Source of the DNA: Dokdonia sp.
Lineage (GTDB): Bacteria; Bacteroidota; Bacteroidia; Flavobacteriales; Flavobacteriaceae
Direction of reading: 5' to 3'
DNA: 64,000 nt
NCBI GenBank assembly: GCA_020630915.1
Contig: JAHDIF010000008.1
Location: 1 to 64,000 of the forward strand
How positions within the stretch are numbered: the first letter of the stretch is position 1; each line of letters starts with the position of its first letter. Below the pieces are notes generated by a model. The model saw only the letters and a list, made by a program, of their open reading frames with translations. It had not been told where the DNA came from and did not search any database. Shown one piece after another: positions 1-64,000 of this stretch. The translations under genes were made by a program, and so were the position numbers.

Positions 1-50
1 GCAGCTGATTTGTAATCAGCAGGTCGTGGGTTCGAGTCCCTCCATCGGCT
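1..50 (+). tRNA. tRNA-Thr (anticodon TGT), 5' end cut by window edge
   Basis: The 3' two thirds of a tRNA. The anticodon arm has stem GCTGA/TCAGC and loop TTTGTAA, giving anticodon TGT at 11-13. The T arm contains GGTTCGAGTC, and the 3' acceptor strand CATCGGC plus discriminator T ends at 50. CCA is not encoded. It is the first of four clustered tRNAs upstream of tuf. Confidence 0.93.
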
Positions 51-107
51 CTTTAAAAATCCTTGAAAAAGGCGGTTCTTTAAAATATTGATGAATACCA
101 AAATAAT

Positions 108-189
108 GGGGAGATACTCAAGCGGCCAACGAGGACGGACTGTAACTCCGTTGACTATGTCTTCGCAGGTTCGAATCCTGCTCTCCCCA
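108..189 (+). tRNA. tRNA-Tyr (anticodon GTA)
   Basis: An 82-nt class II tRNA with a long variable arm. The acceptor stem is GGGGAGA/TCTCCCC. The anticodon stem ACGGA/TCCGT encloses loop CTGTAAC with anticodon GTA. The T arm contains GGTTCGAATCC. CCA is not encoded. Second tRNA of the cluster before tuf. Confidence 0.96.
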
Positions 190-256
190 CTTTTAATCTC
201 CGTGTAAACGGAAATTCTAAACACCTTTAATTCTGTTGTAAAATTGGATTATAAAA

Positions 257-329
257 GCGGGAGTAGCTCAGTTGGTAGAGCGTCAGCCTTCCAAGCTGAA
301 TGTCGCCGGTTCGAACCCGGTCTCCCGCT
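257..329 (+). tRNA. tRNA-Gly (anticodon TCC)
   Basis: A 73-nt tRNA with acceptor GCGGGAG/CTCCCGC, D arm containing AGCTCAGTTGGTAGAGC, anticodon loop CTTCCAA (anticodon TCC) and T arm GGTTCGAACCC. CCA is not encoded. The spacer to the next tRNA carries a GCTTTCGCGAAAGC palindrome. Confidence 0.96.
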
Positions 330-353
330 CAATAAATGCCTTTGAGGTATTGA

Positions 354-367
354 GCTTTCGCGAAAGC
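354..367. repeat. GCTTTCGCGAAAGC palindrome, intergenic copy
   Basis: Perfect 14-bp palindrome in the 50-bp spacer between tRNA-Gly and tRNA-Thr(GGT). One of 13 exact copies in this window. As it lies inside a presumed polycistronic tRNA precursor it could form a 6-7 bp hairpin in the RNA. Confidence 0.9.
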
Positions 368-379
368 GTAAACACAAAA

Positions 380-451
380 GCCGACGTAGCTCAGGGGTAG
401 AGCGTTTCCTTGGTAAGGAAGAGGCCACGGGTTCAAATCCCGTCGTTGGCT
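380..451 (+). tRNA. tRNA-Thr (anticodon GGT)
   Basis: A 72-nt tRNA with acceptor GCCGACG/CGTTGGC (one G-T pair), anticodon stem TTTCC/GGAAG enclosing TTGGTAA (anticodon GGT), and T arm GGGTTCAAATCCC. CCA is not encoded. It lies 108 bp before tuf, so co-transcription with tuf is likely. Confidence 0.96.
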
Positions 452-465
452 CAATAAAAAAAATA

Positions 466-488
466 GGAGTGGGGTCACACTCCCTTTT
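466..488 (+). terminator. Hairpin with short T-run after the tRNA cluster
   Basis: GGAGTG (466-471) pairs with CACTCC (478-483) around a 6-nt loop and is followed by CTTTT. It is a weak intrinsic terminator, attenuator or processing hairpin between tRNA-Thr and tuf. The stem is only 6 bp, so partial read-through into tuf would be expected. Confidence 0.4.
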
Positions 489-559
489 GTCGTTAATCAA
501 AAGGTAAAAAGACCAAAGAGATTAGACACTAATAATAACTAAGATTAAAAAATCACATC

Positions 560-1747
560 ATGGCAAAGGAAACTTTTGACCGCTCGAAGCCGCACTTAAA
601 CATCGGTACAATTGGGCACGTAGATCACGGTAAAACTACACTTACTGCTGCGATCACTACAGTACTTGCAAACGCAGGTTTATCAGAACTGAGAAGTTTT
701 GATTCTATTGACAACGCTCCTGAGGAGAAAGAAAGAGGTATTACAATTAATACATCTCACGTTGAGTATGCAACAGCAAATCGTCACTACGCGCACGTAG
801 ACTGTCCAGGTCACGCCGATTATGTGAAGAACATGGTAACTGGTGCTGCTCAAATGGACGGTGCAATTCTTGTTGTAGCGGCTACAGATGGTCCAATGCC
901 ACAAACTCGTGAGCACATCCTTTTAGGACGTCAGGTAGGAATTCCTCGTATTGTAGTATTCATGAATAAAGTGGATATGGTAGATGATGAAGAATTACTT
1001 GAGCTTGTTGAGATGGAGATCAGAGATCTTTTATCTTTCTATGAGTACGATGGTGACAATGGTCCTGTAATTGCTGGATCTGCACTTGGAGCACTTAATG
1101 GTGAGCAAAAGTGGGTAGATACAGTAATGGAGCTTATGGATGCTGTAGATGCTTGGATCGAAGAGCCAGTACGTGATACTGAAAAGGATTTCTTAATGCC
1201 TATCGAGGATGTATTCTCAATTACTGGTCGTGGAACTGTAGCTACAGGACGTATCGAAACTGGTATTGCAAACACAGGTGATCCTGTTGAGATTATCGGA
1301 ATGGGAGCTGAGAAATTAACTTCTACAATTACTGGAATTGAGATGTTCCGTAAGATTCTTGATAAAGGGGAAGCTGGAGATAACGCTGGTATCCTATTAA
1401 GAGGTATTGAGAAGACTCAGATCTCTCGTGGTATGGTAATTACTAAGCCAGGATCTGTAACTCCTCACGCTAAGTTTAAGGCAGAGGTTTATATCCTTAA
1501 GAAAGAAGAAGGTGGACGTCACACTCCATTCCATAATAACTACCGTCCTCAGTTTTACGTACGTACAACTGACGTAACTGGAAACATAGCACTTCCTGAT
1601 GGGGTTGAAATGGTTATGCCTGGAGATAACTTAACGATTACAGTTGATTTAATTCAGCCTATCGCGTTAAACTTAGGATTACGTTTTGCAATCCGTGAAG
1701 GAGGTAGAACTGTAGGTGCAGGTCAGGTGACTGAGATCCTAGACTAA
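560..1747 (+). CDS. tuf: Elongation factor Tu
   Basis: This GTPase delivers aminoacyl-tRNA to the ribosomal A site. The 395-aa length is normal for the family. The G1 loop GHVDHGKT is at residues 19-26, followed by the switch I region with RGITIN, then DCPGH and NKVD, so all G motifs are intact. Domains 2 and 3 are complete, ending in [15 protein letters not shown]. The ATG at 560 gives the canonical start [20 protein letters not shown]. The gene lies between tRNA-Thr and tRNA-Trp, an arrangement also found beside tufB in Proteobacteria. A long hairpin follows the stop codon. No Shine-Dalgarno is visible, as is normal for Bacteroidota. Confidence 0.99.
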
Positions 1748-1771
1748 GCTTAAATAGATATTCAAAAAGTA

Positions 1772-1802
1772 AAGGTGTTTCGCTTCAAAAGCGGAACGCC
1801 TT
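1772..1802 (+). terminator. Strong hairpin downstream of tuf
   Basis: A 14-bp stem (1772-1785 with 1789-1802, two G-T pairs) closes on a CAA loop. It is extended outward by CAAAAAGT (1763-1770) against ACTTTTG (1804-1810). The flanking A and T tracts suggest a terminator or RNase processing site separating tuf from tRNA-Trp/secE. Confidence 0.6.
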
Positions 1803-1868
1803 GACTTTTGTTAAAGGGAGATGCGCTTGTTGAACTTTCGTGAAAGCGTATTACCTTAAAAATAATAA

Positions 1869-1941
1869 ACGGGTTTAGCTCAGTTGGTAGAGCACTGGTC
1901 TCCAAAACCAGGTGTCGGGAGTTCGAGTCTCTCAACCCGTG
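1869..1941 (+). tRNA. tRNA-Trp (anticodon CCA)
   Basis: A 73-nt tRNA with acceptor ACGGGTT/AACCCGT and discriminator G. The anticodon stem CTGGT/ACCAG encloses CTCCAAA (anticodon CCA), and the T arm contains AGTTCGAGTCT. CCA is not encoded. It lies only 15 bp before secE, consistent with one transcript. An imperfect palindrome copy (ACTTTCGTGAAAGC) is just upstream at about 1834-1847. Confidence 0.96.
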
Positions 1942-1956
1942 CAATAAGATAATATT

Positions 1957-2157
1957 ATGGCAGGAATAGTAGGTTATATTCAAGAATCATATAATGAGTT
2001 AAAAAATCACGTCACGTGGACACCGCTTTCAGAAGCGCAACGTCTTATGGTTGTGGTGGCTGTATTCTCAATCATTTTCTCACTTGCAGTGTGGGGAGTA
2101 GATACAGTTTTTAGCAATGTGATTAAGCTGTATTTTGAAAAAATAGTAGGAGCATAA
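1957..2157 (+). CDS. secE: Preprotein translocase subunit SecE
   Basis: This is the small essential subunit of the SecYEG inner-membrane channel. At 66 aa it is the short single-span form usual outside enteric bacteria. It has an amphipathic N-terminal helix (residues 5-25, with SYNELKNHVTW) followed by one membrane segment (about 29-52, VVVAVFSIIFSLAVWGV). The product is inferred from this architecture and from its fixed position between tRNA-Trp and nusG (10 bp to the nusG start). ATG start at 1957. Confidence 0.95.
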   Translation: MAGIVGYIQESYNELKNHVTWTPLSEAQRLMVVVAVFSIIFSLAVWGVDTVFSNVIKLYFEKIVGA

Positions 2158-2167
2158 TTCTAAGACA

Positions 2168-2722
2168 ATGGCTAAAACAAGTAACACTAGACAGTGGTAT
2201 GTGGTAAGGGCCGTTAGCGGTCAAGAGAATAAGGTGAAAGCCTACATAGAACAAGAAATTGGTCGTTTGAATCTGGAAGATTACATAGAAGAGGTATTGG
2301 TGCCTACAGAAAAAGTAATACAGATTCGTAACGGTAAAAAGATAAATAAAGAGAGAGTGTATTTTCCCGGGTATATCATGGTGAAAGCACATTTAGGGGG
2401 AGAGATACCTCATATTATAAAGTCTATTAACGGTGTTATTGGATTTTTAGGAGAGGTAAAAGGAGGAGATCCTGTGCCGTTGAGAAAGGCAGAGGTAAAT
2501 CGTATGTTAGGTAAAGTAGATGAGCTTGCTGTTAAGCAAGATAATGTTGCAATACCTTTCACGATTGGAGAAACTATTAAGGTGATTGATGGACCTTTTA
2601 ATGGTTTCAATGGAACTGTTGAGAAGGTAAATGAAGAAAAGCGTAAGCTAGAAGTAATGGTAAAGATCTTTGGAAGAAAGACACCATTAGAGTTGAGCTA
2701 TATGCAGGTTGAGAAAGTATAA
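2168..2722 (+). CDS. nusG: Transcription termination/antitermination factor NusG
   Basis: NusG binds the RNA polymerase clamp and couples transcription to Rho or the ribosome. The 184-aa protein has an N-terminal NGN domain (about 10-115, starting QWYVVRAVSGQENKVKAYI and including the typical YFPGYIMVK) and a C-terminal KOW domain (about 127-184, with GETIKVIDGPFNGFNGTVEKV). It follows secE closely and precedes the L11-L1 operon by 83 bp. Confidence 0.98.
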   Translation: MAKTSNTRQWYVVRAVSGQENKVKAYIEQEIGRLNLEDYIEEVLVPTEKVIQIRNGKKINKERVYFPGYIMVKAHLGGEIPHIIKSINGVIGFLGEVKGGDPVPLRKAEVNRMLGKVDELAVKQDNVAIPFTIGETIKVIDGPFNGFNGTVEKVNEEKRKLEVMVKIFGRKTPLELSYMQVEKV

Positions 2723-2805
2723 GAATTTAATTGTTACATTAATATATTTTGGATTTCGTTCTGTTGCTTCCACAATTATGAACAAATCGCACTAAATTTT
2801 AAGAA

Positions 2806-3246
2806 ATGGCAAAAGAAGTAAGTAAGGTTGTTAAGTTACAAGTACGAGGAGGTGCCGCAAACCCTTCTCCGCCAGTAGGACCTGCTTTGGGTGCAGCCGG
2901 AGTTAATATTATGGAGTTCTGTAAGCAGTTTAATGCAAGAACTCAAGATAAGGCCGGTAAAGTACTTCCTGTTGTTATTACTGTGTATGGAGATAAGTCT
3001 TTTGACTTTGTGATTAAAACTCCTCCAGCAGCGGTTCAATTATTGGAAGCAGCCAAGGTAAAAAGTGGTTCGGGCGAGCCTAACCGTAAGAAAGTTGCAA
3101 AGGTTACTTGGGATCAAGTACGCGCAATTGCAGAAGACAAAATGCCAGACTTGAACGCATTTGAAATCGGTAGTGCCATGAAAATGGTAGCCGGTACAGC
3201 TCGTTCAATGGGTATAACGGTAAAAGGTGGAGATGCTCCAAACTAA
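2806..3246 (+). CDS. rplK: 50S ribosomal protein L11
   Basis: L11 binds the GTPase-associated centre of 23S rRNA. The 146-aa protein shows the N-terminal NTD motif [19 protein letters not shown] (8-26) and a C-terminal RNA-binding domain with [17 protein letters not shown]. Length and motifs match the family. It is the first gene of rplKAJL, 21 bp before rplA. Confidence 0.98.
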
Positions 3247-3267
3247 ACATCCAAAAAGAAAATTAAA

Positions 3268-3966
3268 ATGGCAAAATTAACAAAAAAGCAAAAAGAAAAT
3301 CAAGGTAAGGTTGAGGCTGGTAAAGCTTACAATCTTGCAGATGCTTCTGCTTTAATCAAAGAAGTAAGCAATGTAAACTTTGACGCTTCTGTAGATATTG
3401 CTGTCCGTCTAAATGTAGATCCTCGTAAAGCCAATCAAATGGTTCGTGGTGTAGTAACCCTACCTCACGGAACTGGTAAGGATGTAAAAGTGCTTGCACT
3501 TGTTACTCCAGATAAAGAAGGAGAAGCAAAAGACGCTGGGGCAGATTTCGTTGGTTTAGATGAGTACCTTGAGAAAATCAAAGGTGGTTGGACAGACGTA
3601 GACGTTATTATTACTATGCCTAGTGTTATGGGTAAATTAGGACCATTAGGACGTGTTCTTGGACCACGTGGTTTAATGCCTAACCCTAAGACAGGTACAG
3701 TAACAATGGATATCGCAAAAGCTGTGTCAGATGTAAAAGCTGGTAAAATTGACTTTAAGGTTGATAAAACTGGTATTGTTCACGCATCTGTAGGAAAAGC
3801 ATCTTTTGATGCAGAAAAAATTGCTGGAAACGCAAAAGAATTAATCACCACATTAGTAAAGCTAAAGCCTACTACTGCAAAAGGAGTGTACATTAAGAGC
3901 ATTTTTATGTCTAGTACAATGAGTCCTAGTGTAGAAATAGATGCTAAACGTTTTGCAGATTCGTAG
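3268..3966 (+). CDS. rplA: 50S ribosomal protein L1
   Basis: L1 forms the mobile L1 stalk and in many bacteria also represses its own operon by binding the leader mRNA. The 232-aa protein contains the family signature around [20 protein letters not shown] (near residue 115-135). It is full length and lies 15 bp before rplJ. No L1-binding mimic was identified upstream by eye. Confidence 0.98.
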
Positions 3967-3981
3967 TTAAGCTAAAATATT

Positions 3982-4503
3982 ATGACAAGAGAAGAAAAAT
4001 CAAAAGTAATAGCAGATTTAACTACGCAGTTAGGTGATAATACTAACATTTATCTAGCAGATATTTCAGGATTGGACGCGGGTACGACATCTAATTTACG
4101 TCGTGCTTGTTTTAAAGCTGGAGTAAAGCTAGCAGTAGTTAAGAACACATTGCTGTCTAAGGCAATGGACGCATCAGAAAAAGAATTTGCAGAACTTCCT
4201 GAAGTATTAAAAGGGAATACAGCAATTATGTTTTCTGAAACTGGAAATGCACCAGCAAAGGTAATTAAGGAGTTTCGTAAGAAATCTGAAAAGCCTTTAT
4301 TAAAAGGAGCATTTATAGAGGAAGCAATCTATGTTGGAGATGATCAACTAGATGCACTTGTTGATATTAAATCAAGAGAAGAACTTATTGGAGAAATCGT
4401 TGGATTACTTCAATCTCCTGCTAAGAACGTTATTAGCGCTCTTAAATCAGGTGGTGGAACTCTTGCAGGTATCATCAAAACACTTTCTGAAAAGGAAGGA
4501 TAA
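3982..4503 (+). CDS. rplJ: 50S ribosomal protein L10
   Basis: L10 anchors L7/L12 dimers to the ribosome stalk base. The 173-aa protein begins MTREEKSKVIADLTTQL and carries the core pattern LRRACFKAGVKLAVVKNTLLSKA. The C-terminal helix (ALKSGGGTLAGIIKTLSEKE) is the L12-binding spine. It is followed by a 55-bp gap to rplL. Confidence 0.98.
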   Translation: MTREEKSKVIADLTTQLGDNTNIYLADISGLDAGTTSNLRRACFKAGVKLAVVKNTLLSKAMDASEKEFAELPEVLKGNTAIMFSETGNAPAKVIKEFRKKSEKPLLKGAFIEEAIYVGDDQLDALVDIKSREELIGEIVGLLQSPAKNVISALKSGGGTLAGIIKTLSEKEG

Positions 4504-4558
4504 ATTAGTACGCACATAATACAATTATATTAAATTAAGATTTTTAAAACGATAGAAA

Positions 4559-4933
4559 ATGGCAGATTTAAAAGATTTCGCAGAACAATTAGTTAACCTT
4601 ACGGTAAAAGAAGTAAACGAGTTAGCTACTATTTTAAAAGATGAGTATGGTATTGAGCCTGCTGCTGCTGCAGTAGCTGTTGCTGCTGGCGGAGCTGGTG
4701 GTGGAGACGCTGCTGAGGAGAAGTCAGAATTTGACGTAATCCTTAAGGCCGCTGGTGCTTCTAAACTTGCTGTAGTTAAGCTTGTAAAAGAATTAACTGG
4801 TGCTGGTCTTAAAGACGCAAAAGAGCTTGTTGATAACGCACCATCTCCTATTAAGGAAGGTGTTGCTAAAGATGAAGCAGAAGCACTTAAAGCACAACTA
4901 GAAGAAGCAGGTGCTGAAGTTGAGCTTAAGTAA
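4559..4933 (+). CDS. rplL: 50S ribosomal protein L7/L12
   Basis: This acidic stalk protein recruits translation GTPases. The 124-aa protein has an N-terminal dimerisation helix pair (1-33), an Ala/Gly-rich hinge (about 35-52) and the globular C-terminal domain with KTxV-type motif variants ([20 protein letters not shown], then [13 protein letters not shown]). It is last of the ribosomal genes before rpoB. An elaborate hairpin lies in the gap that follows. Confidence 0.98.
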
Positions 4934-4955
4934 GCTCATCAAATAATAAGATAAA

Positions 4956-5002
4956 GGTTTAGGTTAGATATGCTTTCGCGAAAGCGTATTTTGACCTAAA
5001 CC
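4956..5002 (+). promoter_or_regulatory. Nested hairpin between rplL and rpoB (attenuator or processing site)
   Basis: GGTTTAGGT (4956-4964) pairs perfectly with ACCTAAACC (4994-5002), and inside it ATATGCTTTCG (4968-4978) pairs with CGAAAGCGTAT (4979-4989). The inner arm is a copy of the dispersed palindrome (4972-4985). In other bacteria the rplL-rpoB gap holds an attenuator and an RNase III site; a similar role here is inference. No T-run follows, so processing is more likely than termination. Confidence 0.55.
4972..4985. repeat. GCTTTCGCGAAAGC palindrome, rplL-rpoB spacer
   Basis: Exact copy of the 14-bp palindrome, extended by flanking pairs to 22 bp (ATAT...GTAT) and embedded in a larger 9-bp stem. 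Confidence 0.9.
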
Positions 5003-5048
5003 ATTTGTCGTATAAAAGGGTTACACTTTCTTGTGACACGACGAGTTG

Positions 5049-5078
5049 TTGATTTTACGTCGTAAACCATAAAATCAA
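5049..5078 (+). repeat. Inverted repeat in the rpoB leader
   Basis: TTGATTTTA (5049-5057) and TAAAATCAA (5070-5078) form a perfect 9-bp AT-rich stem with a 12-nt loop, about 50 bp before the rpoB start. It could be a leader structure affecting rpoB expression; function unknown. Confidence 0.4.
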
Positions 5079-5130
5079 TTTGTGATTTATCAGTAGATAA
5101 ATCTAGTTTCTAATCAAATTCCGTTCGTTG

Positions 5131-8100
5131 ATGATGCAAGATGCCAAGCAAGCAGAAAGAATTAGTTTCTCATCTGTAAAGAACAGACCAGACTATCCAG
5201 ATTTTCTGGATATTCAAGTAAAATCATTCCAAGATTTCTTCCAGCTGGAAACAAAAACAGATGAAAGAGGGGATGAAGGTCTTTACAACACTTTTCTTGA
5301 GAACTTCCCTATTACAGATACTCGTAATAACTTTGTACTAGAGTTTTTAGATTATTTCGTAGATCCACCAAGATATTCTATTCAAGAATGTATTGAACGT
5401 GGTCTTACGTATAGTGTGCCATTAAAGGCACGTCTAAAACTGTATTGTACAGATGAAGAGCATGAAGATTTTGAAACCATTGTACAAGATGTATATCTTG
5501 GTACAATACCCTATATGACCCCTAGTGGTACTTTTGTGATTAATGGTGCAGAGCGAGTAGTCGTTTCTCAATTACACCGTTCTCCTGGAGTATTCTTTGG
5601 TCAGTCGTTCCACGCAAATGGAACAAAATTATACTCTGCTCGTGTAATTCCATTTAAAGGTTCTTGGATTGAATTTGCGACGGATATCAATAGCGTTATG
5701 TACGCTTATATTGATCGTAAGAAAAAATTACCTGTAACAACGCTTTTCCGTGCCATCGGATTTGAAAGAGATAAGGATATTCTTGAAATATTTGATCTTG
5801 CAGAAGAAGTAAAAGCATCTAAAACAGGACTTAAAAAATATTTAGGTCGTAAGCTTGCAGCGCGTGTTCTTAAAACTTGGCACGAAGATTTCGTAGATGA
5901 AGATACAGGAGAAGTTGTATCTATTGAGCGTAATGAGATTGTACTTGATCGTGATACAATTCTTGAAAAAGAGCATATAGAAGAAATCCTAGAAGCAGGA
6001 GCTAAGACTATATTATTGCATAAGGAAGATAATCAAATGGCTGATTATGCAATAATTCATAATACATTACAGAAAGATCCTACAAACTCTGAGAAAGAGG
6101 CTGTAGAGCATATATATCGTCAACTACGTAATGCTGAGCCGCCAGATGAGGAAACAGCACGTGGTATTATAGACAAATTATTCTTCTCAGACCAACGTTA
6201 CAATTTAGGTGAAGTAGGTCGTTATAGAATGAACAAGAAATTGGGTCTTGATATTGAGATGGATAAGCAGGTGCTTACCAAATTAGATATCATTACCATT
6301 ATCAAATATCTTATTGAGTTAATCAACTCAAAGGCAGAGATTGATGATATTGATCACTTATCTAACCGTCGTGTACGTACAGTAGGTGAGCAGTTATCTT
6401 CTCAGTTTGGTGTAGGACTTGCTCGTATGGCAAGAACTATTCGTGAGCGTATGAATGTGCGTGACAACGAGGTATTTACACCTATAGATTTGATTAATGC
6501 TAAGACATTATCTTCTGTGATAAACTCGTTCTTTGGAACAAACCAGTTATCACAGTTTATGGATCAAACAAATCCACTTGCAGAGATTACGCACAAGCGT
6601 CGTCTATCTGCCCTTGGGCCTGGAGGTCTTTCTCGTGAGCGTGCTGGATTTGAGGTACGTGATGTACACTACACGCACTACGGAAGATTATGTCCTATTG
6701 AAACTCCTGAAGGACCAAACATTGGTCTGATCTCTTCACTTTCTGTGTATGCAAAGGTGAACAGCATGGGATTCATTGAGACTCCATATCGTAAAGTAGA
6801 GAACGGAAAAATAGATCTTTCTACAGAGCCTCAGTACTTAAGTGCAGAAGAGGAAGAAGGAATGTTAATTGCTCAGGCAAACAATCCTATGAAAGACGAT
6901 GGAACCATCATAGATGAAAAAGTAATTGCTCGTATGGAAGGTGACTTCCCTGTGGTAGAGCCTTCTACTGTTCATTATGCAGATGTTTCTCCTAATCAAA
7001 TCGCATCTATTTCTGCATCGCTTATTCCATTCTTGGAGCATGATGATGCAAACCGTGCGTTGATGGGATCAAATATGATGCGTCAAGCAGTACCACTATT
7101 AAGAGCAGATGCTCCTATAGTAGGTACAGGTCTTGAACGTCAGGTTGCAACAGATTCTCGAGTATTAATAAATGCGGAAGGAGATGGAACGGTAGAATAT
7201 GTAGACGCAAATATGATTACGATCAAATATGATCGTACAGATGAGGAGCGTCTAGTAAGTTTTGACGATGATCTAAAATCGTACAACCTTATTAAATTCC
7301 GTAAGACTAACCAGAGTACAAGTATTAACCTTAAACCGATTGTACGTAAAGGAGATCGCGTTCAAAAAGGTCAAGTACTTTGTCAAGGTTATGCAACAGA
7401 AAATGGAGAGCTTGCACTTGGTAGAAATATGAAAGTAGCCTTTATGCCTTGGAAAGGGTATAACTTTGAGGATGCAATCGTAATCTCTGAAAAAGTAGTA
7501 CGTGATGATATCTTTACTTCTATTCACATAGACGAGTACTCTCTTGATGTAAGAGATACGAAGCTAGGAAACGAAGAGCTTACCAATGATATACCTAATG
7601 TTTCTGAAGAGGCTACAAAAGACCTTGACGAGCACGGTATGATCCGTATAGGTGCAGAGGTAAAACCTGGAGATATATTAATAGGTAAGATTACTCCTAA
7701 GGGAGAGTCAGACCCTACACCAGAAGAGAAGTTACTTCGTGCGATCTTTGGAGATAAAGCAGGTGATGTAAAAGATGCATCACTTAAGGCATCTCCTTCT
7801 TTACACGGTGTTGTAATTAACAAGAAGTTATTTGCAAGAGCTATTAAAGATAAGCGCAAGAGAGCAAAAGATAAAGAAGATATCGCTTTACTAGAAGATC
7901 AATACGATGTGAAGTTTGACGAATTACGAGATATATTAGTTGAAAAACTATTCAAACTTGTAAACGGTAAAACGGCACAAGGTGTAATGAATGATCTTGG
8001 TGAAGAGGTACTTCCTAAAGGTAAGAAGTATACACTTAAGATGTTAAACTCTGTAGAAGATTACACGCACCTTACACAAGGAACGTGGACTACAGATACG

Positions 8101-8949
8101 GAGACTAACAAACTTGTAGCAGATCTTCTTCATAACTATAAGATTAAAGAAAATGATCTTCAAGGAAATCTAAGACGTGAGAAGTTTACGATTTCTGTAG
8201 GAGATGAGCTTCCAGCTGGAATTATCAAGCTAGCCAAAGTATACATCGCTAAAAAGCGTAAACTTAAGGTAGGAGATAAGATGGCAGGACGTCACGGTAA
8301 CAAAGGTATTGTTGCACGTATCGTTCGTCAGGAAGATATGCCATTCTTAGAAGATGGAACACCAGTAGATATCGTATTGAATCCGCTTGGTGTACCATCT
8401 CGTATGAACATTGGTCAGATTTATGAAACAGTTCTTGGGTGGGCTGGTCAGAAATTAGGACGCACATATGCGACGCCTATCTTTGACGGAGCATCTTTAG
8501 ATGAGATCAATGCACTTACAGACGAAGCAGGAATTCCACGTTTTGGACATACATACTTATATGACGGAGGTACTGGAGATCGTTTTGATCAACCAGCAAC
8601 CGTAGGTGTGATTTATATGTTAAAGCTAGGACATATGGTAGATGATAAGATGCACGCACGTTCTATCGGACCATATTCTCTTATTACGCAGCAACCTCTT
8701 GGAGGTAAGGCGCAGTTTGGAGGGCAACGTTTTGGAGAGATGGAGGTTTGGGCACTTGAAGCTTATGGAGCATCAAGTACACTTCGTGAGATCCTAACGG
8801 TGAAGTCTGATGATGTAATAGGAAGAGCAAAAACATATGAAAGTATCGTAAAAGGAGAGCCTATGCCAGAGCCAGGCTTACCAGAATCGTTCAACGTATT
8901 GATGCACGAACTTAAAGGACTAGGACTAGACATTCGTCTGGAGGAGTAG
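5131..8949 (+). CDS. rpoB: DNA-directed RNA polymerase subunit beta
   Basis: The beta subunit forms one side of the RNA polymerase active cleft. It is about 1270 aa, with the family landmarks in order: the N-terminal [13 protein letters not shown], the rifampicin-pocket region with [31 protein letters not shown] and [13 protein letters not shown], the catalytic-side [14 protein letters not shown], and the C-terminal [18 protein letters not shown]. The start is chosen as ATG 5131 (a second ATG follows at 5134) rather than the upstream in-frame TTG at 5128. It is 197 bp downstream of rplL and 91 bp upstream of rpoC. Confidence 0.98.
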
Positions 8950-8985
8950 TGAGATGTGATTAAGAAAGAGTATTCTTAGGAGTAC

Positions 8986-8999
8986 GCTTTCGCGAAAGC
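8986..8999. repeat. GCTTTCGCGAAAGC palindrome, rpoB-rpoC spacer
   Basis: Exact copy between two co-transcribed core genes, with left flank TAC. It is 37 bp after the rpoB stop and 42 bp before the rpoC start. Confidence 0.9.
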
Positions 9000-9040
9000 T
9001 AAACTCACACATTAAATTAATTAATTCGACACATTGAATT

Positions 9041-12000
9041 ATGGCAAGAAATAATGATAATGCAACTCAAAAAAGCTTTAACAAGATCTCAATTGGTCTT
9101 GCTTCTCCAGAGTCGATCTTGGGAGCTTCACGTGGTGAAGTATTAAAGCCAGAAACTATCAACTATCGTACGCATAAACCAGAGCGTGACGGGTTGTTTT
9201 GTGAGCGTATTTTTGGCCCTGTAAAGGACTATGAGTGTGCTTGTGGAAAATATAAAAGAATACGCTACAAAGGGATCGTATGTGACCGTTGTGGGGTAGA
9301 GGTGACAGAAAAGAAAGTACGTCGTGATCGTGTAGGACATATCTCACTGGTAGTTCCTGTAGCTCACATCTGGTACTTTAGAAGTTTACCTAATAAAATA
9401 GGATACTTATTAGGGCTTCCATCTAAGAAGCTTGATATGATTATCTATTATGAGCGTTATGTGGTTATCCAACCAGGTATTGCAAATAATGAAGAAGGAG
9501 AGCCATTGCAAAAAATGGACTTCTTGACGGAGGAAGAGTATTTAAACATCTTAGATAGTTTACCTCAAGAAAATCTTTACCTTGATGATTCAGACCCTAA
9601 TAAATTCATCGCAAAGATGGGTGCAGAGTGTCTTATTGAGTTATTAAAGCGTATTGACCTTGATGCACTTTCTTACGAGTTACGTCACAAAGCAAATAAC
9701 GAGACATCTAAGCAACGTAAAACAGAGGCTCTTAAGCGTCTTCAGGTTGTACAGGCGTTGCGTGATGCAAATAAAAATCGCGAGAACAATCCTGAGTGGA
9801 TGATCATGAAGGTAGTTCCTGTGATACCGCCAGAATTACGTCCATTAGTGCCACTTGATGGAGGACGTTTTGCAACTTCAGATTTAAATGACTTATACCG
9901 TCGTGTAATTATACGTAACAACCGTTTGAAGCGTTTGATGGAAATCAAAGCTCCAGAGGTAATCTTACGTAACGAGAAGCGTATGCTACAGGAATCTGTA
10001 GATTCACTTTTTGATAACACACGTAAGTCATCTGCAGTAAAAACAGATAGCAATAGACCGCTTAAATCACTTTCTGATTCCTTAAAAGGTAAGCAAGGAC
10101 GTTTCCGTCAGAACTTACTTGGTAAGCGTGTGGATTACTCGGCACGTTCGGTAATTGTCGTTGGACCAGAATTAAAATTATTTGAATGTGGTCTTCCTAA
10201 AGGAATGGCTGCAGAGCTTTATAAGCCTTTTGTAATCCGTAAGTTGATTGAAAGAGGAATCGTAAAGACGGTTAAATCTGCAAAGAAAATAATAGACAAA
10301 AAAGAGCCTGTAGTTTGGGATATACTTGAGAATGTTCTTAAAGGACATCCAGTGCTCCTTAACCGTGCTCCTACACTTCACCGTTTAGGTATACAAGCAT
10401 TCCAACCTAAACTTATAGAAGGAAAAGCAATACAGTTACACCCACTGGTATGTACAGCATTTAACGCTGATTTTGATGGAGATCAAATGGCGGTACATTT
10501 ACCTTTGGGACCAGAAGCTATACTAGAAGCACAGTTACTAATGCTGGCTTCGCACAATATCCTTAACCCTGCAAACGGGGCGCCGGTAACGGTACCTTCT
10601 CAGGATATGGTATTAGGTCTTTACTATATGACAAAGGCCAGAAAATCTACAAAAGAGTTTCACGTTAAAGGAGAAGGAATTACTTTCTACTCTGCAGAAG
10701 AAGCAACTATTGCTTACAACGAGAAGCGTGTAGATATTAATGCAATGATTAAAGTAAGAGCTCTAGATTTTAACGAAGAAGGAGAGCTTACTTATCAGGT
10801 TATTGATACAACAGTAGGAAGAGTACTCTTTAATGAAGCAGTACCTCAAGAGGCTGGATATATCAATGAAGTATTAACTAAGAAATCGTTAAGAGATATT
10901 ATTGGTAACATATTAAAAGTTACAAGTGTACCTCAAACAGCAGAATTCTTAGATCGTATCAAAACAATGGGATACGGGTATGCATTCCGTGGAGGGTTAT
11001 CTTTCTCATTAGGAGATATTATTATTCCTGAAGAAAAGCACGGTATGATTGCTGAGGCAAATACGCAGGTTGATGGTATTATGGGATCATATAATATGGG
11101 TCTTATTACCAACACAGAGCGTTACAACCAGGTAATTGATGTTTGGACTTCTACAAACGCTACGCTTACAGAATTATCTATGAAGCGTATCCGTGAAGAT
11201 CAGCAAGGATTTAACTCGGTGTATATGATGCTTGACTCTGGAGCACGTGGATCTAAAGAACAGATTCGCCAGCTTACAGGTATGCGTGGTCTGATGGCAA
11301 AACCTAAGAAGTCTAACGACGGAGGAGGAGCTATTATTGAGAATCCGATTCTTTCTAACTTTAAAGAAGGTCTTTCTATACTTGAGTACTTTATCTCTAC
11401 GCACGGTGCACGTAAAGGACTTGCAGATACCGCACTTAAAACGGCAGATGCAGGATACTTAACACGTCGTCTAGTAGATGTATCGCAAGATGTTATTATT
11501 AATAGCACAGATTGTGGAACGCTAAGAGGGGTAGAAGTAACTGCACTAAAGAAAAATGAAGAAGTAGTAGAAGCACTTCCAGCACGTATTGTAGGACGTA
11601 CGGCATTAAATGATGTGATTAATCCATTAAATAATGAGGTAATTGTTGCAGCGGGTGTTGAGATTTCTGATGATATAGCCGATGCTATTGGTGCTGCACC
11701 AATAGAAATGGTTGAGGTACGCTCTGCACTTACTTGTGAAGCAAAAACAGGAATTTGTGTTAAATGTTATGGTCGTAACCTAGCAACTGGTAAAACAGTA
11801 CAAATGGGAGAGGCCGTTGGAGTTGTAGCAGCTCAATCTATTGGAGAGCCAGGAACGCAGCTTACACTTCGTACATTCCACGTTGGGGGTGTTGCAGGAG
11901 GTGTATCTGAAGACTCTAGTGTAGTTGCCAAGTTTGCAGGAAAATTAGAAATAGAAGATCTAAAGACTGTAAATGGAGAAGATAACGAAGGAAACCCAGC

Positions 12001-13342
12001 TGTTATCGTGATCTCTAGAACGTCTGAAGCTAAAGTTACAGATCCTAAAACTGGAATCACACTTAGTACAAATGCGATTCCTTACGGATCACAGCTTTTT
12101 GTAAAGTCTGGTAATAAAGTAAAAGAAGGAGAGCTTATTTGTAAGTGGGATCCGTTTAATGGTGTTGTAATTTCAGAATTCTCAGGAAAAATTAAGTTTG
12201 ACGGTATTGAACAAGGTATAACCTACCGTGTAGAAATCGATGAGCAAACAGGTTTCCAAGAGAAGGTAATTTCAGAATCTAGAGATAAGAAAAAGATACC
12301 TACATTGGTAATTGAGGATAGTAAAGGAAATGCTTTACGTTCTTATAACTTACCCGTAGGCGCTCACTTGATGATAGATGATGGAGATAAGGTTAAAGAA
12401 GGTAAGATTCTTGTAAAAATACCTCGTAAGTCTGCAAAAGCTGGAGATATTACAGGAGGTTTACCACGTGTGACAGAATTGTTTGAAGCACGTAACCCTT
12501 CTAATCCTGCAGTAGTGTCAGAAATTGATGGAGTTGTTTCATTTGGTAAGATTAAGCGTGGTAATCGTGAGATTATTGTCGAGTCTAAGCTAGGTGAGAT
12601 CAAGAAATATCTTGTAAAACTATCAAATCAGATTCTTGTTCAAGAAAACGATTATGTACGCGCAGGAATGCCATTGTCTGATGGTTCTGTTACGCCTAAC
12701 GATATCTTGAATATCAAAGGACCATCGGCTGTACAGCAGTACTTAGTAAATGAAGTTCAAGAAGTATATCGTTTACAAGGGGTGAAGATCAATGATAAGC
12801 ACTTCGAAGTAGTTGTAAGACAGATGATGCGTAAAGTAAAAATTGTAGATCCGGGGGATACAATATTCTTGGAGAACCAATTAGTACACAAGTCTGATTT
12901 TATTAATGAAAATGATGCTATTTTCGGAATGAAAGTAGTAGAAGATTCTGGAGACTCTGAAACGCTGAAGGCTGGAATGCTCGTTTCTCCTCGTCAATTA
13001 AGAGATGAGAATTCTTTATTGAGAAGAGAAGATAAGAATCTTGTTGTTGCACGTGAAGTAACACCTGCTACTGCATCACCAGTACTACAAGGTATTACAA
13101 GAGCGTCGTTACAGACCAAGTCATTTATCTCTGCTGCTTCCTTCCAAGAGACGACTAAAGTATTAAATGAAGCTGCTGTAAGCGGTAAAGTAGATACCTT
13201 AGAAGGTCTTAAGGAGAATGTAATTGTAGGTCATAAGATTCCTGCAGGTACGGGTATGCGTCGTTACGATAACATAATCGTAGGAAGCAAAGAAAGCTTA
13301 GATCAAATGATGGCAGAAAAGCAAGAAGTGAACTATAACTAA
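9041..13342 (+). CDS. rpoC: DNA-directed RNA polymerase subunit beta'
   Basis: The catalytic subunit of RNA polymerase, 1433 aa. The N-terminal zinc ribbon has Cys66, Cys68, Cys81 and Cys84 (CACG...CDRCG). The invariant Mg-binding loop NADFDGD is at residues 475-481 (Asp477, 479, 481). The second zinc site is present in DCGT and [13 protein letters not shown]. The trigger-loop region includes MRGLMAKP, and the C-terminus has [22 protein letters not shown]. The gene is intact and ends the operon; a perfect terminator follows at 13397. Confidence 0.99.
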
Positions 13343-13343
13343 T

Positions 13344-13382
13344 ATGCTCCTGCCTGCCGGTAGGCAGGTTCGCGAAAGCATA
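13344..13382. repeat. Palindrome split by a second GC-rich palindrome
   Basis: ATGCT (13344-13348) and TTCGCGAAAGCAT (13369-13381) would join into a perfect copy of the dispersed palindrome. Between them sits a 20-bp element (13349-13368) that is itself a hairpin, stem CCTGCCT/AGGCAGG with loop GCCGGT. A related element splits another copy at 23974-23994. Confidence 0.85.
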
Positions 13383-13396
13383 CGTAGATAAAAATG

Positions 13397-13435
13397 ATCC
13401 CATCTTGTAACGTTACAGGGTGGGATTTTTATTTT
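13397..13435 (+). terminator. Rho-independent terminator of the rpoBC operon
   Basis: A 15-bp inverted repeat (13397-13411 with 13412-13426, two G-T pairs) is directly followed by TTTTATTTT. It lies 55 bp after the rpoC stop and is the clearest terminator in the first 14 kb. Confidence 0.9.
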
Positions 13436-13483
13436 GGAGTCTTTTATTTTTTGACTCTAAAATTTAATAATAATTGCGATTAA

Positions 13484-13595
13484 ATGGATACCATTTCCAC
13501 CTTCGTGATTCAATTACTTCCCGTATAGTCGGGAAACTTACAAATTAAATATTAATTGTGATTGAAGGGATGAAATTCCCGTCTTCACGGGAATT
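13484..13595 (+). promoter_or_regulatory. Two related hairpin-bearing leader units before the DUF3467 gene
   Basis: Two diverged copies of a unit beginning AATTGYGATTRAAKGGAT start near 13473 and 13556. The first folds through AAATGG/CCATTT. The second has a perfect 9-bp stem AATTCCCGT (13574-13582) / ACGGGAATT (13587-13595) with loop CTTC, ending 8 bp before the start codon at 13604. A third small stem TTCCCG/CGGGAA lies between them. The position over the ribosome-loading region suggests translational control; this is inference. Confidence 0.4.
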
Positions 13596-13603
13596 AAAAG
13601 AAT

Positions 13604-13921
13604 ATGGCAGAAGAAAAAAAACAACCGAAAAAAGGACAAATCAATATAGAATTAGATGAAGCCGTAGCTCAAGGTACGTATTCTAACCTTGCAATTATCA
13701 ATCACTCGGTGTCAGAATTTGTAGTAGATTTTGTAAACATTATGCCTGGTACACCTAAGAGCAAAGTGAAGTCTCGTATTATCCTTACCCCTCAGCACGC
13801 AAAACGTTTAGCAAAAGCATTGGCCGAAAATATTAAGCGTTTTGAAAATGCTCACGGTGAAATTAAAGATTACGAAAAACAACCGATCCCTCTTAATTTT
13901 GGACCTACTGGTCAAGCATAG
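13604..13921 (+). CDS. DUF3467 domain protein
   Basis: A 105-aa cytosolic protein of the DUF3467 family, recognised from INIELDEAVAQGTYSNLAIINHS and the C-terminal VKSRIILTPQHAKRLAKALAENI. The family is small, widespread in Bacteroidota and functionally uncharacterised. There is no signal peptide or membrane segment. It sits alone after the rpoBC terminator with a structured leader and converges on the ABM-domain gene, so it is probably monocistronic. Confidence 0.85.
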   Translation: MAEEKKQPKKGQINIELDEAVAQGTYSNLAIINHSVSEFVVDFVNIMPGTPKSKVKSRIILTPQHAKRLAKALAENIKRFENAHGEIKDYEKQPIPLNFGPTGQA

Positions 13922-13989
13922 GAATTTTTGATTGGAGATATTAAATTGTTGAATTGGTATGCATAAAAGGAGATTTATGATCGATCCTT

Positions 13990-14015
13990 AAACTTCCAAC
14001 TTCCAACTTCCAACT
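13990..14015. repeat. 7-bp tandem repeat (AACTTCC) between convergent genes
   Basis: About 3.7 copies of AACTTCC in the 97-bp space between the DUF3467 gene and the oppositely oriented ABM gene (stop at 14018). It is low complexity with no coding role. Confidence 0.75.
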
Positions 14016-14017
14016 TA

Positions 14018-14314
14018 TCACTTCAAGCTAGCTAAGGTGTCAACACTCCAAGCTTCTGGCTTTGCGGAGAACTTAGGTTTGGTTTGTGCCCATATAGATT
14101 TAAAGGTGTCAGAGTGCCTGTAGTTTTCTAGATCTTTAGGGCTTTTCCAGTGACTGTAGGTAAAGAAAATTGTTGGATCATCTTGACCACGGTAAAGTTC
14201 TAAAAATTGACAACCAGGAAAGTGCCTGATGTTTTCCTTTACGGTATCAAAGTGTTCTAAGAAAGAGGGAATTTCGTTTTCGCGAAAGCGCATTTTCACA
14301 ATTCTAACCAGCAT
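14018..14314 (-). CDS. Antibiotic biosynthesis monooxygenase (ABM)-like domain protein
   Basis: A 98-aa single-domain protein with the ferredoxin-like ABM/dimeric alpha-beta barrel pattern: MLVRIVKMRF at the N-terminus, a central FPGCQFLELYRGQDDPTIFFTYSHWKS, then NYRHSDTFKSIWAQTKP. Such proteins may be small oxygenases or merely stress-linked dimers; the substrate cannot be predicted. Its start overlaps the stop of the upstream SAM hydrolase gene by one base (TAATG), so the pair is translationally coupled. Codons 9-13 (FREN) sit on a decayed copy of the dispersed palindrome (about 14276-14290). Confidence 0.8.
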   Translation of the reverse strand: MLVRIVKMRFRENEIPSFLEHFDTVKENIRHFPGCQFLELYRGQDDPTIFFTYSHWKSPKDLENYRHSDTFKSIWAQTKPKFSAKPEAWSVDTLASLK

Positions 14315-15147
14315 TAATCTTCAAAGTTTATAGTAATTGCGTCTCTATAATCAAGACCAAAGAGACTCGCAGCGCTTCCCACAGTAGAGGGGTTGCTTTT
14401 GTAAATAGCAAGTTCTAGATAACCGCCAGAATTAAAGATAGCGAGCTTTTTTCCCTCTTCCTCTCGCTTGTGTTTTTCTAGGTTAAAATTTATTGCTTCG
14501 CTATAGGCGCTATATATATTGGTAATTGCCGTACGACGTGCTTCTATTTTAAACGGTCTTCCTTTACCGATCTCTTCAAAAAGCTTTCGAGTGATATTAC
14601 TCACTACATTCCCATAGTTGTCTACATAAATCACATTACCTATAATTTGTTTTTGTGATTTATTTACTACGGGTTGTATCCCAGTAAGTGGTTTGATCTC
14701 TTTTATAGGTTTCCCAATAACGCCTAGAGTACCACCTCTTGCAATATGACAAGCAGCCTGCACAAATACATCCATCACCGTAAAATTAGTCGCGATACGA
14801 TCGTGAATATTTATTTCTACCATTTCCTGTGGTACAATATCCCGGGTGATAAGTGAGATGATCCCATTGTTTGCACAAATAAAATAATGGTCATCCAGCT
14901 TTACGGCGATATGGTTCGTCTCTGGCGTAAGTTCACTATCAATCCCAATGATGTGTATGCTTCCTAAAGGGAAATTTCTGTAAGCATTTTGAATAATATA
15001 GGCGGCTTCTGTTATATGAAAAGGGGATACAGAATGAGAGATGTCTACAATTCTTACATTCTCAAGCTCACTATAGATAGCTCCCTTTACGGCACCTGCA
15101 AAGTGGTCTTTTTCTCCAAAATCTGTCGTAAGGGTTATTATTGCCAT
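14314..15147 (-). CDS. SAM hydroxide adenosyltransferase / S-adenosylmethionine hydrolase (DUF62 family)
   Basis: A 277-aa member of the family that splits S-adenosylmethionine to adenosine and methionine using water. Visible landmarks are TLTTDFGEKDHFAG (near residue 5-18, with the conserved Asp), the DISHSV segment (about 35-40), FICANNGIISLI and the C-terminal-domain GNVIYVDNYGNVVSNI that contacts the adenine. The length is normal. It forms a two-gene unit with the downstream ABM-like gene and diverges from phoH across 167 bp that contain a decayed palindrome copy. The physiological role is unknown in most bacteria. Confidence 0.88.
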   Translation of the reverse strand: MAIITLTTDFGEKDHFAGAVKGAIYSELENVRIVDISHSVSPFHITEAAYIIQNAYRNFPLGSIHIIGIDSELTPETNHIAVKLDDHYFICANNGIISLITRDIVPQEMVEINIHDRIATNFTVMDVFVQAACHIARGGTLGVIGKPIKEIKPLTGIQPVVNKSQKQIIGNVIYVDNYGNVVSNITRKLFEEIGKGRPFKIEARRTAITNIYSAYSEAINFNLEKHKREEEGKKLAIFNSGGYLELAIYKSNPSTVGSAASLFGLDYRDAITINFED

Positions 15148-15314
15148 ATGCTATTATGCTCAGTATGCTTACGCGAAAGCGGAACTACCCATTTAATCTT
15201 ATTGTTAATAATACGATAATATCTTCTTTTAAAGAATACTGCTATTTTACGTACATTGGTTGTAAACAAAGCTAAAATAATTTAAGCAGTAACCTATAAA
15301 AATTTTCTTGCCTT

Positions 15315-16268
15315 TTGAACGAATTAATTATTGAACTCTCAGAAATCAATCCGCGCGAATTTTTTGGACAGCGCAGTGCAAACATCGAATTACTCAAACA
15401 ATACTTTCCAAAGCTTAAAATTGTTGCCAGGGGAAACAAACTAAAGGCGTATGGCGATGAAGATTTATTAGAAGAATTTGATAGACGTATCTCTATGCTT
15501 ATGGATCATTTTGGGAAGTATAATAAGCTAGACGAGAATGTTATAGAGCGTGTTCTTACGAGTAACAGTAAGGCAGATTATGAAACTTCTAAAGAAAGTG
15601 GCGATGTAATTGTACACGGGGTGAGTGGTAAGTTAATCAAGCCTCAAACCGCAAACCAGCGCAAGCTGGTAGAAATGGCTGCAAAGAACGATCTTGTTTT
15701 TGCAATTGGGCCCGCCGGAACTGGAAAAACCTATGTGGGAGTAGCTCTTGCTGTTAAAGCGCTCAAAGAAAAATCTGTAAAACGTATTATCTTAACTCGA
15801 CCTGCAGTAGAAGCAGGAGAAAATTTAGGGTTTTTGCCTGGAGACCTTAAAGAAAAATTAGATCCCTATATGCAGCCTTTATACGATGCATTGCGCGATA
15901 TGATTCCCAGCGAAAAATTAGATAGCTTTGTCGAAAAAGGGGTCATTCAAATAGCACCTATGGCATTTATGAGAGGCCGCACCTTAGATAACGCCTTTGT
16001 AATTCTTGATGAAGCACAAAATACCACCCACGCTCAGATGAAAATGTTCTTGACGCGTATGGGTCGCAATGCTAAGTTTATGATTACTGGAGACCCAGGG
16101 CAAATAGATCTACCACGCCGTGTAACTAGTGGTCTTAAGGAGGCCTTACTTATTCTTAAAAATGTAAAAGGAGTCGGGATGCTCTACCTAGATGATAAAG
16201 ATGTCGTGCGCCACCCATTAGTCAAGAAGATGATTGCAGCCTACAAGGAGATAGAAAACAGAAACTAA
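15315..16268 (+). CDS. phoH: PhoH family ATPase
   Basis: A 317-aa P-loop ATPase of the PhoH/PhoH-like family, associated with RNA metabolism and phosphate stress in other bacteria. An N-terminal KH-like region (1-90) precedes the ATPase core. Walker A GPAGTGKT is at 132-139, Walker B LDEAQN at 231-236 and the sensor GDPGQIDLP at 259-267. Translation starts at a TTG (15315); MNELIIELSEINPREFF is the conserved family N-terminus and no ATG is available nearby. A small DNA-binding-like gene and purC follow on the same strand. Confidence 0.92.
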   Translation: MNELIIELSEINPREFFGQRSANIELLKQYFPKLKIVARGNKLKAYGDEDLLEEFDRRISMLMDHFGKYNKLDENVIERVLTSNSKADYETSKESGDVIVHGVSGKLIKPQTANQRKLVEMAAKNDLVFAIGPAGTGKTYVGVALAVKALKEKSVKRIILTRPAVEAGENLGFLPGDLKEKLDPYMQPLYDALRDMIPSEKLDSFVEKGVIQIAPMAFMRGRTLDNAFVILDEAQNTTHAQMKMFLTRMGRNAKFMITGDPGQIDLPRRVTSGLKEALLILKNVKGVGMLYLDDKDVVRHPLVKKMIAAYKEIENRN

Positions 16269-16330
16269 AAACTAAAAAGAGTCTAAATAGTGTATATCGC
16301 ATACAATGTACACCCCTTAAAATTTTATCG

Positions 16331-16591
16331 ATGAGTTCTATAAGTAACATAAGAGAAGCTATAGAGGCATATGCGGTAACATCCGGAATGTCCGAATCTA
16401 AAATTGTGGAGAAACTAGAAACACATTACTTTAATAAACGCGTAAATGAAAATCTAAAGCTCTATAAAAAAGGAAAGAAAAAGGTGAGTGATATTACAAA
16501 AGACCTCCAGATATCGCCACGTAAATTTTACGCAATTCTAGAGAAGAAAAAAATTGTACATAAAAAGTATAATAAGAGCAAGGACGCGTAA
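16331..16591 (+). CDS. Small hypothetical protein with possible helix-turn-helix
   Basis: An 86-aa, very basic protein (many Lys/Arg) not recognised as a named family. Residues about 57-76 (KVSDITKDLQISPRKFYAIL) have the spacing of a helix-turn-helix recognition unit, so DNA binding is possible. It lies between phoH and purC, 62 bp after the former and 50 bp before the latter, same strand. No signal peptide. The function is unknown; coding status is supported by an ATG start, codon use like its neighbours and its snug position. Confidence 0.6.
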   Translation: MSSISNIREAIEAYAVTSGMSESKIVEKLETHYFNKRVNENLKLYKKGKKKVSDITKDLQISPRKFYAILEKKKIVHKKYNKSKDA

Positions 16592-16597
16592 AAGGCT

Positions 16598-16605
16598 TAT
16601 TTTTG
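16598..16605 (+). promoter_or_regulatory. Possible promoter -7 element for purC
   Basis: TATTTTTG fits the Bacteroidota TAnnTTTG -7 consensus and lies 37 bp before the purC ATG. No clear -33 TTG box at standard spacing, so confidence is modest. Confidence 0.4.
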
Positions 16606-16641
16606 TAACTCAATTCATTGCTAAATTACCACGCACAACCT

Positions 16642-17589
16642 ATGAATACCATTACGGATACCAATTTTAATTTTCCAGGACAAAAAAACGTGTACAAAGG
16701 AAAAGTACGCGAAGTATATACCTTAGAAAACGATCTATTAGTAATGATCGCAACAGATAGGCTTAGTGCGTTTGATGTGGTGATGCCTAAGGGGATACCT
16801 TACAAAGGTCAAATCCTGAATCAGATCGCTACCAAGATGATGCGCGATACAGAAGATTTGGTGCCTAACTGGTTAATTGCGACCCCTGATCCTAATGTAG
16901 CTGTAGGAAAGCGTTGCGAACCTTTTAAGGTAGAGATGGTGATACGTGGGTATATGAGTGGCCACGCAGCACGAGAATACAAAGCTGGAAAACGTATGCT
17001 GTGTGGTGTGCCTATGCCGGAGGGTATGAAAGAAAACGATGCTTTTCCTACTCCTATAATAACCCCGGCAACCAAGGCCGAAATGGGAGCGCACGACGAA
17101 GATATTTCGCGTGAAGATATCCTTAAAAGAGGGATCGTATCAGAACAAGACTACCTCGTGCTAGAAGACTATACGCGTAAGCTTTTTAAGAGAGGATCAG
17201 AAATAGCTACAGATCGTGGTCTTATACTAGTAGATACTAAGTATGAGTTTGGCAAGACTGCAGATGGTGAGATTATCCTCATAGATGAGATACACACGCC
17301 AGACTCAAGTCGTTACTTTTATGCAGATGGGTATCAAGAGCGTCAGGATGCAGGAGAGGCTCAAAAACAACTTTCTAAAGAGTTTGTACGCCAGTGGCTC
17401 ATAAGCAATAACTTTCAAGGCTTAGAAGGACAAACCGTGCCAGAAATGAGTGATGACTACATAGCGACGGTTTCTGATAGGTATATTGAGTTGTACGAGA
17501 ATATTACGGGGGACGCTTTCGCGAAAGCTGACGTATCCAATATCCAACAGCGCATTGAGGAAAATGTAGTGAACTATTTGAAGCAGTAA
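16642..17589 (+). CDS. purC: Phosphoribosylaminoimidazole-succinocarboxamide (SAICAR) synthase
   Basis: PurC joins CAIR and aspartate with ATP in purine synthesis. The protein is about 315 aa with the N-terminal [10 protein letters not shown] nucleotide loop, [36 protein letters not shown] and LVDTKYEFG signatures. ATG 16642 ([15 protein letters not shown]) is preferred over an in-frame TTG at 16618. Near the C-terminus the sequence GDAFAKAD is encoded by an exact copy of the dispersed palindrome (17515-17528), in a surface region that tolerates variation in the family. Purine-synthesis neighbours are absent here. Confidence 0.97.
17515..17528. repeat. GCTTTCGCGAAAGC palindrome inside purC
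   Basis: Exact copy read as Ala-Phe-Ala-Lys-Ala, about 20 codons before the stop codon. Confidence 0.9.
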
Positions 17590-17590
17590 T

Positions 17591-18856
17591 CTAATTCTTT
17601 TTCTTAAACCCAAAACTATACACATATCCAAGACTTACCTCAGAAAAATCTGCTTGACCAAGATTTGTGTTTAAGTGAATACCTGCTACAAAATTGTGAG
17701 GTGTAAAAGTGTTGGTACCTTTTAAGTAATAATTGACACCTAAGCGCGTACTAAAGATTTTCTTGAATTCGTACTTAGAGTTAAATTCGCCGTATACCCA
17801 AATATCTGGAATTTCTCTCGGGGCAAAATCCCACCCATCATTAAGGTACCAGTCTACCTCGTAAGCTGGTTTATACAAATTGACACCTACCATAAGTTCT
17901 ATGCCTATATGGTTGAGTAGTAGTTCTCCTCGCGTAAAAAATGCAATATTACTGGCATTTTTCCAAGGGTTCGATCTCAAGTGGGCATACGGCTGTCCAT
18001 CGCGTACTAAAAACTCATTGTCGTTTATATAATCATAATAGTGCTCATAAATTCTATAAAAACCGCCTATGCCTACGCGCAGTATATTGTTATATACCTT
18101 CCCAACTTCTCCAGATACCGTATATACTTCTTTTTTATTGTTAAAAGGGAAACCATCATAAAAAACATTTTGCCCCAAACCTGCTCTAAAGTTCAGGTAA
18201 GAATAGCTTGTTTTCTTTAGTGGTTGTAAGGTGCTGGTTAAATCACTTGTATCTGGCGGATTGACCTGTGCAGAAAGACTTAGCAGAAATGAATTATATC
18301 CATTATTAGGCAGTCTAGTATGGCCGTTAGAATGATGAAAAACACCCAGACCCGCTCGCCAGTGCGTATGTGTATTTTTTAAAAAAGTATAATAGGTAAA
18401 GGCTCTAAAAGACCAAACGAAATCTGTAGTAACAGATCTATTGTCTAGGTCTATTCTTGGGTTAGCTTTATTAGTAAAGTACGAAGTTCCCAAGTTAATC
18501 TGGGTTACCCAACGCTCATTTTTAAAATTTTTAAACTGTAAAAACGGCATCAAAGAATAAGCGCTACCTAGTGCTTCATTATTTCCTAAGTTGGTATATC
18601 CAGCCGTAAATCCTGTAACAGGAAAATTAAGACGTTGTATCCACTCTTTAGTTGCATCTGTATTTTGGAGAGAGTAGTGAAGAAGCCCTTGTAACTGTAT
18701 CTTTCTATCTGGAAAATTCTCATTAGATGCCGCAGAAAAACCCGCAGAAAACTCTGGGGTGATGTAGGGATTGTGCTGACTAAATAGTGCAGCGTTCGAA
18801 ATAATAAATATCAGGACACAATACCAGATACTTTTTTTACTGTGGAAGTGGGGCAC
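17591..18856 (-). CDS. PagL-like lipid A deacylase / acyloxyacyl hydrolase (outer membrane)
   Basis: A 421-aa predicted outer-membrane beta-barrel with an N-terminal signal peptide (about 1-26, WYCVLIFIISNAALFSQ). The segment GVFHHSNGHTRLPNNGYNS (172-189) matches the catalytic His-x-Ser region of PagL enzymes that remove the 3-O acyl chain of lipid A. It ends in an aromatic-rich strand (VSLGYVYSFGFKKKN), typical of barrels folded by BAM. It is longer than classical PagL (about 170 aa), as is common for Bacteroidota homologues. It converges on purC (1-bp gap) and diverges from the symporter gene. Confidence 0.75.
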   Translation of the reverse strand: MPHFHSKKSIWYCVLIFIISNAALFSQHNPYITPEFSAGFSAASNENFPDRKIQLQGLLHYSLQNTDATKEWIQRLNFPVTGFTAGYTNLGNNEALGSAYSLMPFLQFKNFKNERWVTQINLGTSYFTNKANPRIDLDNRSVTTDFVWSFRAFTYYTFLKNTHTHWRAGLGVFHHSNGHTRLPNNGYNSFLLSLSAQVNPPDTSDLTSTLQPLKKTSYSYLNFRAGLGQNVFYDGFPFNNKKEVYTVSGEVGKVYNNILRVGIGGFYRIYEHYYDYINDNEFLVRDGQPYAHLRSNPWKNASNIAFFTRGELLLNHIGIELMVGVNLYKPAYEVDWYLNDGWDFAPREIPDIWVYGEFNSKYEFKKIFSTRLGVNYYLKGTNTFTPHNFVAGIHLNTNLGQADFSEVSLGYVYSFGFKKKN

Positions 18857-18929
18857 GAATTACTATTAAAATTATTGGAAAGATAAGGGAAATTTATTTT
18901 CCCTAAATTCACTACTCAAAACAAATTGT

Positions 18930-20306
18930 ATGCTCGAAACCCTAGATAATCTTATCGCTTCATTTGCCTCTGCTGTATGGGATTGGCCATTAGTCGTTTT
19001 ATTAATAGGAGGAGGATTGTTCTTGTTGATATACTCACGATTTTTACCGTTCAGATATCTAGGTCACGCCATCGCCGTGTTGCGCGGTAAATATGATCAT
19101 AAAGATGATGAGGGTGAGATAAGTCATTTTCAGGCCTTAACCACGGCACTGAGCGCCACCGTAGGTATGGGCAATATTGCTGGGGTTGCCGTGGCTATTG
19201 CCATAGGTGGTCCAGGAGCTGTCTTCTGGATGTGGGTTAGCGCGGTAGTAGGAATGGCCACGAAGTTTTTTACAGGGACACTTGCTATTATGTATCGAGG
19301 TAAGGATAGCGAAGGCAATACCCAAGGCGGTCCGATGTATTTTATAGTAGAAGGTTTAGGAAAAAGTTGGAAGCCGCTCGCTATCTTTTTTAGTGTGGCT
19401 GGATTGGTAGGAGCGCTACCGGTTTTTAACGTAAATCAGCTTACGCAGGCTATTAATGATATTTTATTGGTGCCGCAAGGTGTTGAAGTGGGTTTTACCT
19501 CTAATCTCATCATAGGTCTTGTGCTTGCAACCATCACAGCGATCGTAATTGTAGGCGGACTCAACCGTATTTCAAAAACGGCTTCCAAACTCGTTCCCGC
19601 AATGGTGGTGCTGTATTTTATTAGTGTGATGATCATCTTGGGAGTCAACATTGAGGTGCTTCCTAAATATTTGAGTCTCATTTTTACAGATGCTTTTGCT
19701 GCTTCCAATTATAAGGGTGAGCCACTATTAGGAGGCGTGTTGGGCGGCTTAATATTATTAGGGATAAGGCGCGGTGCTTTCTCAAATGAGGCAGGTATTG
19801 GTACGGCACCTATGGCTCACGGTGCTGCCAAGACAGCTCAGCCAGTGCGTGAAGGTCTTGTTGCAATGCTAGGGCCAGCGATTGATACCCTGGTAGTTTG
19901 TACGCTTACTGCACTGGCTATTTTGGTGACAGACGTATGGCAAACCAGTGATGCAAATGGAGTGAGCCTTACGGCAAACGCTTTCGCGAAAGCGATGCCC
20001 TCCATAGGAAAATATGCGTTGTTGGTGTGTATAGCCGTATTTAGTATCTCCTCACTATTCTCGTATAACTACTACGGTACCAAATGTCTAAGTTTTATTG
20101 CAGGCGCCAAAAATAAAAAGTACTACAACATTGTGTATATCGCTAGTATTTTGCTGGGTGCGACTACTTCGTTAAGTATGATGATTAACCTGATAGATGG
20201 TTTTTTTGCCCTAATGGCGATCCCTACCATGATTGCTACTTTATGGATGGCTCCTAGAGTGATGAAAGCGGCTAAAATTTATTTTAAGGAGTTGAAGAGT
20301 CGATGA
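18930..20306 (+). CDS. AGCS-family sodium:alanine/glycine symporter
   Basis: A 458-aa inner-membrane transporter with about 10-11 hydrophobic segments. The family signature is ALSATVGMGNIAGVAVAIAIGGPGAVFWMW (split over residues 71-102), followed by KFFTGTLAIMYRG, NTQGGPMYF and RRGAFSNEAGIGTAPMAH. It imports small neutral amino acids with Na+; the exact substrate is not predictable. A perfect palindrome (19980-19993) encodes NAFAKAMPS in a loop near residue 350. It converges on the pullulanase operon. Confidence 0.92.
   Translation: MLETLDNLIASFASAVWDWPLVVLLIGGGLFLLIYSRFLPFRYLGHAIAVLRGKYDHKDDEGEISHFQALTTALSATVGMGNIAGVAVAIAIGGPGAVFWMWVSAVVGMATKFFTGTLAIMYRGKDSEGNTQGGPMYFIVEGLGKSWKPLAIFFSVAGLVGALPVFNVNQLTQAINDILLVPQGVEVGFTSNLIIGLVLATITAIVIVGGLNRISKTASKLVPAMVVLYFISVMIILGVNIEVLPKYLSLIFTDAFAASNYKGEPLLGGVLGGLILLGIRRGAFSNEAGIGTAPMAHGAAKTAQPVREGLVAMLGPAIDTLVVCTLTALAILVTDVWQTSDANGVSLTANAFAKAMPSIGKYALLVCIAVFSISSLFSYNYYGTKCLSFIAGAKNKKYYNIVYIASILLGATTSLSMMINLIDGFFALMAIPTMIATLWMAPRVMKAAKIYFKELKSR
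19980..19993. repeat. GCTTTCGCGAAAGC palindrome inside the AGCS symporter gene
   Basis: Exact copy read as Ala-Phe-Ala-Lys-Ala, in a short hydrophilic stretch between predicted membrane helices. Confidence 0.9.
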
Positions 20307-20317
20307 GTTTAGGGGGC

Positions 20318-20457
20318 GATGAGTTGATGAGTTGAAAGATCCTGCTGGTTTGCTCGTTGTTACTTCTATTATTTTAAAATCAAACACTCAATCACCTAGT
20401 ATCGTATTTTTAGATCCAACATACCAACATACCAACATACCAATATACTAACCTACC
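20318..20457. repeat. Two short tandem repeats between convergent genes
   Basis: GATGAGTT-type repeats at 20318-20338 and about five copies of an 8-bp unit (AACATACC, degrading to AATATACT and AACCTACC) at 20418-20457. Together they fill much of the 153-bp space between the symporter and pullulanase stop codons. No hairpin terminator is evident. Confidence 0.7.
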
Positions 20458-20459
20458 AA

Positions 20460-22460
20460 TCAATCCTTAAACAACACCGCCATAGAAATAGGAGGGACCT
20501 CAATAGAATTCATCACACTTCGAGCTCCTTGCATGTCAAAAGTATCTCCTAGAACGGCCACTTTATAATTATCCGCTAGAATGTAGTTCACAGGAGTTGT
20601 GCGTGCGTTATAAATTACTTCTATCGTTTTCCAAGAATCACCATTGGCTCCATTTTTTAGTTGGAAGCTTACCAGACCGTCTTCTACCGTTTTAAACTCA
20701 AGGTTTGTGCGTATCTCCTCACCAGTAGGCATATAAAAAGCAGGATGTGCCTTACGAAGTGCAATGAGGTTTTTGTAATAGTCAAGCACATCTTTGTGTT
20801 TCGTTTTCCTGGTCCAATCTATTTGATTAATGCCGTCGGGAAGATTATACGAATTGTGTTCGCCATTTTTGGTGCGCAATAGCTCAGCACCAGCGTGCAT
20901 AAAGGCAACACCTTGTGAGGTCATCACTACGGCGTTGGCCAGCTTATCCATTGCGATTATGTGTGATTCTGTAGCATCGGGACGAGATACTTTAAGCTTG
21001 TCATAAATGGTGTGGTTATCGTGGCAAGAAACATACGATATGGCTTGCCAAGGCTCGTTAGTCCAAGGAGCATCGCTATAGTTTACAGCTTTATAATCTA
21101 TTTGGGGGTGCTGTATACTTCCTACAACACCAAAAAGTACAGACTGCTCCATATTTTTGGCACCGCTTACAAAACCAGTACTGGCATCATCAAAAACAGA
21201 GCCTTTTAATCCATCACGTATATCATCACTAAATGCCGTAAGCTCCGGCATTTGTTGGATATGTTTTTTTAAGGCACGTTTTTCTTCAGGAAGCGGTGAG
21301 TCTCCAGCAGTCCAACCTTCACCATATACAAACAGGTTTGGGTTGATCTCTTTAAGAGTAGTCGTCACCTCATTCATCGTTGCTATATCGTGTATACCCA
21401 TCAAGTCAAATCGAAACCCGTCAAGATGATATTCTTTTGCCCAGTAACTCACAGACTCTTTAATAAACTTGCGCATCATCGCTCTTTCTGAAGCTGTCTC
21501 ATTTCCGCAAGCACTGGCATCTGCATAGCTACCATCTTCGTTGTGCCTGTAATAATATCCTGGTACTTCTAGACTAAAATTAGAGGCATCAGTATTGCCC
21601 CCTTCGCCCGGCATCCCTGTATGATTATAGACCACATCTAGAATCACACCGATACCACTTTCGTGAAAACGCGATACCATTTCCTTAAATTCTTTGATTC
21701 TAACCTCTGCTTGATAAGGGTCTGTACTAAATGATCCTTCCGGAACATTGTAATTTTGTGGGTCATATCCCCAGTTAAATTGGGCGCTATCTAACTTGGT
21801 TTCGTTTATAGAATAGTGGTCGTAAGTAGGCAATAAATGAACGTGGGTGATGCCCAATTCCTTGAGATGGTCAATGCCCGTGCTTACCTGATTAGGACCT
21901 TTTGTGCCAATCTCTGCAAGGCCTAAATACTTTCCTGGAAAAGAACTGCCAGATTGCGGGTGTATGGTCATATCCCGAATATGCAATTCGTAGATAATTG
22001 CTTCATTGGGTTTCTTAATGTTAGGGCCTTTGTCGTTCTCCCAATGACGCGGATTGGTCTTTTCTAGATCAACGACCATTGCTCTCATACCATTTACGCC
22101 AACAGCCTGCGCATAGATTCCGGGCGTTTCCTGAAGCCAAGTATTGTCTATTTTTATTTGGTAGGTATAATAGGTGCCGTGTAAATCGCCCTTCACTTTT
22201 TTAGACCAAACACCCTTGTCCTTGCGTGCAAGATTATAGGATGTTGTATGCGTGCCACCATCTCCTTTCTCATAAAAAAGGACTCTTACTTCTTGCGCCG
22301 TAGGAGACCATATTTTAAATGTGGTTGCTTCTTTGGTGTATTCTAACCAAAGATTTTCTTGCGTAGGTGCTGGATAGTCTTCGTAGGTAGCGTAGGTTTC
22401 TTTTGTAGAATCACAAGCAATCATAAAGAGTATACTTAGTAGTAAGAAGCTGTATTTCAT
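20460..22460 (-). CDS. pulA: Type I pullulanase, lipoprotein
   Basis: A GH13 debranching enzyme that cuts alpha-1,6 bonds in pullulan or branched glucans. A lipoprotein signal ends in FMIAC with Cys16 as lipidation site. An N-terminal CBM48-like beta domain (about 35-130) precedes the catalytic barrel. The pullulanase motif is FNWGYDP (228-234), followed by DVVYNH (275-280), nucleophile Asp352 in DGFRFD, acid Glu381 in YGEGW and Asp481 in SCHDNH. Length (666 aa) fits the family. It is the last gene of a three-gene operon, 3 bp after the amidohydrolase. Most type I pullulanases sit in SusC/D polysaccharide loci; this one does not. Confidence 0.95.
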   Translation of the reverse strand: MKYSFLLLSILFMIACDSTKETYATYEDYPAPTQENLWLEYTKEATTFKIWSPTAQEVRVLFYEKGDGGTHTTSYNLARKDKGVWSKKVKGDLHGTYYTYQIKIDNTWLQETPGIYAQAVGVNGMRAMVVDLEKTNPRHWENDKGPNIKKPNEAIIYELHIRDMTIHPQSGSSFPGKYLGLAEIGTKGPNQVSTGIDHLKELGITHVHLLPTYDHYSINETKLDSAQFNWGYDPQNYNVPEGSFSTDPYQAEVRIKEFKEMVSRFHESGIGVILDVVYNHTGMPGEGGNTDASNFSLEVPGYYYRHNEDGSYADASACGNETASERAMMRKFIKESVSYWAKEYHLDGFRFDLMGIHDIATMNEVTTTLKEINPNLFVYGEGWTAGDSPLPEEKRALKKHIQQMPELTAFSDDIRDGLKGSVFDDASTGFVSGAKNMEQSVLFGVVGSIQHPQIDYKAVNYSDAPWTNEPWQAISYVSCHDNHTIYDKLKVSRPDATESHIIAMDKLANAVVMTSQGVAFMHAGAELLRTKNGEHNSYNLPDGINQIDWTRKTKHKDVLDYYKNLIALRKAHPAFYMPTGEEIRTNLEFKTVEDGLVSFQLKNGANGDSWKTIEVIYNARTTPVNYILADNYKVAVLGDTFDMQGARSVMNSIEVPPISMAVLFKD

Positions 22461-22463
22461 TCG

Positions 22464-24044
22464 TTATTCTTTAATTCCCGGTTGTAAAAGGGTGAAGTTT
22501 TCTTTGGCTTTAGCCTCGTCTACCATCGCTTTTACATCTTTCAATAATTGCTTAGCGTCATAAATGATACCGTCTTTAATGGTATATTTTACACCCCCAG
22601 CACGTATCACTTCATTGTCTTCGGTAAGTTTGACAGCTCCTGTACCGTACAGCACCTTCAAGTTTTGAAGCGGATTCTCTTCTACAATCACAAAATCTGC
22701 TAGTTTGCCTATTTGTACAGAGCCTATTTTATCATCCATTCGCAATGCCTCTGCACCGTTGAGGGTAGCAGAGCGAATGACTTCCATAGGGTGAAAACCA
22801 GCTTCTCGTAACAGTTCTAACTCTCTTATATATGCAAATCCGTATAATTGAAAAATAAACCCACTATCTGATCCTGCGGTAACGCGACCTCCACGATTTT
22901 TATATTCATTAATAAAGGTCATCCATAGTTTGTAATTTTCTTTCCAGTGTACCTCTTCTTCGGTACCCCAGAAGTGCCAATAGGAGCCGTGAGAGATTTT
23001 GCTGGGTTGATAAAAACGCCATAAAGATGGTAAGGTATAATCTTCGTGCCACTCTGCTCTACGAGCACGCATTAAATCGCGGCTGGCCTCATAAATATTA
23101 AAAGTAGGGTCTAAGGTAAAGTCTAGATCAAGTAGTTCTTGCATGACCTTATTCCAATGCTCAGAGTAAGGGGCTGCAGCTTGTTGCCATAATCTGCCCG
23201 CTTCTCCAAAACGGTGTTGTTCATTATTATAATTGTAGTCTAATGGATAGTTCTGAACAGTCCTATCGGTAAACAGCGCTTCTGGCAGCCCATACCAATG
23301 TTCCATAGAGGTAAGGCCAGCGCGGGCGCTATTAAGTACGTTCCATCGTGCAACACTCATTTGTGCGTGGTGCATAGAAGAGGTAAGTCCTAGTTTTTTG
23401 TTTTCTTCTAAGGCGGCTTGCATAATGTGAGGTTCTGCACCAAAAAATTTGATTCCATCTGCTCCCTTTTTTGCATTGTCTCGTACCCATTGTCTCGCCT
23501 GCTCTGCTGTGGTGATTGGTGTTTTACTGCCTTGACCAAAACCCGTATGAGCGAAAAGCCTAGGGGCAATAATTTCATTTTTGGCAGAACGTCTTTTAAG
23601 ATCTAATGTATAGTCAATGCCGCGTCCCGAAGGTTCTCGCACGGTGGTAATGCCATGAGCCATCCAAAGTTTAAATACATAGTCCCAATCTGCTCCTTGA
23701 GCGACACCGCCTATATGTCCGTGCATATCTACAAAACCAGGGAGTAGGTACATTCCATTTGCGTCTAATTCTTTACCGCCAGATTTGAGTTGTGGTCTTT
23801 TACTTTCATTAATAGGTACTCCTGGATATCCTACTACCTTAATGTCTTTAATGAGGTTGTTTTCGACAACGATATCTACTGGCCCGATGGGAGGCGCACC
23901 ATCTCCATTTATAAGAGTAACCCCTCTTATGATTAATTGATTAAAAGGGCCTTGTTGGGTTTGCGCTTTCGCGCCCGCCTGTCCGGCCGGCAGGAAAGCG
24001 TAACTCAAAAGAAGTACAATAAGTAGTTGGATATGTTTTTTCAT
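22464..24044 (-). CDS. Secreted amidohydrolase family protein
   Basis: A periplasmic metal-dependent hydrolase of about 526 aa. Metal-site motifs are visible: HGH in PGFVDMHGHIGG, Lys in GADGIKFFGAEPH, HH in TSSMHHAQMS and Asp in RVTAGSDSGF. Similar proteins act as imidazolonepropionase-like or prolidase-like enzymes; the substrate is unknown. ATG 24044 is preferred over an upstream TTG (24056), giving signal peptide MKKHIQLLIVLLLSYAF. The cleavage region is odd: a 21-bp GC-rich element inserted in a palindrome adds LPAGQAG in frame; without it the site would read SYAFAKAQ, a normal AxA site. The gene starts 4 bp after the carboxypeptidase stop. Confidence 0.88.
   Translation of the reverse strand: MKKHIQLLIVLLLSYAFLPAGQAGAKAQTQQGPFNQLIIRGVTLINGDGAPPIGPVDIVVENNLIKDIKVVGYPGVPINESKRPQLKSGGKELDANGMYLLPGFVDMHGHIGGVAQGADWDYVFKLWMAHGITTVREPSGRGIDYTLDLKRRSAKNEIIAPRLFAHTGFGQGSKTPITTAEQARQWVRDNAKKGADGIKFFGAEPHIMQAALEENKKLGLTSSMHHAQMSVARWNVLNSARAGLTSMEHWYGLPEALFTDRTVQNYPLDYNYNNEQHRFGEAGRLWQQAAAPYSEHWNKVMQELLDLDFTLDPTFNIYEASRDLMRARRAEWHEDYTLPSLWRFYQPSKISHGSYWHFWGTEEEVHWKENYKLWMTFINEYKNRGGRVTAGSDSGFIFQLYGFAYIRELELLREAGFHPMEVIRSATLNGAEALRMDDKIGSVQIGKLADFVIVEENPLQNLKVLYGTGAVKLTEDNEVIRAGGVKYTIKDGIIYDAKQLLKDVKAMVDEAKAKENFTLLQPGIKE
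23964..24001. repeat. Palindrome split in frame by a second GC-rich palindrome
   Basis: GCTTTCGCG (23965-23973) and AAAGCGT (23995-24001) rejoin to the dispersed palindrome if the 21-bp insert at 23974-23994 is removed. The insert is rich in CCTGCC/GGCGGG and resembles the 20-bp insert at 13349-13368. Its length keeps the amidohydrolase frame open. Confidence 0.85.
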
Positions 24045-24048
24045 AAGA

Positions 24049-26565
24049 CTAGTCAATTAAATTTCCGAAGAAGAGTGCGTTAAAGAATAACTTGTTGGTG
24101 CCATACCAACTCCCTCTAAAGTTAGGGTTGTCTGCAAACAAAATAGCGCGACCACGACCTATCTTACTAACTACAAGAGAGGCAGATGGTTTAAGATTGT
24201 CTTCTAGGTTTTCTGATGAGATAAAACCATCTATATGTGGGTCGCTGGTATATTTTGCAACCGTGTTGTACTCGTTTTTACTAGGGGCGAGCCATACATT
24301 ATTGTTTTTGTACACAGGTAAATCGCGATAGCGGTACCCAAATCCTAGCGGGTGTGTGAGGTCTAGATCTACCTTAAAAATAGCACCGCCTAATCGTTGT
24401 TTTCCTCTATTAGGACCAGCGTCTACATAGTTTTTACGCTCTGTGTCTGTGGTATCTTCTTCTGCTTTAGTAAGTTTTTCTTTTACGATCTCTTTGTTAA
24501 TAGCCCAAGAAGTAGCACTTCCTATAGTAATGAGCGTATTGCCTTGTGCTATCCACTCTTTAATATGCTTTCGCCTGTTTTCTGAAATACTGTTATAGTT
24601 ACCAGAAACCATTACAAGGGTATTATACTCTTGAAGGTTAACGCGGTTAAAATTAGTAGAGAGTACTTTTGTGATAGGCATATGTACTCTTGTATCTAGT
24701 AAATGCCATACTTCTCCTGCTTCGTAGGAGCGTACCCCATTGCCTATGATCATTAAGGCTTTAGGTGGGGTGATTTTTCTAAAATTTCGGCTTCCTAAGT
24801 CAATGCCTTTAACACTAAAACCAGTTTTTGTGCCGTAGATAGGTACTTCAAATTTTTTCTGAGCGTCTGCCACAATTTTATAAACTTCTTGTGAAGTCAT
24901 ATTTTCTTGTCTACTCACAGGTATGAGGAGTGTACCGTAATTAAAATCTTTTTGTCCCATATTTGTTTGGGCTGTAAAAGGTTTAAAGGCAGTAGAGATC
25001 CCTATTCCTTTTTCCTGTAGTTCGTGCATAAATGCGGTTGCATTATAATCATCATAATCTACAAGGTAGGCGTAGTCTGTTTTTGAGAATCCAGAAGGAG
25101 ATTGTACTTCGCCTAGAGAATTTAATTTTTCACTTTTTGACGGAGTCGTATTTATAGCTTTATATCTCATATTATAAAAATTACCCACACTCCAGGCACT
25201 TGCATCGTAGTATACACTATCTCGGTATTTATCGTAGGTTTCAAAAAAGGATTGTACCATTCTTTTTTGAGGTTGTAACACGGGTACCACATATTTGCCA
25301 TTTCCTTTTTTGTAAACGTCTATTCGGTGTTTTAATAATTTGTCTATAAAAGCTTTGGTGCGGTTGTGATCGTATGGATCGCCAAATTCATAAGCAGTGG
25401 CTTGATCTGTTTTTGCTTTCGCGAAAGCGCTCTTAAAAAAATCTTGCTGGTATTTACGAAGGGTCGCCTTGTTCTCTACAGAGGCTTTGATAGTGGCCAT
25501 CCCAGAGGTGTACTGATTGCGAATGGTAAAAGGGAAAGAAATCGTACCGTAATCTGTGTCCTGCAGGTGTCCACGACTACTGGCTTGCTCAAAGAGTAGG
25601 GCAAGGGCACCTTGTAAATCTGGGTAGGAAGATCCATAACCCGGGTAGGTGCCGTCAAAGGCTTCTTTGGTAAAATAAAAGCTACCTATCTCATCCAGTG
25701 CTCCAGAAAAATAGGGCGCAAAGAGGTTGTTGAGGTCTTCGTAATTTTCTTTAGGCATAATAGGGTCCAGACTTCCTATAGGTAGCATAGGCTCAAAAAA
25801 GTGGGTGCTGTTTGTACCCATCTCATGAAAATCTGTCACTACGTTAGGATACCACTCGTGATACCAGTCTAACTTGCCCCGACTTTCTGGATTGATGGCT
25901 AGTAACCAGTCCCGATTTAAGTCAAACCAATAATGATTGGTGCGCCCTCCTGGCCACATTTCTGTATGCTCTGCATCGATGTTATCAGAAACCAGCGGTG
26001 ACCCCTTAAAGCTATTAGCCCATTGTGTGTGACGGTCTCTTCCGTCTGGATTGATGGTCGGGTCTAAAAAGATAATACTATTATTTCGATAGTTCTCTAT
26101 TTCTGAATGTTGCGAGGCCACTAGGGTATAGGCAGTAAGTAGCGCCGCTTCAGAACTGGAAGGTTCATTACCATGAACATTGTATCCTAGTTGGATAAAA
26201 ACGGGTACATCATTGTAATTTGACACACGTTTATCGGTGTTAGAAAAAGCAAGATGTTGCTCTTTTATAGAAGATAGGTTTGTTTGATTTTGCTCCGATG
26301 TGATGGTGAGCATCACTAGTTTTCGGTTTTCGTGAGTAGCACCATATTGAGCGATGGTTGCTTTGTCTGAAACTTCTGCCAATTTTGTAAGATAACTCAC
26401 AATCTGGTCGTGACGCGTGTGTTGATCTCCTATAGGATATCCTAAAAATTCTTCTGGAGAGGGTATACTTGTATCAAAAGGCGCATATTTTGAAAAGAAA
26501 TAATCTTGGGCTTGAACTTGATACGCAAGAAAAATACAAAAAAGAAAAAAATAACGTTTGGTCAT
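24049..26565 (-). CDS. Secreted M14-family zinc carboxypeptidase
   Basis: An exported metallopeptidase of about 838 aa with signal peptide MTKRYFFLFCIFLAYQVQAQ; ATG 26565 is chosen because it yields this signal, whereas the upstream in-frame start adds 11 atypical residues. The zinc motif HGNE (in YNVHGNEPSSSEAAL), substrate-binding NPDGRDR, the third ligand region TDFHEMG and the catalytic Glu region LLFEQASSRG are all present within the first 350 residues. A long C-terminal half contains a Rossmann-like glutamine-amidotransferase-type fold (LMIIGNGVRSYEAGE...). It heads the operon with the amidohydrolase and pullulanase. A perfect palindrome at 25415-25428 encodes SAFAKAK. Confidence 0.9.
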   Translation of the reverse strand: MTKRYFFLFCIFLAYQVQAQDYFFSKYAPFDTSIPSPEEFLGYPIGDQHTRHDQIVSYLTKLAEVSDKATIAQYGATHENRKLVMLTITSEQNQTNLSSIKEQHLAFSNTDKRVSNYNDVPVFIQLGYNVHGNEPSSSEAALLTAYTLVASQHSEIENYRNNSIIFLDPTINPDGRDRHTQWANSFKGSPLVSDNIDAEHTEMWPGGRTNHYWFDLNRDWLLAINPESRGKLDWYHEWYPNVVTDFHEMGTNSTHFFEPMLPIGSLDPIMPKENYEDLNNLFAPYFSGALDEIGSFYFTKEAFDGTYPGYGSSYPDLQGALALLFEQASSRGHLQDTDYGTISFPFTIRNQYTSGMATIKASVENKATLRKYQQDFFKSAFAKAKTDQATAYEFGDPYDHNRTKAFIDKLLKHRIDVYKKGNGKYVVPVLQPQKRMVQSFFETYDKYRDSVYYDASAWSVGNFYNMRYKAINTTPSKSEKLNSLGEVQSPSGFSKTDYAYLVDYDDYNATAFMHELQEKGIGISTAFKPFTAQTNMGQKDFNYGTLLIPVSRQENMTSQEVYKIVADAQKKFEVPIYGTKTGFSVKGIDLGSRNFRKITPPKALMIIGNGVRSYEAGEVWHLLDTRVHMPITKVLSTNFNRVNLQEYNTLVMVSGNYNSISENRRKHIKEWIAQGNTLITIGSATSWAINKEIVKEKLTKAEEDTTDTERKNYVDAGPNRGKQRLGGAIFKVDLDLTHPLGFGYRYRDLPVYKNNNVWLAPSKNEYNTVAKYTSDPHIDGFISSENLEDNLKPSASLVVSKIGRGRAILFADNPNFRGSWYGTNKLFFNALFFGNLID
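25415..25428. repeat. GCTTTCGCGAAAGC palindrome inside the M14 peptidase gene
   Basis: Exact copy read on the minus strand as Ala-Phe-Ala-Lys-Ala within a Lys/Ala-rich helical segment. Confidence 0.9.
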
Positions 26566-26641
26566 TGTGTGTGGTTTGATTACTCTAAAAATACGCAAAA
26601 TAATAGGGTGATTTTGTAGGAATTCTAGTTGTATTTTGTGG

Positions 26642-26649
26642 TATCTTTA
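26642..26649 (+). promoter_or_regulatory. Promoter -7 element for the alpha/beta-hydrolase-like gene
   Basis: TATCTTTA matches the Bacteroidota -7 box closely (TAnnTTTG with a final A). It is in the divergent region, 53 bp before ATG 26702. The -33 box is not clear. Confidence 0.45.
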
Positions 26650-26701
26650 ATTTGTGCACGGTATTTGATGTATGCTTTTAAATTTTAAGAAATTGGTTTA
26701 T

Positions 26702-28081
26702 ATGCGATTATTAATACTCTTACTTTTTTGTAGTGTCGCTACACTGGCTCAAGAACTACAGAAAGGTGTTGTAATTCCAGCAGTACAATTGGAAAATTCT
26801 CAAGAAAAGTCCTACGCATTATATCTACCCAATTCTTACGAGACTTCTCAAACCTACCCTATTGTGGTGGTTTTTGATGATCAAGGTAAAGGAGCTGCTG
26901 CTGTGCAACGATTTACCATAGGAGCAAACCTTACCCAGAGTATCGTGGTAAGTCCGAATTATAAACAATCATTATTATTTGATGAAAGTTTGCGAAGCAC
27001 TCATAATTTTTTAAAAACGATTGTATCCACTTATTCGATTGATACCAAAAATATAATTTTAGCAGGAATTTATGATGCAGGTTTATTGGCTTCAGTTTAT
27101 CCTTTTCGGTCACCAGATTTTGAAATAACTAAGGTAATCGGTGTCAACAATGTCTTGATAGATGAAAGTTTAATTAAAAGCAGACCGAATGTGCGCTTTG
27201 TAGTCATTAATAAAGATACAGGTCCTCATTACTATAAGTTAAGGGTGTATGATGGGAGAACTAGCTTTCGCGAAAAACTCCTAGGATACTATGAATACGG
27301 TACTACAGACACTTGGCCGGATGCAGGATACCTTTCTGCTGCGATGGTGGACTTATTGAAGAATACGGACGATCAAGCTGAAATAGAAAGCTATTACAAT
27401 AACGATCTTGCTTTTGGAGATTTACTTTATAAAAAGCAAAGGGCACTCGAAGCTTTTGATTTTATATTTGATCTCAAGAAGAAATACAAAAATCAAGTAG
27501 ATCTAGATCTTCAAAAAGAGCTACTTAAAAGAATACGAAGTAGTACAACGTATAGAGTGGGTAAACTACAACGTAATGAAGCGCGTTTTGAAGAACAATT
27601 ACTCTTGCAAGACTTTGTTTTCTTTCTGGAGGAGGATACTCAAAAAGCATTTTTTGATAACCTAGGATGGTGGAATTTCCAGATGGACGAGCTAGATGCA
27701 ACCATTGATAGTACCGCTCAAAATAAGCAAGAACGCAAAGCTGCACAACGACTTAAGTCCTATCTCAATAATAAAGTTGAAGAAAAGCACGAACTCTATG
27801 CTTACAATGGCGGGACTTTAGAGCAGCTTCTATTTACAAATATTTTGAGAACCTTGGTAAACCCAAATAATCAAGAGGCCTTCCTAAATTGTATATCACT
27901 TAGTGCCAAAGAAGGAGACGCTAATGCAGCCTTATTTTACCTAGAAGAACTGTTACGAACCGGATATAAAGAATACGACAGTCTTTATAATATACCCGGA
28001 ACCACAGCCGTCAAAATTAGCCAAGAGTGGAACGAGCTTATCAAAGCATACTTAGGTAAATCTAAGTTTTATGATAACTAA
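26702..28081 (+). CDS. Secreted alpha/beta-hydrolase-like protein lacking the nucleophile serine
   Basis: A 459-aa exported protein with signal peptide MRLLILLLFCSVATLAQ; ATG 26702 is chosen over 26672 for this reason. Residues about 40-230 follow the esterase D/feruloyl-esterase-like order (YALYLPNSYETSQTYPIVVVFD, then a helix, then ILAGIYDAGLLAS). The nucleophile elbow, normally GxSxG, reads G-I-Y-D-A-G, so the catalytic Ser is missing. The C-terminal half (250-450) is helical and TPR-like. It is probably a non-catalytic binding protein. FRE within SFREKLL sits on a near-palindrome (27264-27277). Confidence 0.7.
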   Translation: MRLLILLLFCSVATLAQELQKGVVIPAVQLENSQEKSYALYLPNSYETSQTYPIVVVFDDQGKGAAAVQRFTIGANLTQSIVVSPNYKQSLLFDESLRSTHNFLKTIVSTYSIDTKNIILAGIYDAGLLASVYPFRSPDFEITKVIGVNNVLIDESLIKSRPNVRFVVINKDTGPHYYKLRVYDGRTSFREKLLGYYEYGTTDTWPDAGYLSAAMVDLLKNTDDQAEIESYYNNDLAFGDLLYKKQRALEAFDFIFDLKKKYKNQVDLDLQKELLKRIRSSTTYRVGKLQRNEARFEEQLLLQDFVFFLEEDTQKAFFDNLGWWNFQMDELDATIDSTAQNKQERKAAQRLKSYLNNKVEEKHELYAYNGGTLEQLLFTNILRTLVNPNNQEAFLNCISLSAKEGDANAALFYLEELLRTGYKEYDSLYNIPGTTAVKISQEWNELIKAYLGKSKFYDN

Positions 28082-28939
28082 TTAAGCTCTAACAGGCCTA
28101 TTAAGAATAAGATCTAAATACAGATTAATTTTATCCTTAAGCTCTTGTCGCGGAGTGATGAAATCTAAAAAGCCGTGCTCTTGGACGAACTCTGCCGTTT
28201 GGAAACCTTCTGGCAATTCTTTACCTGTAGTATCTCTTACAACACGTGGTCCAGCAAAACCTATAAGCGCACCAGGTTCTGAAATATTAATATCTCCTAA
28301 CATCGCAAATGACGCGGTTGTACCCCCTGTTGTTGGGTCGGTACAAAGTGAGATATAAGGAATCCCAGCATCTGCAAGCTGTGCAAGCTTAGACGATGTT
28401 TTTGCAAGTTGCATTAATGATAATGCTGCTTCCATCATACGCGCTCCCCCAGATTTAGAAATGATCATAAAAGGTAGTTCGTTTTTAAGTGCATAGTCTG
28501 CAGCACGGGCTATTTTTTCTCCTACAACACTACCCATAGATCCACCAATAAAACGGAAATCCATACAAGCGATTACGATATCTTCACCTTTAGACTTTCC
28601 TACAGCAGTTCTTACAGCATCTTTAAGACCTGTCTTTTCTTGGGCATCCTTAAGGCGATCGGAGTATTTCTTTTTATCCTCAAAATTAAGAGGGTCTTTA
28701 GAAGTTAAGTTCTTATCGAGTTCTTTGAATTTATTGTCATCAAACAATATTTCAAAGTATTCTTTACTTCCCACTCTTACGTGGTATCCATCTTCTGGAC
28801 TGATGTAAAAGTTCTTCTCAAGTTCTTCTGTGTCTACTATTTTACCAGTAGGTGATTTATACCAAAGCCCTTTGGGAGTGTCCTTTTTCTCTTCAGTAGG
28901 GGTTTGTATTCCTTTATCTTTTCTTTTAAACCAAGCCAT
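28082..28939 (-). CDS. accD: Acetyl-CoA carboxylase carboxyltransferase subunit beta
   Basis: AccD with AccA transfers carboxyl from biotin to acetyl-CoA in fatty-acid synthesis. The protein is 285 aa from ATG 28939 ([19 protein letters not shown]); a longer in-frame reading to 29029 runs through repeat DNA and is rejected. The crotonase-like core shows [27 protein letters not shown] and [17 protein letters not shown]. The N-terminal zinc ribbon is degenerate: positions where Escherichia coli has CxxC pairs read YKSPTG and ISPEDGYH, with no Cys. Flavobacterial homologues known to me look alike, so this is probably lineage-wide. Confidence 0.95.
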
Positions 28940-28988
28940 ATAGATTGTGTTGGATAAATTTAGATTCTTGTTTTGTTTGTTGATTCCG

Positions 28989-29049
28989 CTTTCGTACTTC
29001 GACAAGCTCAGCATAGACTTCTGCCTCACTATTCGTTCGTTGAAAGCAT
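28989..29049. repeat. Probable palindrome split by a third repeat family
   Basis: GCTTTCG (28989-28995) and TTGAAAGCAT (29041-29050) look like the two arms of the dispersed palindrome with about 45 bp between them. The insert starts TACTTCGACAAGCTCAGCA, a sequence type I know as a frequent short repeat in Bacteroidota genomes. It lies in the accD-fbaA gap. Confidence 0.55.
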
Positions 29050-29050
29050 A

Positions 29051-30118
29051 CTACAAGGTATTGACATTATTTAAATCTGCAAAGGCTTTTTCTAATCTTG
29101 CACGCATCGTGCCTTCTGCCTTACGAAGCCATACGCGTGGGTCGTAATATTTCTTATTAGGAGAATCTTCTCCGTCAGGGTTTCCTATTTGCGTTTTTAG
29201 GTAGTCTGCGTTTTCATTAAAATAATCGCGTATTCCCTCTGCCGTGGCATATTGAAGGTCTGTGTCTATATTCATTTTAATCACACCATAACCTATAGAT
29301 TCTTGTATTTCTTCTTCTGTTGATCCACTCCCACCATGAAAAACAAAATCGATATGATTGTGCTCAACACCATACTTTTTTGTAATATGTTCTTGAGAAT
29401 TTTTCAAAATTTTAGGGGTAAGCTTTACGTTACCTGGCTTGTATACGCCGTGTACGTTACCAAAAGCTGCTGCGATCGTAAATTGATCGCTTACTTTTTT
29501 GAGCTCTTCATAAGCATAGGCTACTTCTTCAGGCTGTGTATACAATTTAGAAACATCTACATCACTATTGTCTACACCATCTTCTTCTCCCCCTGTAATG
29601 CCTAGCTCTATTTCTAGGGTCATATCCATCTTCTCCATGCGAGCTAGATAGGTCTTACATATTTCTATATTTTCTTCTAATGGCTCTTCACTTAAATCTA
29701 TCATATGAGAGCTAAAGAGTGAGTGACCGTGCTCCTTATAATGAGCTTCACTTGCATCAAGAAGACCATCTATCCAAGGTAGTAATTTCTTAGCACAGTG
29801 ATCTGTATGTAAGATTACCGTGGCGCCGTAAAGCGCAGCCAGTTGGTGTACGTGTTTTGCGCCAGCTACCGCTCCTGCAATTGCAGCTTTTTGACCTTCA
29901 TTACTCAAACCTTTACCAGCGTTAAATTGAGCTCCTCCATTACTAAATTGTATAATAACGGGAGCGTTTAATGCAGCAGCAGTTTCAAGCACTGTGTTGA
30001 TACTATTAGAACCTATTACGTTTACGGCTGGAAGAGCAAAACCCTTCTCCTTTGCGTAGTTAAATATTTTCTGTACGTTATATCCAGTTGCTACACCAGG
30101 TTTGATAGAATGCGCCAT
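29051..30118 (-). CDS. fbaA: Class II fructose-bisphosphate aldolase
   Basis: A zinc-dependent aldolase splitting fructose-1,6-bisphosphate in glycolysis, or condensing trioses in gluconeogenesis. At 355 aa it is the FbaA-type long form. Zinc and catalytic landmarks are HTDHCAKK (about 107-114), the LEIELGITGGEEDG segment, NVHGVYKPGNVKL and VFHGGSGSTEEEI, all intact. Start MAHSIKPGVATGYNVQKIF. It is upstream of accD on the same strand, separated by 111 bp containing the split palindrome, so co-transcription is possible. Confidence 0.97.
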   Translation of the reverse strand: MAHSIKPGVATGYNVQKIFNYAKEKGFALPAVNVIGSNSINTVLETAAALNAPVIIQFSNGGAQFNAGKGLSNEGQKAAIAGAVAGAKHVHQLAALYGATVILHTDHCAKKLLPWIDGLLDASEAHYKEHGHSLFSSHMIDLSEEPLEENIEICKTYLARMEKMDMTLEIELGITGGEEDGVDNSDVDVSKLYTQPEEVAYAYEELKKVSDQFTIAAAFGNVHGVYKPGNVKLTPKILKNSQEHITKKYGVEHNHIDFVFHGGSGSTEEEIQESIGYGVIKMNIDTDLQYATAEGIRDYFNENADYLKTQIGNPDGEDSPNKKYYDPRVWLRKAEGTMRARLEKAFADLNNVNTL

Positions 30119-30220
30119 ATCGTTGTTTTTAATTTTAAGGGCTAAAAGTACTAAAATATCTTATAATAATACTTGGGCTTATGGCTAAGATATGCGACAT
30201 CGTTTGCGCTATTTGTATAC

Positions 30221-32788
30221 CTAGAATGGATAATTAATACCCACGTTATATACCGCATTAGAAAAATTATATTCTTTAAACCATCTACTGCTTTTTGGTA
30301 ATGCTGGATTATAGGTTTTAAAACCTATATCAAATCGTAAAAGGAAGAAATCAAAATCCCAACGTACTCCAAAACCAGATCCTAATGCTAGCTCTTCTAG
30401 ACTATTGAATCCACTAAAGACTGCACCTTGATCCTCTACATTATCCAGTACATTCCATATATTTCCTGCATCTAAAAAAAGCGCACCTTTTAGAGGGCCT
30501 AATAGATTAAATCTATGCTCTACATTAAAGGCGAGCTTCATATTTGCTTCATTAAATTCATTTGGACTACCGCTACTTCCAGGGCCTAAATCGTACGCGC
30601 GCCAGGCTCTGTTGTCGTTAGATCCCCCCGCAAAGAAACTTCTAATGAAAGGAATACTATTAGCATTTCCATAGGGGATTGCGATGCCTCCAAAGGCTCT
30701 TACAGCAAGAACGTTATCATTTCCTAAATCCCAATGCTTCGTGTAGTCAATTTCTGTTTTTACATATTGGGAAAAGACAACTCCAAATAGCTTAGAATTT
30801 CCGTCTTCATTTTTTGTAGCACCTGCTAGGTTTGCTGCAAGTGCGAGAGCATTTCCTGCGAGTTCTACACGGGTTCTTAAACGTGCAAATGTGTCGTCAA
30901 AAAGGTTTTCTCTGTTATTGTATACATAAGAAAAATTTAAAGAGACGATGAGGTTGTCTTCTGTAAGTCTTTCTTGGCGTTCTGTAATCGCATTGATGTC
31001 GTTTATATTTGTTGTACTAAATCCTTCGATCACACCGTTTTCAAAATCATTAATAAAACCTTGAGCTCCTTCAGGAATGATGAGACGATCCTCCCCATTA
31101 GAGTCTGGACTAAAGTAGGCAGGATTAATGTTTGAGATATTAGTCGCTGCTATGTCATTAAGATCATTAAAGCTGCTCCGATAAATGTTAAAATAATTAT
31201 CTGCATTAAGATTTCGTACATATTGAGCGTCTACTAGATCCAAGGTGAAGCTCTTAAAGCGTGATGGTTGCCAGCTATAACTTAATCCTCCAGCAACACT
31301 TTGCTTATCTAGTCCGATATTGCGTTGTGCGCTTATCCCTAAATTAAACCTTGTACTAGGTTGCCAGTCTGCCGGAATGAGACTTCGAGTATTTACAGGG
31401 AAGAATATTCTTGGAAACGTAAGACTAACATCTGCACCAATTTCAGAAATATTAAAAAAACTATCGTCTGTATTTGCCGCATCATCTGATGCTCCAATAC
31501 TACCTCTTCCAGATATTTCTAAGGTTTCTGCACCTCTAAATATGTTACGGATTAAAAGAGAACCAAATCCTGCAATTCCAATATCTTGAATGTTTGATGT
31601 AGAGGCATCAAAATCTGCTCTTAGTTTGTATTTTTCTAATGGCGTAAGCCTTATACTGGCAATAAGGTTAGTCCTTGTAGTGTCCTTTGGATCCTCTATA
31701 TACTGAATACTAGGGTATTTAAACGTCCCTAATCTACTTAGCCTTGTAAGGGTTTGTGTTCGGTCTACATCTCGATAGATATCTCCTGGTTTAAAAGAGA
31801 GCATATCTGTGAGCGCCTTACTTTTATAGTTAATTTTATTGTAAGCAAGCAGCTTATACCCTTGGTCTGTTTTTAAAGTATCCAAAAAGGTTTTGTCACG
31901 ATTTACAAAGCTGTAATCAGTAATGATATTGATTTCACTAATCTTATGCACTTTAAAGGGAAACTCTTTTATGGTGTCATTAATAACTTCGGTACGATTG
32001 TCTATAATGTATTCCAGATTAGCTTTATGGTTTGTTTGTACCGTGTCTGCAATAAGACGTATTCTATCTGCTTCAAAGTGAAATAATCCGTTGTTTCTAA
32101 ATAAATATTCCAGCCTTTGGGTTTCTCGATTGATATTAAATGTTTGATAACGAGCTCCTGGTTGTAGAAAAGACTCTGTTTGATGTGCTTTATAAATAGA
32201 ATCTGCTACTGGGGAAGCAATAATTGGGGTAATTGAGTCTATTAGATATGGTTTCTCTAAGGCTACTTTGTAGTCTATTGCAGCCCGCTGGTTACTATCT
32301 TTTTTAATATCATAGGTTACTTTAGTATTAAAGTAGCCATTATTGATATAATAAGCGGCAAGACGCTGAGCCGATTTTTGGGATACAAGGTCCGACACAA
32401 TGGCTGGAGGTTCTCCAGCGTTTTTTAAGCCCGTATTAAAATCTTTCTTAAAACGTCTAAAAGCCTCTACTTGCTTTCGCGAAAGCAATCTAGACCAAAA
32501 ATTCTTACGTGTTAAACTCGCTTCTCTCTGTGCATTTAAAATACTATCTAAATTAGGTCTCGCCAAGTTGTATAAATGCAGTCTTATAGGTACTTTAAGT
32601 AGGCTAGAATTAGGCTTCTGGTATAAAAAGTTATAAACTCTTGTATCTTCAGCCTTCTCACCGTCTACATAAATAGTATTTTTGGTAAGAAGATACTGAT
32701 CCTCTGCAATTCGTTTTGTAGCATCACAACTGGTAAGGATAATAGCTAGCCAGATAAATAGTGATATTTTTGTAAAGGAAATTTTCAA
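30221..32788 (-). CDS. tamL: TamL-type outer-membrane lipoprotein of the OMP85 (BamA/TamA) family
   Basis: An 855-aa OMP85-superfamily barrel. A lipoprotein signal ends ILTSC (Cys21), the feature that separates Bacteroidota TamL from TamA. POTRA-like repeats occupy about 150-390 and the C-terminal 400 residues are barrel, ending NVGINYPF with a terminal aromatic. The conserved loop region contains FFAGGSNDNRAWRAYDLGPG. It is thought to help insert or export outer-membrane proteins together with TamB. A perfect palindrome (32473-32486) encodes LSRKQ near residue 103. It diverges from the rRNA/tRNA methyltransferase gene across 37 bp. Confidence 0.85.
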   Translation of the reverse strand: MKISFTKISLFIWLAIILTSCDATKRIAEDQYLLTKNTIYVDGEKAEDTRVYNFLYQKPNSSLLKVPIRLHLYNLARPNLDSILNAQREASLTRKNFWSRLLSRKQVEAFRRFKKDFNTGLKNAGEPPAIVSDLVSQKSAQRLAAYYINNGYFNTKVTYDIKKDSNQRAAIDYKVALEKPYLIDSITPIIASPVADSIYKAHQTESFLQPGARYQTFNINRETQRLEYLFRNNGLFHFEADRIRLIADTVQTNHKANLEYIIDNRTEVINDTIKEFPFKVHKISEINIITDYSFVNRDKTFLDTLKTDQGYKLLAYNKINYKSKALTDMLSFKPGDIYRDVDRTQTLTRLSRLGTFKYPSIQYIEDPKDTTRTNLIASIRLTPLEKYKLRADFDASTSNIQDIGIAGFGSLLIRNIFRGAETLEISGRGSIGASDDAANTDDSFFNISEIGADVSLTFPRIFFPVNTRSLIPADWQPSTRFNLGISAQRNIGLDKQSVAGGLSYSWQPSRFKSFTLDLVDAQYVRNLNADNYFNIYRSSFNDLNDIAATNISNINPAYFSPDSNGEDRLIIPEGAQGFINDFENGVIEGFSTTNINDINAITERQERLTEDNLIVSLNFSYVYNNRENLFDDTFARLRTRVELAGNALALAANLAGATKNEDGNSKLFGVVFSQYVKTEIDYTKHWDLGNDNVLAVRAFGGIAIPYGNANSIPFIRSFFAGGSNDNRAWRAYDLGPGSSGSPNEFNEANMKLAFNVEHRFNLLGPLKGALFLDAGNIWNVLDNVEDQGAVFSGFNSLEELALGSGFGVRWDFDFFLLRFDIGFKTYNPALPKSSRWFKEYNFSNAVYNVGINYPF
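32473..32486. repeat. GCTTTCGCGAAAGC palindrome inside tamL
   Basis: Exact copy read on the minus strand as Leu-Leu-Ser-Arg-Lys-Gln, an alternative frame to the common AFAK reading. Confidence 0.9.
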
Positions 32789-32825
32789 TGAGAAATTGTT
32801 GTAAGCTCAAAAATACATCTAAATC

Positions 32826-33542
32826 GTGTTAAGCAAAAATACTATCAAACGAATAACGAGATTAGGGCAAAAAAAGTACCGAATAGGTGAGGGTCTTTTT
32901 GTTGCGGAAGGAGTAAAAGTAATTAATGAATTGTTAGAATCTACATTTCAATTACAGGAAATGTACACCATAGACGAAGATTTATTTACTGCCTGCAATG
33001 TGAAGGTTATTTCTGAGCAAGAATTAAAAAAAATCAGCTTTTTAACCACACCTCAAAAAGCACTAGCACTTTTTGAAATCCCCAAAGAGGTAACTTCTAA
33101 TGATTCTGGTCTAACAGTAGCGCTAGATAATGTTAGAGATCCTGGTAATTTAGGGACAATCATTCGACTGTGTGATTGGTTTGGGGTACAAGAACTTATA
33201 TGCTCAGAAGGAACGGTAGACTGTTTTAATCCTAAGGTTGTACAAGCAACTATGGGATCTATTTCTAGGGTGCAAGTGAGATACGTGGATCTGCCTACAT
33301 ATCTTAAAAATTCTTCAAGAACAGCTTATGGAACTTTTATGGATGGGGATAATGTTTATAAAACTATAGTTCCACAAGAGGGTATTCTTGTGATGGGTAA
33401 TGAAGGGAAAGGCATTTCAAAAGAAGTGGAAAAAGTTATTGAAAAACGCTTATCCATTCCACGTTTTGGAAAATTGCAGGCTACCGAAAGTCTTAATGTA
33501 GCCATGGCTACTAGTGTATTTTTAAGCGAGTTTAGACGATAG
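32826..33542 (+). CDS. TrmH/SpoU-family RNA 2'-O-methyltransferase
   Basis: A 238-aa SPOUT methyltransferase. An N-terminal substrate-binding domain (1-90) is followed by the knotted catalytic domain with motif 1 LDNVRDPGNLGTIIRLCDWFG, motif 2 VMGNEGKGIS and motif 3 IPRFGKLQATESLNVAMATSV. It methylates a ribose in rRNA or tRNA; the target is not predictable. GTG start at 32826 (MLSKNTIKRITRLGQKKY), consistent with the usual N-terminus; no ATG is available in the 37-bp gap to tamL. Confidence 0.9.
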   Translation: MLSKNTIKRITRLGQKKYRIGEGLFVAEGVKVINELLESTFQLQEMYTIDEDLFTACNVKVISEQELKKISFLTTPQKALALFEIPKEVTSNDSGLTVALDNVRDPGNLGTIIRLCDWFGVQELICSEGTVDCFNPKVVQATMGSISRVQVRYVDLPTYLKNSSRTAYGTFMDGDNVYKTIVPQEGILVMGNEGKGISKEVEKVIEKRLSIPRFGKLQATESLNVAMATSVFLSEFRR

Positions 33543-33544
33543 CT

Positions 33545-34249
33545 TTACTGAAACGTAAAATTTATAAAAATCCCCCGAGAGGCCATTTGATTAATATTTT
33601 CCGTCCACGGACTATTGGGCCTGTTATCTGGCACGAGCTCATCTCCTATAGCAAATACCCCTTTTATACTAGGAGTAAATTTAAAAAAATAAAGGTATAA
33701 GTCTACTCCAAATCCTACTTCGTAAAAAAGCGGATTGGTTTTAGTTCTAAACTGCCCAGTAAAGTTATCGTCTGGGTTATCTTCGTTGCTAGACAAATTA
33801 GTCGCTGTGGCAACTCCAAAAGTCACAAAGGGCCTCGCATTATTGAGTCTCTTTGTGCTGAATTTTAATATAAGAGGTAAATAGATATAGGTAGAGGCTA
33901 CCTCTCTAGTGCGGTCAGATTCATTTTCAAACCTAGGATCTGGAGCGTACAATAAATTACGCTGTACGTATACAAGACCAGGTTCTGTTCTTAGATCTAC
34001 ATATTCTGAAAGTCTAAGATTCCCCAGTAAACCGACATTAAATCCAATAGATCTTTCTACTTCTATGTCTCTTTGCTCGCTTTGATAATCAAAATTAAAG
34101 TCAAAAGAATTTACTCCGAAGTAGTACCCCCAAGAGATAGGTGCTTTGTCAAAGTTCTGATTATTTTGGACTCTTGGTCTCGTAAGCCATTGAGCCTGAG
34201 AGGGTATACTAAAAAGTAAGAGGAACAAACTAAGAATTAAAAATCTCAT
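33545..34249 (-). CDS. porT: PorT family protein, type IX secretion system
   Basis: An approximately 234-aa outer-membrane protein with signal peptide MRFLILSLFLLLFSIPSQAQ; ATG 34249 is preferred to 34267. PorT is required for type IX secretion in Porphyromonas and Flavobacterium. An eight-stranded-barrel-like composition is visible (YYFGVNSFDFNFDYQS, YVDLRTEPGLVYVQRNL, ending IFINFTFQ). Linkage right after ubiE is the standard flavobacterial arrangement and supports the call. It starts 4 bp after the ubiE stop. Confidence 0.85.
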   Translation of the reverse strand: MRFLILSLFLLLFSIPSQAQWLTRPRVQNNQNFDKAPISWGYYFGVNSFDFNFDYQSEQRDIEVERSIGFNVGLLGNLRLSEYVDLRTEPGLVYVQRNLLYAPDPRFENESDRTREVASTYIYLPLILKFSTKRLNNARPFVTFGVATATNLSSNEDNPDDNFTGQFRTKTNPLFYEVGFGVDLYLYFFKFTPSIKGVFAIGDELVPDNRPNSPWTENINQMASRGIFINFTFQ

Positions 34250-34253
34250 GCAA

Positions 34254-34985
34254 TTATTTTGAGGCACTATAAATGGTGGCTACGCCAAAGGTTTGTGGTT
34301 TATCTACCACGTTTGTAAACCCAATTTTACGCAAAATATTGTTTAATGCCTCACCAAAAGGAAAAACAGAGGCACTTTCGCTCAAATAGGAGTAGGCATC
34401 CTTATCCTTAGAAAATAGTTTGCCTACTGTAGGTAATATATATTTAGAATGAATTTTATAGCCTTGTTTATAAGGCGTCTTTGTGGGTACAGAGGTCTCT
34501 AATATGATAAAAGTACCTCCTGGCTTTAGGACGCGTAAAATCTCACCAAGTCCTTTTTCTAAATGCTCAAAATTACGAACCCCAAAGGCTACTGTAATGG
34601 CATCAAAGCAATTATCCTCAAATGGCATTTGCTCACTATCTGCCTGTACCATTTCTATACGGCTGTCTAACCCATCTGCGCTTATTTTTTTTCTACCAAC
34701 AGATAGCATTCCTTCAGAAATGTCGAGGCCTACTAGTTTTTGGGCTTTTGTTCTTTTTGCGATATTAATGATGAGGTCTCCTGTGCCAGTTGCAATATCG
34801 AGTACACTTTCTGGTTGTGCGTCTGCAACAAGTTGTACGACTTTCTTGCGCCATTTTACATCTATCCCAAAAGAAATGACCCTATTTAAGCCATCATATT
34901 CTTCAGAAATATTGTCAAACATTTGTTCGACTTGTTGTTTTTTAGACTGCTCTGACGTCTTGTAAGGCGTTACTTTTTTTGCCAT
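34254..34985 (-). CDS. ubiE: Demethylmenaquinone methyltransferase (UbiE/MenG)
   Basis: A 243-aa SAM-dependent C-methyltransferase completing menaquinone synthesis. Motifs include VLDIATGTGDLIINIAK (SAM loop), GLDISEGMLSVGRKK, DSEQMPFEDNCFDAITVAFGVRN and the C-terminal GVATIYSASK. ATG 34985 (MAKKVTPYKTSEQSKKQ) is chosen; the upstream TTG adds only two residues. It forms an operon with porT and diverges from trkA. Confidence 0.95.
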   Translation of the reverse strand: MAKKVTPYKTSEQSKKQQVEQMFDNISEEYDGLNRVISFGIDVKWRKKVVQLVADAQPESVLDIATGTGDLIINIAKRTKAQKLVGLDISEGMLSVGRKKISADGLDSRIEMVQADSEQMPFEDNCFDAITVAFGVRNFEHLEKGLGEILRVLKPGGTFIILETSVPTKTPYKQGYKIHSKYILPTVGKLFSKDKDAYSYLSESASVFPFGEALNNILRKIGFTNVVDKPQTFGVATIYSASK

Positions 34986-34999
34986 CAACAATTTTTATG

Positions 35000-35007
35000 C
35001 AAATATA
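35000..35007 (-). promoter_or_regulatory. Promoter -7 element for ubiE-porT
   Basis: TATATTTG on the minus strand, a perfect TAnnTTTG match, 15 bp upstream of the ubiE start codon. The predicted transcript would have a leader of fewer than 10 nt. Confidence 0.55.
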
Positions 35008-35089
35008 CGATTTCAGGCAGGAAGAAAACTTGAAAAACAATACGATTATAGCTCTTATGATGTACAATAGAGGAATTGGTTTTGAGTAT

Positions 35090-35103
35090 GCTTTCGCGAA
35101 AGC
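35090..35103. repeat. GCTTTCGCGAAAGC palindrome, ubiE-trkA divergent spacer
   Basis: Exact copy with perfect extension to 18 bp (ATGCTTTCGCGAAAGCAT), roughly midway between the two divergent promoters. Confidence 0.9.
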
Positions 35104-35170
35104 ATAATTTTCAAAATGATCCTGCGTACAAGCAAACCTCATGCTCTTTTACTATCTCTGTACAATCTCG

Positions 35171-35178
35171 TATCTTTG
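35171..35178 (+). promoter_or_regulatory. Promoter -7 element for trkA
   Basis: TATCTTTG, a perfect match to the Bacteroidota -7 consensus, 24 bp before the chosen trkA ATG (35202). This supports the shorter trkA start, since a start at 35076 would precede the promoter. Confidence 0.6.
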
Positions 35179-35201
35179 TAACACTTTTCTTAACACTATT
35201 T

Positions 35202-36551
35202 ATGAAAATTATAATTGCGGGAGCTGGCGAAGTTGGATTTCACCTTGCTAAATTACTGTCTTACGAATCTCAAGACATCACACTTCTGGATACTGATAAA
35301 GAGAGTCTATCGTATGCAGATACTCATTTAGACATTAGAACGATCAAAGGAGATGCGACTTCTATTTCTATACTGCAAGATGCACGTGTAGAAAGTGTGG
35401 ATCTAGTAATCGCGGTTACAGCGAGTGAAACTACCAATATTACCGTATGTGTGCTAGCAAAGCAATTAGGCGCTACGCGCACTATTGCTAGAATATCTAA
35501 TACAGAATTTATAGAGCATAAGGAGCTCGCAGGGTTTTCAAAATTTGGGATTGATGAGTTGATTTCACCAGAAAGTCTAGCCGCCTCAGAGATAGAGTTA
35601 TTACTTAACCAAAGTGGGTTTAGTGATAGTTATGAGTTTGAAGACGGTGCGCTTACTATGGTGGGAACTACACTATCTAAAGCGGCGCCTTTTGTAGGTA
35701 AAAGTGTGAAGGATGCAGCAAAAATATTTCCAGGACTGCATTTTATGCCTATTGCAATACAGCGATTAGGTACCCAATATACGCTTATACCTAGAGGAGA
35801 TACTGTTTTTAAAGATGGTGATCAAGTATACTTTATGACGTGTGCAGGAGGCGTGGAAGAGATATATAAACTCACAGGAAAAACAAAACAAGAAATCAAA
35901 AACGTCATGATCTTGGGTGGGAGCCAGATAGGTTTTAAAACTACAAGGGATCTCTGCCACAGCAAGTTTAACGTAAAGCTTGTAGAAAAGAGTAGAGAAA
36001 AAGCGTTTGATCTTGCAGATATACTTCCTAAAGCTCTGGTAATTAATGGTGATGGCCGTAATGTAGAGTTGCTAGAAGAAGAAAACATCCATGATATGGA
36101 TGCTTTTATTTCTGTAACAGGGGATAGTGAGACGAATATTATGTCTTGCCTTGTGGCGAAATCTAAAGGAGTTAAAAAGACCATTGCGCTTGTTGAGAAT
36201 ATGGATTACTTCCAATTGTCACAAAGTATAGGGATCGATACACTTATTAATAAAAAGCTTCTGGCGGCAAATAATATCTTTAGATATGTACGTAAAGGAG
36301 AAGTGGTAGCGATGACGAAACTCAATAACATGAATGCAGAGCTACTGGAGTTTATAGTACAACCTACCTCTGAAGCAGAAGGGAAGAGAATACGAGATAT
36401 AGATTTTCCTCGATCTGTCACAATAGCTGGAGTAGTTCGTAATGGAGAGGGAATCATTGCATTAGGAGATTTTAAGATTACAGCAGGAGACCGTGTGGTT
36501 GTGTGCTGTTTACCTAGGTCTATCAAGAAGGTAGAAAAAATGTTCGTATAA
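35202..36551 (+). CDS. trkA: Trk potassium uptake regulatory subunit TrkA
   Basis: A peripheral cytoplasmic protein that gates the TrkH channel in response to NAD(H) and ATP. The 449-aa protein has two RCK units, each with a Rossmann TrkA-N domain (GAGEVGFHLAKLL at residue 6; second unit VMILGGSQIGFKTTRDL near 232) followed by a TrkA-C domain. The reading frame extends upstream to 35076 but that part passes through the palindrome and a -7 promoter box; MKIIIAGAGEVGFHLAK is the family N-terminus. It is 3 bp before trkH. Confidence 0.95.
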   Translation: MKIIIAGAGEVGFHLAKLLSYESQDITLLDTDKESLSYADTHLDIRTIKGDATSISILQDARVESVDLVIAVTASETTNITVCVLAKQLGATRTIARISNTEFIEHKELAGFSKFGIDELISPESLAASEIELLLNQSGFSDSYEFEDGALTMVGTTLSKAAPFVGKSVKDAAKIFPGLHFMPIAIQRLGTQYTLIPRGDTVFKDGDQVYFMTCAGGVEEIYKLTGKTKQEIKNVMILGGSQIGFKTTRDLCHSKFNVKLVEKSREKAFDLADILPKALVINGDGRNVELLEEENIHDMDAFISVTGDSETNIMSCLVAKSKGVKKTIALVENMDYFQLSQSIGIDTLINKKLLAANNIFRYVRKGEVVAMTKLNNMNAELLEFIVQPTSEAEGKRIRDIDFPRSVTIAGVVRNGEGIIALGDFKITAGDRVVVCCLPRSIKKVEKMFV

Positions 36552-36554
36552 CAG

Positions 36555-38051
36555 ATGCCTAAGCTCAATTATAAAATTATTTTTCATTTAATGGGATTAC
36601 TGTTGTTATTCAACGGTGGTTTTATGATGATTTCTGCTTTGGTAAGCCTTCTTAGTAAAGATGGAGCTGCCCTCTCAATTTCATCGGCGGGGTTACTTAC
36701 CATATTTGCGGGAACACTTCTAATGTTCATTACAAGGGGGCACCGTAAAGAAATAAAAAAAAGAGAGGGATATATTGTGGTTACTTTTGGGTGGCTATTT
36801 ATGTCTTTGAGTGGGATGCTGCCCTACCTAGTTTCTGGTGCAATACCAAGTGTAACAAATGCTTTTTTTGAAACCATAAGTGGCTACACAACAACAGGCG
36901 CCTCCATTCTTTCTGACATAGAGTCCTTGCCCAATGGGATATTATTCTGGCGCAGTACCACACACTGGATAGGTGGTATGGGTATTATTGTACTTGCTAT
37001 CGCAATCCTTCCTCTTTTAGGAATAGGTGGGATGCAGCTATTTGCCGCAGAAGCCCCTGGACCTAATGCAGATAAATTACACCCAAGAATTACAGACACT
37101 GCAAAGAGATTGTGGCTTATATACTTTGGCTTTACAGCTGCGGAGACTATTGCCTTGAAACTTGCTGGAATGTCTTTTTTTGATGCAATTAATCACGCGA
37201 TGAGTACGCTTTCTACAGGTGGTTTTTCTACGAAAAATGCTAGTGTCGCTCATTGGAACGATAAACCGTTAATACAATACATCATTATCTTTTTTATGAT
37301 GCTGGCCGGGATGAATTTTGTTTTGAGCTATTTTGCTTTTAAAGGAAGAGTCCAGAAAATTATTAAGGATGAAGAGTTTAGACTCTATATGAGTTTTGTA
37401 ATTGGGTTTACCCTAATCACGGCCCTGGTAATTTACTTTAGAGCAGATGTACGTACGAGTTCCATCGCACATCCTATGGTTTTAGGAGCGGGAGAGAGTG
37501 CTTTTAGGCATAGTTTGTTTCAAGTTCTGGCGGTCATTACAACTACAGGTTTTGTAACCGCAGATTTCACCATGTGGACCCCCTTTCTAACCGTTATCTT
37601 TTTTGGATTAATGTTTTTAGGAGGGTCTGCAGGATCTACGTCTGGCGGTATAAAAGTAGTGCGACATTTACTTACGATTAAGAATGCCGTTATGGAGTTC
37701 AAGAGAACCTTACACCCTAATGCTGTTCTGCCAGTGAGATACAATACACGATCTGTAGATCGAGGGATTATTTATAATATTCTTGCCTTTTTTATTCTCT
37801 ATATGCTCTCTTGGATTATTGGAGCTTCTGTTCTTGGGGCGATGGGATTAGACTTTACAACAGCATTGGGAGGTGCGGCTAGTGCATTAGGTAATGTAGG
37901 TCCAGCTTTTGGAGATCTAAGTCCGGTTGATAATTTTGGAGGACTGCCTAGTGCGGCCAAGTGGTGGTGCGGTTTCTTAATGCTCATTGGACGACTTGAA
38001 CTTTTTACGGTCTTGATATTATTAACCCCATTTTTCTGGCGTAATCGATGA
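36555..38051 (+). CDS. trkH: Trk potassium uptake channel TrkH
   Basis: A 498-aa inner-membrane K+ channel subunit with four repeated M1-P-M2 units. P-loop signatures seen are SGYTTTGASIL, STLSTGGFSTKN, ITTTGFVTADF and AASALGNVGPAFG, each with the selectivity-filter glycine. It forms a complete K+ uptake pair with the preceding trkA. Its stop overlaps the start of the ypdA gene by ATGA, so all three are translationally linked. Confidence 0.95.
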   Translation: MPKLNYKIIFHLMGLLLLFNGGFMMISALVSLLSKDGAALSISSAGLLTIFAGTLLMFITRGHRKEIKKREGYIVVTFGWLFMSLSGMLPYLVSGAIPSVTNAFFETISGYTTTGASILSDIESLPNGILFWRSTTHWIGGMGIIVLAIAILPLLGIGGMQLFAAEAPGPNADKLHPRITDTAKRLWLIYFGFTAAETIALKLAGMSFFDAINHAMSTLSTGGFSTKNASVAHWNDKPLIQYIIIFFMMLAGMNFVLSYFAFKGRVQKIIKDEEFRLYMSFVIGFTLITALVIYFRADVRTSSIAHPMVLGAGESAFRHSLFQVLAVITTTGFVTADFTMWTPFLTVIFFGLMFLGGSAGSTSGGIKVVRHLLTIKNAVMEFKRTLHPNAVLPVRYNTRSVDRGIIYNILAFFILYMLSWIIGASVLGAMGLDFTTALGGAASALGNVGPAFGDLSPVDNFGGLPSAAKWWCGFLMLIGRLELFTVLILLTPFFWRNR

Positions 38052-39028
38052 CAAAGTTTAGTGACACCCCTTTCGATCTCATTATTATAGGCGCGGGTCC
38101 CATAGGACTTGCAACGGCTATCGAAGCACAAAAAGCAGGTTTAAATTATATTGTTTTGGAGAAAGGGGTGTTGGTAAATTCGCTGTACAACTTCCCAGAG
38201 CAAATGACGTTTTTTAGCACCTCAAATTTGTTAGAAATAGGAGAGGTGCCATTCATTTCTCATACAGATAAGCCTACTCGTAAAGAAGCATTAGAATACT
38301 ACAGACGAGTTCAAGAAAGTTGGAAGCTTAACATCAAGTTGTACACAGCTGTAACGGGTATGCATCCTAAAGATGGCGGTTATGAAGTAGTAACAAATAA
38401 GGGGAACGCTTTCGCGAAAGCGGTTACCATCTGCACTGGATTTTACGATACCCCAAGATCTCTGGGTATCCCCGGAGAAGAGCTGGCTAAGGTAAAACAC
38501 TTTTACGACAGTCCGCATCCTTATGTGGGGCAAAAAGTACTTGTTGTGGGTGCTGCAAATTCTGCCTGTGACGTGGCGTTAGAGACCTACTACAAAGGAG
38601 CAGAGGTAACCATGGCCATAAGAGAGCGTGAAATTTATCCCAAAACAAAATATTGGATCAAACCCAACATAGAAAACAGGATTAAAGAAGGAGCTATTAA
38701 AGCCTATTTTAATACTACTGTTAAGGAGGTAAGAGAAGAAGATGTTATACTTAATACTCCCAACGGTACAGAAACAATAGCAAATGATTTTGTACTTGCC
38801 ATGATAGGATATATGCCTAATTATGCACTTTTTGAAAAGCTGGGTCTTCCTATTGATAATGATCCTTTTAAAACTCCTATTTTCAATTCAGAAACTTTAG
38901 AATCTTCCTTGCCTAATGTGTATGTAGCGGGTGTTATTAATGCTGGATTACAGACAAGTAAATTGTTTATAGAAAATACTCGCAATCACGGAAAGATAAT
39001 CGTACAAGATGTAAAGAGGAAATTGTAA
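38048..39028 (+). CDS. ypdA: YpdA-family putative bacillithiol disulfide reductase
   Basis: A 326-aa FAD/NADPH flavoprotein of the thioredoxin-reductase-like fold. The FAD site IIIGAGPIGLATAIEA is at 12-27 and the NADPH site VVGAANSACDVALE is near 166. There is no CxxC pair, as in YpdA/Bdr, which uses a single Cys. In Firmicutes it reduces bacillithiol disulfide; many flavobacteria also make bacillithiol, but no bsh gene is in this window. ATGA overlap with trkH is unusual and may reflect redox-K+ coupling or simple operon packing. The palindrome at 38408-38421 encodes NAFAKAV. Confidence 0.85.
   Translation: MTKFSDTPFDLIIIGAGPIGLATAIEAQKAGLNYIVLEKGVLVNSLYNFPEQMTFFSTSNLLEIGEVPFISHTDKPTRKEALEYYRRVQESWKLNIKLYTAVTGMHPKDGGYEVVTNKGNAFAKAVTICTGFYDTPRSLGIPGEELAKVKHFYDSPHPYVGQKVLVVGAANSACDVALETYYKGAEVTMAIREREIYPKTKYWIKPNIENRIKEGAIKAYFNTTVKEVREEDVILNTPNGTETIANDFVLAMIGYMPNYALFEKLGLPIDNDPFKTPIFNSETLESSLPNVYVAGVINAGLQTSKLFIENTRNHGKIIVQDVKRKL
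38408..38421. repeat. GCTTTCGCGAAAGC palindrome inside ypdA
   Basis: Exact copy read as Asn-Ala-Phe-Ala-Lys-Ala, in the strand just before the CTGFYDTPR segment. Confidence 0.9.
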
Positions 39029-39056
39029 TTTTGAGTTGTTAATTACTAAAGATACA

Positions 39057-39995
39057 ATGGCGCTAAAACAGATAACAAACACCATTTTAATGATTCGTCC
39101 TGTTCGTTTTAGAATGAACGAACAAACGGCGGTAAATAATTACTTTCAGGAAGATCTTTCACTTAAAAATGATGAGATTAATACAAAGGCCCAAACAGAG
39201 TTTGACACTTTTGTCGATAAACTTAAAGCTAAAGGGGTTCGGGTAATCGTAGAGAGTGATGACGAGCTTATGGATACACCAGACTCTGTGTTTCCTAACA
39301 ACTGGGTAAGCTTTCACGAAAGTGGTATCGTGGCTAAGTATCCTATGTTTGCAGAAAATAGAAGGAAAGAACGTCGTGATGAGGTGTTTATGCGTTTGGA
39401 GGAAGAGGGTTTTGAAATTAAAAGTATTGTAGATTATACCAGTGCCGAAGATGAAGATATTTTCTTAGAAGGTACTGGAAGTATCTTGATGGATCGTGTG
39501 AATGAAGTTGCCTATTGTGCTCTTTCTGACAGAGCAGATGAAGAACTATTTATTGAGTTTTGTGAGGATTTTGAATATACTCCTGTTGTCTTTACAGCGA
39601 ATCAAACAGTAAATGGAGAGCGTAAGCCTATCTATCATACAAATGTGATGATGTGCCTTGCAGAAAACTTTGCGGTGATCTGTCTTGAAACGATAGATGA
39701 CAAAAAGGAGCGTAAAAATGTACTGAAACACCTTAAGAGCACAGATAAAGAGGTGATTGCTATTTCTGAGAAACAAATGCATCAGTTTGCGGGAAATATG
39801 TTACAAGTACTAGGTGCTAATGATACTCCCTATCTCGTGATGAGTGCTGCAGCTCACAAAAGTCTTAGACCAGACCAGATAACAAAGATTGAAAAATACT
39901 GTGAGATTTTGAGTAGCGATCTTGAGACTATAGAAACGTGCGGTGGCGGGAGCGCTCGCTGTATGATGGCAGAGGTGTTTTTACCTAAAAAATAA
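39057..39995 (+). CDS. ctlX: Citrulline utilization hydrolase CtlX-like (guanidino-modifying superfamily)
   Basis: A 312-aa amidinotransferase/arginine-deiminase-fold hydrolase. Family landmarks are MIRPVRFRMNEQTAVNNYFQ near the N-terminus, DTPDSVFPNNWVSFHE, LEGTGSILMDR and the C-terminal catalytic-Cys region ETCGGGSARCMMAEVF. All expected acidic, His and Cys residues appear present. It probably hydrolyses citrulline or a related ureido/guanidino compound. ATG 39057 is chosen over TTG 39036. Only 8 bp separate it from the Rrf2 regulator, so it may be under that regulator or part of the same operon. Confidence 0.85.
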   Translation: MALKQITNTILMIRPVRFRMNEQTAVNNYFQEDLSLKNDEINTKAQTEFDTFVDKLKAKGVRVIVESDDELMDTPDSVFPNNWVSFHESGIVAKYPMFAENRRKERRDEVFMRLEEEGFEIKSIVDYTSAEDEDIFLEGTGSILMDRVNEVAYCALSDRADEELFIEFCEDFEYTPVVFTANQTVNGERKPIYHTNVMMCLAENFAVICLETIDDKKERKNVLKHLKSTDKEVIAISEKQMHQFAGNMLQVLGANDTPYLVMSAAAHKSLRPDQITKIEKYCEILSSDLETIETCGGGSARCMMAEVFLPKK

Positions 39996-40003
39996 TAGTA
40001 TAT

Positions 40004-40414
40004 ATGCTTTCGCGAAAAACTAAATACGGTCTCAAAGCCCTTACCTATATTGCTCGTAATATAGACAAGGAAACTGTACTCATTCAAGAAATCGCAGAAG
40101 CTGAAAACATCTCCCGTAAATTTTTAGAAAGTATTTTATTGACTTTGCGTAAAGCAGGTTATTTGGGCAGTAAAAAAGGAAAAGGAGGTGGATATTATCT
40201 TATTAAAGATCCTGTAGATATTAAAATGGCAGATGCCATTAGAATTCTAGAAGGTCCCATTGCTCTCTTACCCTGTGTAAGCCTTAATTTTTATGAGCGA
40301 TGTGATGACTGTCCAGATGAGACTGCTTGTAGTCTTCACGTGCTTATGGAAGAGGTAAGAGACAGCACACTTAATGTTTTGGAAAATAAAACATTAGCAG
40401 ATTTGGTGATATAA
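40004..40414 (+). CDS. Rrf2-family transcriptional regulator
   Basis: A 136-aa winged-helix regulator. DNA-binding half MLSRKTKYGLKALTYIA...NISRKFLESILLTLRKAGYLGSKKGKGGGYYL (1-66) is typical of Rrf2/IscR/CymR. The C-terminal half has Cys91, Cys100, Cys103 and Cys109, enough for an Fe-S cluster or redox switch. A near-palindrome copy (GCTTTCGCGAAAAA) covers codons 2-5; MLSRKTKYG is also the natural family start, so this may be coincidence. Its regulon is unknown; CysK/CymR- or IscR-like roles are possible. It follows ctlX. Confidence 0.9.
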   Translation: MLSRKTKYGLKALTYIARNIDKETVLIQEIAEAENISRKFLESILLTLRKAGYLGSKKGKGGGYYLIKDPVDIKMADAIRILEGPIALLPCVSLNFYERCDDCPDETACSLHVLMEEVRDSTLNVLENKTLADLVI

Positions 40415-40451
40415 TTTTTTTAATCACCTAGTAGATTTGTGGGAAATTGAT

Positions 40452-40459
40452 TATCTTTA
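40452..40459 (+). promoter_or_regulatory. Promoter-like -7 element before the candidate RNA
   Basis: TATCTTTA lies 17 nt upstream of the 5' arm of the long closing helix at 40476. Expected transcript start is near 40466. No protein-coding gene follows on this strand, which supports a non-coding product. A TTTG at 40436 is closer than the standard -33 spacing. Confidence 0.4.
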
Positions 40460-40465
40460 TTGTAG

Positions 40466-40645
40466 AAAACAGTTTAAGCGAACTGGTGTCAGTATTTTAA
40501 GATGAATAAATTAGTTGTGTTTGTAGTTTTCGCAACTAGTCATTTGAACTTTCAAGTTCAATATTCAAAATTGAGGTTACATTTTTTTAGTAGGATTTAA
40601 AAAGAAACCATAAACATCTTAAAGACATCACGTTCGCTTTTTTTG
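40466..40645 (+). ncRNA. Candidate stand-alone structured RNA, about 180 nt
   Basis: Three helices close a domain: 40476-40483 with 40632-40639 (8 bp), 40485-40490 with 40624-40629 (6 bp, one G-T) and 40496-40504 with 40615-40623 (9 bp, perfect). Inside are hairpins 40512-40519/40531-40538, 40545-40550/40555-40560 and a weaker one at 40575-40578/40606-40609. The 3' strand runs into a T-run (40638-40644), as in an intrinsic terminator, and a -7-like box lies upstream. The size resembles 6S RNA, but three side hairpins are not its classical shape. Not identified; a MITE-like inverted-repeat element is the alternative. Confidence 0.6.
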
Positions 40646-40658
40646 TTTCTATACTTTT

Positions 40659-42089
40659 CTAATGCTTTTGAGTCGCAATATTCTTGAGCATCCCGTCAAA
40701 AATGAAATAGTGAAATGGTAACATACTATACCAGTATAGCCGGCCTCTTAAACCTCTAGGTCTAAATGTTGCTGTTTGGTGCAGCACATTGTTATTATCT
40801 ATTTTAAATTCTAGCCAGGCCTCGCCAGGCACACGCATTTCTGCAAAGAGAAGCAAACGTTTTTTGTCTTTATCTGCCAGAAGTACACGCCAGAAATCTA
40901 AAACATCACCAGAAAATATTTTATCAGGATGCGTGCGTCCTCGGCGCAGACCTACACCGCCAAACAGTTTGTCTACCCAACCTCTTATTTTCCAAAGCCA
41001 GTTTCCGTAATACCATCCTTTTTTGCCGCCTATGGACCAGATGTTTTCAAGGGCAAGATCGGGATCTGACAATTGTATTTTTTGTTTATCAAAAACACAT
41101 CCGTATGTAGGTACCTGTATGTATTCGTTTAGATTGTATTTAAGTCTTCCACTTACGAGGCTGTCTTTCCAGGAGCTAGTTACTTGGTTTTGTTCTATTT
41201 TATCAAACGCCATTTCTATACTTTCTGCATAGCTTATGGGTTGTATGTTTAGCATTTCGCGCAAGCGGTTGTCTTTTGTAACTACTTCAATTCTCATACT
41301 GTCTACCAGATTAAGCGCTAGTTTATAGGTGGTAGAAGTTATAAAATAAAGCCAGTATGAAGATAATTTTGGAGTCATGACCGGTACTGTAAAGATGTAT
41401 AATTTGAGATTACGCACTTTTGCATACCCGAGCATCATTTCTTTATATGTGAGGATATCTGGACCGCCTATATCAAAAGAGTCCTGGTAACATTCTTTCT
41501 TACCTAATACGCCTTGTAAGTAGTGCATCACGTTACGTATGGCAATAGGTTGACATCTGGTGTTCACCCACTTTGGGGTGATCATTACAGGAAGTTTTTC
41601 GCAGAGATCACGAATAATCTCAAAGGAAGAGCTTCCTGAACCTACAATAATACCTGCTCTTAAAACTGTGAGAGCAGCTTTTCCTTTTTTAAGGGTTTCT
41701 TCTACGTTTTTTCGAGACCTTAGATGCTTACTTAGATTATTTTCATTTACAATACCACTAAGATAAATTACTTGTTTGCAATCTGTCTGGTCTAGATAGA
41801 TATTAAAATTTTGAGCAGACAGTGCCTCTTTTTCATCAAAATCTGTGGTGGACGAACTCATAGAGTGTATGAGGTAATACGCTGCATCTATATCTTTAGG
41901 AATATGATTCTTTTTGGGAGTTTCCAGAAAATCTATTTCTATTACCTCTATTTGTGCTCTAACTTCTGGACTTACAGAAAGTCTATTAGTGTCCCTAACC
42001 GCACAAACAATTTCGTGGCCAGCTTGCAAAAGGAGTGGTAATAACCGCATTCCAATATAACCGTTTGCACCCGTGAGAAGTATTTTCAT
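40659..42089 (-). CDS. NAD(P)-binding SDR-family protein with C-terminal DUF2867
   Basis: A 476-aa protein. The N-terminal atypical short-chain-dehydrogenase fold (1-300) starts MKILLTGANGYIGMRLLPLL with the GxxGxxG cofactor loop. The C-terminal part (about 310-476) has the DUF2867 pattern (ENIWSIGGKKGWYYGNWLWKIRGWVDKLFGG, then ADKDKKRLLLFAEMRVPGEAWLEF). Function unknown; related proteins are sometimes annotated as nucleoside-diphosphate-sugar epimerases but lack that chemistry's support. It follows a small conserved hypothetical by 5 bp. Confidence 0.8.
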   Translation of the reverse strand: MKILLTGANGYIGMRLLPLLLQAGHEIVCAVRDTNRLSVSPEVRAQIEVIEIDFLETPKKNHIPKDIDAAYYLIHSMSSSTTDFDEKEALSAQNFNIYLDQTDCKQVIYLSGIVNENNLSKHLRSRKNVEETLKKGKAALTVLRAGIIVGSGSSSFEIIRDLCEKLPVMITPKWVNTRCQPIAIRNVMHYLQGVLGKKECYQDSFDIGGPDILTYKEMMLGYAKVRNLKLYIFTVPVMTPKLSSYWLYFITSTTYKLALNLVDSMRIEVVTKDNRLREMLNIQPISYAESIEMAFDKIEQNQVTSSWKDSLVSGRLKYNLNEYIQVPTYGCVFDKQKIQLSDPDLALENIWSIGGKKGWYYGNWLWKIRGWVDKLFGGVGLRRGRTHPDKIFSGDVLDFWRVLLADKDKKRLLLFAEMRVPGEAWLEFKIDNNNVLHQTATFRPRGLRGRLYWYSMLPFHYFIFDGMLKNIATQKH

Positions 42090-42094
42090 ATACG

Positions 42095-42526
42095 TTATAG
42101 GTTTTCTATAGTGGTAGGTGCTTGAAGTGCTTTTTGTTCTAGAATGCGCTTTATAAAGGTGTGTGTTTTTTTGTCTTTGGCTTTTGCTTCAATCTTAATA
42201 AAATAGCTATCACGATAGATGCTGTATTCTTCGGCTTGTCCTTTATAAAGATTTAATTTCCAATACGGAATAATAAGAGCATACGATTCTAGTAACGATC
42301 TAAACCCTACGATGATACCTTTAGGTCGTAACTCGATATTGCATTTATTGCGGTATTTATCTAAAGCCAGTAGATTTTGAATCTGTACACTAGAAGTGGT
42401 GATGACAAGATGACCTAGCCCTATGCCTCCTTGTTTAAAACGTTCTCTAAGGGAGAAGGGTTTTCCTACGGCTTCATCTATTTTTCTTTTAACCTCAGGA
42501 TTATTATAAGATACATTTAATAGCAT
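42095..42526 (-). CDS. Conserved hypothetical protein
   Basis: A 143-aa soluble protein I do not recognise. It begins MLLNVSYNNPEVKRKIDEAVGKPFSLRERFKQGG, has mixed alpha/beta character and no signal peptide or obvious catalytic motif. It is probably in an operon with the downstream SDR/DUF2867 gene (5-bp gap) and divergent from argS. Codon use matches neighbours. Confidence 0.7.
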   Translation of the reverse strand: MLLNVSYNNPEVKRKIDEAVGKPFSLRERFKQGGIGLGHLVITTSSVQIQNLLALDKYRNKCNIELRPKGIIVGFRSLLESYALIIPYWKLNLYKGQAEEYSIYRDSYFIKIEAKAKDKKTHTFIKRILEQKALQAPTTIENL

Positions 42527-42592
42527 TTTCTTTTTACTTTAAAGATACGATTTTTCGAGCGCAATGACTTTAACAAAACCCACAATTTGGGC

Positions 42593-42600
42593 TATCTTTG
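42593..42600 (+). promoter_or_regulatory. Promoter -7 element for argS
   Basis: TATCTTTG, a perfect Bacteroidota -7 match, 27 bp before ATG 42620. It overlaps an ORF extension starting at 42587, which is therefore rejected as the start. Confidence 0.6.
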
Positions 42601-42619
42601 CGCCTTAATTGTATACAAA

Positions 42620-44395
42620 ATGACGCTGCAAGACAATCTTACAAAACACGTAAAGGAGGCCATACAAAAGTTATATGGAAGTGACTTACCATCTGTAGAG
42701 TTTCAAGCTACCCGCAAAGAGTTTGAAGGAGATATTACGGTGGTAGTGTTCCCAATGTTGCGCGTGGTTAAGGGCAATCCGGTACAAATAGGAACCCAGA
42801 TAGGAGAATATTTGGTTGCAAATGTAGCAGAGGTAACCGCATTTAATGTGGTCAAAGGATTTTTAAACCTTGTGATAGCAGATATCTATTATATGCAATT
42901 TTTTGATAGCACAGCGTCAGATCATAATTTTGGAATCATCCCTCAAAATGGTAGCGCAGTTATGGTGGAGTTCTCCTCACCTAATACAAACAAGCCTTTG
43001 CACTTAGGGCATATTAGAAATATTTTGTTGGGTCACGCTGTCGCGAAAATTACCGAAGCTGCAGGATCTAAAGTCTACAAAACACAAATCATTAATGACC
43101 GTGGTATCCATATCTGTAAATCTATGCTTGCGTGGAAGACCTATGGTAATGGAGAAACACCTGAAAGTACTGGAATTAAAGGCGATAAACTCGTTGGGAA
43201 TTATTACGTAAAGTTCGATCAAGAGTATAAGAAGGAGGTTGCAACTTTGATTGCTGCAGGAAAAACCGAAGAAGAGGCAAAAAAAGAAGCGCCTAGTCTT
43301 ATAGAAGCTCAAGAAATGCTCCGTAAGTGGGAAGCAGGAGATGAAGAAGTCGTTACTCTATGGAAAACGATGAACCAATGGGTCTATGATGGCTTTGATG
43401 TGACCTATAAAAACTTAGGAGTTAATTTTGACAGCCTGTATTATGAGAGCAACACTTACCTTTTAGGAAAAGACAATATAGAGGAAGGTCTAGCGAGCGG
43501 TGTGTTCTTTAAAAAAGAAGATGGCTCTGTATGGTGCGACCTTACAGATGAAGGTCTGGATGAAAAACTGGTACTCCGTTCTGACGGAACAGCCGTTTAT
43601 ATGACCCAAGATATTGGTACTGCGATACAACGAGTAAAAGACCATCCAGACGTAGGTGGTATGATTTATACTGTAGGTAACGAGCAGGATTATCACTTTA
43701 AGGTGCTTTTTCTAATCCTGAAAAAATTAGGCTTTGACTGGGCAAAGAATTTGTTCCATTTAAGTTATGGGATGGTAGACCTACCCTCTGGTAAGATGAA
43801 ATCTCGAGAAGGCACTGTAGTAGATGCAGATGATTTGATACTTGAGATGGCACAAACTGCAGGAGCTATTTCTGAAGAATTAGGGAAGTTAGAAGGCTAT
43901 AGTGAAGAGGAGAAAAAAGCCTTGTACAAAACAATAGGCCTTGGAGCACTCAAGTACTATATCTTAAAAGTAGACCCACAAAAACGCATCCTTTTTAATC
44001 CTGAAGAATCTGTAGATTTTCAAGGAAATACAGGACCGTTTATTCAATATACCTATGCCAGAATCCAATCTATTTTGCGTAAAGCAAAGGAGTTAGGAGT
44101 ACAAAAGGCAACGCAGATAGAGATCCTTCACTTAAAGGAAAAAGAACTCCTCAAACTGCTACAAGAATATCCGGCTATCGTAACACTCGCTGCCGAAAAG
44201 AAAAGCCCAGCGCTTATTGCAAATTACACCTATGAGTTAGTAAAAGCGTTTAATTCTTTTTACCAGCAGGTGCCTATTTTAGGTACGGCTACGGATGAGG
44301 AAAAAGCGTTTAGAGTAGCTTTAAGTGATCAAGTAGGGCAAGTCATTAATAAAGGATTTGGATTGCTTGGGATTGAGGTGCCGGAGAGGATGTAA
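42620..44395 (+). CDS. argS: Arginyl-tRNA synthetase
   Basis: A class I synthetase of 591 aa attaching Arg to tRNA-Arg. The N-terminal additional domain (1-115) is followed by the HIGH-type motif in SSPNTNKPLHLGHIRNILLGH, the KMSKS counterpart PSGKMKSREGTVV, and the anticodon-binding DALR domain (C-terminal 130 residues, ending GLLGIEVPERM). ATG 42620 (MTLQDNLTKHVKEAIQKLY) sits just after a promoter -7 box. Intact and monocistronic. Confidence 0.97.
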   Translation: MTLQDNLTKHVKEAIQKLYGSDLPSVEFQATRKEFEGDITVVVFPMLRVVKGNPVQIGTQIGEYLVANVAEVTAFNVVKGFLNLVIADIYYMQFFDSTASDHNFGIIPQNGSAVMVEFSSPNTNKPLHLGHIRNILLGHAVAKITEAAGSKVYKTQIINDRGIHICKSMLAWKTYGNGETPESTGIKGDKLVGNYYVKFDQEYKKEVATLIAAGKTEEEAKKEAPSLIEAQEMLRKWEAGDEEVVTLWKTMNQWVYDGFDVTYKNLGVNFDSLYYESNTYLLGKDNIEEGLASGVFFKKEDGSVWCDLTDEGLDEKLVLRSDGTAVYMTQDIGTAIQRVKDHPDVGGMIYTVGNEQDYHFKVLFLILKKLGFDWAKNLFHLSYGMVDLPSGKMKSREGTVVDADDLILEMAQTAGAISEELGKLEGYSEEEKKALYKTIGLGALKYYILKVDPQKRILFNPEESVDFQGNTGPFIQYTYARIQSILRKAKELGVQKATQIEILHLKEKELLKLLQEYPAIVTLAAEKKSPALIANYTYELVKAFNSFYQQVPILGTATDEEKAFRVALSDQVGQVINKGFGLLGIEVPERM

Positions 44396-44461
44396 TTTTG
44401 AAGTAAGAGTTTGGAGTGACGAGTGACGAATGAAGGATTACATATGTTAGCAGTAAATTGA

Positions 44462-45163
44462 ATGAAGAGAGTTAAAAAACATAAAATATATTGGTCTGGT
44501 AGAATTAAAGGCAAAGAATTTGCGAATATTTTATTCGAAGAACTGACAGTTAGAAATGCTCGCATTACAAAAGTAATATTTAAAAATATACATTTTAAAA
44601 ACTGTTATCTCGGGTTTAATTCTAAATATTTGGACTGTACTTTTATTGACTGTAAATTCTATGGAAAATATAGTTCACTTGTGAAACCGGCTCAATATAC
44701 AAATTGTCGATTTGAGAATTGTCAATTTATAGGGATTGACTTATTTACTGGTCAACACTTTTATAATTGTAAATTATCTGGTTTAATGAAAAATGCATTA
44801 CTAATTGATAAACACCCAAAAGTAAAAAATAATGAAACGGTCTTTAAAAATTGTGATTTGACTGATCTGATTTTTGACAATGTTAGTTTATATGGAAAAA
44901 ATGTATTTGAAAATTGCCTTCTCCCGACTTCAGGAATTAGATTATATGATAATGCAAATGATGGCCTTATTCAAAGAGCGGAAGAAGTTTGTAGAGAAAT
45001 TGAAACTACTGACAAAATTGAATCGGAAGTAATTTTCAGAAGGACTTTAAAAGAAGGACAGAATCCTTTAATTCTTGATGAGTTATTCTTGAATTCGTTT
45101 TTCAAGACGGAAAACTCTAGAAAAATCTTTGAGAGTATTGTAGATGGATATGAATTAAATTAA
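44462..45163 (+). CDS. Pentapeptide-repeat-like protein of unknown function
   Basis: A 233-aa protein with recurring F/Y-x-N-C and D-C-x-F units (KNIHFKNCYLGF, LDCTFIDCKFYG, TNCRFENCQFIG, YNCKLSG, FKNCDLTDL, FENCLLP) between about 40 and 160, as in right-handed beta-helix pentapeptide-repeat proteins, then a charged C-terminal helical tail. No signal peptide. The DNA is AT-richer than argS and typA around it, and hairpin repeats follow, so it looks like an accessory gene. Role unknown; some pentapeptide proteins protect DNA gyrase but nothing here supports that specifically. Confidence 0.6.
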   Translation: MKRVKKHKIYWSGRIKGKEFANILFEELTVRNARITKVIFKNIHFKNCYLGFNSKYLDCTFIDCKFYGKYSSLVKPAQYTNCRFENCQFIGIDLFTGQHFYNCKLSGLMKNALLIDKHPKVKNNETVFKNCDLTDLIFDNVSLYGKNVFENCLLPTSGIRLYDNANDGLIQRAEEVCREIETTDKIESEVIFRRTLKEGQNPLILDELFLNSFFKTENSRKIFESIVDGYELN

Positions 45164-45630
45164 AAATCTACAGCTAAGAAAGCCTACTAATAATTCTTTG
45201 AATTGATACTGGTTTGCTTGGAATGCTGTTTTCTATTTCAGCATCACACTCGAGAAAGATTTTGATTTTACATTACTTATTATGTTGAGCTACGTGTGCG
45301 ACCCTGAAATGAATTCAGGGTGACGGGGATCTTGAGTTATAGTTTGTACATTGTCATGCTGAATTTATTTCAGCATCTCAAGCGAGAAGGATTTTTGATG
45401 GTAAATTAAATTTTGTATTTCGCTACTAATGCGACCCTAAAATGAATTCAGGGTGACGTGGGTCATTCTATTTTAAACTTTAGTATATAGTTATAAGTTA
45501 ATTAATTAAAGAGAGCTTCTAGTTTGCTATCCTTTGCAAATACACCTGTTAAATAATAGGTAAGTGTTATACACTCATTGATCATAAGTTTATGACGCAA
45601 TGAGGATTATCTTAGTCCTAAATTAAAATT
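45164..45630. repeat. 467-bp gene-free spacer holding alternating hairpin repeats
   Basis: No gene. It contains, in order, a decayed type-A unit (about 45222-45249), type-B unit (45296-45325), type-A unit (45353-45380) and type-B unit (45431-45460). Type A folds as ATGCTGAA/TTCAGCAT; type B as ACCCTGAA/TTCAGGGT. The downstream part (45470-45630) is AT-rich with nothing recognisable. Confidence 0.75.
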
Positions 45631-46260
45631 TTGATGAAAACTACTTTTGTTCTAATACTTGGATTTTGTACAAATCTTTTATCTCAGAATCCAACATTCA
45701 AAATTGATAGCCTTCTTTTTGAGAGAATGACTCATATAGATGCTGAGACTATTGGATTTACCAGAGAGTCTTGTACAGGATTTGGAGTAAACTCTTCTGG
45801 TTATCTTTTTTTTACAGTGGACTCAATAAATTATTTGCAAAAATATGATTTTCAGGAATATCCCAAAGAAGAACTAATTGTTTATCAAAGCGTCAGGTTG
45901 GACGATAACAAATTGTTTAATCTTATTTCTTCAAACCGAAAAAAAATAAAGCGTGATAAATCAATTAGGGCGTTTGCTGTTCAAACTATGGATGAAAATG
46001 AAAATGGAGTATTTAGTACTTGGAAGCCAATGACTTCTCATTCGTGTTATCGTAGAATATATTTAAAGACCAATAAGCGCAAACTCGATAAGAAGTTTAA
46101 TTACTTCGATTTAACCTATTCCTTAGGGGGAGCTGAAGATTTGTTAAATATCAACTATCGATTTAATAGGGCTAGACATATAGTTCAGATTGATTCCATA
46201 TTGAATAATTGGACTGAACGATTAGACCATTCGGAAAAATTTAAAGTGATTAAAGATTGA
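45631..46260 (+). CDS. Secreted protein of unknown function
   Basis: A 209-aa protein with a likely signal peptide (MMKTTFVLILGFCTNLLSQ). No family is recognised. It contains two Cys in the mature region (ESCTGFGV and SHSCYRRIYL), compatible with a disulfide. The gene stands alone between two clusters of hairpin repeats and has lower GC than the flanking typA, so recent acquisition or fast evolution is plausible. ATG 45631. Confidence 0.6.
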   Translation: MMKTTFVLILGFCTNLLSQNPTFKIDSLLFERMTHIDAETIGFTRESCTGFGVNSSGYLFFTVDSINYLQKYDFQEYPKEELIVYQSVRLDDNKLFNLISSNRKKIKRDKSIRAFAVQTMDENENGVFSTWKPMTSHSCYRRIYLKTNKRKLDKKFNYFDLTYSLGGAEDLLNINYRFNRARHIVQIDSILNNWTERLDHSEKFKVIKD

Positions 46261-46262
46261 TT

Positions 46263-46355
46263 TGTCATCCAGAACTTGTCTCAGGATCACACATACTATT
46301 TAACACTAGATTCTAATCTATTCACGTGCGACCCTGAAATGAATTCAGGGTGACG
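46263..46355. repeat. Second cluster of type A/B hairpin repeats
   Basis: A type-A variant (46263-46292, TCATCCAGAACTTGTCTCAGGATC) is followed by a type-B copy (46326-46355) nearly identical to 45296-45325. The A-then-B order matches the first cluster on the other side of the unknown secreted-protein gene. Confidence 0.7.
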
Positions 46356-46450
46356 ATAGGCTCTTTAGTCACTCGTCCTAGTCATTCTTATTTTATTTTT
46401 TCGTTTTCGATTTCAATTTCGATTTCAACGTATTATCCATTAAAATAGCC

Positions 46451-46458
46451 TACTTTTG
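46451..46458 (+). promoter_or_regulatory. Promoter -7 element for typA
   Basis: TACTTTTG fits TAnnTTTG, 93 bp before the typA ATG. A near-palindrome (GCTTTTCGCGAAAGC, 46478-46492, one extra T) lies in the leader it would produce. Confidence 0.5.
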
Positions 46459-46550
46459 CACGCTGTTAGCGGAGGTGCTTTTCGCGAAAGCGAAATAAAA
46501 CACTAACTCGCTATTAATTAAAGAGATATCCGCCTTCGCGGACACAAGTT

Positions 46551-48347
46551 ATGGAAATTAGAAACATCGCAATTATTGCCCACGTAGACCACGGTAAAAC
46601 AACGCTGGTAGATAAGATTATGTACCACTGTGAGCTTTTTCGTGAAAACGAATCTAAAGGAGAACTCATTCTAGATAATAACGATCTAGAACGTGAGCGT
46701 GGGATTACGATTACGTCTAAAAACGTATCGGTAAACTACAAAGGCACTAAGATTAATATTATCGATACCCCTGGTCACGCCGATTTTGGAGGAGAAGTAG
46801 AGCGTGTACTTAATATGGCAGACGGTGTGTGCTTGCTTGTAGATGCCTTTGAAGGACCAATGCCACAAACACGTTTTGTATTGCAAAAAGCAATAGACCT
46901 AGGTCTTAAGCCTTGCGTGGTTGTGAATAAAGTAGATAAGGAAAACTGTACACCAGATGAGGTACACGAGAAGGTGTTTGACCTCATGTTTGAGTTAGGA
47001 GCAGAGGAGTGGCAGTTAGATTTTCCTACCGTATATGGTAGTGCAAAAAATAACTGGATGTCTGACGACTGGCAGAATGAGACAGACTCTATTGAGCCAT
47101 TATTAGAAATGGTGATGGAGCACATACCAGCTCCAAAAATAGAAGAAGGAACTACTCAAATGTTAATTACTTCTCTAGACTTTAGTTCTTTTACAGGACG
47201 TATTGCTATTGGAAGATTAAATCGTGGGGAGTTAACAGAAAATATGCAAGTATCACTCGTAAAAAGAGACGGTACGATTAAGAAAACGCGTATTAAAGAG
47301 TTACACACTTTTGACGGTTTAGGCCGTAAGAAAGTAGCGAGTGTACAAGCAGGAGATATTTGTGCGATTGTAGGTTTAGAAGGTTTTGAGATAGGAGATA
47401 CTGTTGCAGATTTAGAAAATCCAGAAGGGCTTGCAACGATTGCGATAGATGAGCCTACGATGAGTATGTTATTCTCTATTAACGATTCGCCGTTTTTTGG
47501 AAAAGACGGTAAGTTTGTAACCTCTCGTCATATTAAAGATCGTCTTACAAAAGAGCTTGAGAAAAACCTAGCATTACGAGTACACGATACGGATAGTGCA
47601 GATAAGTTTCTAGTATACGGGCGCGGTGTAATGCACCTCTCTGTATTGATAGAAACGATGCGTCGTGAAGGATATGAATTGCAGATAGGACAACCACAAG
47701 TAATTATAAAAGAAATAGACGGTGTAAAATGTGAGCCTATTGAAGAGCTTACGATAGACCTACCTGAGCACGTATCTGGAAAAGCGGTAGAGTTTGTAAC
47801 AAAGCGTAAAGGAGAGATGCTTTCTATGGAGGCAAAAGGTGATCGTATGGTGATCGAGTTTATGATTCCTTCACGTGGTATTATTGGACTACGTAATCAA
47901 TTACTTACGGCAACCGCTGGTGAAGCTATTATGGCACACCGTTTTAAAGAATACCAGCCACTTAAAGGTGAAATTCCTGGACGTATCAATGGTTCTTTAG
48001 TTTCTATGGAGAACGGAAATGCTATTCCTTACTCTATTGATAAGTTGCAAGATCGCGGAAAGTTCTTTGTAGATCCAGGTGAAGATATTTACGAAGGACA
48101 GGTTATTGGAGAAAATAGCCGTCAGGATGATATGACAGTGAATATTACGAAGACTAAAAAACTATCTAACGTACGTTCTTCTGGAGCAGATGACAAGGCA
48201 AAGATTGTCCCAGCTATTAAGTTTTCATTAGAAGAGGCGTTAGAATATATACAAAAAGATGAGTATGTAGAGGTAACGCCTAATCACCTACGACTGCGTA
48301 AAGTATACTTAAAAGAAGTAGACCGCAAGCGTAATAAGATTGTGTAA
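46551..48347 (+). CDS. typA: Ribosome-associated GTPase TypA/BipA
   Basis: A translational GTPase of the EF-G class that aids 50S assembly at low temperature and stress. 598 aa. G motifs are AHVDHGKT (10-17), RGITITSKN, DTPGHADF and NKVD. EF-G-like domains III and V follow, then the TypA-specific C-terminal domain (from about 485, KFFVDPGEDIYEGQVIGENSRQDDMTVNITKTKKLSNVRSSG region). Intact. A strong terminator follows 22 bp after the stop. Confidence 0.97.
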   Translation: MEIRNIAIIAHVDHGKTTLVDKIMYHCELFRENESKGELILDNNDLERERGITITSKNVSVNYKGTKINIIDTPGHADFGGEVERVLNMADGVCLLVDAFEGPMPQTRFVLQKAIDLGLKPCVVVNKVDKENCTPDEVHEKVFDLMFELGAEEWQLDFPTVYGSAKNNWMSDDWQNETDSIEPLLEMVMEHIPAPKIEEGTTQMLITSLDFSSFTGRIAIGRLNRGELTENMQVSLVKRDGTIKKTRIKELHTFDGLGRKKVASVQAGDICAIVGLEGFEIGDTVADLENPEGLATIAIDEPTMSMLFSINDSPFFGKDGKFVTSRHIKDRLTKELEKNLALRVHDTDSADKFLVYGRGVMHLSVLIETMRREGYELQIGQPQVIIKEIDGVKCEPIEELTIDLPEHVSGKAVEFVTKRKGEMLSMEAKGDRMVIEFMIPSRGIIGLRNQLLTATAGEAIMAHRFKEYQPLKGEIPGRINGSLVSMENGNAIPYSIDKLQDRGKFFVDPGEDIYEGQVIGENSRQDDMTVNITKTKKLSNVRSSGADDKAKIVPAIKFSLEEALEYIQKDEYVEVTPNHLRLRKVYLKEVDRKRNKIV

Positions 48348-48368
48348 TCTTATCGAGATAAAAATAAG

Positions 48369-48403
48369 GAGCCTCATCATATTTTGATGAGGCTCTTTTG
48401 TTT
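48369..48403 (+). terminator. Rho-independent terminator of typA
   Basis: GAGCCTCATC (48369-48378) pairs perfectly with GATGAGGCTC (48386-48395), loop of 7, followed by TTTTGTTT. It separates typA from the polysaccharide locus. Confidence 0.92.
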
Positions 48404-48418
48404 ACTACTTTAGGGACT

Positions 48419-49957
48419 ATGAAGCAAATTTGGGCTTTTGGAAATTATAGATCTACATCCTTCTGGCTTGCTATTTTAGTATTGGTATGCACGTTTTCTA
48501 AACTATTCCTTATAGGGAAGGGGTTTCTTGCTTTTCCGGATGAAACGCGAGTTTTTGCGAGTGCAAATCTATTAGTAGCGCTTTCTAATGCTAATTTCTC
48601 GGAGGCAGTTACTGCTGTTTTTTCTACAAAAGGAAGGCCTGGTTCTGTACTTCTAGAAGTTATTCCGGTTACTATGCAGTATGTAATGGGGAAAATTTTT
48701 GGTATAGCTACTTTTCACAGTTACAATAATTGGCCTTTATTCGTTTTCAATTTTGCGGCTTATCTCGGGATAGCGGCCTTACTATACCGTATTGCTCTTA
48801 CTACTACAAAAAGCCTAGTTTCAGCACTCCTGGCAGTACTATTTTTCACCTGTTTAACAAATGGATATATCTATTTGAGACACGCACTTCCTTATGATAA
48901 AAGCCTATTTATATACCTATTTGTACTATATAAAATCTTAAGAAGTGAGGGGTGTTATACTTCTAAAAAAAGCTTCTGGTGGGGGTTTTTGTCCTTTTTT
49001 GGGTTTTTAGTATATCCAGGGTATATTCTAACGTACGGTGTGGTTACGATATTCTTTTTTTTATTTCGCTTTAAGCGAAAAGAGATTGATTCTCGTTTTA
49101 AAAATGTAGTCTTATTTGCTCTGGGAGGAGGCGTGCTATTTCTGTTTACGGAGTTGTTATCGCGGGCAGGAAAAATATCGTATTGGGAGATCTCTACATA
49201 TTTGTCTAGTACAATTATACAAGGTGATTTTTCTGAGTCTTACAGTTTCTTATTCTCCTATTTATTAGAAATCGAGGGTGCTTTAGGGGTTGCATTGTTC
49301 CTAGGGATTCTTTTATATGCTGCACAGTTCTTGACTAATAAAGGATCCTCATCTATTGCTGTCTTGGCTGTTTTGACATTTTCTTTCTGGTTGTTATATG
49401 CAAGTGCTGGTTACTTTTTTCATAAAGTGACTTTTTACGGCCGTTTGATTCATCAGTTTATGCCTATACTTTGTATAATGGCGGGCTCGAGTTTTGGATT
49501 TATAGCGGGGGTGTCTACATTAAGGAAAAGGCTCGTGCTAGGGACGGTAATCACTATTTCAATTGTGAGTTTTACAACTCGATTTGTAAATTATTTTACA
49601 TATGATTATCCACTAGATGTTGCCTGGCATATGGAACAAAAAATACCTAATGTCATTTTTGAAGAATACTGTGAGGTGAAAACCGCTTATAGTACTCTCA
49701 AAAATTATAACGAACAACAATCCTTTGATACTGCTTCTAGAAATTGGATTATTACTAATGCCTGTTTTGTGTATCCCGTACCAGCTGTTAAGGAAAAGAT
49801 TAATTTCATGCCTCCAGAAAATGCTCAACTGGTATATGAAAAGTCTTATTTTCAAAATTTTGCGCCCTATCGTTTTGAAGGCCTGTCACCTGTAGAAAGA
49901 GATCGTATGGGCAAGTTAGATTTAAAGATAAAAGTATACCAAGTACTTGAAAAGTAG
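48419..49957 (+). CDS. Multi-pass membrane protein, GT-C-like glycosyltransferase
   Basis: A 512-aa protein with about 10-11 membrane segments. The first external loop has FPDETR (about residue 36-41), the acidic pair expected of GT-C (GT39/83-type) enzymes that use lipid-linked sugars. A C-terminal soluble domain (about 400-512) follows. ATG 48419 is used; an upstream TTG (48398) lies in the typA terminator's T-run. It begins the surface-polysaccharide region. The transferase call is inference from topology; donor and acceptor are unknown. Confidence 0.6.
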   Translation: MKQIWAFGNYRSTSFWLAILVLVCTFSKLFLIGKGFLAFPDETRVFASANLLVALSNANFSEAVTAVFSTKGRPGSVLLEVIPVTMQYVMGKIFGIATFHSYNNWPLFVFNFAAYLGIAALLYRIALTTTKSLVSALLAVLFFTCLTNGYIYLRHALPYDKSLFIYLFVLYKILRSEGCYTSKKSFWWGFLSFFGFLVYPGYILTYGVVTIFFFLFRFKRKEIDSRFKNVVLFALGGGVLFLFTELLSRAGKISYWEISTYLSSTIIQGDFSESYSFLFSYLLEIEGALGVALFLGILLYAAQFLTNKGSSSIAVLAVLTFSFWLLYASAGYFFHKVTFYGRLIHQFMPILCIMAGSSFGFIAGVSTLRKRLVLGTVITISIVSFTTRFVNYFTYDYPLDVAWHMEQKIPNVIFEEYCEVKTAYSTLKNYNEQQSFDTASRNWIITNACFVYPVPAVKEKINFMPPENAQLVYEKSYFQNFAPYRFEGLSPVERDRMGKLDLKIKVYQVLEK

Positions 49958-49983
49958 TATTTTTATAAAAACATAATTAAAAT

Positions 49984-50175
49984 ATGATTCTGCTTTATTT
50001 TGACGCAGGTATTGCTGCAATGATTGTGCAAGGTGTCGTGGCCGCAACCGCTGCCGTAATACTCTTTTCTAAAAATGCACTTTACAAAATCAAGTCACTA
50101 TTAGGACTGGTTAAAGAGTCGGACTACGATAGTATAGATATAGAAGAAGAAGATACGCCATCACAAGATGAGTAA
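49984..50175 (+). CDS. Small single-span membrane protein
   Basis: A 63-aa protein: one hydrophobic helix (about 3-28, LYFDAGIAAMIVQGVVAATAAVILF), a short basic linker, then an acidic tail (DSIDIEEEDTPSQDE). No named family is recognised. Its end overlaps the methyltransferase start by 8 bp, so it is co-translated with it and probably anchors or assists that module. Confidence 0.7.
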   Translation: MILLYFDAGIAAMIVQGVVAATAAVILFSKNALYKIKSLLGLVKESDYDSIDIEEEDTPSQDE

Positions 50176-51541
50176 ATCATCCATACATGAAGCGTCGTTT
50201 AGAGATCCATCGGGACATCTTTTTTATGATGGAGAAACTTTAAAAAGGCGCGTCTTACCCATATATTTTGAACAATACATAGCATTAAAAGAAAGCGGTT
50301 TTTATGATACGCTTTCGCGAAAGCGTTTACTTATACCCCATACACAGACTGCGTCTTCTGATCAAGAAATTATATTGACTCCAGAAGTAATACCGTTTAT
50401 TACAAATCCTTATGAGTGGAGTTTTGAACAGTATAAGCAGGCGGCACTACTCACTTTAAAAATACAGAAGTACTCCTTGACTAAAGGGTTTTCATTAAAA
50501 GATGCCTCTGCTTATAACGTGACGATGTATGAAGGAGCCCCTATTTTTATAGACACCTTGTCTTTTGATTTTTATGAAAAAGATACGCCTTGGAGAGCTT
50601 ACCAGCAGTTTATTACTCACTTTTTTGGGCCTTTAGTACTGGCCAAATATCACGGTAGTGATATCCTAAAAATGATGCAAACTCATATTGATGGAATTCC
50701 AGTCAAGCTAGTGGCTTCTTTATTACCGTCAAAAACCAAGTTAAGTTCTACCTTGTATACCAATATTCATTTACTGGCTAAAATGGAAGGCAAGTACAAG
50801 GATGATTATAAGGCTGAGGCTAAAGTGGCTAAGCTTTCGCTTAAAGCGCAAAACAACATCTTAGATAGTCTGTATGATTACATAAAAAATCTACAAAGCA
50901 ATGAAGCGACAGAGTGGGGCAATTATTATACGAAGACTAATTATGACGCTGCTGCTTTTCAAGCCAAGAAAGAGCTCATAAAGTCTTGGGTAGCTCCTTT
51001 ACAAGCCAACCGCATTATAGATGTAGGAGGTAACGATGGTACTTTTGCCAGAGCACTTGACAGTAATGCTCATCTTATTGTGACGGATATAGACGGACAG
51101 GCAGTGGCTAAAAACTTTGTACTAGCACAACAAAATAAAGAAAAGAAAATGCTTGCCTTTGTATGTGATGTGTTACAACCGGCTCCTGGCATTGGGTTTA
51201 ATAACACAGAACGGCATTCACTAGTACATAGACTGCAAAATTATGCCCCAGACGTCACAATGGCATTGGCATTAATACATCATATTACTTTATCTGGAAA
51301 TGTGCCTTTTGAGAAAAGTGCTACTTTTTTTGCTTCCTTTTCTAAACACCTTATTATTGAGTTCCCTAAGCGAGAAGACTCCTGGGTAGAGTCACTCCTA
51401 GTAAGAAAACGAGAATTTATAAATCACTTTGATTTTTATAATGAGTCTAACTTTGAAGTCAGTTTTAAGAAATACTTCACTTTAGAAAAGAAAGAATCGA
51501 TACCAGGGACTTCTAGAGTCTTGTATTTCTTTAAAAAGTAA
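50168..51541 (+). CDS. Class I SAM-dependent methyltransferase
   Basis: A 457-aa cytosolic enzyme. A conserved N-terminal region (1-240, including GHLFYDGETLKRRVLPIYFEQY and KDASAYNVTMYEGAPIFIDTLSFDFYE) precedes a Rossmann methyltransferase domain with SAM loop RIIDVGGNDGTFARAL (near 277-292) and LALIHHITL. The palindrome at 50311-50324 encodes LSRKR near residue 50. It is flanked by the small membrane protein and an alkaline-phosphatase-superfamily membrane protein, suggesting modification of an envelope glycan; acceptor unknown. Confidence 0.8.
   Translation: MSKSSIHEASFRDPSGHLFYDGETLKRRVLPIYFEQYIALKESGFYDTLSRKRLLIPHTQTASSDQEIILTPEVIPFITNPYEWSFEQYKQAALLTLKIQKYSLTKGFSLKDASAYNVTMYEGAPIFIDTLSFDFYEKDTPWRAYQQFITHFFGPLVLAKYHGSDILKMMQTHIDGIPVKLVASLLPSKTKLSSTLYTNIHLLAKMEGKYKDDYKAEAKVAKLSLKAQNNILDSLYDYIKNLQSNEATEWGNYYTKTNYDAAAFQAKKELIKSWVAPLQANRIIDVGGNDGTFARALDSNAHLIVTDIDGQAVAKNFVLAQQNKEKKMLAFVCDVLQPAPGIGFNNTERHSLVHRLQNYAPDVTMALALIHHITLSGNVPFEKSATFFASFSKHLIIEFPKREDSWVESLLVRKREFINHFDFYNESNFEVSFKKYFTLEKKESIPGTSRVLYFFKK
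50311..50324. repeat. GCTTTCGCGAAAGC palindrome inside the methyltransferase gene
   Basis: Exact copy with extended flanks (ACGC...GCGT), read as Leu-Ser-Arg-Lys-Arg. Confidence 0.9.
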
Positions 51542-51546
51542 CCATA

Positions 51547-53028
51547 ATGGCTAAGAAAAGCGATAAAAATCCCATTCAGAAATTTCTATTAAGTAAGAAG
51601 GAGTTTCCCCTAGTTGCAGGTATTTTATCTGGTGTCTATCCTATGTTTTTTTATGCGACTAACAATTATACTTTAGTAAATACCTGGGGTCATTTATTAT
51701 ACTTTGTTGGAGTTTTTATCATACTTCCTGTACTTCTAATTTATGGAGTCTATATAGTGAGTAAGAGTGTTAGTGCTGGCAAGTTTACAAAATACGTTAT
51801 TCCTGTTTTGGGAAGTTTTCTTTTTATGTTTTTTATGCATATTGCTGTGTATGGAGGACTTAGAATAAAGATTATCCTTGGCTTATTTATAATTGCCTGT
51901 GGTATAGGGTATTTTCTTTGGCGACATTCAAAAAAAATCTTGGTCATTCAAGCGATTTTGGGTTTGATAGGATTTGTTACTTTTATACCAAAGCCTTTTG
52001 AGAGCGCTGCCTATGATGAGAGCTGGCAAGAACAAAAAGATGCTATAGAGAGCGTGCAGTTTACCACCACACCTAACGTTTATTTTATACAGCCAGACGG
52101 TTATGTAAATTTTTCTGAATTATACCAGGGTCATTATCAAGCTACTGATAGTTCGTTTCAGCAATATCTGGGATCTAATGGATTTGATTTTTATCCAAAT
52201 TTTAGAAGTAATTATGCTTCTACTCTTACCTCTAATAGTGCAACTTTTATGATGAAGCATCATTATTACGATAGAGGTTTAAGTTTAGAAACCTTTAATG
52301 CTCGTAATATTATTGTTTCTGACAATCCAGTGCTTACTATTTTTAAAAACAATGGTTATAAGACCCATTTCTTGACAGAACTTCCTTATTTGTTGCTCAA
52401 TCGCCCTCAAATGGGTTATGATTATTGTAATTTCAGTTATGATAAAGTGAGTTATATCGGTACGGGCCTCGGAGAACGTGTGGATATATTACCATCACTT
52501 AAAGAATCCTTGGATAGGGAGGAAGGAAGTAAATTTTTCTTTATAGAAATTTTTAACCCAGGTCACATTAATGGATCTCCTCAAAGCTCCCATGGCATTG
52601 TAGAAGAAAGAACACTATGGCTAGAAGGTATGCGTGTAGCAAATATGCGTTTAAAAGAAATGATTACGGTTATTAAGGCAAAAGATAAGAATGCATTAAT
52701 TGTTATAATGGCAGATCACGGAGGTTACGTGGGATTAGAGCATACAGGAGAGGCTTATACAAAGACACAAGATCGTGATATTTTGTATTCTATATTTAGT
52801 AGTAATCTAGCGGTCCATTGGCCAGACGGTATAAAAAGAGGTGAAACCCACTTAAAAAGTGCAGTGAATCTATTTAGAGTGCTATTTTCTTATCTTGGAC
52901 AGGATAAAAATTATCTTGAGAATACAGAAGAAAACTCAAGTTATATCGTTATTAAAGACGGCGCTCCTAGTGGAGTGTATAAATGTATAGATACTAACGG
53001 CGACATCATTTTTGAAAAACAAGAGTAG
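51547..53028 (+). CDS. Membrane-anchored alkaline-phosphatase-superfamily (sulfatase-like) protein
   Basis: A 493-aa protein with four or five N-terminal membrane segments (about 20-165) and a periplasmic domain. Metal-site motifs are NVYFIQPDGYVNF (first Asp), LTSNSATFMMKHHYY (candidate Ser/Thr nucleophile) and IVIMADHGGYVGLEHTGEAY (DHG plus His). The CxPxR signature of true sulfatases is absent, so it resembles the LTA-synthase/phosphoglycerol- or phosphoethanolamine-transferase group. It probably decorates the glycan. It is followed in the same frame, after TAG, by the FemAB-like gene. Confidence 0.75.
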   Translation: MAKKSDKNPIQKFLLSKKEFPLVAGILSGVYPMFFYATNNYTLVNTWGHLLYFVGVFIILPVLLIYGVYIVSKSVSAGKFTKYVIPVLGSFLFMFFMHIAVYGGLRIKIILGLFIIACGIGYFLWRHSKKILVIQAILGLIGFVTFIPKPFESAAYDESWQEQKDAIESVQFTTTPNVYFIQPDGYVNFSELYQGHYQATDSSFQQYLGSNGFDFYPNFRSNYASTLTSNSATFMMKHHYYDRGLSLETFNARNIIVSDNPVLTIFKNNGYKTHFLTELPYLLLNRPQMGYDYCNFSYDKVSYIGTGLGERVDILPSLKESLDREEGSKFFFIEIFNPGHINGSPQSSHGIVEERTLWLEGMRVANMRLKEMITVIKAKDKNALIVIMADHGGYVGLEHTGEAYTKTQDRDILYSIFSSNLAVHWPDGIKRGETHLKSAVNLFRVLFSYLGQDKNYLENTEENSSYIVIKDGAPSGVYKCIDTNGDIIFEKQE

Positions 53029-53070
53029 ATTAATTACCAGATAACCACATATCAACCAGGAGATCGCCAG

Positions 53071-54003
53071 TTGTGGAATGATTTTATCGCTTCCGCCAAA
53101 AATGCTACATTCCTATTTCATCGGGATTTTATGGAATACCATAAAGACCGTTTTTCTGATAATTCTTTGCTGGTTTTTAAAAATGATAAACTTGTTGCCG
53201 TGCTACCGGCAAACAAAGTAGACACCTCTTTACAAAGCCATCAAGGCCTTACATATGGGGGGGTAGTACTTTCTTATAAGGTAAAACTAAATGAATATAT
53301 TATCCTTTTTAGGGAGCTATTGGAATACCTGAATCATCAAGAAATATCGAGCTTTGTACTTAAAGAGTTGCCAGAGTTTTACGCCCAAGCGCCTTCTCAA
53401 GAAACACAATATGTTGCTCAACTCACAAAGGCCGTGACTTCTCGAATAGATACAGCTTCTGTAATTGATTACAGGAATAGAATGACCATACAGAGCAATA
53501 GGCTAGAGGGAGTAAAAAAAGCCGATAAGCACGGGCTGGTTTTGAAAGAAGAGCCTCTATTTAAAAAGTTTTGGGAAGATATTTTAGTACCTAATCTAGA
53601 GCGAAGACACGCCTCGCTTCCTACACATACCAGTGAAGAGATTACGGCATTGCATAAAAATTTCCCAAAAAATATTAGACAATTTAATGTATACAAGGGA
53701 AATGCTCTTGTCGCTGGAGCTACAGTTTTTGAAACTAAAACTACCGCTCATATTCAGTACATTTCTGGGAATGAACAAAAACAAGAATTGGGCTCGTTAG
53801 ATTTTCTTTTTCATCACTTGATAGAAAAAATATTTGCGCATAAATGGTATTTTGATTTTGGAATTTCTAATGAGGCCCAAGGAACAAAACTTAATGGTGG
53901 ATTATCTTATTGGAAAGAATGTTTTGGTGCAAGAACTAAGGTCCATTGTGTATTTGTTTTTGATACTGCGAATCATCACCTTTTAAACAATGTGCTGCTA
54001 TGA
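53071..54003 (+). CDS. FemAB/GNAT-like acyl- or aminoacyltransferase
   Basis: An approximately 310-aa protein with the double-GNAT pattern of the FemAB-like family found in polysaccharide loci: [68 protein letters not shown] and [26 protein letters not shown]. The first usable common start is TTG 53071, but 14 codons between the previous TAG (53026) and this TTG also read like protein (INYQITTYQPGDRQ), so the true start may be the ATT at 53029. Its end overlaps the aminotransferase start by ATGA. It probably acylates a sugar amine. Confidence 0.75.
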
Positions 54004-55103
54004 TTCCGTTTTTAGATTTAAAGGCAATTAATACGCCTTATGAGAAGCAGTTTGCTGCTGTTTTTAAAACCTTTCAAGAAAAGGGATGGTATATTCTGGG
54101 TGATGAAGTACGTCTTTTTGAACAAGAGTTTGCACACTATTGTGGTGTCGCACATTGTGTAGGTACGGCAAATGGCCTGGACGCCTTAAGAATGATTCTC
54201 GAAGGGTATAAGATACTAGGTAAGATCCAAGAAGGTGATGAAGTGCTGGTGGCTTCAAATACCTATATAGCCACTATTCTGAGCATACAACAAGCGGGGC
54301 TTGTGCCTGTTCTTGTAGAAGCCGAAGATCGAACCTATAATTTCAATTTTGGCGATTTAGAAAAACGACTCACAGCTATAACAAAGGTCGTGATGCCCAC
54401 GCATTTGTATGGACAACTCGCAGATATGGAGCGGGTAAACGCTTTCGCGAAAGCGTACAATCTCTTAACAGTTACAGATTGTGCGCAAGCCCACGGTGCA
54501 GAAACTGCCTATGGGAGCAAAGCAGGGAGTCTGGCTGATGCTTCTGGGTTTAGTTTTTATCCCACAAAAAACTTGGGTGCACTTGGAGATGCTGGTGCTG
54601 TAACTACTAATGATCTAGAACTGGCAACTGTAATTACAAAATTTAGAAATTACGGTTTTGAAGAGCGTTACATTAGCCATTATAAAGGTATTAATTCTCG
54701 ATTGGACGAAGTGCAAGCAGCTTTTTTGAGGGTGAAACTTAGAGATCTAGATGTAGCTAATGCCAGAAGAAGGACTATCGCAATGAGATATATCGCAGAA
54801 ATTGAAAATGACAAATTGCAATTGCCTCGGTGGGATGGAAGTAAGGAACACGTGTTTCATTTGTTTGTACTACGGTGTGAAGATCGTGATGGACTAAGGG
54901 ATTACCTACTAGAACGTGGGGTCGCTACTACCGTTCATTATCCTGTTCCTCCACATAAGCAGAATGCACTTTCCAGTTATAGTACTTTATCCTTTAAAGT
55001 AACAGAGAGAATACATAACACTATTTTAAGTATTCCTCTTAATCCTGCACTTACTGATGATCAAGCTACTAAAATTATTAGTGCCTTAAATGCCTTTAAA
55101 TGA
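54000..55103 (+). CDS. DegT/DnrJ/EryC1 sugar aminotransferase, FdtB-like
   Basis: A 367-aa PLP enzyme converting a keto-sugar nucleotide to an amino sugar. PLP site: Lys190 in [19 protein letters not shown], and the ring-contact Asp160 in [11 protein letters not shown]. Sequence type and the presence of an FdtA-like isomerase in the same locus suggest dTDP-3-amino-3,6-dideoxyhexose (Fuc3N or Qui3N) synthesis. The palindrome at 54441-54454 encodes NAFAKAY at residues 147-153. ATGA overlaps at both ends tie it to the FemAB-like gene and the flippase. Confidence 0.9.
54441..54454. repeat. GCTTTCGCGAAAGC palindrome inside the aminotransferase gene
   Basis: Exact copy read as Asn-Ala-Phe-Ala-Lys-Ala-Tyr, six codons before the PLP-contacting Asp. 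Confidence 0.9.
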
Positions 55104-56404
55104 AAGGGTATCTCCATAAACTAGGATTGAATACTTTGCTTTTAAAGATCACTTCTTTAAATGCAGTGGGTGTACTCTTACAAATTATAGGAGGGTTGGT
55201 TACCTCAAAACTTATAGCCATATATCTTGGCGAAAGAGGGATGGCATTAATGGGCTATATGCGCAATTTTTTAACCTCGGTTCAAGCAGGGAGTTCTTTA
55301 GGTTTTGGGAAAGGAGTAATTTCTTATGTTGCAAAAGATAATGAGGCGCCTGGCAAATTAAAAACAATACTCTCAACTGCTACTATTTTAAGTGCATTTG
55401 CAACCGTTATCATATCATTGATCCTATACCTCTTTGCAGATTATTGGAACGCTTTAGTCTTTAAGGGAGAAGGTGATTTTTCAATTGTTTTTAAATATCT
55501 AGCGATCTCGTTGCCTTTTATAACTGCAAATGGTCTTTTAGTGGCATACATAAATGGTCTATCTAAGTATAAAAAAATTGTCTGGATCAATATTATAACT
55601 AATTTAATAGGTCTTGTTCTTTCCGTTAGTTTGATTGTTTCTTCTGGAGTAAGAGGTGCCTTACTTGCCCTTATAATTTCGCCTGCAATGGCCTTTTTAG
55701 TTACATTATTCTTTTTTATGAGAGGCAAGGCTTTAAGAAATGAGATAGTTTTTGGGAGTATACGTTGGGAGGCTGTAAGAAGTTTAGGGTCGTATACACT
55801 TATGGCTATTTTTTCGGCAATGGTGTTGCCTGTTGTTTTTATAGCCATCAGACAAGAAATTGTATTACAGGAGGGAATTGAACAAGCTGGGTATTGGGAT
55901 GCGATGACTAGAATTTCTGACTATTACCTCAAGTTTGTAGCGACCCTAATGACTTTGTATATCCTGCCGCAACTTGCGAAGGCTACTACAGACAGCGCAT
56001 TTAGAAAAGAAATTTTTGATTTTTACAAAGCAATTTTACCGCTCTTTGGTTTGGGTGTTTTGCTTATATACTTTCTAAGAGTGCCTATAATTAGACTCAT
56101 TTTTACAGAAGATTTTCTTGGGATGGAAGGAATATTTAAATGGCAGCTTTTAGGCGATTTTTTTAAAGTAGCTTCTATAGTAGTAGGATATCAGATTATC
56201 GCAAAAAATATGCTTAAGCTATTTCTCATTACAGAAATTATATCACTAATACTTATCTATGCCACCTCTACCTATTTTATTAGTATTTATGGATTTGAAG
56301 GTGCATCGATGGGACATTGTTTAAGTTATTTTATCCATTTGTGTATGCTATTGTTTATTTTTAGACGTCCCTTATTTGGTAGACTAAAACTAGAAGATGA
56401 ATAG
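55100..56404 (+). CDS. Wzx-type O-antigen/polysaccharide flippase
   Basis: A 434-aa MATE/MOP-superfamily protein with about 12 membrane helices, beginning [34 protein letters not shown], the WzxE/O-antigen translocase pattern. It flips undecaprenyl-linked repeat units across the inner membrane. It overlaps the aminotransferase by ATGA and the acyltransferase by 8 bp. No Wzy polymerase is identified with confidence nearby. Confidence 0.88.
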
Positions 56405-56936
56405 ATTTGGAGCTTTTTTACAATTTTTCAGACGATTAAAATATCGTTTATTATCTACGAATTCTCGTGTGAAAGGAAAGGTCGTAAGACATCAGCCGGT
56501 ACAGATAAATGGTAGGGGAGAAATACGCTTTCGCGAAAGCGTACACATAGGAGTTCGCAATTCTCCCGTGTTTTATAATACCTATGCTTACATTGAGGCA
56601 AGAACCGAAAATGCTTCTATTGTTTTTGAAAAAGATGTTGCTATTAATAACAACTTTTGTGCAGTGGCTAATGAATCTTCTATTACCATAGGTGAAGGAA
56701 CAACAATAGGGGTAAACTGTCAGATTTATAACTGCAATTTTCATAGTTTGGACCCTTCAAAAAGGAGAACCTCTTCTGGAAAAAGTGCTCCTGTTACTAT
56801 AGGTAAAAACGTATTTATAGGGAATAATGTTACGATACTTAAAGGAGTCACTATAGGTGATGACGCTGTTATTGGAGCTGGAAGTACCGTAATGCAAAAT
56901 GTAGACGCTACGGTTGTCTTCAGTAATATCAGATAG
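56397..56936 (+). CDS. Hexapeptide-repeat acyltransferase
   Basis: A 179-aa left-handed beta-helix enzyme with isoleucine-patch repeats (ITIGEGTTIGVNCQIYNCNF, VTIGKNVFIGNNVTILKGVTIGDDAVIGAGSTV) and the catalytic His in NCNFHSLDP. It is like sugar O- or N-acetyltransferases of polysaccharide loci. It could be the FdtC/QdtC step acetylating the 3-amino sugar made by the neighbouring FdtA/FdtB, or it could O-acetylate the polymer. A palindrome (56527-56540) encodes FRESVHIG near residue 46. The C-terminus is short compared with many homologues. Confidence 0.82.
   Translation: MNRFGAFLQFFRRLKYRLLSTNSRVKGKVVRHQPVQINGRGEIRFRESVHIGVRNSPVFYNTYAYIEARTENASIVFEKDVAINNNFCAVANESSITIGEGTTIGVNCQIYNCNFHSLDPSKRRTSSGKSAPVTIGKNVFIGNNVTILKGVTIGDDAVIGAGSTVMQNVDATVVFSNIR
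56527..56540. repeat. GCTTTCGCGAAAGC palindrome inside the acyltransferase gene
   Basis: Exact copy with perfect extension to TACGC...GCGTA, read in the Phe-Arg-Glu-Ser frame. Confidence 0.9.
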
Positions 56937-56974
56937 AATAGGTAAAAGTTAAAGGGTCTTGAAGGTAATTTATA

Positions 56975-58117
56975 CTACTCCTTTTTACTACCCCAAGTAT
57001 CAAGATATTGTTGTGCTATTACTTTGTAGTCATGATGACTTTCAATAAATTTTCTTGCGTTTTTTGATATTTGAAAAAGGCTTTCTGGATTGTTGACGAG
57101 CTCAATAATGGCATTTGCAATTTGTTGTGCATCTGTAGTAGCGTGCACAGCAACCCTTTCTGTTAAGTTGTAATGTTTTTCAAATTCCTTGCCAGCCCCA
57201 GTGATAACTATTTTGCCTCTTGCCATTGCCTCAAGTGCATTATAACCTTGATCTAAAGAATACACTTGATCTAGAAGTATATGGCATTTTGCATAGGCTT
57301 TCATGTATTCTTTATAAGGTAGATCTCTTGCAGTTATGATAATTATCTTTTGATCTACTTCTAGCTTAACTAGTGCTAATGCTTCTGTAAAAATGTCTTG
57401 CCCTTTAGCATAGTAATTTCTTGAATTTATCCCTTGAAAAATAATTATTTTATCATCAAAGGGTAGTTTTTCAAAATTAATGGTGTCAATATTTATAGGA
57501 TTAGGAATGAGACCTAGGTATTTTTCATCTCCTTGGTATGGAAGGTGATAGTCCAGGTCTGTTGCTATAATCCCATGTACGAGTTTATATAATGTTTCAT
57601 GAAGTTTTTTAAATGGAGCTGTTTTAAATTTAAGAGCATTTGCAAAGTCCTGCGCATCTCCTTTATTTTTTTCGAGAGGTGTGAGTATGGAATATGGTAG
57701 ATTTCCGGTTTGGATATACGAAATGCTCTTATAATCTGCACCACAAGAAAGTAAAAAGAGTTGAGCGTTGTTTTCTTTTAAGAAACGAGCTATTTCTATC
57801 TCTAATTTTGGAGTTGTAAGAAAGCTACTTTCATTAATAAGCTGTACGACATCATAACCTTGTAACTGTGGTTTGAGCTTCTTAAATTTTTGCCGTAAGG
57901 CAATAGCAGAAATATCTATTCCTGTGAGTTTGTAGATACCAACTTTACATTTTTTAGGCCATCCTTTTTCAAACCCTCTTTCCAGTAGGATATCTACAGG
58001 GTAGTTTTTAAAGGCATCACCAGAACCTACTAAGGTCACCTCGTGTCCTAATGCTTGTAAGCCTTCTTTAAGAGAATTGTGAAGACGGCTGTATTCGCCT
58101 ACTAGTAAGATGCGCAT
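56975..58117 (-). CDS. Glycosyltransferase, GT-B fold (family 4-like)
   Basis: A 380-aa enzyme starting MRILLVGEYSRLHNSLKEGL. The donor-binding half shows IIIFQGINSRNYYAKGQDIFTEA, then QVYSLDQGYNALEAMARGKIVITGAGKE with the conserved Glu, then FIESHHDYKVIAQQYL. Donor and acceptor are unknown. It converges on the acyltransferase (38-bp gap) and diverges from the next glycosyltransferase with only 23 bp between start codons. Confidence 0.85.
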   Translation of the reverse strand: MRILLVGEYSRLHNSLKEGLQALGHEVTLVGSGDAFKNYPVDILLERGFEKGWPKKCKVGIYKLTGIDISAIALRQKFKKLKPQLQGYDVVQLINESSFLTTPKLEIEIARFLKENNAQLFLLSCGADYKSISYIQTGNLPYSILTPLEKNKGDAQDFANALKFKTAPFKKLHETLYKLVHGIIATDLDYHLPYQGDEKYLGLIPNPINIDTINFEKLPFDDKIIIFQGINSRNYYAKGQDIFTEALALVKLEVDQKIIIITARDLPYKEYMKAYAKCHILLDQVYSLDQGYNALEAMARGKIVITGAGKEFEKHYNLTERVAVHATTDAQQIANAIIELVNNPESLFQISKNARKFIESHHDYKVIAQQYLDTWGSKKE

Positions 58118-58121
58118 TTAC

Positions 58122-58129
58122 TATATTTG
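58122..58129 (+). promoter_or_regulatory. Promoter -7 element for the divergent glycosyltransferase
   Basis: TATATTTG, a perfect -7 match, 11 bp before the TTG start at 58141. The predicted transcript would begin at about 58136, giving an almost leaderless mRNA. Confidence 0.4.
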
Positions 58130-58140
58130 GATAATCAAAA

Positions 58141-59235
58141 TTGGATACTCTATTGTCGAAAGATACTCATAAAAAAATTGCATTAGTTACTATTTCTTTA
58201 GGAGGTGGGGGTGCAGAGCGCTCTACGGCTATCTTATCACAAGTTTTAAGTAACAAGGGTTTTGATGTACATATTATTATGCTTACCAATCACATTGATT
58301 ATGAGTATTCGGGCACCCTTTTTAATTTGGGTGTCTTAAAGACTGAAAAAGATAGCCTTGTAAAACGTCTTATAAGGTTTGCAAAATTCAAGGAGTATCT
58401 ACGACTTCAAAAGTTTGATTTTATTATTGATAATAGAAATAGAAGTGGGAAATATAAGGAGTGGTACTATCTTAACTACTTGTATTGTAATGAGCGTGTG
58501 GTTTATGTTGTAAGAAGCGCTAGGCTAAGCAGTTATTTTCCTGGGAAGTCTACTGTTGCAAAGAGAATGACACATAAAGCTGCAGGAATTGTGGGGGTAT
58601 CTAAGGTAATTGCCACAGAAATTAATAAAGAATTTAAAACGGATAAGGCGGTTTGTATATATAACCCTATTGCACCTGTTTTATGTAAAACAGAGAAGCA
58701 AGACGCTTATTTTATTTTTGTAGGTAGATTAGTAGATGATGTAAAAAATGTTAGTTTGTTGATAGACGCTTTCGCGAAAGCTACAACCACGCTCAAAACG
58801 CATACACTAAAAATTTATGGAGATGGACCGGATAAGGAAATGCTCACAACTAAAGTAGCTGATTTGGGAATGCAGAACCATATAATTTTTAAGCCCTTTA
58901 CTTCAAAAATTTATGATCAAATAGCAAAAGCTCACGCTTTGGTTCTTTCTAGTCATTATGAAGGCTTTCCTCGTGTAATTATCGAAGCGTTAGCTTTGGG
59001 CACACCTGTTATTTCTGTAGATTGCAAAAGCGGTCCTAACGAAATTATAGTGCACAGAGAAAATGGACTTTTAGTTGAAAATTATAATACGTCTTTACTA
59101 GCGGCGGCTTTTGATACAATGGTAGAGGATGTAACTTTATATAGACATTTACAAAAGAGTGCTACAAAGAGTGTAGCACATTTGTCCTTAGATGCGATAG
59201 GAAATGAATGGGAACAATACCTCAATAACTTATGA
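58141..59235 (+). CDS. Glycosyltransferase family 4 protein
   Basis: A 364-aa GT-B transferase: N-terminal IALVTISLGGGGAERSTAILSQVL (nucleotide-sugar site glycines), then YFIFVGRLVDDVKNVSLLIDAF, LKIYGDGPDKEML and the E-x7-E region SSHYEGFPRVIIEALALGTPVIS. TTG start at 58141 (a second TTG at 58153 is an alternative; no ATG). The palindrome (58768-58781) encodes DAFAKAT at residues 209-215. The stop overlaps the FdtA-like start by ATGA. Confidence 0.88.
   Translation: MDTLLSKDTHKKIALVTISLGGGGAERSTAILSQVLSNKGFDVHIIMLTNHIDYEYSGTLFNLGVLKTEKDSLVKRLIRFAKFKEYLRLQKFDFIIDNRNRSGKYKEWYYLNYLYCNERVVYVVRSARLSSYFPGKSTVAKRMTHKAAGIVGVSKVIATEINKEFKTDKAVCIYNPIAPVLCKTEKQDAYFIFVGRLVDDVKNVSLLIDAFAKATTTLKTHTLKIYGDGPDKEMLTTKVADLGMQNHIIFKPFTSKIYDQIAKAHALVLSSHYEGFPRVIIEALALGTPVISVDCKSGPNEIIVHRENGLLVENYNTSLLAAAFDTMVEDVTLYRHLQKSATKSVAHLSLDAIGNEWEQYLNNL
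58768..58781. repeat. GCTTTCGCGAAAGC palindrome inside the GT4 gene
   Basis: Exact copy read as Asp-Ala-Phe-Ala-Lys-Ala-Thr, exactly in the helix following LLIDAF, where family members often have AF. Confidence 0.9.
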
Positions 59236-59633
59236 AAAAGGTACTTAACATAATAGATATTCCTAAGATAGAAGATCCTCGAGGTAATCTTGCCGTAATA
59301 GAAAAGGATCTGACACCGTATGCTGTGCAACGCGTTTACTATCTTTTTGACGTGCCTAGTGGTGCCTATCGCGGAGGTCACGCTCATAAGGAATGTCAAG
59401 AACTGTTGCTTGCACTAAGTGGTAGTTTTGAAGTAGTGGTAGATAATGGTGTACATAAAGAGAGGATACTGCTCAATAGTCCAACTAAAGGATTATTAAT
59501 CCCAACGAATACTTGGCGCGAGTTAGAGAATTTTTCTTCTGGAGCCGTTTGTTTAGTGCTTGCTTCACATACTTTTGATGAGGAAGATTATATACGAGAT
59601 TATAATGACTTTTTAGCTTTTGTAGGGAGTTAA
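59232..59633 (+). CDS. FdtA/QdtA-like dTDP-sugar 3,4-ketoisomerase
   Basis: A 133-aa cupin (WxcM-like C-terminal family). Active-site region RGGHAHKECQELLLALSGSFEVV with His50 and His52, then LLIPTNTWRELENFSSGAVCLVLAS. It converts dTDP-4-keto-6-deoxyglucose to the 3-keto form, the substrate of an FdtB/QdtB aminotransferase, present 4 kb upstream. It overlaps the GT4 gene by ATGA. Its last 21 bp also encode the C-terminus of the opposing GT2 gene. Confidence 0.88.
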   Translation: MKKVLNIIDIPKIEDPRGNLAVIEKDLTPYAVQRVYYLFDVPSGAYRGGHAHKECQELLLALSGSFEVVVDNGVHKERILLNSPTKGLLIPTNTWRELENFSSGAVCLVLASHTFDEEDYIRDYNDFLAFVGS

Positions 59634-60563
59634 GTAAACTCCTCGTGCAATTTTTTCTTGCTGTTTCTTTTTTAAGTAGCGCAGCACAGACCCAGGCAGG
59701 TAAAGAAGAATTTTTTGTTTTCTCGTGATGTTTTGAGGTGAGAGTTTACCCATATAATTTTTTGCGCTTTGTATATCTCCTGCCATTTTATGCTGCATGG
59801 CTAAGGAATATCTATTTACATCAAGAAATTTTTTAAGGCTTGGGTTGGTCTTACATTGTACTTCGTACTTGTCTAGATTTATGTAGTTTCTTTTTAGTGT
59901 GGGTGTGTTCGAAATACGGTTATCACTATCTAGAATATGCGTTGCGGTTATGGTATTGCTATAGGCTACTTTATAAGCCAGTGCAACTCGCATCCATAAA
60001 TCTGTATCTTCTCCAGCACCGTGTGTAATTGAGGTGTCAAAACCTCCAAGTGCTTCAAAAACCCCTTTGGGCATTGCCACCGCACTCGTCCAAGCTATGC
60101 AATCTGTTAGGCTTGCCTCAAAAAAGTCATCTACATATCCTTGCCAGTTTTTTGGTTTTTTTACCAGAGCGCTACTAAAAGGTAAAGTCAGTTGTTCGTT
60201 GTATTTTTTTTGATAAGCGGCACAATAGAGCCCCGCCTCAGGAAATTTTTGGATAAGTGTCCAGAGTTCTTCTAGGTGATTAGACTCCCAAAGATCATCT
60301 GCATCTAAGAAGGCGATATGAGATGCAGTGGCTTTGGCAACGGCTTTGTTTCTGGTATGTGAAACACCTTCATTTTCTTTTTGAAAAAGTTTGATTCTTT
60401 GATCTGAAACCTCTTTTACAACCTGAACGCTATTATCGGTAGACCCGTCATCTACAATGATAACCTCAAAGTCTTGAAAAGTTTGTTGTAATAAGCTTTC
60501 TAATGTGCCTTTAACAGCCTTTTCCTTATTGTATAAAGGGATGATGACAGAGATTTTAGGCAT
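59613..60563 (-). CDS. Glycosyltransferase family 2 protein
   Basis: A 316-aa GT-A transferase: SVIIPLYNKEKAVKGTLESLL, VIIVDDGSTDNS (first Asp), IAFLDADDLWESNHL (DxD) and GAGEDTDLWMRVALAYK (catalytic acidic segment). Substrates unknown. It overlaps the upstream GT2 gene by 8 bp and the opposing FdtA-like gene by 21 bp at its 3' end. Confidence 0.9.
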   Translation of the reverse strand: MPKISVIIPLYNKEKAVKGTLESLLQQTFQDFEVIIVDDGSTDNSVQVVKEVSDQRIKLFQKENEGVSHTRNKAVAKATASHIAFLDADDLWESNHLEELWTLIQKFPEAGLYCAAYQKKYNEQLTLPFSSALVKKPKNWQGYVDDFFEASLTDCIAWTSAVAMPKGVFEALGGFDTSITHGAGEDTDLWMRVALAYKVAYSNTITATHILDSDNRISNTPTLKRNYINLDKYEVQCKTNPSLKKFLDVNRYSLAMQHKMAGDIQSAKNYMGKLSPQNITRKQKILLYLPGSVLRYLKKKQQEKIARGVYLTPYKS

Positions 60564-61443
60564 TGGACTTTAGTTTGATATAGTAGTACAGTCTGTATAA
60601 ATCAAAAGCGAATAAATTAGGCTTTTTCGATAATGCCTTATTTTTTAGTAGCGTATGCAGTAATTTTAGAAAAAAATAAACTACCCCATCTAATTTCGAT
60701 TTTTTAATAATTTGGAAGGTAATTTGAATTCTTGAATAGTCAATTGGTAATTTTTGAGTTCTCTCCAAATGACAAATAGTATCTATTGCCATTAGGCTTT
60801 TATTAAAAAAGGTCATATTTTCCTCTAAATCCTCGTGATATACTTTATTTTCAATATGCAGAATTCTAATTTTATTAATTTTTAAGAGATAAGTAAACGC
60901 AATATCAAGTCCATATATGCCTTGTGACATTTCTTTGTTGATTTTTAAAAAGACATTCTTTTTAATACAGAAGCATCCCGAATTTATTGAGATATAGGGT
61001 TTGTTAAGACGTTCTTTAAGGCTCTTTTCTTCCCTTTTTATTCCAAAATTGTATCTTAAATTTTGCTTTAATTTGCTCTTACTTCTCTGATAACCAATGC
61101 CACCAAATATTACATCAATTTGTTGATTTAATTGATTGAGATAAATATTTACAAACTCATTGGAGCTAGGATACACATCAGCATCCATAAATAACAACCA
61201 ATTATTTGCGGCATTCTGAGCTAATTTTTGACGCGTTTGTTCTCTTCCAAGATTAATGTTGTTTTTTAGATAGCGAAAAGAGTATTTCACACAATGGGCT
61301 TCATTTTTTGAGATAATCTCAAGATTGCTAGATGCATCATCACAAACAATCACTTCTACATTACTATTAGTGATCTGGGAATACAACTCTTTAAGTAAAG
61401 AGGTGCAGTTGTAATTATATGTAGGTATAAGAATAGAAAGCAT
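60556..61443 (-). CDS. Glycosyltransferase family 2 protein
   Basis: A 295-aa GT-A transferase starting MLSILIPTYNYNCTSLLKELY, with VEVIVCDDASSN, NWLLFMDADVYP (DxD) and NSGCFCIKKNVF. A basic C-terminal 60 residues may contact the membrane. More AT-rich than its neighbours, with many Lys/Asn/Ile codons, as is common for recently exchanged glycan genes. First gene of a two-gene minus-strand unit. Confidence 0.88.
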   Translation of the reverse strand: MLSILIPTYNYNCTSLLKELYSQITNSNVEVIVCDDASSNLEIISKNEAHCVKYSFRYLKNNINLGREQTRQKLAQNAANNWLLFMDADVYPSSNEFVNIYLNQLNQQIDVIFGGIGYQRSKSKLKQNLRYNFGIKREEKSLKERLNKPYISINSGCFCIKKNVFLKINKEMSQGIYGLDIAFTYLLKINKIRILHIENKVYHEDLEENMTFFNKSLMAIDTICHLERTQKLPIDYSRIQITFQIIKKSKLDGVVYFFLKLLHTLLKNKALSKKPNLFAFDLYRLYYYIKLKSNA

Positions 61444-61558
61444 AGCTTACAGCTAAAATACGTTTTTCAAAACACCCTTTGTCAAAATTGCTTGATATAT
61501 AAAGACTTCCTTTTACAATGGTATTATTACATTAGCAACATCTTAGAAACGAAATTTT

Positions 61559-62971
61559 TTGAAAAAGAGTACACACTATATTTTTGGAGTTATATGTGGA
61601 TTACTTGTGGTCGGATTTTTTCTGCTGTTGGACATTCCTGCTTTTTGGGATGCTAGAAGTAAATTTGGAAGGGCAAATTGGCTTTATGAGAACGATTTTT
61701 CTTCTCTGGTGGTGCCTACAGAGTATAATTCTGGTCATCCACCTTTATGGATATGGTGTATTGCCATTTTTTGGAAAATATTTGGAAAGGCAATATGGTC
61801 TGCTAGGTTGTTACTTCTTTTTGTAAATATAGGTGTCTTTTATCAACTGTTTCAGTTGGGTAAGAAAGTGTTAGCTCCTTATGTGCCTTTTTGGGCTATT
61901 CTTTTAGTTTGTATAGAACCTACTTTAATCGGTCAAACGACGATCCTCAATAACGATATGTTATTGTTGTTTTTCACACTCCTTGGGGTCAATTGCTTAC
62001 TTAAAAATTACTGGATACTTTATGCCATTGCTTTGACGGGAATACTTTTTAGCAATCTGAGAGGGATGTATGTAGTAATCACTTTAGTTATTGTACATAT
62101 TGCATACGTACGCTATTCTTTAATTGCTATTAAAAAGCATATGCTTTGGTCTTACTTAATTTCTATTGGTTTACTTATCTTATTTTTCTTCTATCAATAT
62201 AGAGAATTGGGATGGATCATTATTACAGAAAATGAGGCATACTCGGGTCACAGAAAATCTGTAGGGTTTGCTCATATTTTAAAAAACACTGCTGCTTTTG
62301 GTAAAAACCTATTGGATTTTGGTCGTGTTTTTATTTGGGTTCCTGTAGTTTTAATGCTATTAACTTTATTTAAGCGTTCTAGTGAACAAATTGATAGCTA
62401 TTCTCTTAAGTCCTTAATTCCTTTAGTCGTATTTAGTATTGTATTTTTTCTTGGAACTGTTCCTTTTAGTAACCCAATGGGGCCAAGATATTTTATGATT
62501 TGTTTCTTACTCGCCATCTTTTTATTTATAAATCTTCTTTTTAATTATGATCTTTCAAAAAAAATAAGAAATAGTATTTTTAGTATAACCGCTTTGGGCC
62601 TGTTAACTGGACATTTATGGGTATACCCAGCAACGATCTCACAAGGATGGGATAGTTCCCTTGCTTACCTGCGTTACTTTGATCTTGAAGAACAAATTAT
62701 CGATTATATAAAGAATGAGAAGATTAATAGCCTGGAAATTGGCACACACTTATCTTTTAATAATAGATGGGCTAATTATGCTCGTGAACAACAAGCAAGT
62801 GACTTGCTTTTTGCGAAAGCAGATCTAACATCAAATACATTTTATTTATTCTCAAATATTGAGAACAGCACTAAAGATGAAGAAATTAAGCAGTTAAAAG
62901 AAGAATGGACTTTACTCCAGGAGTATTGTGATATGGGTGTGTTTTTGCAGCTTTACAAAAAGAAACATTAG
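61559..62971 (+). CDS. Multi-pass membrane glycosyltransferase, GT39/ArnT-like
   Basis: A 470-aa protein with about 11 membrane segments. The first periplasmic loop carries WDARSKFGRANWLYENDF (acidic residue as in GT-C enzymes) and EYNSGHPPLWIW. It likely moves a sugar from a polyprenyl carrier onto a glycan, lipid or protein. TTG start at 61559 (MKKSTHYIFG). Its stop overlaps the opposing ftsE stop by 3 bp. Confidence 0.7.
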   Translation: MKKSTHYIFGVICGLLVVGFFLLLDIPAFWDARSKFGRANWLYENDFSSLVVPTEYNSGHPPLWIWCIAIFWKIFGKAIWSARLLLLFVNIGVFYQLFQLGKKVLAPYVPFWAILLVCIEPTLIGQTTILNNDMLLLFFTLLGVNCLLKNYWILYAIALTGILFSNLRGMYVVITLVIVHIAYVRYSLIAIKKHMLWSYLISIGLLILFFFYQYRELGWIIITENEAYSGHRKSVGFAHILKNTAAFGKNLLDFGRVFIWVPVVLMLLTLFKRSSEQIDSYSLKSLIPLVVFSIVFFLGTVPFSNPMGPRYFMICFLLAIFLFINLLFNYDLSKKIRNSIFSITALGLLTGHLWVYPATISQGWDSSLAYLRYFDLEEQIIDYIKNEKINSLEIGTHLSFNNRWANYAREQQASDLLFAKADLTSNTFYLFSNIENSTKDEEIKQLKEEWTLLQEYCDMGVFLQLYKKKH

Positions 62972-63651
62972 ACCGTCTTTTGCACCACCTCAAACACTTT
63001 ATTGCCATCACATTTAAGTGTTTTAGAAGGATACTTAAGAAGGAGCGCATAATCGTGGGTAGCCATTAAAATGGTATTTCCATTTTTATTGATGTCCTGC
63101 AATACTTCCATTACTTCTACACTGGTTTGAGGGTCTAGATTTCCGGTAGGTTCGTCTGCAAGAATGAGCTCTGGGTCATTTAATAAGGCTCTTGCAATAG
63201 CCACACGTTGTTGCTCTCCTCCAGAGAGTTGATAAGGGTATTTAAACCCTTTACTTTTCATACCTACTTTATCCAGCACTTCATCTATTTTAGCCGTGCT
63301 TGCAATTTTATCTTTCCAACCAGTGGCTTTCAGTACGAACATAAGATTGTCTTGTACTGTACGGTCATTAAGCAATTTAAAATCCTGAAAGACTACTCCC
63401 AATTTTCTTCTCAAGAAAGGTATCTGCTTTTCTTTAAGTCCATTAAGTCCAAACCCTACAATCTCTCCTTGCCCTTCTGTAAGAGGCAAGTCTCCGTAAA
63501 GGGTTTTCATGAAACTACTCTTTCCAGAACCCGTTTTACCTATAAGGTAGACAAAATCTCCTGGATGAATTACAACATTTACATTAGAGAGCACTAAGTT
63601 GTCCCGCTGGTAGATTGCCGCTTGTTGTAATTGTAAAACAGGTGATGACAT
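62968..63651 (-). CDS. ftsE: Cell-division ABC ATPase FtsE
   Basis: A 227-aa ABC ATPase. Walker [11 protein letters not shown] (about 38-47), Q-loop VVFQDFKLL, signature [16 protein letters not shown], Walker [13 protein letters not shown] and switch His in MATHDYALL are all present. With FtsX it activates peptidoglycan hydrolases at the septum. ftsX is not adjacent on the same strand here, which is common in Bacteroidota. The LolD family is the nearest alternative, but the [15 protein letters not shown] region fits FtsE best. Confidence 0.88.
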
Positions 63652-64000
63652 AGGTATTGTTTGTGTTTCTAAAAATAATAGAAATATAGTATTCCTTGTA
63701 ATAACGATAGCTCTTTTCTAATTGTTTTATTAACAGGAGTTTTAAGTTGGGAGTTCTTGAGTTGATGTGTCTATGAGTTGAGGGGTTGATGAGTTGATAA
63801 GTTGATGAGTCGTGTGTCGTGTGTCGTGGGTCTTGTTTCTGTCTCTCCTCTCTATTCTTTCTTCTCTTTTCTAATTTTTCAATTTCATTGTTAATTTCCT
63901 TTTTAAAACTCACTATAATTAAACAAGTATTACTCCGTTATGGTAGGAGAAGAGAAGTATCTTTGAGTAGAGGGCCTACACGCTTTCGCAACAGCGTACT
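63652..64000. repeat. 349-bp gene-free spacer with short tandem repeats
   Basis: No convincing gene. Contains GTTGATGAGTT-type repeats (about 63747-63810), a CGTGTGT repeat (63811-63830), a pyrimidine-rich stretch (63831-63900) and a decayed palindrome copy, GCTTTCGCAACAGC (63982-63995). Confidence 0.7.

Follow-up and report, generated by a model that had tools for sequence, protein, structure and literature searches.

A putative new family of structured non-coding RNA with two invariant elements in the genus Dokdonia

The intergenic space between rrf2 and a convergent SDR gene in the window (the whole stretch of DNA analysed, 64,000 nucleotides in length) raises the question of whether it harbours a gene of its own. 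The initial annotation had proposed a structured, trans-acting RNA of approximately 180 nt in this space, leaving 6S RNA, a flavobacterial RNA family and a transposable inverted-repeat element as possible identities, and had considered the region to be free of any coding gene. The last point is borne out by the rrf2 stop at 40414 and the end of the convergent SDR ORF at 40659, between which lies the candidate RNA gene (40476-40639, + strand, 164 nt). In all likelihood the RNA is real and represents a new RNA gene. With regard to the neighbouring regulator, profile search places the Rrf2 protein over the cut-off for the Rrf2 superfamily, while CymR is its best equivalog, far under the cut-off (81.1 of 195 bits). 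The features of the locus are listed below; the boxes were compared with the flavobacterial -7 consensus, given as TAnnTTTG in PMC9723704.

40004-40414, + strand: rrf2 (Rrf2 regulator), an ORF
40427-40443, + strand: imperfect dyad CCTAGTAGATTTGTGGG, like the CCTA-N9-TAGG upstream of cysH operons beside rrf2 (position weight matrix, PWM, score 9.5)
40432-40439, + strand: alternative -7 box TAGATTTG (6/6 consensus letters), inside the dyad
40452-40459, + strand: -7-like box TATCTTTA (5/6 consensus letters), the box of the initial annotation
40476-40490, + strand: 5' strand of the outer closing helix (8 + 7 bp), from fold and covariation
40476-40483 with 40632-40639, + strand: outermost part of the closing helix, 8 bp, AAGCGAAC with GTTCGCTT, from the fold
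40484-40490 with 40624-40630, + strand: middle part of the closing helix, 7 bp, TGGTGTC with GACATCA, C40631 being unpaired
40496-40504 with 40615-40623, + strand: inner closing helix, 9 bp, its 3' side being CATCTTAAA, from fold and covariation
40510-40540, + strand: arm A, a covarying stem and loop with TGTTTGTAGTTTTC at 40518-40531, from fold, covariation and 15/15 identity
40544-40561, + strand: arm B, a hairpin variable in length and sequence, from the fold and the homologue folds
40575-40609, + strand: arm C, comprising a GGTT/AACC outer stem, an invariant A-U stem and a UAGGAU hexaloop, with TTTTTTTAGTAGGATTTAAAAA at 40582-40603, from fold and 15/15 identity
40615-40639, + strand: continuous 3' strand of the closing helix, CATCTTAAA-GACATCA-C-GTTCGCTT, from sequence, fold and covariation
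40638-40644, + strand: T-run, with the closing helix a probable intrinsic terminator, from sequence
40659-42089, - strand: SDR/DUF2867 gene, an ORF convergent with rrf2

The plus strand folds at -50.7 kcal/mol as compared to a shuffled mean of -29.95 (z -5.78; none of 200 shuffles as low), and the minus strand gives a z of -3.88. The long closing helix drawn by the initial annotation across 164 nt was recovered with its 8-bp and 9-bp parts, the middle part having 7 bp instead of the 6 counted; the three internal hairpins, the continuous 3' strand entering the T-run and the upstream box at 40452-40459 were all seen as it had described them. The minimum-energy fold contains, in addition, an extra 3-bp hairpin between arms B and C. 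The 15 homologues (13 distinct sequences) fold alike into the three-arm shape, with z from -3.9 to -7.7 (100 dinucleotide shuffles each). A T-rich stretch lies 3' of the helix in 15/15 homologues (interrupted in G001), and a -7-like box with 5 of the 6 letters of the consensus (as given in PMC9723704) is located 5-25 nt upstream of the helix in 15/15, which is weak evidence in AT-rich DNA. Transcription would start at one of the two -7-type boxes (40452-40459 or 40432-40439) and stop at the T-run after 40639, which would yield an RNA of approximately 180-200 nt. Since the match at 40432-40439 is full, the initial annotation may have placed the 5' end too far downstream.

Identification of homologues relied on synteny together with a covariance model; BLAST at a loose limit gave some match in all 59 whole genomes. 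Model R1, built from 13 sequences, detected the RNA at 124.5-153.4 bits in 15 of these 59 genomes, all among the 18 belonging to the window's genus (Dokdonia), and in one copy per genome in every carrier. In the window's own genome the RNA is likewise single-copy by BLAST, the next match covering 23 bases with an E of 0.025. The initial annotation had looked to related genomes for a decision, and these hold the RNA in 15 of 18 cases with its synteny kept. Beyond the genus, scans that sample evenly from larger groups under stricter filters (and could miss weak or unsampled homologues) returned few matches: R1 over 397 family genomes gave four at E up to 0.1, namely two carriers and two others at 32.3 and 32.1 bits, while R2 over 395 order genomes gave the same two carriers and two matches at 27.9 and 26.7 bits.

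The four matches other than carriers were rejected as homologues. L133 (32.3 bits) shares part of its length with an ORF on the reverse strand, L134 (32.1 bits) is contained in such an ORF, and with R2 they drop to 23.9 and 22.6 bits, respectively. L182 of G718 (27.9 bits) runs across the starts of two ORFs, is devoid of loop A and folds differently; L183 of G526 (26.7 bits) has loop A- and arm C-like parts within a 586-codon same-strand ORF, which we read as a probable NADH dehydrogenase subunit, with a z of -1.26 and the RNA fold absent. L020 of G022 was also rejected, as it matches part of arm C only (BLAST E 7.6e-6; with the models 19-20 bits across 18-23 positions) and coincides in part with the end of an ORF on the other strand. 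Within the genus, L027:1501-1523 of G005 displays 22 of 23 arm C motif letters without loop A or the closing helix (26.0 bits with R1, 22.1 with R2). All of these weak matches, L027 included, are taken as chance. At the rrf2 loci of other genera no RNA was found (77 of 80 loci searched, the three left out being from Dokdonia; best 19.6 bits, E 1.5). Similarly, the viral contig search revealed no contig with both exact motifs, the plasmid search gave no match, and nine phage records match partly, none over 80% of the query (24% covered at E 0.5 in the five matches listed). As far as searched, the RNA family is confined to one genus.

Selection on the structure was assessed in alignment A4 (15 sequences, 13 distinct, 45 pairs), which was fitted to the structure. 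In A4, 85.8% of cells were paired as against 75.8% in shuffles, and double-sided changes were seen in 24 pairs and 71 cells, for which shuffles gave 16.2 and 28.5. The covariation score amounted to 0.370, as compared to 0.183 for the shuffles, which ignore relatedness, and 0.091-0.179 for controls slid by 1-3 columns, which account for it. Further pair types (49 vs 44.1, reached by 24 of 500 shuffles) constituted the weakest covariation measure. Alignment A3, based on a model without the inner closing helices, gave 83.8% paired cells, 20 pairs and 60 cells changed on both sides, a score of 0.319, and a number of further pair types that 108 of 500 shuffles attained.

The contributions of the individual helices in A4 differ. 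Double changes were observed in 9/13 pairs of the outer closing helix, 8/9 pairs of the inner closing helix (71.8% of its cells paired) and 5/9 pairs of arm A. Arm C shows none in its outer stem (0/4 pairs) or its inner stem (0/8), 7 of the 8 inner pairs being invariant; arm C as a stem is thus without covariation support, since variation is missing from the inner stem and double changes from the outer. The initial annotation had named covariation in three helices among its tests; the closing helix and arm A show it, arm C does not, and arm B was outside the structure used in the test. In the closing helix and in arm A, as comparison of the homologues shows, pairing has been preserved through compensatory changes.

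Apart from the helices, two stretches are identical in 15/15 genomes, namely TGTTTGTAGTTTTC (14 nt; loop A plus the pairs that close it) and TTTTTTTAGTAGGATTTAAAAA (22 nt; arm C), even though pairwise identity of the RNA among homologues has a minimum of 0.53 and a median of 0.61. The invariance of arm C is partly ascertainment, since many of the first BLAST matches rested on arm C; that of loop A is less affected. As the closing helix and arm A compensate while these two stretches are fixed letter for letter, the RNA is shown by this comparison to be under selection as RNA, and the drift of helices by compensation beside undrifting runs suggests a binding partner that reads the fixed letters. 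A small protein or leader peptide was considered as an alternative and rejected: a VFVVF or MFVVF frame passes through loop A in 15/15 homologues, ends after 9-27 codons and has no common continuation, and the invariant run shows no variation at third codon positions. Furthermore, the spacing between loop A and arm C varies between 58 and 75 nt and takes all three phases, and the longest ATG ORF comprises 32 codons in the window's genome (G000) and 2-23 in the other homologues. Judged by the lack of a conserved coding frame, the RNA is non-coding.

The gene very probably specifies a working RNA that is regulatory or protein-binding. In the mechanism preferred here, the closing helix would clamp a three-arm platform displaying loop A (UGUUUGUAGUUUUC) and arm C, the latter presented as an A-U stem with a UAGGAU hexaloop, and the two elements together would dock a conserved RNA-binding protein for sequestration or as a scaffold. 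Protein docking is preferred because compensatory drift affects the closing helix and the arm A stem but leaves both elements letter-identical, even where they form a helix; that the two fixed elements form such a docking site is a tentative reading, at slightly less than an even chance.

A base-pairing, trans-acting sRNA is conceivable, with a chance of about one in three by our estimate. Its U-rich seeds, in loop A and in the 5' half of arm C, would pair with A-rich mRNA leaders and change their translation or stability, as proposed for Rfp18. The stand-alone gene with a probable terminator would suit such an sRNA, as would the fixed loops, which are usual for sRNA seeds. So would the size: according to PMC9723704, the Rfp sRNAs of Flavobacterium psychrophilum have a median length of 176 bp and some are conserved outside the species. 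Compared by this description, Rfp sRNAs such as Rfp18 resemble the present RNA as stand-alone structured sRNAs in Flavobacteriaceae, but the present RNA has no homologue above 32.3 bits outside the genus in 397 family genomes.

The search for pairing partners argues against an sRNA of this kind. The antisense test considered one exact 13-nt complement per invariant run; in the own genome such complements occur solely at the RNA gene itself. Relatives contain 9 and 11 extra matches, which rarely share flanks (only L201/L203 and L225/L226/L230 do); L201 and L225, the two examined, lie inside ORFs, and no recurrent antisense partner was found. For the start regions of 43 window genes, duplex energies were no better than for internal coding sequence, the sample being small and of low power. 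In addition, the invariant 8-bp stem does not provide an open seed. A protein is favoured over an mRNA as the partner because the complements are present only at the RNA gene and start regions are not preferred; an mRNA partner with short seeds (7-9 nt) is made less likely, though still conceivable.

Could the sequence instead act only in cis, as a structure for long-range termination or for processing that lies between rrf2 and the adjacent gene and has no function of its own? Its position between convergent genes in the window and its terminal T-run would fit such a role, but the wider gene order renders it very improbable. The RNA adjoins ctlX in 15/15 carriers. It persists where rrf2 is not between ctlX and the RNA (G001, G006, G008, G009 and G013; rrf2 is elsewhere in the latter four and was not found in G001) and where the SDR gene is elsewhere (G007, G011, G012, G014 and G015), and in G014 the RNA is followed by a same-strand argS. 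The contig of G016 breaks off 108 bases past the RNA, too early to reveal the position of the SDR gene. Since the RNA stays by ctlX without rrf2 or the SDR gene, it is tied to neither flanking gene. A terminator, moreover, would have no need of invariant runs of 14 and 22 nt, and G004 manages without the RNA at this very site: ctlX, rrf2 and the SDR gene are side by side, with 13 bases from the rrf2 stop to the SDR match.

The RNA is dispensable, as it is absent from G004 (complete, 99%) and from G010 (93% complete, with rrf2 and the SDR gene on separate contigs). Its absence from G005 (78%) is uninformative, for rrf2 and the SDR gene have no matches there either. In the SDR protein tree, G004 and G010 are nested among carriers with good support (99/99), a placement that favours loss of the RNA in both over late gain; the branch joining the two is weak (70/48), and the SDR proteins of the five-genome lineage discussed below fall outside the Aquimarina rows, where the tree may not follow species. 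The stand-alone structured RNA of about 180 nt put forward by the initial annotation is upheld by compensatory changes, single-copy synteny and a lineage-restricted distribution, and by these comparisons the locus is very probably a stand-alone non-coding RNA gene of a new family; its action in trans is presumptive.

Known RNA families do not account for it. Rfam 15 at gathering score gives five matches in the whole window, all tRNA (window 1-1941 holds five tRNA genes, one truncated by the window edge, and is otherwise ordinary). Near the RNA region, at E up to 10, it gives five sub-threshold matches (E 1.3-8.3); thus the RNA reaches no Rfam 15 family, the 6S models included. The flavobacterial RNA family left possible by the initial annotation stands as such a family, albeit not one that Rfam 15 recognises. 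Weinberg et al. reportedly described Flavo-1 and other motifs, some of them flavobacterial, in 2010; those motifs, like the present RNA, were found by comparison of intergenic regions. The five matches obtained in the RNA region at E up to 10 do not include Flavo-1, which we take to be in Rfam. Literature searches on Dokdonia sRNAs and transcription start sites, on Rrf2/CymR and sulfate assimilation in flavobacteria and Bacteroidetes, and on flavobacterial structured or 6S RNAs yielded no title on the present RNA.

The remaining identities are hardly tenable. A divergent 6S RNA could be argued from size, from the closing helix and from RF00013, which is over the cut-off in 0/18 same-genus genomes, but 6S-Flavo (RF01685) is present at a different locus in 17 of the 18 (over the cut-off in 8), the window region matches neither RF00013 nor RF01685 over the gathering cut-off, and three arms are unlike 6S RNA, a binder of RNA polymerase and template for pRNA, which forms a rod with one large central bubble. 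In the own genome the 6S-Flavo match is at C10:7444-7551 with 92.2 bits (cut-off 85 bits); as this is another contig, the present RNA is not the genome's 6S, and the 6S possibility raised by the initial annotation falls. The two RNAs share the character of a flavobacterial small structured RNA of similar size class (the RF01685 model has 108 positions) and differ in locus, the present RNA being multibranched, with two invariant stretches and without a match to the model. As a side observation, 6S-Flavo matches of 63.3-84.9 bits occur in nine same-genus genomes (L145-L153), six of them within 0.3 bits of the 85-bit gathering score, and the Rfam cut-off of RF01685 may be too strict for the genus.

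A MITE or other mobile inverted-repeat element would explain the long terminal inverted repeat and the clean absence in G004, but this possibility, too, is next to nil given a single copy in each of the 15 carriers and in the own genome, where the runner-up match spans 23 bases (E 0.025), the same ctlX-side site in 15/15, changes that preserve pairing, and the viral and plasmid results above; the transposable element suggested by the initial annotation is contradicted by this single copy and constant synteny. CsrB/RsmZ-type RNAs sequester protein, and the CsrA site is a GGA in a loop; the UAGGAU hexaloop, which shows AGGA, resembles such a site and shares the idea of a protein-binding decoy, but a sponge of this type has a negligible probability, for the fold has just one GGA hexaloop. 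CsrA was also rejected as a partner: PF02599 is over the cut-off in 0/18 genomes, with one weak 15.8-bit match in G014, while as a control the same search is over the cut-off in 3 of 14 named genomes.

Regarding possible control of the RNA, the dyad upstream was compared with those at other rrf2 loci. In the best 80 rrf2 loci of a larger set, 47 have DUF2061/cysH within 1.5 kb downstream (the DUF2061 and PAPS reductase domains were confirmed at rrf2-cysH loci), and CCTA-N9-TAGG is situated between rrf2 and that operon in 32 of the 47. Among the other loci it occurs in 3/33, identified by position as L040, L041 and L043 from Dokdonia, in each of which the RNA comes next; mononucleotide shuffles of all 80 whole loci contain 8.25 such dyads (spacer 9 or 10). 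From rrf2 to DUF2061-cysH in L038-L117, the dyad approximates CCTA(C/G)TAAnYCGATAGG in the 32 loci (for example L070:2966, L083:3054 and L107:2990). On the basis of this recurrence, the CCTA-N9-TAGG-type dyad is probably the operator of a flavobacterial CymR-like Rrf2.

Upstream of the RNA, a TCCTA-N9-TAGGA dyad is found 25-28 nt before the helix in G007, G011, G014, G015 and G016; over all carriers the dyad is exact in 5/15, G000 and G012 have an imperfect version, and in the remaining eight it is missing or reduced to a half. A PWM constructed from the 32 sites scores 12.2-20.7 in these five (scores reached by 0-1 of 1000 mononucleotide shuffles), 1.3 in G012 (43 of 1000 shuffles as high) and detects nothing in the other eight. 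The window dyad is the best site in the 100 nt upstream of the RNA (2 of 1000 mononucleotide shuffles as high) and only the fourth best on both strands of the window; the higher-scoring sites, at 46154-46170 (19.8), 40744 and 37473, are all in ORFs, and the false-positive rate of the matrix is therefore visible. As the arms of the matrix are exact by selection and the five dyad genomes are one lineage, the dyad upstream of the RNA is just a lead: the RNA may belong to the Rrf2 regulon, or the dyad may be a relic left behind rrf2. The RNA promoter in the five-genome lineage may answer to the adjacent Rrf2/CymR-like regulator, with the odds somewhat against it. In G013, G009, G008 and G006 (L178-L181), ctlX and rrf2 are separated; the dyad lies after rrf2, with DUF2061-cysH also following in L179, and the RNA stays by ctlX without a dyad.

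A more specific proposal, which we regard as improbable, would make the RNA a genus-specific sulfur-limitation riboregulator, switched by a CymR-like Rrf2 via CCTA-N9-TAGG, in which loop A and arm C would form a U*A-U triple helix and the hexaloop would be offered to a dedicated protein. Docking of the U-rich loop A as a U*A-U triple helix would explain why the arm C stem never covaries.

The locus adds a well-supported structured RNA family, unrecognised by Rfam 15, to marine flavobacteria, in which sRNA biology is thin. The genus includes single-contig genomes (G004, G006, G008, G009 and G017), and the naturally RNA-free G004 offers a comparison. The dyad common to one lineage and to sulfate-assimilation operons points to a concrete condition for study, namely cysteine or sulfate limitation, while the two invariant stretches provide exact letters for mutation.

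One further observation concerns arm C and the dyads. Within invariant arm C, TTAGTAGG (window 40587-40594) is the reverse complement of CCTACTAA, with which the cysH dyad of many other genera is built on its left half. In L178-L181 the dyads begin with CCTAGTAA instead, so that any pairing with arm C there would have a mismatch.
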